Below are positions 1 through 36,648 of a stretch of DNA of 36,648 nt, in pieces. The notes beneath the pieces were generated by a model. That model worked only from the letters and a program-made list of their open reading frames with translations, searched no databases and had not been told where the DNA came from. The position numbers and the translations under genes were made by a program. The stretch comes from Pseudomonadota bacterium (GTDB lineage Bacteria; Pseudomonadota; Gammaproteobacteria; Burkholderiales; JAJZQI01): contig JAJZQI010000021.1 in the NCBI GenBank assembly GCA_021851875.1, forward strand, positions 1 through 36,648, written 5' to 3'. Position 1 is the stretch's first letter; the number at the start of each line of letters is the position of its first letter.

Positions 1-1
1 C

Positions 2-310
2 CGATCTTACAAAATGCTCAAGGACGCCGAAGCCGACATCATGCTGTCCGGCGGCCGCTCCCAGTTCATTGCCTTGAAGGCCAAGGTGCCCTGGCTGGAC
101 ATCAACCAGGAACGTCACCATGCCTATGCCGGTTATGTGGGCATGATCAAGCTGGTGCAGGAAATCGAGAAATCGATCAACAACCCGGTGTGGGATGCGG
201 TGCGCGCCCCGGCACCGTGGGATATCCCGGAACAGACCGCCGCTACGCTGGATGAGAGCGAACCGGTGGTGGGTGCAGTGTCCACCCCGTCAATGAGTGC
301 AGCCGCTTAA
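2..310 (+). CDS. nifE: NifE C-terminal fragment (FeMo-co scaffold alpha subunit), 5' truncated by window edge
   Basis: The reading frame is open from the window edge, so only the last ~102 residues are visible. The run ADIMLSGGRSQFIALK followed by PWLDINQERHHAYAGYVG is the typical C-terminal part of NifE, the subunit that with NifN forms the NifE2N2 scaffold on which the NifB-co precursor matures into FeMo-co. The tail after about residue 70 is alanine/proline-rich and poorly conserved in the family. nifN follows after 11 nt with its own ribosome site, as in the usual nifEN pair. The first ATG in the window (base 14) is internal, not a start. Assignment rests on motif recognition and on the nifN neighbour. 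Confidence 0.9.
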   Translation, partial: RSYKMLKDAEADIMLSGGRSQFIALKAKVPWLDINQERHHAYAGYVGMIKLVQEIEKSINNPVWDAVRAPAPWDIPEQTAATLDESEPVVGAVSTPSMSAAA

Positions 311-321
311 GGGAGAACGAC

Positions 322-1695
322 ATGGCCAAGGTCAGTACAGTCAAGAAATCCTGTGCCGTCAATCCGCTGAAAATGAGTCAGCCGATCGGCGCAGCGCTGG
401 CCTTCATGGGCATCAACAACAGCATGCCCACGCTGCATGGTTCGCAAGGGTGTACCGCGTTCGGTCTGGTGCTGTTTGTACGGCATTTCAAGGAAGCGAT
501 TCCGATGCAGACCACCGCCATGAACGAAGCCACCACCATCATGGGCGGGCTGGACAACGTCGAGCAGGCCATCCTGAATATCTACAAGCGCGCCAAACCC
601 GCTTTTATCGGCATCGCTTCAACCGGTCTGACGGAAACCAAGGGTGATGACGTGGACGGGTATATCTCCCTGATCCGCAAGAAGCATCCTGAGCTGGATG
701 AGCTGGCGATTGTGTACGTTTCCACCCCCGATTACATCGGCGCCTTCCAGGACGGCTGGACCAAGGCGGTGGAAAAGCTGGTGAAGGAAATGGTGGGTCC
801 GTCTGAGACTGTGCCGGGGCAGATCAATATCCTGGCCGGCAGCCATCTGACTCCGGGCGATATTGAAGAACTGCGCGACACCATCGAAGCGTTTGGTCTT
901 AACCCGATCATTCTGCCGGACCTGTCCGGTTCGATGGACGGCCATATTCCCGACAACTTCAGCCCGACCACGCTGGGCGGCACGACGGTGGAACAGATCC
1001 GCTCCATGGGCGGTTCCACCTACACCATCGCTATTGGCGAACAGATGCGTCCGGCTGCCATAGCGCTGAAGGAAAAAGCCGGGGTGGAATTCGAGGTGAT
1101 CGAAAGCCTTACCGGTGTGGATGGCTGCGACCGGTTCATCGCTGCGCTGTCGCGGCTGGCACAGCGCCCGGCGCCGGCGAAATACCGCCGTCAACGCAGC
1201 CAGCTGATGGACGCCATGCTCGATGCGCATTTCCACTTCGGCGGCAAGAAAATCTCCATCGGCGCCGAGCCTGACCTGCTGTACGGCATGAGCAAACTGT
1301 TCCACAGCCTGGGTGCGGAAATCAGCGTGGCCATGACCACGACACACTCGCCCATGCTGGAAAAAGTACCCACGGAAGAAGTGCTGATTGGCGACCTGGA
1401 AGACATGGAAGACCGCTCGGCCGATTGCGACCTGCTGGTAACGCATTCGCACGGCCGCCAGATGGCCGAGCGGCTGGATATTCCCTTCCTGCGCATGGGT
1501 ATCCCGATGTTCGACCGCTTGGGCGCGGCACACCAGGTGACCGTGGGTTATCGCGGTACGCGCGATCTGGTGTTCCAGGTGGCGAATATTTTCATGTCGC
1601 AGATACATGAACCGACACCGACCGACTGGACCGAACCCGCTGCAGCAGCCTCGCACGGCTCGTGCGGTAGCTGCGGCTCGTCGGCAACGCATTGA
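322..1695 (+). CDS. nifN: NifN, FeMo-co scaffold beta subunit
   Basis: 457 residues, the usual NifN length. The N-terminus carries SCAVNPLKMSQPIGAALAFM and the HGSQGCTAFG segment, which holds a conserved P-cluster-like FeS-ligand cysteine; IPMQTTAMNEATTIMGG and the C-terminal domain follow as expected for the nitrogenase component 1 superfamily. Start ATG has GGGAG ten bases upstream. NifN pairs with NifE to make the heterotetramer that converts NifB-co into FeMo-co in the cytoplasm. nifX begins 25 nt downstream. The extreme C-terminus ends in a Ser/Gly/Cys tail (SHGSCGSCGSSATH) beyond the conserved fold, which could be disordered or hold a metal; that part is inference. Confidence 0.95.
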   Translation: MAKVSTVKKSCAVNPLKMSQPIGAALAFMGINNSMPTLHGSQGCTAFGLVLFVRHFKEAIPMQTTAMNEATTIMGGLDNVEQAILNIYKRAKPAFIGIASTGLTETKGDDVDGYISLIRKKHPELDELAIVYVSTPDYIGAFQDGWTKAVEKLVKEMVGPSETVPGQINILAGSHLTPGDIEELRDTIEAFGLNPIILPDLSGSMDGHIPDNFSPTTLGGTTVEQIRSMGGSTYTIAIGEQMRPAAIALKEKAGVEFEVIESLTGVDGCDRFIAALSRLAQRPAPAKYRRQRSQLMDAMLDAHFHFGGKKISIGAEPDLLYGMSKLFHSLGAEISVAMTTTHSPMLEKVPTEEVLIGDLEDMEDRSADCDLLVTHSHGRQMAERLDIPFLRMGIPMFDRLGAAHQVTVGYRGTRDLVFQVANIFMSQIHEPTPTDWTEPAAAASHGSCGSCGSSATH

Positions 1696-1720
1696 AACAG
1701 GTTTTTACAGGAGCACGATC

Positions 1721-2119
1721 ATGAAGGTTGCATTTGCTACGCAGGATTTGAAACGTGTCGATGCGCATTTCGGCTGGGCAAAGAATATCGCCATCTACGA
1801 ACTTTCGCCTGAATCCAGCGCGTTTGTCGAAGCCATCCAGTTCGACGGCGATCTGAAGGAAGACGGCGACGAAGACAAGCTGGCGCCGAAGCTGGAAGCC
1901 ATCAAGGACTGCGCCATTCTGTACGTGGCTGCTATCGGCGGCTCCGGCGCGGCCCGCGTGGTGGCGCAAAACATCCACCCGATCAAGGTGAACGAGCCGG
2001 AAGTGATCGACGAAATTCTGGTGAAACTGCAGGGCGTGCTCAAAGGCACCCCGCCGCCGTGGCTGCGCAAGGTGATGAACAAGGGCCAGGAACGTACTTA
2101 CGACTTTGACGAGGAATAA
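1721..2119 (+). CDS. nifX: NifX, FeMo-co precursor carrier
   Basis: 132 residues starting [21 protein letters not shown], the standard opening of NifX, which binds NifB-co and the VK-cluster intermediate and passes them to NifEN. I chose the ATG at 1721 because AGGAG precedes it and the longer in-frame alternative would lie inside nifN. The single Dinitrogenase iron-molybdenum cofactor-type domain spans about residues 3-100, and the C-terminal PPPWLRKVM is typical. A related domain recurs at the C-terminus of NifB in this window. The DUF269 gene begins 2 nt after the stop, indicating translational coupling. Confidence 0.93.
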
Positions 2120-2121
2120 TC

Positions 2122-2595
2122 ATGTCAGCAGAAGCAGCAGTAGCAGAAGCCGCATCCGTGATGGACTCCCTGTTCATCAAGGAACTGATCAAGCAATGGC
2201 GTGCGCAGGATACGCATGGCGCCTGGGAAGGTAAAAGCGATGAAAAATTGCTGGAACCGTACATCGTGACCAAAGAGATGCGCAAGGAAATGCCCATCAT
2301 CGGCGATCCCGATCCTGAAGTGCTGTGGCGCGTTGAACTGTTTTACAACGCAATCGGCCTGGCCATCGAGCGGTCCAAGGGCATCATGGTATCGCCCATG
2401 ATGAAAATGAGTCACGAAGGCTTTGGCCGTCAGGTTCTGCTGGCCGGCCGCCTGGTGGTGGTGAACAAGCAGCTGCGCGACGTTCACCGCTTTGGCTTCG
2501 AAACGATGCAAAAGCTTGCCGAGGAAGGCGAGAAAATGGTCGCGGCAGGGGTGGAAATGATCGAGAAATACCCCGATGCGGCCAACTACAGCTGA
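2122..2595 (+). CDS. NifX-associated nitrogen fixation protein (DUF269)
   Basis: 157 residues, the size and sequence type of the DUF269 family found directly after nifX in many diazotrophs. Recognisable stretches are [23 protein letters not shown], here read over residues ~18-40, and the later [20 protein letters not shown]. The protein is probably cytosolic and helical; no cysteine cluster is present. Its biochemical role is not established, but its constant position in nifENX operons points to FeMo-co assembly. It starts 2 nt after the nifX stop. Confidence 0.9.
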
Positions 2596-2600
2596 GTGTG

Positions 2601-2621
2601 ATGACTCAGACGGAGTGTCAT
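2601..2621 (+). other. Small intergenic inverted repeat before the DUF683 gene
   Basis: ATGACTC and GAGTGTCAT can pair with a 2-nt bulge across a 5-nt gap, 30 bases upstream of the next start codon. There is no T-run directly after it, so a rho-independent terminator is unlikely; it might tune relative expression in the operon. Weak. Confidence 0.3.
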
Positions 2622-2651
2622 TGATGCGGTAATTTTTTGGAGGGCTCAATC

Positions 2652-2969
2652 ATGGCTGCAGTACTGGAATTTGAAATGGCGAATGAAGTCGACGTACCCC
2701 ACTGGGTATCGATTGCCGAAGAAGAGGCGCTTGAGCGAGTTCTCCACCCCGCGGCGAAAGGAAGCCCGAGCATGGAAGATGTAGATGCGCTGAAAGCGCA
2801 GGTCAAGAAACTCAACGCACGTGCAATGGAAGTACGCATGGCCTTGCATGATTTGTCGGAAGAACTGCCGGCCGGCCTCGAGCGCGTGATGGACGTGGCG
2901 CAACAGACCGTGGATGCGTTCCAGGCGCTGGATGCGGCGCGCAAGCAGCTCAATGCTGCCGCCAAGTGA
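2652..2969 (+). CDS. CCE_0567-like (DUF683) nif-associated helical protein
   Basis: 105 residues. The C-terminal ~65 residues (from EDVDALKAQVKKLNARAMEV to the end) match the DUF683/CCE_0567 pattern: an antiparallel helical hairpin with HDLSEELPAGLERVMDVAQ in the middle. The N-terminal ~40 residues (FEMANEVDVPHWVSIAEEEA) extend beyond the core family. ATG chosen because TTGGAGG lies 8-13 bases upstream; the in-frame TTG five codons earlier is part of that ribosome site. The family sits beside nifX/DUF269 and the FdxB ferredoxin gene; function is not settled, possibly metal or precursor handling. Confidence 0.85.
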   Translation: MAAVLEFEMANEVDVPHWVSIAEEEALERVLHPAAKGSPSMEDVDALKAQVKKLNARAMEVRMALHDLSEELPAGLERVMDVAQQTVDAFQALDAARKQLNAAAK

Positions 2970-2977
2970 GGTGAACG

Positions 2978-3292
2978 ATGAGCGACATCACCATCACATT
3001 GCCGAACGGGAAAGTCTGGACGCCCAAGTTCGTTGAGTCCATCAACGAGGAAAAATGTATCGGCTGCGGCAGGTGTTTCCGCGTATGCGGCCGCGAAGTG
3101 CTCGAACTGAAAGGTGTGACGGCTGACGGTGAATACGTCGAAATCGACCCGGACGACGATGACGACGACGGCGGCGAATACGAGAAGAAGGTCATGACTA
3201 TCGCCAACGACGCCAACTGCGTCGGCTGCGAGGCCTGCTCCAAGATCTGCCCCAAGCAGTGTTACACCCATGGCGCCATGCAGGGAGGCTAG
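2978..3292 (+). CDS. fdxB: Nif-specific 2[4Fe-4S] ferredoxin III (FdxB type)
   Basis: 104 residues with two cluster motifs: CIGCGRCFRVCGREV near residue 27 and CVGCEACSKICPKQ near residue 80. The first motif ends in Cys-Gly rather than the usual Cys-Pro, as in nif ferredoxin III. Between them is a strongly acidic run (six consecutive Asp). The N-terminal ITLPNGKVWTPKFV is typical for this family. It lies 8 nt after the DUF683 gene. The family is thought to deliver electrons for FeMo-co biosynthesis or nitrogenase; which of the two is not shown here. Confidence 0.92.
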   Translation: MSDITITLPNGKVWTPKFVESINEEKCIGCGRCFRVCGREVLELKGVTADGEYVEIDPDDDDDDGGEYEKKVMTIANDANCVGCEACSKICPKQCYTHGAMQGG

Positions 3293-3319
3293 GGCGTGAA
3301 ATGAGTGTTAACACGCCCT
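3291..3319 (+). other. Perfect 8-bp hairpin between fdxB and nifQ
   Basis: AGGGCGTG (3291-3298) pairs exactly with CACGCCCT (3312-3319) over a 13-nt loop, immediately after the fdxB stop. No U-tract follows, so it is more likely an RNA processing or stability element than a terminator. An ATG in frame with nifQ lies inside its loop (3301), which argues against that ATG as the nifQ start. Confidence 0.55.
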
Positions 3320-3354
3320 CAACCCTTGCGCGCGACAGCTTGAAGGAGATGACG

Positions 3355-4002
3355 ATGAACATTGTGCCCAACAAGGAATGGTTGCTTTCCTTTGCTGTGG
3401 ACCGGGAAGACGGCACAGCGGTTGCCTTCGCCTCGGTCATTGATTCGGCCGCCCGGCAGGCCATCCAGCCGCCCAATCTGAACATGGGCCTGAGCCTGGC
3501 CGCCTACAACACCTTGCTCGACCGTTATTTCCCCGGCGCCAGCCTGGCTCTGGAGCTGGCGCGCGAAAAACTCGACGCGCAATCGGACGAAGTCTGCTGC
3601 ACGGCCATTCGTACCGAAGAGTTCGCCGATCTGGTGGACTTGCTGCTGGAACATCGGGTGGACGACAAGGAACAGACCGAATGGGTGGCCTATGCCATTG
3701 CCAGCGGCTGCATGGGCGGCGACCACCTGTATCACGACATGGGCCTGCCCAATCGCGAACCGGTGTCGCGCCTGCTGAGCACTTATTTCCCGGCTTTGTT
3801 CGCCAAGAACGAAGGCGCCCGCATGAAGTGGAAGAAATTCCTCTACAAGCAGCTGTGCGATCGGGCGGAAGTGAAAGCGTGTGCTGCCCCGACCTGCCAG
3901 CAGTGCGATCACTATACCGCCTGTTTCGGGCCGGAAGATGAAACGGGGCTGGCCGTGCTGTCGCAAATTTCCGGGAGAGCACCCGTTGCGACGGATGCCT
4001 GA
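3355..4002 (+). CDS. nifQ: NifQ, molybdenum donor for FeMo-co
   Basis: 215 residues from the chosen ATG. The diagnostic NifQ motif Cys-x4-Cys-x2-Cys-x5-Cys is complete near the C-terminus (CAAPTCQQCDHYTAC). NifQ carries a Mo-Fe-S cluster and hands Mo to NifEN/NifH. Start chosen at 3355 because AAGGAG lies six bases upstream; in-frame ATGs at 3301 (in a hairpin loop) and 3349 (one base after the ribosome site) are less suitable. SGCMGGDHLYHDMGL in the middle is typical of the family. Together with the modABC genes downstream it forms a molybdenum supply route. Confidence 0.92.
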   Translation: MNIVPNKEWLLSFAVDREDGTAVAFASVIDSAARQAIQPPNLNMGLSLAAYNTLLDRYFPGASLALELAREKLDAQSDEVCCTAIRTEEFADLVDLLLEHRVDDKEQTEWVAYAIASGCMGGDHLYHDMGLPNREPVSRLLSTYFPALFAKNEGARMKWKKFLYKQLCDRAEVKACAAPTCQQCDHYTACFGPEDETGLAVLSQISGRAPVATDA

Positions 4003-4015
4003 TGCAGGGCGCAAG

Positions 4016-4486
4016 ATGATTTTTTCCCGTACCAGCCAGTATGCCATCCAGGCCCTTGTATTTCTGGCCACGCACGAGGACGACAATCCGGTGCTGGTGA
4101 AGGAAATAGCCCGCAAGCTGAATATTCCCGCCGCTTATCTGTCCAAGATACTCGGCGGCATGCGGCGCGCCGAGCTGTTGTACTCGGCCCGCGGCTGCAA
4201 GGGCGGCTTCGTGCTGGACAAGCGGGCGCGTCACACCAATCTGTTCGAGGTGCTGACGCTGTGCGAAGGCGAGCATCCGGTCATGGATTGCCTGCTGGGT
4301 TTCAAGGCCTGCAGCGACCAGCATGCCTGTCCGCTGCACAGCGAATGGCAGCCGGTAAAGGAAAAGGTGATCGCGTTTCTGCAGGAGCAGACGCTGGTCG
4401 ATCTGGCGGAAGATGTGCGCTCCGGCAAATACAATCTGGCGGACCTGCCGCACATGGTGTCGCGGGAATTGCGCCTGATGGGCTGA
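4016..4486 (+). CDS. Rrf2/IscR-family FeS-sensing transcriptional regulator
   Basis: 156 residues. The N-terminal winged helix (SRTSQYAIQALVFLA, then IPAAYLSKILGGMRRAELL) and the wing with RGCKGGF are typical Rrf2. Cys92, Cys99 and Cys105 (C-x6-C-x5-C) correspond to the cluster ligands of IscR/NsrR-type proteins; Cys83 is extra. Such proteins bind a [2Fe-2S] or [4Fe-4S] cluster and sense Fe-S, O2 or NO status. Which one this is cannot be decided from sequence. An alternative start at 3995 overlaps the end of nifQ. No iscR precedes the isc operon in this window, so this is a candidate controller of that operon or of nif genes; that link is inference. Confidence 0.85.
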   Translation: MIFSRTSQYAIQALVFLATHEDDNPVLVKEIARKLNIPAAYLSKILGGMRRAELLYSARGCKGGFVLDKRARHTNLFEVLTLCEGEHPVMDCLLGFKACSDQHACPLHSEWQPVKEKVIAFLQEQTLVDLAEDVRSGKYNLADLPHMVSRELRLMG

Positions 4487-4541
4487 GTGGCGTTTTTTCG
4501 GCTGTCGTTATGTGGATTATGGAATAGCGGGGGGGGTGAAG

Positions 4542-4913
4542 ATGAACAATCTGGCTGTGAATACCGAGTGCAAGCTGCCGGAGGAATACGTGCCGCTGGT
4601 CATCCAGCCGGTGAATCTGGCCCGTTTCGCCGAACCGTCCCTGGGCGCCGAACGGGAAATGGGTTACGACCCGCAGGGCGCCTGCTGCTACTACATGCAC
4701 CGCTATATGCTGACGCGCGTGCTGCTGGACGACGAAGAAGTGTTTTACGAGGAAGTCGTCTACTCCGAGTGGGTTTGCGCCTGGCGCCTGGACGACGGAC
4801 GCTGGCTGCGGTTTGAGCACTGCAGCGGTCCGGAAAATACCTGTCAGGACCGCCGCAGCGGCGGGCAGTATCGCGTAGGCAACAAGGCGGAACTATTGGC
4901 CGGTTATTTTTGA
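4542..4913 (+). CDS. Hypothetical protein between rrf2 gene and modE
   Basis: 123 residues, not recognised. The start follows a GGGGGGG tract and TGAAG. The sequence is acidic and aromatic: YDPQGACCYYMHRYMLTRV near residue 50, then VVYSEWVCAWRLDDGRWLRF near 80. It has five cysteines and no signal peptide or membrane segment. The WRLDDGRWLRFEHCS stretch suggests a small beta-rich fold. Position after nifQ and the Rrf2 gene and just before the ModE operator suggests a role in Mo or FeS metabolism, but this is only context. Confidence 0.7.
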   Translation: MNNLAVNTECKLPEEYVPLVIQPVNLARFAEPSLGAEREMGYDPQGACCYYMHRYMLTRVLLDDEEVFYEEVVYSEWVCAWRLDDGRWLRFEHCSGPENTCQDRRSGGQYRVGNKAELLAGYF

Positions 4914-4917
4914 AAAC

Positions 4918-4942
4918 CGTTATGTGGTTTTTGGTTATAACG
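4918..4942 (+). promoter_or_regulatory. ModE-type operator upstream of modE
   Basis: CGTTAT (4918-4923) and ATAACG (4937-4942) form a perfect inverted repeat with a 13-nt spacer. The E. coli ModE operator at modA has the same half-sites with a spacer of about 12. It lies about 40 bases before modE and just after the stop of the preceding gene, where a bound ModE dimer would block transcription of modEABC when molybdate is abundant. A TACAAT hexamer at 4945-4950 might be a -10 element. Confidence 0.7.
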
Positions 4943-4979
4943 GTTACAATGAAACAGGGATAGCAAGCAGGGGACAGGC

Positions 4980-6547
<1,568 letters not shown>

Positions 6548-6570
6548 CGACAACATACAACGGGCTCCGC

Positions 6571-7242
6571 ATGAGTGACGCAGACTGGAGCGCGGTCTAT
6601 CTGACGCTGAAGCTGGCCACCCTGACCACCGTGTTGCTGCTTCTGCTCGGCACCCCCATTGCCTGGTGGCTGGCACGCACGCGCTCACGCCTGAAAGGCG
6701 TGGTCGGGGCAGTGGTGGCCATGCCGCTGGTGCTGCCGCCGAGTGTCATCGGCTTCTATCTGCTGGTGCTGATGGGGCCAAACGGTCCGGTTGGTCAGCT
6801 GACACAATCGCTCGGCCTGGGTGTGCTGCCGTTTACCTTTACCGGCCTGGTGGTCGCCTCCCTGCTGTATTCGCTGCCATTCGTCGTCCAGCCGGTGCAA
6901 AACGCCTTCGAGGCAATCGGCGAGCGGCCGCTTGAAGTGGCCGCTACCTTGCGTGCCAGCACGCTGGATGCGTTTTTCAGCGTGATCCTGCCGCTGGCCA
7001 AACCGGGCTATCTCACCGCAGCGGTACTGGGTTTTGCCCACACGGTGGGCGAATTCGGCGTGGTGCTGATGATCGGCGGCAACATACCGGGGGCGACCCG
7101 GGTGGTGTCGGTGCAGATCTACGACCATGTGGAAGCGCTTGAATACGCCGAAGCCCACTGGCTGTCCGCCGGCATGCTGGTGTTCTCCTTCCTGGTGTTG
7201 CTGAGCATGAACACGCTGACCAACAGGAGAAAAACAGCATGA
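6571..7242 (+). CDS. modB: ModB, molybdate ABC transporter permease
   Basis: 223 residues, a five-to-six-helix inner-membrane permease. It opens with [20 protein letters not shown], the typical ModB N-terminus, and carries the cytoplasmic EAA loop near [20 protein letters not shown], ending with [20 protein letters not shown]. The stop overlaps the modC start as ATGA, so translation is coupled. Works with ModA and ModC to import molybdate for FeMo-co. Confidence 0.95.
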
Positions 7243-8315
7243 GCGAGCGCACGCTGACAGCCCGCTTCAAGCTGTCCCGGCCGGAGTTTGGCCTGGATGT
7301 CGATCTGGTGCTGCCCGGTCAGGGGGTGACGGCCCTGTTCGGTCATTCCGGTTCGGGCAAGACCACATTGCTGCGTTGTATTGCCGGGTTGGAGCGGGCC
7401 GAAGGCGTGCTGCAGCTGGGCGACGCCGTCTGGCAGGATGAGCGGACGTTCGTGCCGGTGCATAAGCGGCCGCTGGCCTATGTGTTTCAGGAAGCCAGTC
7501 TGTTTGATCACCTGAGTGTGCGGCAGAACCTGCAATACGGCCAGAAACGCGTGGCGCAGCAGGAGCGCAAGGTCAGCCTGGAGCAGGCGATCGAGCTGCT
7601 GGGTATCGGCCATCTGCTCGAGCGTATGCCGGCCCGCTTGTCCGGCGGGGAAAAGCAGCGTGTGTCGATTGCCCGGGCACTGGCTGTCAGCCCGCAACTG
7701 CTGCTGATGGACGAGCCGCTGTCGGCGCTGGATTTCGCCCGCAAACAGGAAATCCTGCCTTACCTGGAGCGGCTGCACGACGAGCTGGATATTCCGCTGA
7801 TTTATGTCAGCCACGCGCCCGATGAGGTCGCCCGGCTGGCCGATCACCTGGTGGCCATGGAGGATGGCCGGGTAACGGCGCAGGGGCCGATCCAGGACGT
7901 GCTGGCGCAACTGGATTCACCCATCCGGCTGGGCGACGATGCGGGAGTGGTGCTGGATGCCACCGTGGCCGAGCGCGACAGTCAGTGGCACCTGGCGCGC
8001 GCCGACTTCCCCGGCGGGCAGGTGTGGGTGCGCGACGGCGGGCAGGTCATCGGTCAACGTGTGCGCTTGCGTATCCTGGCGCGCGATGTGAGCGTGACGC
8101 TGGAGCCGCAGACGGGCAGCAGCATCATCAATGCCATTCCGGCCCGCATTGTCGAGCTGGTGGCAGACAACCACCCGGCATTGGCGCTGGTGCGCCTGCA
8201 GGCCGGCAGCATACCCATTCTTGCGCGCCTGACCAAACGCTCGGCCGCCGCACTGCACCTGCACCCCGGTCAGGCCGTCTGGGCGCAGGTCAAGGCGGTC
8301 GCGCTGGTGGGCTAA
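7239..8315 (+). CDS. modC: ModC, molybdate ABC transporter ATPase
   Basis: 358 residues. Walker [11 protein letters not shown]-loop around [13 protein letters not shown], signature [15 protein letters not shown], Walker [13 protein letters not shown] and switch His in YVSHAPDEV are all intact. The C-terminal ~100 residues form the regulatory mop/TOBE domain (from about [20 protein letters not shown]), as expected for ModC. It overlaps modB by 4 nt and converges with the next minus-strand gene 17 nt after its stop. Confidence 0.95.
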
Positions 8316-8332
8316 ACCCTGCCAGCCAGGCC

Positions 8333-8638
8333 TTATTCGGCCAGCGCCAGCCGGATATCCACGTCGCGGCTGAGCCAGCCGCGCGTCACTTCACGAAAAG
8401 CCACTTCCTCGGCCTTTTCCCATATCAGATAGAGCATTGCCTCCTCGCGGGACAGCAGCTCGTCTTTCAGCAGCTTTTCCATTGCCTTGGCACAGGCGGC
8501 AGGGTCGGCCTTGTTTTCGACAAACACTTCCGCCGCCAGACGGAAGGCGGTGTCGAGGTCGCCCGGCGATGGCAGGTGGGCGTGAACGCCGACCAGGCGA
8601 AATTGTTCGGCCGGGGCACAAAGTTGCGTCGCAGTCAC
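8333..8638 (-). CDS. Unknown 101-residue protein behind a probable sigma54/NifA promoter
   Basis: Not recognised as a named family. I place the start at the GTG at 8638, which has AAAGGA seven bases upstream; an in-frame ATG 15 codons earlier lacks a ribosome site and would begin upstream of the predicted transcript start. The protein is mostly helical: CAPAEQFRLVGVHAHLPSPG, then DTAFRLAAEVFVENKADPAA, then EKAEEVAFREVTRGWLSRD. It has no signal, membrane segment or metal motif. Upstream lie a sigma54-like promoter (8679-8694), an IHF-like site (8734-8746) and a TGT-N10-ACA NifA site (8825-8840), so expression with nif genes is likely. Confidence 0.75.
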   Translation of the reverse strand: MTATQLCAPAEQFRLVGVHAHLPSPGDLDTAFRLAAEVFVENKADPAACAKAMEKLLKDELLSREEAMLYLIWEKAEEVAFREVTRGWLSRDVDIRLALAE

Positions 8639-8678
8639 GATCGTTCCTTTCGAGATGTTGAATCCGCCAACAGCTACG

Positions 8679-8694
8679 AGCAAATTTCGTGCAA
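8679..8694 (-). promoter_or_regulatory. Sigma54 (-24/-12) promoter, near consensus, for the minus-strand unknown gene
   Basis: On the minus strand the bases read TTGCACG-AAAT-TTGCT against consensus TGGCACG-N4-TTGCW. The only departure is T for the first G of the -24 GG. Predicted transcript start is near 8667, about 29 nt before the GTG. Confidence 0.55.
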
Positions 8695-8733
8695 GGCGTT
8701 ATGCGACAACGGGCGGAATGCGATGTCTGATTG

Positions 8734-8746
8734 TAGTTGATTGATA
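8734..8746 (-). promoter_or_regulatory. IHF-like site
   Basis: TAGTTGATTGATA on the plus strand fits YAANNNNTTGATW with one mismatch. It lies between the sigma54 promoter and the NifA site, where IHF would bend the DNA. Confidence 0.4.
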
Positions 8747-8824
8747 TTTAAGGAGAGTTTTTGTCTGTTCGGCTGGAATGGTTTCTGCTTTATAAAAGGT
8801 ATAGCCGTATTGGCCTGTCTTGTT

Positions 8825-8840
8825 TGTCACAAAAACGACA
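8825..8840. promoter_or_regulatory. NifA upstream activator sequence TGT-N10-ACA
   Basis: Exact TGT-N10-ACA with the spacer CACAAAAACG. About 165 bp upstream of the predicted start of the minus-strand unknown gene, and 38 bp before the plus-strand 55-aa gene. It is intergenic; by chance such a motif occurs about once in 4 kb. Confidence 0.6.
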
Positions 8841-8877
8841 AGGCGGGGGCAATCATGAACGCATTCAGGAGATACCC

Positions 8878-9045
8878 ATGAAAGTGGCCGAATTGCTCAG
8901 TGTACTGGAACGTTTTCCGACTGAAGCCGTCGTGTTGTTTGCCGCCGACGGCGGGATTTCGCGGGTTGGCAGCGTTTCCATTGAATTCAATCATGACGGC
9001 ATGCCGGACGAGGTGATCCTGCTGCCGTCGGATGATATCGATTAG
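8878..9045 (+). CDS. Small (55-residue) conserved-looking protein upstream of the Rieske gene
   Basis: The ATG is preceded by AGGAGA five bases upstream. The sequence (MKVAELLSVLERFPTEAVVL, then GISRVGSVSIEFNHDGMPDE) looks like a small alpha/beta protein with an amphipathic first helix. Family not recognised. It ends 5 nt before the Rieske ferredoxin gene, so the three genes to 9783 are probably co-transcribed. An alternative TTG at 8761 also has a strong AAGGAG but would add 39 residues of poor composition and run over the NifA-type site. Confidence 0.6.
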   Translation: MKVAELLSVLERFPTEAVVLFAADGGISRVGSVSIEFNHDGMPDEVILLPSDDID

Positions 9046-9050
9046 GACCC

Positions 9051-9386
9051 ATGATGGACTATGTGACGATCTGCCGCGAAAGCGGATTGCTGGAAGGTGA
9101 GATGGCCAACTTCATCATCCGCGGCAGGGAATTTGTGGTGGTCTGGCCGGAAGGCCGTGAACCGGTTGCGTTTGACAGTTTCTGTCCGCATCAGGGGCTG
9201 CCGCTGGGGCAGGGCCATTTCAACGGCAAGGTGCTGACCTGTCCGGCGCATCAATGGGCATTCGACGGTGTCGAGGGCCATGCCCTCAACGCCGACTGTC
9301 AGCTCAAACGCTATCCGCTGCGCGTCAGGGATGGTCTGGTGGAAGTGAAACTGCTGGCCTTTGGGGAGTTATACGACAATGAGTAA
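9051..9386 (+). CDS. Small Rieske-type [2Fe-2S] ferredoxin
   Basis: 111 residues with the Rieske cluster motif Cys-Pro-His (FCPHQGLPLGQG) and, 18 residues on, Cys-Pro-Ala-His (TCPAHQWAFDG), giving the two-Cys two-His ligand set. No transmembrane anchor or signal, so it is a soluble cytosolic ferredoxin like those serving dioxygenases or nitrite reductases. Overlaps the next gene by 8 nt. Context with a truncated hemoglobin suggests an electron donor in oxygen or NO handling; that is inference. Confidence 0.88.
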   Translation: MMDYVTICRESGLLEGEMANFIIRGREFVVVWPEGREPVAFDSFCPHQGLPLGQGHFNGKVLTCPAHQWAFDGVEGHALNADCQLKRYPLRVRDGLVEVKLLAFGELYDNE

Positions 9387-9783
9387 CCATACGGTGATCG
9401 GTGCCAATCCGCATTACGACAGTCTGGGCGGCGACGAGGCCGTGCGCCGGCTGGTCGACCGTTTTTACGACCTGATGGACGAAGACCCGGACTACTACGG
9501 TATTCGCAAGCTGCATCCGGCCGACCTGACCGAGTCGCGCAACAAACTGTACTGGTTTTTGTCGGGCTGGCTGGGCGGGCCGCCATTGTATACCGACAAA
9601 TTCGGTCACCCTTTTCTGCGTCAGAAGCATATGCCTTTCCCCATCGGCGAAAGCGAGCGCGATCAGTGGATGGGCTGCATGCAGCGCGCCATGGCGGATA
9701 CCGGTGTCGAACCGGCACTGCAGGAGGCCTTGCGTGCCGCCTTCTTCAAGACAGCCGATTTTTTGCGCAACCAGCCCGGCTGA
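9379..9783 (+). CDS. Group II truncated hemoglobin (trHbO/GlbO-like)
   Basis: 134 residues. Opens NPHYDSLGGDEAVRRLVDRFYDLM, here cited over residues ~8-31, with the KLYWFLSGWLGGPPLY and GHPFLRQKHMPFPIG segments of group II truncated hemoglobins. The proximal His is in RQKHM, and the conserved G8 Trp is in RDQWMGCM. GGGGAG precedes the ATG at 9379. Such proteins bind O2 or NO, and in a diazotroph may protect nitrogenase or detoxify NO. Overlap with the Rieske gene suggests a functional pair. Confidence 0.92.
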   Translation: MSNHTVIGANPHYDSLGGDEAVRRLVDRFYDLMDEDPDYYGIRKLHPADLTESRNKLYWFLSGWLGGPPLYTDKFGHPFLRQKHMPFPIGESERDQWMGCMQRAMADTGVEPALQEALRAAFFKTADFLRNQPG

Positions 9784-9978
9784 TTCCTGCTCGTCCGCTG
9801 CGCCTTACCGTCACCATCGCCAGTTTCCTGCCGCTGGAATAAAGCCCGCTTTTACCCCGTCTATTAACAACACGCCCTGACGCCGTGCGGACGACAGAAC
9901 CGTGCGGTTGTCTTGCTGCCTGACGTGTATTCATGCTGCATCACACACTTGCATAAAACACCAAGAAGGGAAGCACCA

Positions 9979-10992
9979 ATGAACATTCGAGTTGCGTTAT
10001 TTTCCGCAGTGTCTCTACTGACTTTGCTGGCTGCACCTGTCGCCGGTGCTGCCGAGGCGGGCACGGCCGCCGCGGCTGCCGGCGGCAAACTGGAAAAGAT
10101 TGCCGATGACCGCGAGCACGACATCCGCGTGTTCCGCCCCGACGGCAGCGATATCCAGGGCGAGGCCGCATTTGCCGCCATGCCCGGGGTTGATCTGGCG
10201 GTCTGGGTCGCCGGCAATCAGTTCTTCGCCATGCCCGACGTGATTCATGCGTTTCAGGCTCAGTTTCCCGCCGGCAAGAAGCCGGTGGTGGGGCTGATCA
10301 CCTTGCCGCCGGGCAAGGTGGTTTCAGCCATGCTGAACGGCGGCTGGCAATTCCGCGGTAAAACCCTGCGCGCCGTGCCGGATGTCTGGGGACAGGTGGC
10401 GCTCGAGCCGGCCGAACAATTGAAGCAGGCCGGCCTGGCGCAGGATTATCTGGTGTATATGCACAACCAGCTGGTGCTGATGGTGGCCAAGGGCAATCCC
10501 AAGCACGTGACGGGGATCGCCAGCCTGGGCCGCCGCGATTTGCACGTCATGCTGCCCAACCCGGTGAAGGAAGGCATCATGCGCGAATATGCCCGCAAGG
10601 TGCTGGAGCATCATGATCTGTGGCAAAGCCTGTCCGCCGGCAAGGAATGCGAAAGCTGCCAGGGGGCGCCCAATGTCTGGTTCACTTCGGTACACCACCG
10701 CGAGATTCCGGCTGCATTGCAGGCGGGCAAAACCGACGTTGGCATTGTCTGGGCCACCGAAGTGCAGAATGCGCTGAAGGACGGGGCGCAGGTGGATGCC
10801 ATTTCCCTGCCGCCGCAGGATAGCATGATCAACGATGTGAACTACTACGCCGGCAGCGTGCCGAACAGCGCCCATGCACAGCTGGCGCAAGCCTATCTGC
10901 ACTTCCTGGGCAGCCCGGCGGGGCAACAGGCCTATAGCCAACACGGCTTCCTGCCCGCCAGCAAAACGGACCTGCAGCAAAAATCGCTGTAA
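9979..10992 (+). CDS. Orphan periplasmic substrate-binding protein (ModA/PBP2-like)
   Basis: 337 residues. The signal peptide (MNIRVALFSAVSLLTLLAAP, cut near GAA) is followed by an Ala-rich linker and a type-2 periplasmic binding fold related to molybdate/sulfate-binding proteins: VDLAVWVAGNQFFAMPDVIH near residue 72 and TDVGIVWATEVQNAL near 252. A Cys-Glu-Ser-Cys pair (Cys224, Cys227) is unusual for this fold. AGAAGGGA precedes the ATG. There is no adjacent permease or ATPase; it could use ModBC or act as a sensor. Substrate unknown. Confidence 0.78.
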   Translation: MNIRVALFSAVSLLTLLAAPVAGAAEAGTAAAAAGGKLEKIADDREHDIRVFRPDGSDIQGEAAFAAMPGVDLAVWVAGNQFFAMPDVIHAFQAQFPAGKKPVVGLITLPPGKVVSAMLNGGWQFRGKTLRAVPDVWGQVALEPAEQLKQAGLAQDYLVYMHNQLVLMVAKGNPKHVTGIASLGRRDLHVMLPNPVKEGIMREYARKVLEHHDLWQSLSAGKECESCQGAPNVWFTSVHHREIPAALQAGKTDVGIVWATEVQNALKDGAQVDAISLPPQDSMINDVNYYAGSVPNSAHAQLAQAYLHFLGSPAGQQAYSQHGFLPASKTDLQQKSL

Positions 10993-11008
10993 TGGCGGGC
11001 GCGGTGCT

Positions 11009-11524
11009 TTAATGCACCCGATAGGCGGCGTGGCAGGCGGCGCATTGCACCGTCACGTCGCCCAGCGCATTGAGGGCCCTGCTCAGGTTGCCGTCGGCCG
11101 AGGCTTCCTGGGCGATCAGGGCGAATTCACTGGCTTTCTTGTGCATGGTCATGCCAATCTGGCGCATTTGCGGCGGCATGTACGGCGCCAGCTGGTCGGC
11201 GTGATGCGCAACGGTGGACGACAGGCCGATATTCTGCTCGGCCAGGTCGGCCGCATGATCGAAATCCCCCCGTGCCAGCGCCTGCTGGATTTCACCCAGG
11301 GTCAGCAGATGCTCGCGCATGTTGCTCAGCATGTGCGCGCGCAACATTTCAGGCATGGGCACCCGTGTGCGGGGATCGCTGCTCATGCCGGTCTCCGCCG
11401 CGATGACCGGATGGACCAGCAGGCAAGCCAGCGTGAGGCAGCTGAAGTAGGCGGCGCGGCGCGCGGCAGCGGCAAGCTGGCGTGCCTTCATGCGCATGCG
11501 CAGACGTGCCGCCGCCTGTTTCAT
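11009..11524 (-). CDS. Periplasmic monoheme cytochrome c (cytochrome c'-like) at the end of the nifV-fix operon
   Basis: 171 residues. An Arg-rich N-terminus and hydrophobic stretch (YFSCLTLACLLVHPVIAAET) form a signal peptide. The single heme site CAACH is eight residues from the C-terminus (VQCAACHAAYRVH), the position seen in four-helix cytochrome c' proteins. The rest is helical, with many Met and His (MREHLLTLGEIQQALARGDF). Its start overlaps the upstream TPR-like gene as ATGA, so the two are coupled. Role unknown; electron transfer, NO or O2 binding are the family options. Confidence 0.8.
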   Translation of the reverse strand: MKQAAARLRMRMKARQLAAAARRAAYFSCLTLACLLVHPVIAAETGMSSDPRTRVPMPEMLRAHMLSNMREHLLTLGEIQQALARGDFDHAADLAEQNIGLSSTVAHHADQLAPYMPPQMRQIGMTMHKKASEFALIAQEASADGNLSRALNALGDVTVQCAACHAAYRVH

Positions 11525-12000
11525 GACTGGGCTCCGGCGGCAAAATCGCGGATCACGCAGGCGCCCACCTGATCGCCCGGGTCGATCTCGGCCAGCTTGT
11601 CCAGCATGGCCTGGCAACTGGCTGCGCGGTTCGTGCGCAAGTGGATGAAAGCCAGCGCCTTGAGCGTGAACAGGTAGAAATGCGCCGCGCCGGTGCCGCC
11701 CTGCCAGTCGGCCGAGCGGGGCGTGAGCTTGTGCCACTCGGGCTCGAAGCCGCCCAGCCGGGCGGCGTTGCTCATGCCCGCCAGAGCGGCCTGTTCGGCC
11801 TGCTCCAGCCGCTTCTTGTAGAAGTAGAACTTGTACAGGGCGAAGTAGCCGGGCAGGTAGTCGGGGGCAGCGGCAATGGTGTCGATCAGGTGCGCTTCGG
11901 CCGTGTCGCTGTCGTGGTAATGCGTTGCCGCATCCTGCAGCCGCGTGCCGATGGCGGCGGGGATGTCGTCGCTGGCAACGCCGGGAGTGCCGTTCACCAT
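11521..12000 (-). CDS. TPR-like nif-associated protein (paralogue of the protein at 28773)
   Basis: 159 residues of helix pairs: AEAHLIDTIAAAPDYLPGYF, then YKFYFYKKRLEQAEQAALAG, then HFYLFTLKALAFIHLRTNRA, ending LAEIDPGDQVGACVIRDFA. The same succession occurs in the plus-strand protein at 28773-29288 (FYRFYFYQNRLPEA, FYLFTLKGYGYL, LRQLDPLDRLGGS), so these are paralogues. It probably forms a small protein-binding helical scaffold in the cytoplasm; no signal peptide. Start ATG is 4 nt after the ferredoxin stop. Specific partner unknown. Confidence 0.8.
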   Translation of the reverse strand: MVNGTPGVASDDIPAAIGTRLQDAATHYHDSDTAEAHLIDTIAAAPDYLPGYFALYKFYFYKKRLEQAEQAALAGMSNAARLGGFEPEWHKLTPRSADWQGGTGAAHFYLFTLKALAFIHLRTNRAASCQAMLDKLAEIDPGDQVGACVIRDFAAGAQS

Positions 12001-12006
12001 GCGGGT

Positions 12007-12327
12007 CTACCAGATTTCCGGCGGCAGCATCAGCCGCTCGACCGGCTGGTCGTTCAAGAGGTGTTCTTCAACGATGCTTTCCACGTCTTCCGCCTTGACC
12101 TGACCGTACATGACGCCTTCCGGATAGACCAGCACGTGCGGGCCGCTGCAGGGGCCCAGGCAGCCGGTGTTGGACAGGGCGAACTGCTCGAACAGGTTAC
12201 GCGCTTGGAATTGCTTGCTGAAGGCTTCCAGCACGGCGGCGGAACCGCTTTGCATGCAGGAGCCGCGCGGGTGTCCCGGCGGACGGTTCTGGACGCAGAC
12301 GAAGACGTGTTTTTTTGGTTTTGGCAT
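12007..12327 (-). CDS. Thioredoxin-like [2Fe-2S] ferredoxin (Shethna FeSI type)
   Basis: 106 residues. VFVCVQNRPPGHPRGSC near the N-terminus and TGCLGPCSGPHVLVYPEG near residue 55 supply the four cysteines of thioredoxin-fold [2Fe-2S] ferredoxins (C-x12-C and C-x3-C). Start follows AAAGAGA in the gap after fixX. The A. vinelandii homologue class sits with nif genes. Here it follows fixABCX, so an electron-transfer role alongside that complex is plausible. Confidence 0.88.
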   Translation of the reverse strand: MPKPKKHVFVCVQNRPPGHPRGSCMQSGSAAVLEAFSKQFQARNLFEQFALSNTGCLGPCSGPHVLVYPEGVMYGQVKAEDVESIVEEHLLNDQPVERLMLPPEIW

Positions 12328-12342
12328 GATAAATCTCTTTCC

Positions 12343-12636
12343 TTAGCCGAACTTGAACAGGATGCCGTAGCCGCCGCGCGGGTATTCCCAGGCGACGTTA
12401 TGGTGTTCGTTGCAGATGATGCGGCAGGTGCCGCATTCCAGGCAGCCGTCGGTGATCAGCACCACGCGGCCGTTACCTTCCTGCGTGTAGCAGGCGGCCG
12501 GGCACAGGTGAGTGCATTCCTTGCCCTGACACTTCGAATGGCAGATCTCGTTGTCCTTGATCTGAATGTGCGGATGGCCGCTGTCGACACGGTAACGATT
12601 CTGAAACAGCCTTTCCTCGACTTTTACGGTGCTCAT
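12343..12636 (-). CDS. fixX: FixX, ferredoxin-like subunit of the FixABCX complex
   Basis: 97 residues. Conserved ferredoxin-like cysteines occur in [19 protein letters not shown] and [14 protein letters not shown], typical FixX, ending [15 protein letters not shown]. FixX accepts low-potential electrons from FixC and passes them to ferredoxin or flavodoxin. The ATG overlaps the fixC stop (ATGA) with GGAGG upstream, so I prefer it to the GTG five codons earlier. Confidence 0.95.
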
Positions 12637-13931
12637 TCGAACGCCCTCCACATTTTGAACGCGTCACCCAGCAAGCCGACCAGCGAGCGGCGGCTGGAGA
12701 ATTCCTTGCGAATCTGCTTTTCCTTGGTCTTCTTGTCGATCCCGTCCACGGTGAGCATGGTGCGGGCCGCCTGGCTGACCAGATCGGGGTAATCGGTGAA
12801 GAACTGCGGATTCTTGTGGAATACGCCGGGCATGCGACGGTACTTCTTCAGGTCCTTCATGACGAAGGTTTCATCCAGCGCGGCACGGTAAGCCGACAGA
12901 TTGCGCGCGCTCAGGTCTTTTCTGGCTTCCTTCAGGGTCAGCACCGTTTCGGCGGCAATGCGGCCGGTGGTCATGGCCAGGTTGGAGCCTTCACGGTGTA
13001 CGGCATTGACGAACATGCCGGAGTCGCCCACGATCATCCAGCCGTCGCCGTAGATTTGCGGCATGGCTTCGTAACCGCCTTCGGGAATCAGGTGCGCGGT
13101 GTATTCTTTCATCTCGCCGCCGGCCAACAGCGGTTTGATGGAAGGATGCTGCTTCATTTCGTCCAGCAGGGTGTAAGGCGATACCTTGCTGGCCTTGAAG
13201 TCGGACAGCATGCAACCCACGCCGACGGTGAGCGATTCCTTGTTGGTGTAGAGAAAACCGGTGCCCATCATGCCTTTGGTGATCTTGCCGGCCATCTCGA
13301 TGACCACGCCTTCGTCGCCGCTGATGTTGAAGCGGCTTTCCACCGTTTCGGTCGGCATGAAGTGAATCTCCTTCACCGCCAGCGCCACATCCTTGGGCTG
13401 CAGCTCGGCATGGAAGCCGGCTTTTTTCGCCAGCAGCGAGTTCACGCCGTCGGCCAGCACCACCACGTCGGCGTAGATCTCGCCGTCCACGCGGTCGGTG
13501 CGCACGCCGATGACGCGGTTCTTGTCCATCAGCAGATCGGTCACGGTGGTTTCGTTGATCACCAGCGCGCCGGCTTCCTGCACCTTGGTCGAGAACCACT
13601 TGTCGAACTGGGCGCGCAAAATGGTGTAGCGGTTGTAGGGCTGCTTGTTGAATTCCTCGGAGCGGTAGTGGCTGGCGATATGTGAGTTGTCGTCCAGAAT
13701 CCACATGCGCTGCTCGATGATGTGACGTTCCAGCGGCGCGTCTTCGCGAAAATCGGGGATCATGCGCTCCAGCGCATCGGAATAGAGGATCGCGCCCTGC
13801 ACGTTCTTGGAACCGGGGTATTCGCCGCGCTCCAGTTGCAGCACCTTCAGGCCGCCCTTGGCCATGGTGTAAGCGGCGGCATTGCCGGACGGGCCGGCGC
13901 CGATGACGATTGCGTCAAAATGTTCTGCCAT
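12633..13931 (-). CDS. fixC: FixC, ETF:quinone oxidoreductase-like flavoprotein
   Basis: 432 residues. The N-terminal Rossmann motif [20 protein letters not shown] binds FAD; the [20 protein letters not shown] segment near residue 305 is the second FAD-contact region. In FixABCX, electron bifurcation from NADH reduces quinone through FixC and ferredoxin/flavodoxin through FixX. Located 9 nt after fixB with GGAG before its ATG. Confidence 0.95.
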
Positions 13932-13940
13932 GGTGGTCTC

Positions 13941-15032
13941 CTATACAGCTTTACGGACAGTAGCCAGATGCTGGCGGAACGCTTCCGTCAGGGCCGGCAG
14001 AATCGTCATGGCGTTGCCGACGATGCCGTAGGTGGCAAAGTCGAAAATCGGCGCATGCGGATCGTTGTTGATGGCGATGATCACGTCGGAGGATTCCATG
14101 CCGACGCGGTGCTGGATCGCGCCGGAGATGCCGACGGCGATATACAGTTTGGGCCGCACGGTTTTGCCCGACTGCCCCACCTGGCGTTCCAGTTCGACCC
14201 AGCCGGACTGTACCACCGGGCGGGTGGCGCCCACTTCGGCGCCCAGCACGGCGGCCAGGTCCCAGATCAGTTTGAAGTTGTCCGGGTTTTTCATGCCGCG
14301 GCCGCCGGCCACGATGATGTCGGCGAACGGCAGCTGCGGTTTGTCGGCGCGGTTGTCGGGAATGAACTCCAGCACCTTGGTGATGATGTCGGTTTCGATC
14401 ATGTTGAGCTTGTGCTCGATGATGCGGCCGCTGCGGCTGTCGTCCTTGTCCGGCATGGCCATGACGCGCGGACGGACGGTGGCCATTTGCGGGCGGTAGT
14501 TGAGCGTGACGATGGTACACAGCAGGCTGCCGCCGAAGGTCGGGCGGGTGGCTGCCAGACTGCGGTTTTCCGGGTCGATGGCCAGTTCCGTGCAGTCGGC
14601 GGTGAGGCCGGTTTTCAGCGTGGTGGCGACCGAACCGGCCAGATCGCGGCCCAGTGTGGTGGCGCCCAGCAGCAGGATTTCCGGCTGGAAGGTGTTGACC
14701 AGATCGGTCAGGCTCTTGGTGAACGATTCATTGCGGTAGTTTTCCAGCACGGGGTCTTCCACCACGTAGCACAGGTCCGCGCCGTATTTGTAGGCTTCGT
14801 CGCAGAAACGGCGGGTTTCCTCGCCCGGCGCGCCCATGACCACGCCGGCCAGTTCCACGCCCAGCTGGTCGGCCAGCTTGCGGCCTTCGCCCAGCAGTTC
14901 CCACGAGACGGTGTGTACTTCGCCGCGTTCGTGTTCGATGAAGACCCAGACACCCTTGTAAGCGGCCAGCGCCGGGTCGAGTTCAAATTTCTTGCGGCCT
15001 TTTTTGGCCGGCTGTTCAGTTGTCGCATTCAT
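13941..15032 (-). CDS. fixB: FixB, electron transfer flavoprotein alpha subunit
   Basis: 363 residues. The C-terminal FAD domain carries [20 protein letters not shown] and [18 protein letters not shown], classic ETF-alpha. The N-terminus has a Lys/Arg-rich extension ([16 protein letters not shown]) before the fold begins at [15 protein letters not shown]. FixB with FixA forms the bifurcating ETF core. Start lies 10 nt after the fixA stop. Confidence 0.95.
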
Positions 15033-15042
15033 GGCTTCTTCC

Positions 15043-15888
15043 TCATGCGGCCCGTTTGCCGATTTCCTTTTCCAGTTTGGGATGCTGGGTAAACAGCTTG
15101 GTCAGCAGCGTGATCGCAATATCGCGCGGATCGCCGCTTTCCGTTTCGATCATGCTGGCTTTCTGTGATTTGGCGGTTGGCGCGAACACCTTGCTGACGA
15201 TGGTGGGCGAGCCCTTGAGACCGATCTTGGTGACATCCTCAATGCCGGCCGCATCCTTGTCCCATACCTTGAGCGGGTAGCGGGCGGCGCGGAACATGTT
15301 GGGCATGGTGGCAAAGCGCATTTCGTTCACGCCTTCCAGCATGGTGATGAGCGCCGGGGTCTTGGTTTTCAGCACCTGCACGCCGCCTTCTGCGCGGCGA
15401 TGCACGGTGATCTCGCGTTTTTCCAGATCGAGGCTCTCGATTTTGGAGACATAGGTCAGCAGCTGCAGGTCCAGCCGTTTGGCGATGCCGGGGCCGACTT
15501 GCGCGGTATCGCCGTCGATGGTCTGTTTGCCGGCGAACACCAGGTCCACCGCCATGTCGTTCTGAATCTGCCGGATGGCGGAGGCCAGGGCGAAGCTGGT
15601 AGCCAGGGTGTCGGAGCCGGCAAAGGCGCGGTCGGTTACCAGCACCGCTTCATCGGCGCCGTAAGCCAGGCATTTGCGCAGTGCGGCTTCGGCCATCGGC
15701 GGACCCATGGTGAGCACGGTGACGCGTCCGCCGTATTTGTCCTTCAGCCGCAGGGCTTCTTCCAGCGAGAACAGGTCATACGGATTGACGATGGCCGGCA
15801 CGCCCTGGCGCATGATGGTGTTGGTCACCGGGTGCACGCGGATCTGGGCGGAGTCCGGTACTTGCTTGATACAGACGACGATATGCAT
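15043..15888 (-). CDS. fixA: FixA, electron transfer flavoprotein beta subunit
   Basis: 281 residues from the ATG at 15888, which has AGAGGA six bases upstream. The start [20 protein letters not shown] and the AMP/FAD region [20 protein letters not shown] are typical ETF-beta. It receives NADH electrons for bifurcation. The gene follows nifW by 19 nt, so fixABCX here is read from the nifV promoter rather than its own. Confidence 0.95.
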
Positions 15889-15907
15889 GATGAATCCTCT
15901 TAACCGT

Positions 15908-16243
15908 TTAACCGTGCGTAGGCAGGGTCTGACGCAGCTTGTCCATGGAAAAGTGCTGCGTGCCGTCGACATCCTGGAATACCTTGAAGACCTTTTCCTG
16001 CGCCGGGGTGGACGTGACGAAATCCTGATAGGCGTGCTCAAGGTGGCCCTTGCACAAGGTGAACATCTCGTCTTCCGGCATGGTGACGGGCATATGGCTG
16101 TTGCGCAGGTACTGATGGAAGCGCTTGAGAATATGCAGCCGGTTCACGTTGACTATTTGCTGCTCGAATGGAACCTGAAAGAATCCAAAAAATTCTTCGG
16201 CCGCCGAAAGTGATGCCAATTTCTTAACAAATTCGTTACTCAT
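15908..16243 (-). CDS. nifW: NifW, nitrogenase-stabilizing/protective protein
   Basis: 111 residues from the ATG at 16243, which has AGGA nine bases upstream; a second ATG three codons earlier is too close to that site. EEFFGFFQVPFEQQIVNVNR followed by LHILKRFHQYLR is diagnostic of NifW. The protein associates with the MoFe protein and is thought to protect it from oxygen or to help its maturation. Sits between cysE and fixA in the same operon. Confidence 0.93.
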   Translation of the reverse strand: MSNEFVKKLASLSAAEEFFGFFQVPFEQQIVNVNRLHILKRFHQYLRNSHMPVTMPEDEMFTLCKGHLEHAYQDFVTSTPAQEKVFKVFQDVDGTQHFSMDKLRQTLPTHG

Positions 16244-16248
16244 GATGG

Positions 16249-17016
16249 TCATTCCTGCATTTGGTCACAAACATCCTGACATTGAAGACATTCCTGGCCG
16301 GACGTATCCTGGCCGGAAAGCATTTTTAATTCCGTTTCCAGTTCGTTGATGCGGGTCAGCATGCAACTGATGGCTTTACCTACCGGGTCGGGCATCAAAT
16401 GGTGATCCAGGTCGATGCCGTGCTTGGTGATGCGCCGCTTGCTCATCGGCAGCACCGGCCGCCCCGGAATTCCCACCACCGTCATGCCGGCCGGGATATT
16501 CTCGATGACCACCGAGTTGGCCCCGATGCGGACCTGGCTGCCGATGTGAATCGGTCCCAGGATCTTGGCGCCGGCGCCGACCAGCACGCCGTCGTCCAGG
16601 GTGGGGTGGCGTTTGCCCGCATTCCACGAGGTGCCGCCCAAGGTGACGCCGTGGTACAGCGTGACATCGTTGCCCACTTCCGCCGTTTCGCCGATCACCA
16701 CGCCGCAGCCGTGGTCGATGAAAAATCGCTGGCCGATGACTGCGCCTGGGTGAATGTCGATCTGCGTGAACATGCGCACGGCAAAGCTGATGAAGCGCGC
16801 GGCGTAGCGCCAGTTCTTCTGCCACAGGGCATGGCTGACCCGGTGCCACATGATGGCGTGCACGCCGGGGTAGGTCGTCAGCACCTCGAAACGGCTGCGG
16901 GCGGCGGGGTCGCGCTCGAATACGCAGGACATGTCTTCGCGCATCAGGCGCAGCAGTCCAGGTTTTTTCGGCAGTGCCGCCTTGATCGTGCTGGCGGTCG
17001 GATTGCTCATGTCCAT
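16249..17016 (-). CDS. cysE: Serine O-acetyltransferase, nif-linked (CysE/NifP)
   Basis: 255 residues from the ATG at 17016 (GGAG ten bases upstream); a GTG at 17037 overlapping the nifV stop is an alternative. [20 protein letters not shown] and [20 protein letters not shown] are the hexapeptide-repeat active-site segments of CysE, with the catalytic His-Asp pairs intact. It makes O-acetylserine for cysteine, the sulfur source for nitrogenase clusters. The C-terminus has a cysteine cluster (CLQCQDVC) not needed for catalysis. Position after nifV is as in A. vinelandii. Confidence 0.93.
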
Positions 17017-17033
17017 GGCGTTCTCGCTCCGTT

Positions 17034-18185
17034 TCACTGGCAGGTTTGTTGTGCGGCGATTTGCGCCGTTTCCAGATAAAAGCGCGTCAGTTCTTCCTGC
17101 CCCGGCGACAGTTTGGTCGAAACGGCAAAGTCGCGGATGCGCATCAGGATCGTCGCTGCTTCGCTGTCCGACAGCAGGATGCCGTAGCGGGCATAGGCGT
17201 CACGCACGGCGCTGGTGCCGGAATGTTTGCCCAGCACCAGCTGGCGTTCGCGGCCGACGGCGGCCGGCTCCAGTTCTTCGTAGGTTTTCGGATTCTTCAG
17301 CAGGCCGTCGACATGAATGCCGGACTCATGCTTGAACACGTCCTCGCCTACAATGCTCTTGTTCACCGGCACCGGGCGGTTCGATGCCACGGCAACCAGC
17401 CGGGAAATAGCCGGCAGCAGCGTGAAGTTGATGCCGCTGTCGATGCGGTACAGCTGCTTGAGCGAGACCGCCGCCTCTTCCAGCGGCGCGTTGCCGGCAC
17501 GTTCGCCCAGACCGTTCACCGTCGTGTTGATGTGCGTCGCGCCGGCCAGTACCGCCGCCAGGGTGTTGGCTGTGGCCAGGCCCAGATCGTTATGGGCGTG
17601 CATTTCGATGTCCAGATCGCTCACCATGCGCAGCATGGTGATGCGCTGATAGGTGCTGAACGGGTCGAGAAAGCCCACCGTGTCGGCAAAGCGGAAGCGC
17701 ACGGCGCCGGCATTCTCGGCGGCATCCAGTACGCGGCGCAGAAAATCCGGATCGGCGCGCGAACTGTCCTCGCCTCCCACGCACACGGTCAGGCCGGCGT
17801 CGATGGCGGCGTTGACGTAATAGTCGATCTGCTCCAACACCCAGTTGCGGTCGCGGCCCAGCTTGTGCTGGATCTGGATGTCCGACACCGGAATGGACAG
17901 GTTTACCAGGTTTGCACCGCTGCGGATCACCGCTTCCAGGTCATCCGCGCGCATCCGGCCCCACACCATGAAGCGGCTCGGCAGCTCCAGGCTGCAGATC
18001 GAGCGGATAACTTCCTGCTCCTCGGCGCCCATGACCGGGATGCCGACTTCCATTTCCTGGACGCCGATGTCGGACAGGGCGACAGCGATGGAGATTTTTT
18101 CCTCCGCTGTAAAGGCAACTCCCGCCGACTGTTCGCCGTCGCGCAGGGTGGTATCGTTGATGGTGACGCTGGCCGGATAGTCCAT
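17034..18185 (-). CDS. nifV: NifV, homocitrate synthase
   Basis: 383 residues from the ATG at 18185, preceded by [25 protein letters not shown] is the catalytic DRE-TIM metallolyase start, and [20 protein letters not shown] holds the HxH metal ligands; [15 protein letters not shown] completes the set. It condenses acetyl-CoA and 2-oxoglutarate to homocitrate, the organic ligand of FeMo-co. First gene of a ten-gene operon whose sigma54 promoter lies about 35 bp upstream. Confidence 0.96.
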
Positions 18186-18219
18186 AATGCACCTCGCAAG
18201 TTCTGTCTGTATGGCTAAT

Positions 18220-18235
18220 AGCAACCACTGTGCCA
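18220..18235 (-). promoter_or_regulatory. Sigma54 (-24/-12) promoter of the nifV-cysE-nifW-fixABCX operon
   Basis: Minus strand reads TGGCACA-GTGG-TTGCT, one base from consensus TGGCACG-N4-TTGCW, with invariant GG and GC correctly spaced. Transcript start predicted near 18208, about 23 nt before the nifV ATG. Confidence 0.88.
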
Positions 18236-18253
18236 GTTAATTTTATTTATTTA

Positions 18254-18266
18254 ATTCAATAGATTA
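18254..18266. promoter_or_regulatory. IHF-like site in the nifV promoter region
   Basis: ATTCAATAGATTA fits WATCAANNNNTTR with one mismatch. It sits in an AT-rich stretch between the sigma54 promoter and the NifA site. Confidence 0.5.
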
Positions 18267-18319
18267 TTGTATTTGTCGGATTGTCTGGTTTGATGCAAGA
18301 GCGACATTGAGGAGTTCTT

Positions 18320-18335
18320 TGTCGGATATGCGACA
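18320..18335. promoter_or_regulatory. NifA upstream activator sequence for nifV operon
   Basis: Exact TGT-N10-ACA (spacer CGGATATGCG) inside a longer palindrome, CTTTGTCG / GCGACAAAG. Centre about 119 bp upstream of the predicted nifV transcript start, the usual NifA distance. Confidence 0.85.
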
Positions 18336-18377
18336 AAGCCCCTATGGCAGGAATGTGACAGTCCGGCTGGCGGTGTT

Positions 18378-18393
18378 TGTTGTGGTCGATACA
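18378..18393. promoter_or_regulatory. Second NifA-type site upstream of nifV
   Basis: Another exact TGT-N10-ACA (spacer TGTGGTCGAT), about 177 bp upstream of the nifV transcript start. Less palindromic than the first, so weaker. Confidence 0.5.
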
Positions 18394-18480
18394 CAAGACA
18401 GATGAGCCGCACGGTTATTGTTTGACTTACCAAACGATGGTTTTATATCTTGTCGGTCATGCAACCCGCTGACTTTGTTT

Positions 18481-18965
18481 ATGCCGAGACAGAAAGTCGA
18501 TGCCGACACCCTCATCCAGCACGCCTTGCGGTTGTTCAAGACGCAGGGCTACCATGCAGCCAGCATGGCCGATGTGGGTGAAGCGTGCGGCTTGCTCAAA
18601 GGCAGCATCTATCATTGTTTCCCCAGCAAGGAAGCGCTTGCGCTTGCTGTGATGGGCCATGTGCAGGCGTATTTTGCCAGCCGGGTTTTTGCCCATGCCG
18701 ATGATGCCCCGCTGTCGCTTCTTGCGCGTCTGCAGGGGCTTAACCGGGCGAGCGTGCCCCCTTGCCTGCGATGCCAGCTTTCAAATCCGTCGGTTTGGCG
18801 TGGTTGGAAGGATTCCTGGCCATTGCGACGATTGCCTTGCCTGGGAATACCTTGTCGCTCGCCCTGCTGCTCGGCCCGGCCGATGACGCCGCGCCGGCTT
18901 ACGTGCCGCCGGGTAAGGAACTGGCCGGGCCGTATGTGTTGTTGCCGCAGCCGCCCAGGCCGTAA
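18481..18965 (+). pseudogene. Truncated/frameshifted TetR-type regulator
   Basis: The first ~85 residues are a sound TetR DNA-binding domain (ADTLIQHALRLFKTQGYHAA, SMADVGEACGLLKGSIYHCF, PSKEALALAVMGHV). After roughly base 18745 that frame turns Arg/Cys/Pro-rich and runs on through the terminator, unlike any TetR ligand domain. Another frame is coding-like (FKSVGLAWLEGFLAIATIAL to LPQPPRP) and stops at 18965. I read this as a deletion or frameshift scar joining a TetR head to an unrelated tail. It lies between the two divergent minus-strand nif operons. Confidence 0.6.
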
Positions 18966-18980
18966 TAGCCGACGGACAAA

Positions 18981-19009
18981 TAAAAAGGGCGCAGCAAGCG
19001 CCCTTTTTA
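18981..19009. terminator. Bidirectional rho-independent terminator after the isc operon
   Basis: AAAAAGGGCGC pairs with GCGCCCTTTTT over a 5-nt loop (AGCAA). A-run and T-run on both sides make it work in both directions: for the isc operon from the right and the tetR remnant from the left. Confidence 0.9.
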
Positions 19010-19033
19010 TTTGCCTGCCAGACGGGGTAAGAA

Positions 19034-19372
19034 TCAGTGCCCTTCCTTGACCATATTGATCGAGTACAGCGGCAGCTCGATCACCAGCGGGTCATTGCCC
19101 ACTTTGGCCTGGCAGGCCAGCCGTGAGGTCGGTTCCAGGCCCCAGGCGCGATCGAGCAGATCGTCTTCCTGCTCGGTGGCCGATTCGAGCGAACCGAAGC
19201 CCTCGCGGATGACGATATGGCAGGTGGTGCAGGCGCAGGACTTCTCGCAGGCGTGATCCAGATCAATGCCGTTCTGTTCCAGCGCATCGCAGATCAGCGT
19301 GCCGCTGATGGCATCGAACGCCGCGCCGTCAGGGCAGGTTTCCGGGTGGGGCAGTACTATCATTTGCGGCAT
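19034..19372 (-). CDS. fdx: ISC-type [2Fe-2S] ferredoxin (adrenodoxin family)
   Basis: 112 residues. The Cys-x5-Cys-x2-Cys motif (HACEKSCACTTCHIV) and a fourth Cys in SRLACQAKVG bind one [2Fe-2S] cluster. Start MPQMIVLPHPETCPDG is typical of the Fdx that ends bacterial isc operons and supplies electrons for cluster assembly on IscU. GAGGA precedes the ATG. It is the last gene before the terminator. Confidence 0.95.
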   Translation of the reverse strand: MPQMIVLPHPETCPDGAAFDAISGTLICDALEQNGIDLDHACEKSCACTTCHIVIREGFGSLESATEQEDDLLDRAWGLEPTSRLACQAKVGNDPLVIELPLYSINMVKEGH

Positions 19373-19382
19373 GGCTGTATCC

Positions 19383-21248
<1,866 letters not shown>

Positions 21249-21275
21249 GTTTATCTCCCGGTTCGAATTAAAGTG

Positions 21276-21791
21276 TTATTCCAGTGCTTCCAGCGCTTCG
21301 CCCACCTGTTCTTCCAGGCGGAAGAGGAACTTGAGCTTGCGCAGGATCAGCGCAGCCTGTTCGGCGCTGCTGTCTACGGTGCCGGACAAGTCGGTCAGCA
21401 GCGATTTTTTGTGCCGCTCGACGGACTGTTCCAGCTGCATCAGTTTGTCTGCCTTGCTGCGCGCCTCGGCCAGCTGCTCATGCCATTGCATCTGCTGCAT
21501 GAGAAAGTCGGGCGGCATGGCCGGCTGATTCTGTCCAAACGGCTCAATCCCTTGCAGCGTCAGCAGGTAGCAGCCGCGCTCGAAGGGCGATTTCAGCACC
21601 CGGTAGGCTTCGTTGATACGGCCCGACCATTGCTCCGCCAGACGGATCTGCGTCTCATCTTCACCGGCAAATCGGTCCGGGTGAGCCTTGGTCTGCAGTT
21701 CGCGATAACGCGACTCCAGCACGTTCAGGTCGATGCCGTATTGTTGCGGCAGCCCGAACAGTTGCAGATGAGTGGCGCTAAAGTCGATCAT
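21276..21791 (-). CDS. hscB: HscB, J-domain co-chaperone
   Basis: 171 residues, standard for HscB. The N-terminal J domain contains the HPD motif (LQTKAHPDRFAGEDE) and INEAYRVLKSPFERGCYLL; the C-terminal helical domain binds IscU. It stimulates the HscA ATPase. Placed between iscA and hscA as in canonical isc operons. Confidence 0.95.
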   Translation of the reverse strand: MIDFSATHLQLFGLPQQYGIDLNVLESRYRELQTKAHPDRFAGEDETQIRLAEQWSGRINEAYRVLKSPFERGCYLLTLQGIEPFGQNQPAMPPDFLMQQMQWHEQLAEARSKADKLMQLEQSVERHKKSLLTDLSGTVDSSAEQAALILRKLKFLFRLEEQVGEALEALE

Positions 21792-21809
21792 GCGGGCACC
21801 TGTATCACA

Positions 21810-22133
21810 TCACACGTTGAAGCTCTCGCCGCAGCCGCAGGCGTCTTTCACGTTCGGGTTGTTGAACTTGAAGCCCTCGTTCAAGCCCTCGCGGACGAAA
21901 TCCAGTTCGGTGCCGTCGATGAAGGTCAGACTCTTCGGGTCGACGATGACTTTCACACCGAAGCTTTCAAAGGTCAGGTCTTCCGGCTCGGTGCTGTCGA
22001 CAAACTCCAGCACGTAAGCCATGCCGGAGCAGCCGCTGGTCTTCACGCCGAGGCGCAGGCCGACACCTTTGCCGCGTTGGGCCAGAAACTTGCCGACGCG
22101 ATCAGCAGCTTTTTCGGTCAGGGTAATGGCCAT
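21810..22133 (-). CDS. iscA: IscA, A-type Fe-S carrier
   Basis: 107 residues starting [20 protein letters not shown], with the three ligand cysteines in [13 protein letters not shown] and [14 protein letters not shown] chosen from AAGGAAA just upstream. A-type carriers pass clusters from IscU to targets. A second A-type gene lies immediately upstream, so this operon has two. Confidence 0.94.
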
Positions 22134-22143
22134 GGCGCTTTCC

Positions 22144-22485
22144 TTACATCGAGAACGAGCTGCCGCAACCGCAGGTGGATTGCGCATTGGGGTTCTGGAT
22201 CACGAAGCGTGCGCCGTCCAGACCTTCCTGGTAATCGATTTCCGCGCCTACCAGATATTGCAGGCTCATGGCATCGATCAGCAGGTTGACGCCGTCCTTG
22301 TTCACTACGGTGTCGTCTTCCGCAACGTTTTCGTCGAAGGTGAAACCGTACTGGAAGCCGGAACAGCCGCCGCCGCTGACGTAGATTCGCAGTTTCAGAC
22401 CGGGATTGCCTTCTTCCTCGATCATGAGTTTGACCTTGCTGGCGGCGGTGTCGCTGAAAATTACCGGGGATGCGCTATCTAACAT
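22144..22485 (-). CDS. erpA: A-type Fe-S carrier, ErpA-like
   Basis: 113 residues from the ATG at 22485 (CAGGAG six bases upstream). Ligand cysteines are in [15 protein letters not shown] and [11 protein letters not shown]. The N-terminal [20 protein letters not shown] and the GFQYGF segment resemble ErpA more than IscA. Canonical isc operons carry only one A-type gene; here ErpA-like and IscA genes are in tandem. It may be a carrier dedicated to nitrogenase proteins; that is inference. Confidence 0.88.
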
Positions 22486-22512
22486 GATGTTCTCCTGGGG
22501 CACTTCACGGGG

Positions 22513-22929
22513 TTAGCTGGTGGGTTGGCAGGCAGTGTATTCTTCCGCTACCGCCTTTTTGCTCTGGTAATCCGCCACGGCGGCCTTGATGGCGTCTTCA
22601 GCCAGGATGGAACAGTGGATTTTTACCGGCGGCAGCGCCAGTTCTTCGGCAATGGCGGTGTTCTTGATTTCCAGCGCCTGCTCCAGCGTCTTGCCCTTGA
22701 CCCATTCGGTCACCAGGGAAGAGGAGGCAATGGCGGAGCCGCAACCATAGGTCTTGAATTTGGCATCCTCGATGACGCCCTGTTCGTTCACCCTGATCTG
22801 CAGCTTCATCACGTCGCCGCAAGCCGGCGCACCCACCATGCCGGTGCCGATATCGCCGTCTTCGTCGGTAAGCGTGCCGACGTTGCGCGGGTTTTCATAA
22901 TGATCCAGAACTTTTTCACTGTATGACAT
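22513..22929 (-). CDS. iscU: IscU, Fe-S scaffold
   Basis: 138 residues starting MSYSEKVLDHYENPRNVG. Cluster-ligand cysteines occur in APACGDVMKLQI, YGCGSAIASSS and KIHCSILAED, and the HscA-binding LPPVK loop precedes the last. This is a single-domain IscU, not the three-domain NifU; a ten-residue tail (EEYTACQPTS) includes one extra Cys. It lies between iscS and the A-type carriers. Confidence 0.96.
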   Translation of the reverse strand: MSYSEKVLDHYENPRNVGTLTDEDGDIGTGMVGAPACGDVMKLQIRVNEQGVIEDAKFKTYGCGSAIASSSLVTEWVKGKTLEQALEIKNTAIAEELALPPVKIHCSILAEDAIKAAVADYQSKKAVAEEYTACQPTS

Positions 22930-22969
22930 GATGCCCTCTTTCGCGTATTGCGCTCGTTGGTTGTCAAAC

Positions 22970-24181
22970 TCAGTGGGAGGCCCACTGCACGCTATTCAGG
23001 TCGATACCCGCTTTCACCATGTCCCACAGCGGCGACATTTCGCGCAGTTTGGCGACCTGTTTGATCAGCAGGTCGATGGTGAAATCGATTTCTTCTTCGG
23101 TCGTGAAGCGGCCGATGGTGAAGCGTATGGATGAGTGCGCCAGCTCGTCGCTGCGCCCCAGCGCCTTGAGCACGTAGGAGGGCTCAAGCGAGGCCGAGGT
23201 ACAGGCGGAGCCGGAGGAGACGGCCACGTCCTTGATTGCCATCATGAGCGACTCGCCTTCGACATAGGCGAAGCTGATGTTCAGGTTGCCGGCCACGCGT
23301 TTTTCCAGATCGCCGTTTACCGTGGTTTCTTCCATTTGCTCGAAACCTTTCAGCAGGCGGTCGCGCAGGCTGCGCAGGCGTTCGTTTTCGGCGGCCATTT
23401 CGGCCTTGGCGATGGCATAGGCCTCGCCCATGCCGACGATCTGGTGCGTGGCCAGCGTGCCGGAGCGCATGCCGCGCTCATGGCCGCCGCCGTGCATCTG
23501 GGCTTCGATGCGGATGCGCGGCTTGCGGCGCACGTACAGCGCGCCGATGCCCTTGGGACCGTAGGTCTTGTGGGCTGAAAAGGACATCAGGTCGACTTTC
23601 AGCTTATTCAGGTCGATTTCCACCTTGCCGGTGGCCTGGGCCGCATCGACATGGAAAATCACACCTTTCTCGCGGCAGATCTCGCCCAATGCGGCGATAT
23701 CCTGAATCACGCCGATTTCATTGTTGACGAACATGATCGAGGCCAGGATGGTGTCGGGCCGGAGGGCTGCCTTGAACTGCTCGAGGGTGATCAGACCGTT
23801 TTCCGGCGGTTGCAGGTAGGTCACCTCAAAACCCTGACGTTCCAGTTCGCGCATGGTATCCAGCACGGCCTTGTGCTCGGTCAGGCTGGTGATCAGATGC
23901 TTGCCCTTGCCCTGGTAGAAATGCGCGGCGCCCTTGATGGCCAGATTGTTGGATTCGGTTGCGCCGCTGGTCCAGACAATTTCCTTGGGATCGGCGTTCA
24001 CCAGTTCGGCCACTTGCTCACGGGCATACTCAACCGCTTTCTCGGCTTCCCAGCCGTAGGCGTGAGAGCGGGAGGCGGGGTTGCCAAAGTTGTCGCCCAG
24101 CCAGGGAACCATTTTCTCCACCACGCGGGGGTCGACCGGGGTGGTGGCGGAGTAATCCAGATATATCGGTTTTTTTGACAT
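22970..24181 (-). CDS. iscS: IscS, cysteine desulfurase (housekeeping type) in a nif-regulated operon
   Basis: 403 residues from the ATG at 24181. [20 protein letters not shown] opens the PLP fold; the Schiff-base Lys is in [20 protein letters not shown], and the catalytic Cys in [17 protein letters not shown]. The C-terminus ends SVQWASH, the IscU-binding tail of group I IscS. It supplies sulfur to IscU. First gene of the isc operon; a sigma54 promoter lies ~40 bp upstream and no iscR gene precedes it, which is unusual. A TTG at 24199 is a less likely start. Confidence 0.95.
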
Positions 24182-24218
24182 GTTCGTGTACTCGTTCAAG
24201 AGGCGTCATAGCCCCTTG

Positions 24219-24234
24219 AGCAACAGCTGTGCCA
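24219..24234 (-). promoter_or_regulatory. Sigma54 (-24/-12) promoter of the isc operon
   Basis: Minus strand reads TGGCACA-GCTG-TTGCT, one base from consensus and nearly identical to the nifV promoter. Predicted transcript start near 24208, about 27 nt before the iscS ATG. Confidence 0.88.
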
Positions 24235-24264
24235 GTTCCTGTTTGTTGTGATAAATATATTTAA

Positions 24265-24277
24265 AATCAATATATTA
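24265..24277. promoter_or_regulatory. IHF site, perfect consensus match
   Basis: AATCAATATATTA matches WATCAANNNNTTR exactly and lies between the isc sigma54 promoter and the NifA site in an AT-rich stretch. Confidence 0.7.
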
Positions 24278-24304
24278 TTATGATTTTTCGAGTGTGCTCC
24301 AATT

Positions 24305-24320
24305 TGTCGCATTCTGTACA
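24305..24320. promoter_or_regulatory. NifA upstream activator sequence between isc operon and nifA
   Basis: Exact TGT-N10-ACA (spacer CGCATTCTGT), about 104 bp upstream of the isc transcript start and about 209 bp upstream of the nifA transcript start. It may serve both. A second half-overlapping TGT-N9-ACA follows at 24315-24329. Confidence 0.8.
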
Positions 24321-24494
24321 AAACCGACAATGGAGCGGTGAGCAAAACGCACCTTATTAGGGAGTGAAGTCGTATGATTTGATGGAGCGAATTTGCGCCA
24401 TGGCTGTCAAATGAATGGATATTGGTCAATCAGGGCTGCAAATAGGGCCATTCGGGCCTGAAGGCATGTCTATCAGATACATATGTCCGAATTG

Positions 24495-24510
24495 AGGCAC
24501 GGTAATTGCT
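24495..24510 (+). promoter_or_regulatory. Sigma54 (-24/-12) promoter of nifA
   Basis: AGGCACG-GTAA-TTGCT differs from TGGCACG-N4-TTGCW only at the first base; GG and GC are correctly spaced. Transcript start predicted near 24521, 60 nt before the nifA ATG. Implies nifA is itself under sigma54, through NifA autoactivation or NtrC. Confidence 0.75.
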
Positions 24511-24580
24511 TTGACAATTTTGGGCCTGGCACGCACCCAGGGTGGTTGCAATAGAAACCGGATATTTGCAGGCAGACGAT

Positions 24581-26260
24581 ATGACAAAAAAAGACAATCT
24601 GGCACTGACGACGATCTATGAGATCAGCAAGGTGCTGAGTTCGACGCTCGACCTGCAAAAGACCTTGCGCAATGTGGTGAACATCCTGGCGACCCATTTG
24701 GACATGCGCCGCGTCATGCTCAGTCTGGAAGATGAGGAGGGCGTACTGCGCGTCGTTGCCGCCACCGGACTCAGCAGTCAGGAAATGGGCTCCGCCGTTT
24801 TCCGCCTGGGCGAGGGGGTGAGCGGCGAAATCATGCGCTCCGGCTCGCCGATTGTGATTCCCGATGTCAGCAAGGAGCCGCGCTTTCTCAATCGTTCCGG
24901 CTCGCGTGACCTGTCCGACGGTTCGGTGGTGGCGTTCATCGCCGTGCCTGTGAAAGCCGGGCGGGAAGTGATCGGTGTGCTCAGTTGCGATCGCGAAATT
25001 GGCAATGGCGAGATCAGTTTTCAGCGCGATGTGCATTTTCTTGCCATGGTGGCCAATCTGGTGGGCCAGACTGCCCGTCTGCATCGCAATGTGGTGGTGG
25101 AGCGTAATGAGCTGATGCAGGAAAAATTCCGCCTGCAGAAGGAATTGCAGAGCCGCTATAAACTCGATAACGTGATCGGGCAGAGCAAGGCCATGCAGCA
25201 GGTGTTTTCCGAGGTGATGCAGGCCGCGCCGAGCCGCTCGACCATTTTGTTGCGCGGCGAAAGCGGTACCGGCAAGGAAGTGATCGCCCGTTCCATCCAC
25301 TATTCCAGCCCGCGCAAGGACAAGCCGTTCATTCGCGTGAATTGCGCCGCCCTGACGGAAACCATACTCGAGTCCGAGCTGTTCGGCCACGAAAAAGGCG
25401 CCTTTACCGGCGCGACGCAGGAGCGCAAGGGGCGTTTCGAAATGGCTCATGGGGGTACGTTGTTCCTGGATGAAATCGGCGATATTTCGCCTTCGTTCCA
25501 GACCAAACTGCTGCGCGTGCTGCAGGAGCGCGAATTCGAACGCGTCGGCGGCAACAAGCCGATCAAGGTGGATGTGCGGCTGGTCGCCGCAACCAACCGC
25601 AACCTTGAGCAGGCGGTCGCCAACGGCGAATTCCGTGCCGATCTGTATTACCGCCTGAATGTGGTGATGATCTTCCTGCCGCCCTTGCGCGAACGGCGCG
25701 AAGACATTCCCTTGCTGGTGGAATACTTCCTGGAGAAGTTCAATCGGGAAAACAGCCGCAAGATGTCGATTCTGCCCGAAGCCATGAAGGTGATGATGAA
25801 TTGCACCTGGCCGGGCAATGTGCGCGAGTTGGAAAATTGTGTTGAACGCACGGCCACCATGACCAACGGCAAGGCGATTCGCGAATTCGATCTGCCCTGT
25901 CAGCAGAACAAATGTCTGTCGATGACCCTGCAGCCGCCCGGCATGGGCCGGGCCATTCCCATTATGACGGCCGACAGCATGTATCTTGACAGCATGCACC
26001 ATGCGCATGCGCCTGCCGCGCACGATATGCACCACGCGTCGGCACATGTCGCTCACGGCGTGGATACGCATGCCGACTATTACGACACGGCCGTCAAATC
26101 GGTCGCACCGCCGCAGGCGACAACCGAACGCGAACGCCTGGTTCAGGCCATGGAGCAATGCGGCTGGGTGCAGGCAAAGGCTGCACGGCTGCTTGGGCTG
26201 AGCGCTCGTCAGCTGGGCTACGCGCTGCAGAAATACAACATCGAAGTGAAGAAGTTCTGA
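24581..26260 (+). CDS. nifA: NifA, sigma54-dependent nif activator, oxygen-sensitive type
   Basis: 559 residues from the ATG; a GTG at 24542 is a possible earlier start. GAF domain ~15-165; AAA+ domain with Walker A GESGTGKE (226-233) and the sigma54-contacting GAFTGA loop (273-278); C-terminal Fis-type helix-turn-helix ([20 protein letters not shown]). Cys408, Cys420, Cys440 and Cys445 give C-x11-C-x19-C-x4-C, the signature of NifA proteins that sense oxygen directly and need no NifL; none is seen here. The linker between AAA+ and DNA-binding domains is strikingly His-rich (nine His in residues 472-497). It activates the sigma54 promoters annotated in this window. Confidence 0.96.
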
Positions 26261-26340
26261 GTGGCCGACAACAGCCGGCCCGCATGCTGAGCAAGGCTGT
26301 TTGCAGGATTGTGTAGGTTTCTCCTCCGGAACGTGAGCCA

Positions 26341-26356
26341 TGTAACGTTCCTTACA
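26341..26356. promoter_or_regulatory. NifA upstream activator sequence for nifB
   Basis: Exact TGT-N10-ACA (spacer AACGTTCCTT), about 112 bp upstream of the predicted nifB transcript start. Its last base is the first of the nifA terminator stem. Confidence 0.82.
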
Positions 26357-26397
26357 AAAGCGACAACAAATTCTACTCTTCAGTTGTCGCTTTTTTC
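26356..26397 (+). terminator. Rho-independent terminator of nifA
   Basis: AAAAGCGACAAC (26356-26367) pairs with GTTGTCGCTTTT (26383-26394) over a 15-nt loop, followed by a T-rich run. It separates nifA from nifB. Confidence 0.85.
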
Positions 26398-26432
26398 TTT
26401 TAAATTCCTTTTAAAACATATGTTTGAATTGT

Positions 26433-26448
26433 TGGCACGGCGGTTGCT
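26433..26448 (+). promoter_or_regulatory. Sigma54 (-24/-12) promoter of the nifB operon, perfect consensus
   Basis: TGGCACG-GCGG-TTGCT matches the consensus at every defined position. Predicted transcript start near 26460, 40 nt before the nifB ATG. Confidence 0.93.
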
Positions 26449-26499
26449 CTATATCTTGTATCGCCCCGTCGCGGGCACCACGTCAAGGGACCTTCGGAA

Positions 26500-28074
26500 A
26501 TGGAACAGCAAATCAGCGCAGCAGCGGAAGCAGCAATGCAGTCGGGCAAGACAGCAGAAGAGATCATGCAGGAAGTCGCCGAGCACAAGGGATGTGGTAC
26601 CAGTGGCGGCAGCGGCAAGGCCAGCTGCGGCTCCAGCGCCGGCAGCGGCGATCTGGCGCCGGAAATCTGGGAAAAGGTGAAAAACCATCCCTGCTACAGC
26701 GAAGAAGCACACCATCACTATGCGCGCATGCACGTTGCCGTGGCGCCGGCCTGCAACATCCAGTGCAACTACTGCAACCGCAAATACGATTGCGCCAATG
26801 AATCCCGTCCGGGTGTGGTGAGCGAAAAACTGACTCCGGAAGTGGCTGCCAAGAAAGTGCTGGCGGTGGCTTCCACCATCCCTCAGATGACCGTACTGGG
26901 CATTGCCGGCCCGGGCGATTCGCTGGCCAACCCGGCCAAAACCTTCAAGACCTTCGACCTGATTTCCCAGGTGGCGCCGGACATCAAGCTGTGTCTGTCC
27001 ACCAACGGTCTGGCACTGCCTGACCATGTGCAGGAAATCAAGAAATACAACGTCGACCACGTTACCGTCACCATCAATATGGTGGATCCGGAAGTGGGCG
27101 CCAAGATCTATCCGTGGATTTTCTGGAAGAACAAGCGTCTGACCGGCATCGAGGCCGCCCGCATTCTGCATGAGCGCCAAATGCTCGGTCTGGAAATGCT
27201 GACCGCCGAAGGCATTCTGGTGAAAGTGAATTCCGTGATGATCCCGGGCATCAACGACAAGCACCTGGTGGAAGTGAACAAGGCGGTGAAGAGCCGTGGC
27301 GCCTTCCTGCACAACATCATGCCGCTGATTTCCGCGCCGGAGCACGGCACCGTGTTCGGCCTGACCGGTCAACGCGGCCCGACCGCGCAGGAACTGAAAG
27401 CCCTGCAGGACGAGTGCGAAGGCGAAATGAACATGATGCGCCACTGCCGCCAGTGCCGTGCAGACGCCGTGGGTCTCTTGGGTGAAGACCGTTCTTCCGA
27501 ATTTACCGTGGAAAAAATCATGGAAATGGAAGTCGAGTACGACCTGGAAGGCCGCCAGAAATACCAGGAAGCCGTGGAAGCCGAGCGGCAGAAGGAATCC
27601 GAGGCCAAGCATGCCGAACTGGCCGATTTGAGCGACGAATTCGCCGGCGTGAAGATGCTGGTTGCCATCGCGACCAAGGGCGGCGGTCGCATCAACGAAC
27701 ACTTCGGCCACGCCAAGGAGTTCCAGATTTTCGAACTGTCCACCCAGTCCGCCAAGTTTGTCGGTCACCGCCGCGTCGATCTGTACTGCCAGGGCGGCTA
27801 CGGCGATGAGGACTCGCTGGAAACCGTGATCCGTGCCATCAACGACTGCCATGCCGTGTTTGTCGCCAAGATCGGCGGCTGTCCCAAGGCCGATCTCAAA
27901 GCCGCCGGCATTGATGCGGTGGAAGAGTACGCGCACGAGTTCATTGAACAGTCGGCTCTGCGTTACTTCAAGGATTACCTCGGCAAGATCAAGAGCGGCG
28001 AAATCGTCCACGTTGAAAAGGGCGACGCCACCATCCGCCAGGGTGCCTTTACGCAGGAATCGGCTGCAGCCTGA
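26500..28074 (+). CDS. nifB: NifB, radical SAM NifB-co synthase with C-terminal NifX-like domain
   Basis: 524 residues. A Gly/Ser/Cys-rich N-terminus is followed by the radical SAM motif C-x3-C-x2-C (Cys85, Cys89, Cys92, within [14 protein letters not shown]) and [18 protein letters not shown]. The barrel ends near [16 protein letters not shown]. An acidic helical linker leads to a NifX-type domain ([20 protein letters not shown] onwards, ~385-510). It fuses two 4Fe-4S clusters with a SAM-derived carbide to make NifB-co. First gene of a long plus-strand operon. Confidence 0.97.
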
Positions 28075-28109
28075 TTTGTTAAATGTAGTAACTGATAGGA
28101 GTCCAGAAA

Positions 28110-28331
28110 ATGGCTTACAAAATCGTTAGCTCGCAATGTACCAGCTGTTCTGCTTGCGAACCGGAATGCCCGAACAACGCCATCCGTGAAAAGGACGGCA
28201 CTTTCGTGATCATCGCCAGCAAGTGTACCGAGTGCATCGGCTACTTCGATGACGCTCAGTGTGTGGCCGTGTGTCCGGTGGATGACACCTGCATTATCGA
28301 TACCAGCGTGCCGCGCTACGAGGCGGCGTAA
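28110..28331 (+). CDS. fdxN: 2[4Fe-4S] ferredoxin FdxN
   Basis: 73 residues with [16 protein letters not shown] and [18 protein letters not shown], the second motif having the enlarged spacing of nifB-linked FdxN. AGGAG precedes the ATG. FdxN is required in A. vinelandii for NifB-co formation and is a nitrogenase electron donor in rhizobia. Directly follows nifB. Confidence 0.94.
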
Positions 28332-28343
28332 AAGGGGCAAGTC

Positions 28344-28763
28344 ATGGAACTGGCAATTACATCTTCGGCGGCAAAATTCATTCAGCGGATGATCCGCTTC
28401 AACGGCACCGGAGCGGAATCCGGCTTCCGCCTGATCGTTTCGCCCGGCGGTTGCTCCGGACTGTCGTCCGAGTTCACGGTCGAAGCCGGTCCGCTGGATG
28501 GCGATGCACTGGTTGTGGTGGACGGCGTCCGGCTGTTTCTGCCGGCGGAAAGCCGCATCCTGCTGCATGGCGCAACCATCGATTTTGCCGACACGACCAT
28601 GAGTACCGGTCTGACGTTCAAGACGGCCACTCCCGGTTCCTGCGGTTGCAGCAGTTCCAGCAGCTCCAGTACAGAGTCCAGTGGCAGCTGCAGCAGCTCG
28701 GCGGGTAGTGCGGCGCCGAGTGTTGCCAGCGTCGCCATCAGCGCTATCGGCCGCAAGGCCTGA
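28344..28763 (+). CDS. HesB/IscA-like protein with Ser-rich tail
   Basis: 139 residues. The A-type fold is seen in residues 1-95: SSAAKFIQRMIRFNGTGAES, PGGCSGLSSEFTVEAGP and the C-terminal GSCGCSSSS, so the three cysteine ligands are kept. After that comes a low-complexity tail of mostly Ser/Ala/Gly with one more Cys. This matches the nif-associated HesB-like proteins placed after nifB-fdxN. Probably carries an FeS cluster for nitrogenase maturation; third A-type gene in the window. Confidence 0.88.
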   Translation: MELAITSSAAKFIQRMIRFNGTGAESGFRLIVSPGGCSGLSSEFTVEAGPLDGDALVVVDGVRLFLPAESRILLHGATIDFADTTMSTGLTFKTATPGSCGCSSSSSSSTESSGSCSSSAGSAAPSVASVAISAIGRKA

Positions 28764-28772
28764 GGGGGTGTC

Positions 28773-29288
28773 ATGCTGGGGATGGATCTTGCCGAAATGG
28801 AGTCTGCCTGTCTGGGCGGGGGCTTGCCCCCGGCCGCAGAAGAACAGATACGCCTGGCTGGCAAGTTCTATCACCAGTATGACCTTGCCCACGATTATCT
28901 GGCGCGGGCGCAGCAACTGGCGCCCGACCATCTGGCGGTAATGATCGGTTTTTACCGCTTTTATTTCTACCAGAACCGTCTGCCCGAGGCGCGTGAGGTG
29001 GCCAAGCAATGTCTGCATCATGCCGCCAAAGCGCTGGGGCTCGCGACAGATTGGCAAGCCATCCAGCCCGAGGATGCCGATTTCAGCCAGTGGGATTCCG
29101 TCTTGCCGCGTTTTTACCTGTTCACTCTGAAGGGCTACGGCTACCTCAGCCTGCGCCTGGGCGACATGGAAACGGGTGAAAGTATCATCACCAAACTGCG
29201 CCAACTCGATCCGCTGGATCGGCTGGGCGGTTCCACTCTCAGCAACGTGCTGGCAAGGATCGGCCATGACGACTATGCCGAAGACTGA
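28773..29288 (+). CDS. TPR-like nif-associated protein (paralogue of the protein at 11521)
   Basis: 171 residues of helical repeats: AGKFYHQYDLAHDYLARAQQ, then IGFYRFYFYQNRLPEAREVA, then FYLFTLKGYGYLSLRLGDME and KLRQLDPLDRLGGSTLSNVL. The same order of motifs occurs in the minus-strand gene at 11521-12000. GAGGGGGTGTC precedes the ATG. No signal or metal motif. It ends inside the next gene (23-nt overlap). Likely a protein-interaction scaffold in FeS or cofactor assembly; partner unknown. Confidence 0.82.
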   Translation: MLGMDLAEMESACLGGGLPPAAEEQIRLAGKFYHQYDLAHDYLARAQQLAPDHLAVMIGFYRFYFYQNRLPEAREVAKQCLHHAAKALGLATDWQAIQPEDADFSQWDSVLPRFYLFTLKGYGYLSLRLGDMETGESIITKLRQLDPLDRLGGSTLSNVLARIGHDDYAED

Positions 29289-30087
29289 CGCCGGCGAAGA
29301 AAACATCGCCGTTGTCGACTGGCTGGGTCAGCCGATCGATTGCAGCCGCTGCAGTCATGCCGACCTGTTGGCCGCGGGCAAATGCCGGCCGGGGCATGCC
29401 TGCGTGCAGGATCGCTACGCCAAGCGCATCGACCGCTTTTTTCACTGGAATCGGGATCTGGCCAATACCTACCTGTCGCACCCGTATTTCGAGGTGCGCG
29501 CAGTGGGAGCCAAATACGCCAGCATTTTCCATCTGGGCAAGCTGGTCAAGGATCCCGATGAAACTGTCCGCATGAGCGTGGCCATGCGTCTGCCGGAAAA
29601 ATACCTGCTGGGCATGCGCAACGATCCGCACCGCGAGGTGCGCATTCGCGTGGCATCGAGGCTTACAGGCGGCGAACTGGCTCCCATGCGGCACGATGAA
29701 GACTATTACGTACGCATGCTGGTGGCGCGCAGGCTGCCGCCCGACATGCTGATTCTCATGCTGGACGACCCCGAGCCGCTGGTACGGGTCGAGGTGGCGC
29801 GCCGTATTCCGGTACAGCGCTTGCCGTCGCTGGCGGCCGATCCGGACGGCGCTGTACGCCTTGCCGTGGCCGAGCGGCTGGAGCCGGAGCAACTGGTGCC
29901 GCTGTTGCAGGATGAAGACTGGCGTATCCGCTATCAGGCGGTTGAACGGGTGAGCGTGGCGCATTTGTGGCCGCTGCAGGCAGACAGCGACCCGGAAGTG
30001 CGCCGGCTGGTGCAGGAGCGGTTGGGATTGATAGACGAACAGAAAGAAAGGCAGGCAGGCAATGGCAAAGATTTCGCGCGACAGTGA
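29266..30087 (+). CDS. Leucine-rich repeat variant (LRV) protein with N-terminal 4Fe-4S motif
   Basis: 273 residues from the ATG at 29266, which has AAGGA six bases upstream. The N-terminus holds Cys-x2-Cys-x11-Cys-x5-Cys (CSRCSHADLLAAGKCRPGHAC, read at ~23-44), the FeS4 motif of the LRV protein crystallised from A. vinelandii. About eight LRV repeats of ~24 residues follow, each with an Asp-Pro/Asp-x-hydrophobic-Arg-x3-Ala-x-Arg-Leu pattern (DPDETVRMSVAMRLP, DPEPLVRVEVARRIP). The superhelix probably docks partner proteins. It overlaps both neighbours, so the operon is tightly coupled. Confidence 0.9.
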   Translation: MTTMPKTDAGEENIAVVDWLGQPIDCSRCSHADLLAAGKCRPGHACVQDRYAKRIDRFFHWNRDLANTYLSHPYFEVRAVGAKYASIFHLGKLVKDPDETVRMSVAMRLPEKYLLGMRNDPHREVRIRVASRLTGGELAPMRHDEDYYVRMLVARRLPPDMLILMLDDPEPLVRVEVARRIPVQRLPSLAADPDGAVRLAVAERLEPEQLVPLLQDEDWRIRYQAVERVSVAHLWPLQADSDPEVRRLVQERLGLIDEQKERQAGNGKDFARQ

Positions 30088-30412
30088 TGTTGTCGAGTTG
30101 AACAGTCCGCCGATTTTCAATTACGGCGACAAGGTACGCTCACGCAAGACCATTCGTAACGACGGCACATTCAACGGTCGTGACATCGGCGAGGTGCTGG
30201 TGAAGAAGGGCGATTACGGTTACGTCACCAGCATCGGCTCATTTTTGCAGCAGTTTTACATCTACGGCGTCGACTTCGTCGAGTACGGCTACAGCGTGGG
30301 CATGCGCGGCAAGGAGCTGGAATTGTTCGACCCGCCGGCCGAGGTGGCAGCGGAAACTACAACCGAAGCAGAAGGAGAGCAGCATGATCGACCAGCGACT
30401 GCCCAAGTATGA
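30062..30412 (+). CDS. nifZ: NifZ (first of two adjacent NifZ-domain proteins)
   Basis: 116 residues. FNYGDKVRSRKTIRNDGTFN and DYGYVTSIGSFLQQFYIYGV with FVEYGYSVGMRGKELEL are characteristic of NifZ, which helps form the second P-cluster in the MoFe protein. The C-terminal ~20 residues are Ala/Thr/Glu-rich. Start overlaps the LRV gene by 26 nt; its own end overlaps the second NifZ gene by 29 nt. Confidence 0.93.
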   Translation: MAKISRDSDVVELNSPPIFNYGDKVRSRKTIRNDGTFNGRDIGEVLVKKGDYGYVTSIGSFLQQFYIYGVDFVEYGYSVGMRGKELELFDPPAEVAAETTTEAEGEQHDRPATAQV

Positions 30413-30629
30413 CTGGGGCCTGAAAGTCAGAACCACCATTGACCTGTTCAACGACGGCAGCTACCCGGACCGCGAACCGGAAGCACTGCTGGCAGCCGAA
30501 GGTTCGCAAGGTGAAATTGTGCAAGTTGGCACCATCGAAGAGCACAACGTACCCATCTACCTGGTTGAGTTTACTGACGGTGCGGTAGTCGGCTGTCTGG
30601 AAGAGGAAATCACGCCCACCATGGCGTGA
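30384..30629 (+). CDS. Second NifZ-domain protein
   Basis: 81 residues. WGLKVRTTIDLFNDGSYPDR and SQGEIVQVGTIEEHNVPIYL with EFTDGAVVGCLEEEITP follow the NifZ domain pattern (basic beta strand, Gly-x-x-Val-x-Val-Gly, partner-binding beta strands). A strong AAGGAG supports the start, although it lies inside the first nifZ in another frame. Two consecutive NifZ domains may act together as a heterodimer or be a split form of a two-domain NifZ. Confidence 0.82.
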   Translation: MIDQRLPKYDWGLKVRTTIDLFNDGSYPDREPEALLAAEGSQGEIVQVGTIEEHNVPIYLVEFTDGAVVGCLEEEITPTMA

Positions 30630-30649
30630 GGACGTAAAGGATTCGTGTC

Positions 30650-31000
30650 ATGGCCCGCTTCCCGGCACCTGTCGCCCTGGCCCGTCAGCCCAATGAGGTG
30701 GACAAGCGCCGCATCGAGAAGGCGCTGCAGGGGCGCAAGCGTTACCGCTATGTAACGCCGCAGGTGCAGTACGTTGACCGGGGTTACCGCATCGTCAGCC
30801 CCTGTTGCTCGCGCAACATCGACCCGGACGGCGGCATTGTGGATGTGGCACGCATCGAATACGTTGAAAGCACGCGTTACTGGTTCCTCTATCGCAAGAA
30901 CCATGACGAAGGGTTGTGGATGCTGCACGGCGAATTCACCACGCTGGATCGCCTGCTGGCCACGTTGAACGAAGATCCAACGAGGGTATTCTGGCAATGA
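30650..31000 (+). CDS. Unknown protein between nifZ and nifS
   Basis: 116 residues, family not identified. Basic N-terminus (DKRRIEKALQGRKRYRYVTP), then YRIVSPCCSRNIDPDGGIVD with a Cys-Cys pair, then RYWFLYRKNHDEGLWMLHGE and TLDRLLATLNEDP. Probably soluble alpha/beta. The stop overlaps the nifS ATG (ATGA), so it is translated with nifS and may work in sulfur transfer; that is context only. Confidence 0.75.
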   Translation: MARFPAPVALARQPNEVDKRRIEKALQGRKRYRYVTPQVQYVDRGYRIVSPCCSRNIDPDGGIVDVARIEYVESTRYWFLYRKNHDEGLWMLHGEFTTLDRLLATLNEDPTRVFWQ

Positions 31001-32142
31001 ACCACTACATATATCTGGACAACAACGCCACCAGCCGGCCGAGCGCAGAGTGCATCGAGGCCGTATATGCCAGCATGCATGGCGGTTATGGCAACCCTTC
31101 AAGCAAGCACCTGTTCGGCGACAACGCGCGCCAGCTGGTGAACGATGCGCGCAAACAGGTGGCGGCGCTGGTCAATGCTGCCCCGGCGGAAATCGTCTTC
31201 ACCTCCGGTGCCACCGAATCCAACTACATGGCCGTCATGGCCGCGCGTGAGCTCAACCCGGGCCGCAATCATGTGGTGCTGAGCGCCATTGAACACCCGT
31301 CCGTGCTGGCGCTGGTCCGCACACTGGAACAGCAGGGCATGCGCGTCAGCCTGGCGCCGGCCGATGCACAGGGGCGTGTCGATCTGGCTGCCTTGAGTGC
31401 GCTGCTGACGGACGACACCGCCCTGCTCAGCCTGATGTGGGCCAACAATGAAACCGGTGTGCTGCAACCGCTCGAGCAGGCGCTGGGCATGGCGCACGCG
31501 CGCGGCATTCTGGTGCACAGCGATGCCGTGCAGGCCGTCGGCAAAGTGCCGGTGGATATCACCGCCGTGCCTATCGACCTGATGTCGTTCACGGCCCACA
31601 AGATGCACGGCCCCATGGGTATCGGTGCGCTGTATGTGCGCAAAGGCATCAAATTGCCGGCATTGTTCGATGGCCATCAGGAACGTCGCCGCCGTGGCGG
31701 TACGGAAAACGTGCCGGGCATTGTCGGCTTCGGCGTGGCCTGCGAGCTGGCAGGCGAACAACTGGCTGAAGAAGCGCTGGTCATTGCCCGTTTGCGTGAC
31801 CGGCTGGAGCAGGGGGTCGTGCGTGACGTGCCGTTTGCCACCATCAATGGCGCCAAGTCGCCGCGCATCCCCAACACCACCAGCATTACCTTCGGCACTT
31901 TACCGGCCGAAGCATTGCTCTCGCGCATGGAAAAGGCCGGCATTTACGCTTCGCAGGGGGCGGCCTGTGCCGCCGGTCAGGTAGAGCCGTCGCATGTGCT
32001 GCTGGCCATGGGCCTCAGTGAAGCGAAGGCGCTGGCAACCGTCCGTTTTTCCCTCAGCCACGAAACCACCGAAGAAAAGATCGACCAGGTGCTGCGCATC
32101 CTGCCCGAACTGATCGGCGCCATGGCGGGGATGGCGGCTTAA
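30997..32142 (+). CDS. nifS: NifS, cysteine desulfurase (nif-dedicated)
   Basis: 381 residues. IYLDNNATSRPSAECIEAVY opens the fold, the PLP Lys is in LMSFTAHKMHGPMGIGALYV, and the catalytic Cys is in YASQGAACAAGQVEPSHVL. The Cys environment (GAACAAG) and shorter C-terminus differ from IscS in this window and fit NifS. It delivers sulfur for nitrogenase cluster building, normally to NifU, which is not seen here; IscU is the likely acceptor. Start overlaps the preceding stop. Confidence 0.93.
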   Translation: MNHYIYLDNNATSRPSAECIEAVYASMHGGYGNPSSKHLFGDNARQLVNDARKQVAALVNAAPAEIVFTSGATESNYMAVMAARELNPGRNHVVLSAIEHPSVLALVRTLEQQGMRVSLAPADAQGRVDLAALSALLTDDTALLSLMWANNETGVLQPLEQALGMAHARGILVHSDAVQAVGKVPVDITAVPIDLMSFTAHKMHGPMGIGALYVRKGIKLPALFDGHQERRRRGGTENVPGIVGFGVACELAGEQLAEEALVIARLRDRLEQGVVRDVPFATINGAKSPRIPNTTSITFGTLPAEALLSRMEKAGIYASQGAACAAGQVEPSHVLLAMGLSEAKALATVRFSLSHETTEEKIDQVLRILPELIGAMAGMAA

Positions 32143-32174
32143 CGACTGTATTAATCACGACAACAGGAAACATC

Positions 32175-32384
32175 ATGAAGATCATGCTGCGCAAAACCAC
32201 CGACGGACTGTCTGTTTACGTTCCGAAAAAGGATCTGGAGGAACCCGTCGTCAGCATGGACAAGGACTCCATGTGGGGTGGCGTGGTCACCCTGGCAAAT
32301 GGCTGGCGTCTCGAGCTGCCGGACATGGCCGACGACACGCCGCTGCCGATCACTGTCGATGCCAAGAAACTCGGGGAGGAATAA
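32175..32384 (+). CDS. nifT: NifT (FixU)
   Basis: 69 residues: MKIMLRKTTDGLSVYVPKKD followed by LEEPVVSMDK and MWGGVVTLANGWRLELP, the standard NifT/FixU pattern. AGGAA precedes the ATG. The role of NifT is not defined; deletion has mild effects in studied diazotrophs. Sits after nifS rather than after nifK. Confidence 0.92.
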   Translation: MKIMLRKTTDGLSVYVPKKDLEEPVVSMDKDSMWGGVVTLANGWRLELPDMADDTPLPITVDAKKLGEE

Positions 32385-32387
32385 GTC

Positions 32388-32657
32388 ATGTTAGCCCAGG
32401 ATGTACTGCAAGCCATTGCCACCGATCTGAACGGCAGCGCGTCCATCCGGGCGCAACTGCCGGCCATGCGCACGCGCCACCCCGGCGTGACCTTCAGCTG
32501 CTGCGATGCGAGCGACATGTCCGGCGAAGAGCCGTATCTGGCCCAGGCCGCATTTAATATTTACCTGATTAACAGCGATGGTCACTGCTGGCATATGACG
32601 GGCGATCCGGAACATGCCACCGGTGTGGTGATAGCGGAAAAGGCGGTGAAAAAATGA
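32388..32657 (+). CDS. Unknown 89-residue protein after nifT
   Basis: Strong GGAGGA before the ATG, which is 3 nt after the nifT stop. Sequence LAQDVLQAIATDLNGSASIR, then RTRHPGVTFSCCDASDMSGE, then NIYLINSDGHCWHMTGDPEH. It has a Cys-Cys and a Cys-Trp-His group, so metal binding is possible. The stop overlaps the next start as ATGA. Family not recognised; position suggests a nif accessory. Confidence 0.75.
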   Translation: MLAQDVLQAIATDLNGSASIRAQLPAMRTRHPGVTFSCCDASDMSGEEPYLAQAAFNIYLINSDGHCWHMTGDPEHATGVVIAEKAVKK

Positions 32658-33808
32658 CCCCCGATACCATTTTTCTCACCGACCCGGACATGTCGGCCAA
32701 CGAACTGTCCACTTTGGAATCGGTTTTGAAAACACCGCGCCTGAGTATGGGGCCGGTGACCGAGCTGTTCGAGAATACGTTCGCCAGCTACGTCGGCCGC
32801 AAATACGGCGTGGCCGTTTCCAGCGGCACTATTGGTTTATGGCTGGTACTGCACGCCTACGGCATCGGGCCGGGCGATGAAGTCATTACCTCGCCGATTT
32901 CCTGGACACAAGTTTCTCATGCGATCACCCTGTGCGGCGCCAAGCCCGTGCTGGCGGACATCGATTACTGGACCGTGACGCTCTCGCCGCTGAAAGTGGC
33001 TGAAAAAATCACCCCCAAAACGCGCGCCATTCTGGCCGGCAATACCAACGGCCATCCGGCGCATTGGGAAGGGCTCACCGCACTGGCACAAGAGCACAAT
33101 CTGCTGTTGCTGGAAGATTCCTGTGAAGCCATCGGTTCACGCTACGGCGGCAAAATGGTGGGTAACTTCGGCGATTGCGCCGTATTCGATTTTTCCCAGC
33201 CCAGCGCGCTGACCTGCGGCGAAGGCGGCATGATCCTCACCGATGACATCGAGATCGCCCGCAAACTGCGCTATATGCGCAATCGCAAGCTGGAAGACCG
33301 CTTCGCTGCTCCGGTGACGGCTTTCCCGCCGCTGCAGGCCGGTATCAGCGAAGTCACTGCGGCTCTGGCTTTTGCCCAGCTCTCGCGCATTGAGCAGATC
33401 CTGGAAAACCGCAAAAAGGTCGAAGGCTATTATCTCAACCACGTGCAAACCTTCGAGGGCATCAAGCCCCCCTACATCGCCCCCGAGGTTGATGAGGTGC
33501 ACTGGTTCCTTTATGTGGTTCACCTCGGCACACGGTTTTCCAAAAGCAGCCGCGACGCCATTCTCAGCGATCTTAAATTGCACGAAGTGGAAGCGTATGC
33601 GTTGTGCCAGCCCATGCACATGCAGTACCACTATCAACAGCAGCATGGCTACAAGAAAACCGATTTCAAGGTAGCTGAAAAAATTGCGGACCGCGCCCTG
33701 GCGCTGCCGTTCCACGCACATCTCGCAGAAGATGAAGTGGGATTTATCGTCGAAACCGCCAAGGATGCTTCAATCAACATCGGGGCGGGGTCAGCGATTT
33801 ATCTGTAG
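32654..33808 (+). CDS. DegT/DnrJ/EryC1-family protein lacking the PLP lysine
   Basis: 384 residues. The fold-type I aminotransferase pattern is intact: YGVAVSSGTIGLWLVLHAYG, GDEVITSPISWTQVSHAITL and the PLP-phosphate/pyridine region LLLLEDSCEAIGSRYGGKMV with its Asp. In the segment FDFSQPSALTCGEGGMI, the family normally reads F-x-F-H-x-x-K-x-x-x-x-G-E-G-G; here Ser184 replaces that Schiff-base lysine. It could be a non-transaminating PLP/PMP enzyme or a structural protein. It is coupled to the upstream gene (ATGA) in the nif operon, so it is not obviously a sugar gene. Confidence 0.85.
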   Translation: MTPDTIFLTDPDMSANELSTLESVLKTPRLSMGPVTELFENTFASYVGRKYGVAVSSGTIGLWLVLHAYGIGPGDEVITSPISWTQVSHAITLCGAKPVLADIDYWTVTLSPLKVAEKITPKTRAILAGNTNGHPAHWEGLTALAQEHNLLLLEDSCEAIGSRYGGKMVGNFGDCAVFDFSQPSALTCGEGGMILTDDIEIARKLRYMRNRKLEDRFAAPVTAFPPLQAGISEVTAALAFAQLSRIEQILENRKKVEGYYLNHVQTFEGIKPPYIAPEVDEVHWFLYVVHLGTRFSKSSRDAILSDLKLHEVEAYALCQPMHMQYHYQQQHGYKKTDFKVAEKIADRALALPFHAHLAEDEVGFIVETAKDASINIGAGSAIYL

Positions 33809-33841
33809 TACCCGTAAATTCAAATATAAGGAAGACGCACT

Positions 33842-34054
33842 ATGACAACCGACGCAATGATTCATGTAGTTTTTGCCCCTGACGGGAGCGTGGTCAATAT
33901 CGCCCACACTCCCACCAACGTGGAGCCGCAAAAATGGTTCAATTTTCTCACACGCAATACGACCAACGCCTACGAGGCCCTGTCCGGCGGTCGCGGAGTT
34001 TTCCGCCTGCCCACCGACGATCTGGGTCGACTGCAAAGCGCCTACGCAGCGTAA
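33842..34054 (+). CDS. Unknown 70-residue protein before the 2Fe2S ferredoxin
   Basis: AAGGAAG before the ATG. MIHVVFAPDGSVVNIAHTPT, then VEPQKWFNFLTRNTTNAYEA and RGVFRLPTDDLGRLQSAY. It looks like a small alpha/beta protein without cysteines. Family not recognised. In the same operon as the DegT-like and ferredoxin genes. Confidence 0.72.
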   Translation: MTTDAMIHVVFAPDGSVVNIAHTPTNVEPQKWFNFLTRNTTNAYEALSGGRGVFRLPTDDLGRLQSAYAA

Positions 34055-34084
34055 TGCAGCTTGTGGTCGTGTGGCTGATTTGCC

Positions 34085-34111
34085 GCGTTCTGAGCCGCCT
34101 GCTCAGAACGC
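34085..34111 (+). other. Perfect 11-bp intergenic hairpin
   Basis: GCGTTCTGAGC pairs exactly with GCTCAGAACGC over a 5-nt loop, in the 108-nt gap between the 70-residue gene and the ferredoxin gene. No T-run follows. Probably an mRNA processing or 3'-end-protecting element that sets different levels on each side, or a leaky terminator. Confidence 0.7.
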
Positions 34112-34162
34112 AGGCCAAGTTTCCCCGTTAACCACACTATCAACTTTAGAAGGACGAGTATC

Positions 34163-34468
34163 ATGCCTAACATTACCGTAAAACCGAGTGGCAACGTTGT
34201 CGCAGCTGCCAGCGGCAGCACCCTTCTCGCCGCCCTGCTGGGCGCCGGCGAACCCATCGCGCACAAGTGCGACGGCAAGGCCGAATGCGGCTCCTGCCAC
34301 ATTTTCCTGCTGGAAGGCCGCAAAGGCGTGTCCAAAATCACCCCTGCTGAGAACGCTAAACTCGACAGCATCGTCGGTGTCGGTTCCAAGTCCCGTCTCG
34401 CCTGCCAGGTTACTCTGGGCGACGAAGACGTGACGGTCGAGCTGCTCGGCTTCGCTTCGGGCTTCTGA
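34163..34468 (+). CDS. [2Fe-2S] ferredoxin, nif-associated
   Basis: 101 residues. AHKCDGKAECGSCHIFLLEG gives Cys-x5-Cys-x2-Cys, with a fourth Cys in SRLACQVTLGDED, a plant/adrenodoxin-like fold. It is related to the Fdx at 19034 but shorter at the ends. Start follows AGAAGGACGAG. Likely an electron carrier for nitrogenase or its assembly. Expressed with the SIR2-like gene 21 nt downstream. Confidence 0.92.
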   Translation: MPNITVKPSGNVVAAASGSTLLAALLGAGEPIAHKCDGKAECGSCHIFLLEGRKGVSKITPAENAKLDSIVGVGSKSRLACQVTLGDEDVTVELLGFASGF

Positions 34469-34489
34469 ACACCCAGACTGGAGACGGCC

Positions 34490-35326
34490 ATGTCCGCCAT
34501 CGAAACGATCATTAACGGCCTTGAACAGGGTCAAATCATTCCTTACCTCGGTTCCGCCGTACTTGAACTGGTCCCCGGTGGCAGTCCCGTGGCCGCCTCG
34601 CCCGAGGCGCTGGCAGCAGAGCTGACGGCCAAGGTGTCCGTGCCTTTCAAGGTGCGCAAACAACTGACCGGCGCTGCCCAGTTCATCGAGAACTTCAAGC
34701 ACCGCAAGACCATTGTGAAACTGATGGACGAAGCCTTCGCCGCATCGGTCGCGCCTACGGCTTTGCAGAGCTATCTGGCCTCGCTCGGCCTGCCGCTCAT
34801 CGTATCCACCTGGTACGACAACGCCATGGAAAATGCCATGCAGGGTCAAGGCAGCTGGGGCATCGCGCAGGGCCTGTCGCAGTCCGAACACTTTGGCGAG
34901 TGGGTGGGCTGGTACCGCCCTGACGGCAGCCCGGCTACCGCAGCCGATGCGGATAGCTGGAAAACCCTGCTGTACCACCCGATCGGCTCCATCAGCCCGG
35001 CGCACAATTATCTGGTGTCCGATTCCGATTACGTTGAGGTGCTGACGGAAATCGATATTCAGACGCCGATTCCGGAAAAGGTGCAGAGCATCCGCAGCGG
35101 ACGCAATTTCCTCTTCCTCGGCTGTTCCTTCAAGAGCCAGCTGGAAAGAACCTTTGCCCGCCAGATCATGAAACGTTCCTCAGACAAACACTGGGCTGTC
35201 ATCACCGGCGAATTGAGCCGCAATGAGAAGCGCTTCCTGGAAGAGCAGAACATCACGCCAATCGACATGAAGCTGGCCGACTTTGCCGATCTGCTGCTGC
35301 AGAAACAGCAGGCGGTGGCTGCCTGA
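34490..35326 (+). CDS. SIR2-like domain protein at the end of the nif operon
   Basis: 278 residues. The order of motifs follows the SIR2-like (SIR2_2) family: IIPYLGSAVLELVPGG (16-31) for the Gly-rich NAD loop, LIVSTWYDNAMENAM (103-117) where the family has TTNYD, YHPIGSI (162-168) around the catalytic His, and FLFLGCSFKSQLERTFARQI (207-226) for the last Gly-x-Ser element. The Asn of TTNYD appears to be Trp here, so NAD hydrolysis may be lost. No extra domain. Preceded by GGAGACGGCC, 21 nt after the ferredoxin. Function in nitrogen fixation unknown. Confidence 0.75.
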   Translation: MSAIETIINGLEQGQIIPYLGSAVLELVPGGSPVAASPEALAAELTAKVSVPFKVRKQLTGAAQFIENFKHRKTIVKLMDEAFAASVAPTALQSYLASLGLPLIVSTWYDNAMENAMQGQGSWGIAQGLSQSEHFGEWVGWYRPDGSPATAADADSWKTLLYHPIGSISPAHNYLVSDSDYVEVLTEIDIQTPIPEKVQSIRSGRNFLFLGCSFKSQLERTFARQIMKRSSDKHWAVITGELSRNEKRFLEEQNITPIDMKLADFADLLLQKQQAVAA

Positions 35327-35355
35327 TACAGCCGCAATACCGATCCCCTCTTGCG

Positions 35356-35388
35356 CCGTTCCCGCCTTTTGGGCGGGGCGGTTTTTTT
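35356..35388 (+). terminator. Rho-independent terminator after the SIR2-like gene
   Basis: CCCGCC / GGCGGG core with outer CCG / CGG pairs and a seven-T tract, 30 nt after the stop. It ends the nifB-to-SIR2 operon. Confidence 0.88.
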
Positions 35389-35453
35389 GCCTTGGAGGAA
35401 GGAAAGGCAAACGGATAAAGGGGGAACTGAATCGGGCAAGGCGTGTAAAAAGG

Positions 35454-35684
35454 TCAGAACTTCGGTTTTTCCGACTTGCTGAAATTGCTGAAATGGCCTT
35501 CCTTGTTGGCCTGGGCGCGGGCGCGCTGGATGATTTGTTTGGTTTTGCCCTGCGGTGCGGTCAACGACAGCATTTTTTCCAGGTCCTCGCTGCCGCACTT
35601 GGGGCAGACCAGTCGCGTATCGCTGCGTACCAGCAGCTCAAACGTTTCATCGCAGGCTTTGCAGTGGTAGTCGTATAAGGGCAT
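35454..35684 (-). CDS. FmdB-family zinc-ribbon protein
   Basis: 76 residues. MPLYDYHCKACDETFELLVR and LVCPKCGSEDLEKML hold two Cys-x2-Cys knuckles of the FmdB/CxxC_CXXC_SSSS family. The basic tail (IIQRARAQANKEGHFSNFSK) is disordered-looking. TAGGAA precedes the ATG. Such proteins are proposed regulators or metal sensors; the specific role is not known. Follows two unknown genes on the same strand, 10 nt gap. Confidence 0.85.
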   Translation of the reverse strand: MPLYDYHCKACDETFELLVRSDTRLVCPKCGSEDLEKMLSLTAPQGKTKQIIQRARAQANKEGHFSNFSKSEKPKF

Positions 35685-35694
35685 GGTTGCATTC

Positions 35695-36048
35695 CTACAG
35701 AGTCATTTCGAACAATTTTGGCTGGTTGTGGCGGTAAATCCGCAGCCACGTTAACGTGGCAGGAATCAGCGAACGCACTGCAAACCACAGGGCGTCGTCG
35801 CCGATCAGGCCGCCCCTGGCCAGATTGCCGGCGCAGGCGCGCCAACCTTCCCAATCGATTTCTGGCAGGCTGGCTTTGCTTTCCGTCGGCATGTGCGCCA
35901 CCGTGTCGCTGATGGTGTCCACCTTCCGGCGGACTTCCATGCGCGTCAGGCGGGACTGGAGGAATTCATCGATTTCCAGCCCCTCTGTCAACGTCAGGAC
36001 ATCAATGCCGGCCTGTTCGATAATGGACAACATGGCACCCAGCAGCAT
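35695..36048 (-). CDS. Unknown 117-residue protein
   Basis: Not recognised. Helical throughout: MLSIIEQAGIDVLTLTEGLE, LQSRLTRMEVRRKVDTISDT, then WEGWRACAGNLARGG and ALWFAVRSLIPATLTWLRIY near the C-terminus. No membrane helix or metal motif. The ATG is 2 nt after the upstream stop; a second in-frame ATG five codons later is possible. Part of a three-gene minus-strand unit. Confidence 0.7.
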   Translation of the reverse strand: MLLGAMLSIIEQAGIDVLTLTEGLEIDEFLQSRLTRMEVRRKVDTISDTVAHMPTESKASLPEIDWEGWRACAGNLARGGLIGDDALWFAVRSLIPATLTWLRIYRHNQPKLFEMTL

Positions 36049-36050
36049 GG

Positions 36051-36641
36051 TTATACCGGACGGTTGGCGGCCAGGTCGCGAATCGGACCCATGACTTTCA
36101 GGCCTTCTTCGTAAGACAGCGGCGGGAAGTCGGCAGAGAAGGACGCAGCGGTCTCGGCAATCTTGTCCAACTTGCCGGCCGTGTCCAGCTTCTTCAGATC
36201 ATTTTTTTCCAGATACAGCAAGTCGAGCAGTTCGTTGTACACGGTGGATTCGAAAATCGGCAGTACGTAGAATGTTGCACCACCATAGGGCACCGTGTAC
36301 TTGGTGGACATGTCGATGTTGTCGCAGAACAGGAAGTATTTGCCGTCCGGCAGCAGTTCTTCCTGCAGCACTTCAACCAGCGGCTTCAGGTATTCAAATG
36401 ACAGCAGAAAGCAGGACATGAAGGGAATACCGGGCTTGCCGGCATCGGCCACCATCATGACCTGGTCGGCACTGATTTCGGGTGGGCGAGCTTCGTCAGC
36501 CCGTTGTTCGGCAAATTTGATGGCGATGTCGCCGCGAAAGCCGTAGCGGCCGGCGACGTGGGTTTTGTCCTTGAATACCGGATTCAACAGACGCTTGGCA
36601 GCTTCCAGGGTTGCCAGACTCGATTCAGTAAAGGTGGCCAT
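36051..36641 (-). CDS. Unknown 196-residue protein
   Basis: Not recognised. Starts MATFTESSLATLEAAKRLLN; central strands include GIPFMSCFLLSFEYLKPLVE and DGKYFLFCDNIDMSTKYTVP, then TFYVLPIFESTVYNELLDLL. An acidic alpha/beta cytosolic protein. A possible earlier start beyond the window cannot be excluded because only 7 bases remain upstream. Coupled to the next gene by a 2-nt gap. Confidence 0.68.
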   Translation of the reverse strand: MATFTESSLATLEAAKRLLNPVFKDKTHVAGRYGFRGDIAIKFAEQRADEARPPEISADQVMMVADAGKPGIPFMSCFLLSFEYLKPLVEVLQEELLPDGKYFLFCDNIDMSTKYTVPYGGATFYVLPIFESTVYNELLDLLYLEKNDLKKLDTAGKLDKIAETAASFSADFPPLSYEEGLKVMGPIRDLAANRPV

Positions 36642-36648
36642 GATCTAG

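Follow-up and report, generated by a model that had tools for sequence, protein, structure and literature searches.

A nif-operon clade of DegT-fold proteins without the PLP lysine and the phosphate-site serine

GDP-perosamine synthase uses PLP to produce an amino sugar, and NifZ is a nif-encoded helper protein. The protein that we describe here has the fold of the former and is encoded near the latter.

The cofactor site of this fold has been described in Spr1654. (Articles are cited by their PubMed Central identifiers, from excerpts of their text.) In Spr1654, the phosphate of PLP is held by Thr59 and by Ser194, which lies five residues before Lys199; Asp170 contacts the pyridine N1, His173 contacts O3', and the ring packs against Tyr84 (PMC5936713). 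We took the roles of the serine site (residue 179 in our numbering), of Asp155, and of the aromatic residue at position 84 from this description (PMC5936713). The dehydratases ColD, E1, and SpnQ have His instead of the lysine and use PMP (PMC8987622).

The gene itself is already in print as a putative aminotransferase, and in the literature that we found, the excerpted text of PMC3899966 is alone in naming it in a nif setting. There it is BRADO5411 of Bradyrhizobium ORS278, which is very likely the same gene, judging by its name and its nif neighborhood and not by an alignment. BRADO5411 and the 2Fe-2S ferredoxin BRADO5410 are among the nitrogen-fixation genes that are specific to nod-independent bradyrhizobia (PMC3899966). 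An operon of BRADO5414, 5416, 5418, and 5424 is common to A. caulinodans ORS571 and is absent from USDA110 and S. meliloti, and neighboring genes are up-regulated in A. caulinodans bacteroids, from which the authors infer a symbiotic role (PMC3899966). When 25,000 Tn5 mutants of ORS278 were screened for nodulation, BRADO3272 alone overlapped the strain-specific set that includes BRADO5411 (PMC3899966), so the excerpts tie no nodulation defect to BRADO5411.

Within the literature that we searched, which lay mostly outside subscription journals and was seen as excerpts, we found no fixation mutant of this gene and no mention of the lost lysine or the altered phosphate site. The gene is not named in the excerpts of PMC9769520, PMC9412634, PMC8305402, or PMC3912193, nor in that of PMC3169532, which cites conserved hypothetical genes by number only. 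Two articles that mention both "DegT" and "nitrogenase" (PMC9009326 and PMC12440964) are unrelated to the gene. In the same literature, we found no earlier report of a clade of the DegT fold that lacks both the lysine and the phosphate-site serine and is bound to nif operons.

The locus and its DegT-fold protein

The window is the whole stretch of DNA that was analyzed (36,648 nucleotides). It corresponds to contig C18, one of 52 in a draft genome of 2.68 Mb. An earlier note on this DNA had reported a DegT-family protein in a nif operon, with Ser in place of the PLP lysine. The features around this gene are as follows.

26341..26356, + strand: NifA-type upstream activator site, TGT-N10-ACA (pattern match, 144 bases 5' of nifB)
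26433..26448, + strand: sigma-54 -24/-12 promoter element, TGGCACGGCGGTTGCT (exact match, 51 bases 5' of nifB)
26500..28074, + strand: nifB, at the head of the likely operon (Radical_SAM and Nitro_FeMo-Co domains)
28344..28763, + strand: HesB/IscA-like protein (PF01521)
28773..29288, + strand: TPR protein (TPR_19)
29314..30087, + strand: 4Fe-4S leucine-rich-repeat-variant (LRV) protein (PF05484, PF01816)
30062..30412, + strand: nifZ, copy 1 (PF04319)
30384..30629, + strand: nifZ, copy 2 (PF04319)
30650..31000, + strand: DUF3024 protein (PF11225)
30991..32142, + strand: NifS-like cysteine desulfurase (TIGR03402, E 4.7e-139; PF00266)
32175..32384, + strand: nifT (TIGR02934, PF06988)
32388..32657, + strand: DUF6129 protein (PF19624), with a 4-base overlap with the start of the DegT-fold gene
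32654..33808, + strand: nif-linked DegT-fold protein without the PLP lysine (384 amino acids, ATG start)
33188..33190, + strand: codon 179, Asp replacing the phosphate-binding Ser (92-row alignment)
33203..33205, + strand: codon 184, AGC, Ser replacing the Schiff-base Lys (translation and alignments)
33776..33805, + strand: clade-specific C-terminal tail, residues 375-384 (near-invariant in the clade)
33842..34054, + strand: orfX, an open reading frame of 70 amino acids (no Pfam or NCBIfam match)
34163..34468, + strand: 2Fe-2S ferredoxin (PF00111)
34490..35326, + strand: SIR2_2-domain protein (PF13289)

The NifS-like protein scores 463 bits against TIGR03402, which is under that model's cut-off of 531. 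The sigma-54 element has 3 exact matches in the window versus 0.11 expected, and 3 matches were reached in 0 of 100 shuffles; TGT-N10-ACA has 16 matches versus 6.0 expected, and 16 were reached by one of the shuffles. The row from nifB to the SIR2_2 gene is probably a single transcript, and the sites 5' of nifB would place the DegT-fold gene under NifA control. Within the row, the gene has the overlapping DUF6129 gene upstream and orfX downstream, which agrees with the earlier note's coupling of it to two other genes of obscure function.

In a Pfam search, residues 12-368 of the protein match PF01041 (E 1.3e-90). We built an AlphaFold2 model of the monomer, without ligand, from an 81-row alignment (mean pLDDT 90, pTM 0.91). 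Using Foldseek and VIA-align, the best matches in PDB were sugar aminotransferases, with the entries for GDP-perosamine synthase at the top; against 3bn1, VIA aligned 364 residues with Z 46.3, an rmsd of 2.4, and 34% identity. To judge by the model, the type I aminotransferase fold is intact. Among viral predicted structures, the significant rows were just distant PLP-fold proteins.

In a HMMER alignment with GDP-perosamine synthase, Ser184 lies opposite the Lys of 3bn1 (in fgnKiiTtGEGGM). In the row for 3dr4, which is the K186A mutant of that enzyme, Ala lies opposite Ser184. A sequencing error or chance at codon 184 is ruled out because a second copy of the gene and the nif-type homologs lack the Lys as well. 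This second copy, from contig C39 of the same genome, is 94% identical, has an identical motif (FDFSQPSALTCGEGG), and sits in a similar row of genes, from nifB through SIR2. The genome also encodes an ordinary DegT paralog (L003, 28% identical), in which the Lys is present.

Between the two copies, dS is 0.65 and dN is 0.029, which gives a dN/dS of 0.044. For other paired genes of this genome, dN/dS is 0.049 (NifS), 0.064 (SIR2), 0.073 (LRV), and 0.10 (DUF6129); nifB was left out because its codons were out of register. The nif-type DegT gene is under strong purifying selection.

Residues of the cofactor site across the clade

To collect homologs, we scanned a contig collection with a profile from an eight-sequence alignment, which gave 292 related stretches, and we retained the best 80 of the 292. 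The nif-type set came to 98 loci; after near-identical or short rows were dropped, we used 92 distinct rows, including the query, that reach down to 44% identity. We compared these with 29 ordinary DegT proteins, namely the best-scoring 28 from a 120-genome sample and the paralog L003. The two sets are separated by a gap in score. The weakest full-length nif-type row has an E value of 1.6e-96, versus 7.7e-52 for the best ordinary DegT protein of the 120-genome sample and 1.1e-65 for the best in any search (from genome G580). All 81 members of alignment A2 match PF01041, and 56 columns are invariant across 81 rows from Alpha-, Beta-, and Gammaproteobacteria.

All 29 ordinary DegT proteins have the Schiff-base Lys. 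In a first nif-type set, which combined the retained stretches with the first loci from our genome searches, residue 184 was Lys in 0 of 88 rows (45 S, 32 G, 5 L, 4 F, 1 A, and 1 V). An alignment of nif-linked homologs at this position was what the earlier note had suggested as a check, and in the full set the Lys is kept in 0 of 92: there are 46 S, 32 G, 7 L, 4 F, and one each of A, V, and Q (the Q being locus L098), and no His. We rejected a Schiff-base lysine that has shifted to another position, which the earlier note had also raised. By sequence, none of the near-invariant lysines of the clade (K114, K271, K343, and K370, from 81 rows) lies in the active-site loop.

The changes extend beyond the lysine. 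Residue 179, five before the lysine site, is Asp in 92/92 nif-type rows versus Ser in 29/29 ordinary ones. Residue 226 is Gly in 28/29 ordinary rows and Pro in 87/92 nif-type rows; residue 228 is Asn (15) or Lys (14) in the 29 ordinary rows and Gln in 84/92 nif-type rows. Other parts of the site are retained in the clade: Asp155 (92/92), Thr59 (86/92), Glu190 (87/92), and an aromatic residue at position 84 (91/92; 52 W, 37 F, and 2 Y, with L in the other row). Glu158 is found in 92/92 nif-type rows and in 4/29 ordinary rows, which mostly have His or Gln; its equivalent is also present in perosamine synthase. The pocket region of the clade also has Asn130 (92/92), Ser156 (91/92), and Gln182 (88/92). 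The ordinary DegT protein from G580 has the Lys and has Ala five residues before it, so the Ser at that site is not absolute. (For the other 13 window genes that we used as queries, there was no match within 10 kb around it.)

We considered a residue to be fixed and specific to the clade if it was present in at least 95% of the 92 nif rows and in at most 10% of 34 other DegT rows. These residues include Tyr105, Trp106, Asn130, His134, Trp138, Ser156, Asp179, Gln182, Pro183, Phe267, Glu268, Lys271, His290, Gly292, Arg294, Phe295, and Asp306, along with Asn375, Ala378, Gly379, Ala381, Ile382, and Tyr383 in the tail. This is the pattern of an altered yet constrained protein.

The earlier note had compared the loss of the lysine to dehydratases such as ColD, and this analogy does not hold up. 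We fetched six RfbH/E1-type loci, of which five were readable (L142 was in the wrong reading frame and was dropped). All five have His at the equivalent of residue 184, and all five have Ser179, Gly226, and Asn228 equivalents. This implies that the Lys can be lost while the phosphate site stays intact, which is not so in the nif clade. We also built a quick tree with IQ-TREE from 64 rows, including 30 of the 92 nif rows and five RfbH rows but not ColD. A single branch, with SH-aLRT 100 and a stem of 1.28 changes per column, sets all of the nif rows apart from the rest; the five RfbH rows form a separate group, also with SH-aLRT 100, apart from the nif clade. The tree carries a warning of long branches. 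The RfbH residues and the separate position in the tree rule out membership in the ColD-like dehydratase family, with RfbH standing for that family in the comparison and ColD and SpnQ outside it. The earlier note saw one odd residue in one protein; what emerges here is an entire family whose cofactor site has been remodeled.

Gene neighbors and distribution

We examined the neighborhood of the gene at 84 loci (80 named loci, the second copy in the same genome, and three plasmids). At 82 of the 84, nifB, nifS, nifT, or nifZ lies within 6 kb, in agreement with the nif operon setting described in the earlier note. The two exceptions (L017 and L082) are truncated by a contig end shortly before the gene, and the only neighbors that they show are DUF6129, SIR2, and the ferredoxin (L017 also has orfX). 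The nearest detected gene before the DegT gene is DUF6129 in 80 loci and nifT in 4. Other genes found at these loci are SIR2 (81/84), the 2Fe-2S ferredoxin (72/84), and an orfX homolog (59/84). In P. sprentiae, which is one of the four nifT-adjacent loci, and in P. aromaticivorans, a hypothetical gene is in the place of DUF6129.

An obligate partnership with DUF6129 is weakened by two observations: DUF6129 is found in nif clusters without DegT in three genomes (G025, G100, and G162), and in G209, whose DegT homolog is 44% identical, DUF6129 was not detectable. A model of the DUF6129 protein (pLDDT 86.5) had no match in PDB with Foldseek at E 0.001 or better, which does not imply a new fold. 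Across 70 of 78 DUF6129 sequences (77 loci and the window; alignment A3), Asp43 and Cys67 never vary, and Cys39, Asp40, and His66 are near-invariant. This conserved Cys/Asp/His set is possibly a metal site.

The tail of the DegT-fold protein (residues 375-384) corresponds mostly to gaps in the 34 other DegT rows, and residues 377-384 have pLDDT under 50 in the monomer model. Since the tail is near-invariant yet disordered in the model, this suggests that it docks on something, such as the other subunit of a dimer, the pocket of that subunit, or a partner. DUF6129 is unlikely to be the sole partner of the tail because the homolog from G209 keeps the tail without a detectable DUF6129.

In a sample of 398 genomes from the phylum, nif-type DegT (at E 1e-80) was found in 6 genomes, including the one studied here, and nifT was found in 41. 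All 6 genomes with DegT have nifT, and 35 of the 41 with nifT lack DegT at this threshold. Nif-type DegT is not a universal nif factor. Also, the excerpt of PMC6925177 shows no such DegT gene in the R. capsulatus operon nifB1-rcc03265-nifZT-rcc03262.

We next surveyed 166 genomes of the genus of G293, which we recognized as Bradyrhizobium from two hits located at the positions of the named loci L087 and L089. Among these genomes, nifD is present in 110, nodA in 94, and nif-type DegT in 63 (after G580 was dropped from 64). DegT was found in 62 of the 110 genomes with nifD, versus 1 of the 56 without it. Furthermore, all 16 genomes with nifD but not nodA have DegT (in G498, this is a partial match), versus 46 of the 94 genomes with both (Fisher p 4.9e-5, uncorrected for kinship). 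Two of these 46 have broken copies: G586, where the gene is in two frames and is split at residue 184, and G615, which has an internal stop. A plasmid of Bradyrhizobium BWA-3-5 also carries a broken copy, in two frames, where no gene is listed. Four genomes have a duplicated nifD. In G574, G588, and G599, DegT shares a contig with just one of the two nifD copies, and the remaining copy in G574 and in G599 is on the same contig as nodA; in G537, DegT is near both. Nif-type DegT may be most useful for fixation outside of legume nodules. In the strain DOA9, which has two nif sets, the chromosomal set is the one relied on when free-living (PMC6066989).

We counted two things against this emphasis on free-living fixation: the presence of DegT in those 46 genomes with both nifD and nodA, and the symbiotic reading in the excerpts of PMC3899966. 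Nodulation clusters without DegT may be without other accessory genes as well.

Possible roles and comparison with known systems

Given its placement in nif operons and its strong preservation, the protein probably contributes to the production or operation of nitrogenase in a non-classical way. The earlier note had inferred altered chemistry or a non-enzymatic partner in nitrogenase assembly, and of its reading, the data support a probable non-classical role. It is very likely not a PLP transaminase, and it likely binds no B6 vitamer at all. We moderately favor a pseudo-aminotransferase, that is, a nitrogenase accessory protein without PLP transamination, and we lean slightly toward action mainly through protein contacts. 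We infer an absence of PLP and PMP, the binding of a partner, and a step in assembly. In this scenario, proteobacterial nif operons would have recruited a protein of the DegT fold whose closest structural match is GDP-perosamine synthase. Its cofactor site would have been dismantled (the Schiff-base Lys lost, the phosphate Ser changed to Asp, and the loop Gly and Asn/Lys changed to Pro and Gln), the fold and an Asp and an aromatic residue able to hold a ring would have been kept, and a conserved tail would have been gained. The protein would be co-translated with the DUF6129 protein, with NifA as the regulator, and it may act as a docking protein, chaperone, or scaffold in the assembly of nitrogenase or of Fe-S/FeMo-co. 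Its absence from many nif genomes and the non-obligate pairing with DUF6129 were counted against this explanation.

The protein might instead still be a B6 enzyme that holds PMP or PLP non-covalently and carries out a lysine-free dehydration, as in ColD or E1, or half of a transamination, on a metabolite linked to the nitrogenase cofactor. Because Asp155, the aromatic residue at 84, Thr59, and Glu190 are largely kept, a ring or a B6 vitamer could still bind. Also, the lysine-less relatives ColD, E1, and SpnQ do use PMP, and E1 and SpnQ need electron-transfer partners (PMC8987622), which the ferredoxin encoded at most of the loci might provide. But the charge of the invariant Asp179 should repel a phosphate, while the E1/RfbH rows keep the Ser. 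Moreover, the seven residue types at position 184 mean that there is no fixed acid or base in place of the Lys, and the nif clade does not group with RfbH in the quick tree. We consider a B6 enzyme to be quite unlikely. A decaying passenger of the nif island, without a present function, is very improbable. It would account for the broken copies in G586, G615, and the BWA-3-5 plasmid, and for the 48 of 94 Bradyrhizobium genomes with nifD and nodA that lack DegT, but the low dN/dS, the invariant columns, and the constant position in the operon speak against it. Purifying selection rejects a passenger gene as the general reading, although certain nodulating strains may be local cases of it.

Another view is that the pocket was rebuilt for a different ligand, such as a non-phosphorylated aromatic compound, a metal, or an intermediate of the nitrogenase cofactor, and that the protein serves as a carrier or sensor or as a new kind of enzyme. 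Asp155, Glu158, and Asp179 would then be ligands or hydrogen-bond partners. The changes at Asp179, Asn130, Glu158, Ser156, and Gln182 are fixed instead of decayed, and the long stem, followed by slow evolution among the clade's members, points to a new function of a precise kind. However, conserved polar residues could merely plug an empty pocket, and we regard both the rebuilt pocket and these ligand roles as unlikely. It is conceivable, although unlikely, that the vacated B6 pocket (Asp155, Glu158, Asp179, Asn130, and Gln182) and the dockable tail together form a new site for a ligand or metal, so that a former aminotransferase handles or senses a nitrogenase-specific intermediate, and that this is needed when the cell, and not the plant nodule, protects or supplies nitrogenase.

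Returning to the favored pseudo-aminotransferase, this is a widespread and strongly conserved protein of nif operons whose annotation as an aminotransferase is contradicted by its own sequence. Re-annotation would rid metabolic models of a false enzyme and would add, with DUF6129, a candidate helper for nitrogen fixation. Nitrogenase assembly is an engineering target, and the list of helper proteins is incomplete beyond the model diazotrophs. The family also clearly illustrates how a PLP fold can be kept despite the loss of both the lysine and the phosphate-site serine.

As for the known systems, the likely counterpart BRADO5411 has a similar setting, with genes for a 2Fe-2S ferredoxin, NifZ, LRV, TPR, and SufA-like proteins nearby; in the excerpts it is annotated solely as "putative Aminotransferase, DegT/DnrJ/EryC1/StrS family," with no mention of the missing Lys (PMC3899966). 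NifZ and NifT are nif-encoded helpers from the same operon as nif-type DegT, but they belong to other Pfam families and are much smaller, while DegT has the large aminotransferase fold. ColD, E1/RfbH, and SpnQ resemble the nif clade as DegT-fold relatives without the PLP lysine (PMC8987622). Unlike E1/RfbH, members of the nif clade carry Asp179 and, in most cases, Pro226 and Gln228, and their residue 184 varies. GDP-perosamine synthase from Caulobacter crescentus (3bn1, 3dr4, and 3dr7) has the same fold over residues 2-374 of the query and shares the ring-side Asp and the Glu three residues later. Unlike the nif clade, it has the Lys and the Ser five residues before it, and the match stops before the clade's tail.

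Small genes around the DegT gene

We considered three small genes in the nif operon near the gene for the nif-type DegT-fold protein that lacks the PLP lysine.
30650-31000, DUF3024 protein
32388-32657, DUF6129, small nif-linked protein
33842-34054, orfX, 70 amino acids

Among 84 loci with a nif-type DegT (the best 80 of 292 scan matches, this genome's second copy, and three plasmids), 77 contain the DUF3024 gene, usually after the second nifZ, and 59 contain orfX, which had no family match. In genome G133, which lacks a nif-type DegT, the two also lie near each other.

In a 70-row alignment, the conserved residues of DUF6129 were Cys39-Asp40, Asp43, and His66-Cys67; Asp43 and Cys67 were invariant. 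A PDB fold search at E = 0.001 gave no match. DUF6129 is also present in nif clusters without DegT, placed after a gene that matches part of NifB and that we read as NifX/NafY-like.

Two nifB-to-SIR2 segments and a transport region

C18 26500-35326, segment 1
C39 211-9040, segment 2
C18 4980-8315 and 9051-10992, region downstream of nifQ

The two segments are in one genome and have diverged (dS of 0.65 between their DegT genes). Despite this, we found just a single nifH and a single full nifD in the genome, both on contig C48. The segments might stem from a duplication long ago, from transfer, or from the mixing of strains in the assembly (contamination 2.77%).

The region downstream of nifQ holds genes for molybdate-type transport, namely those for a TOBE regulator, a binding protein, a permease, and an ATPase. 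Genes for a Rieske protein and for another solute-binding protein, the second there, are also present.

The SIR2_2-domain protein

34490-35326, SIR2_2-domain protein, nif operon

Of the 84 DegT loci, 81 carry this gene, and L139 and L140 show it in nif clusters that lack DegT. In R. capsulatus, Rcc03262 is a "SIR2 family protein" adjoining NifT that proteome analysis of a nifA double mutant did not detect (PMC6925177).
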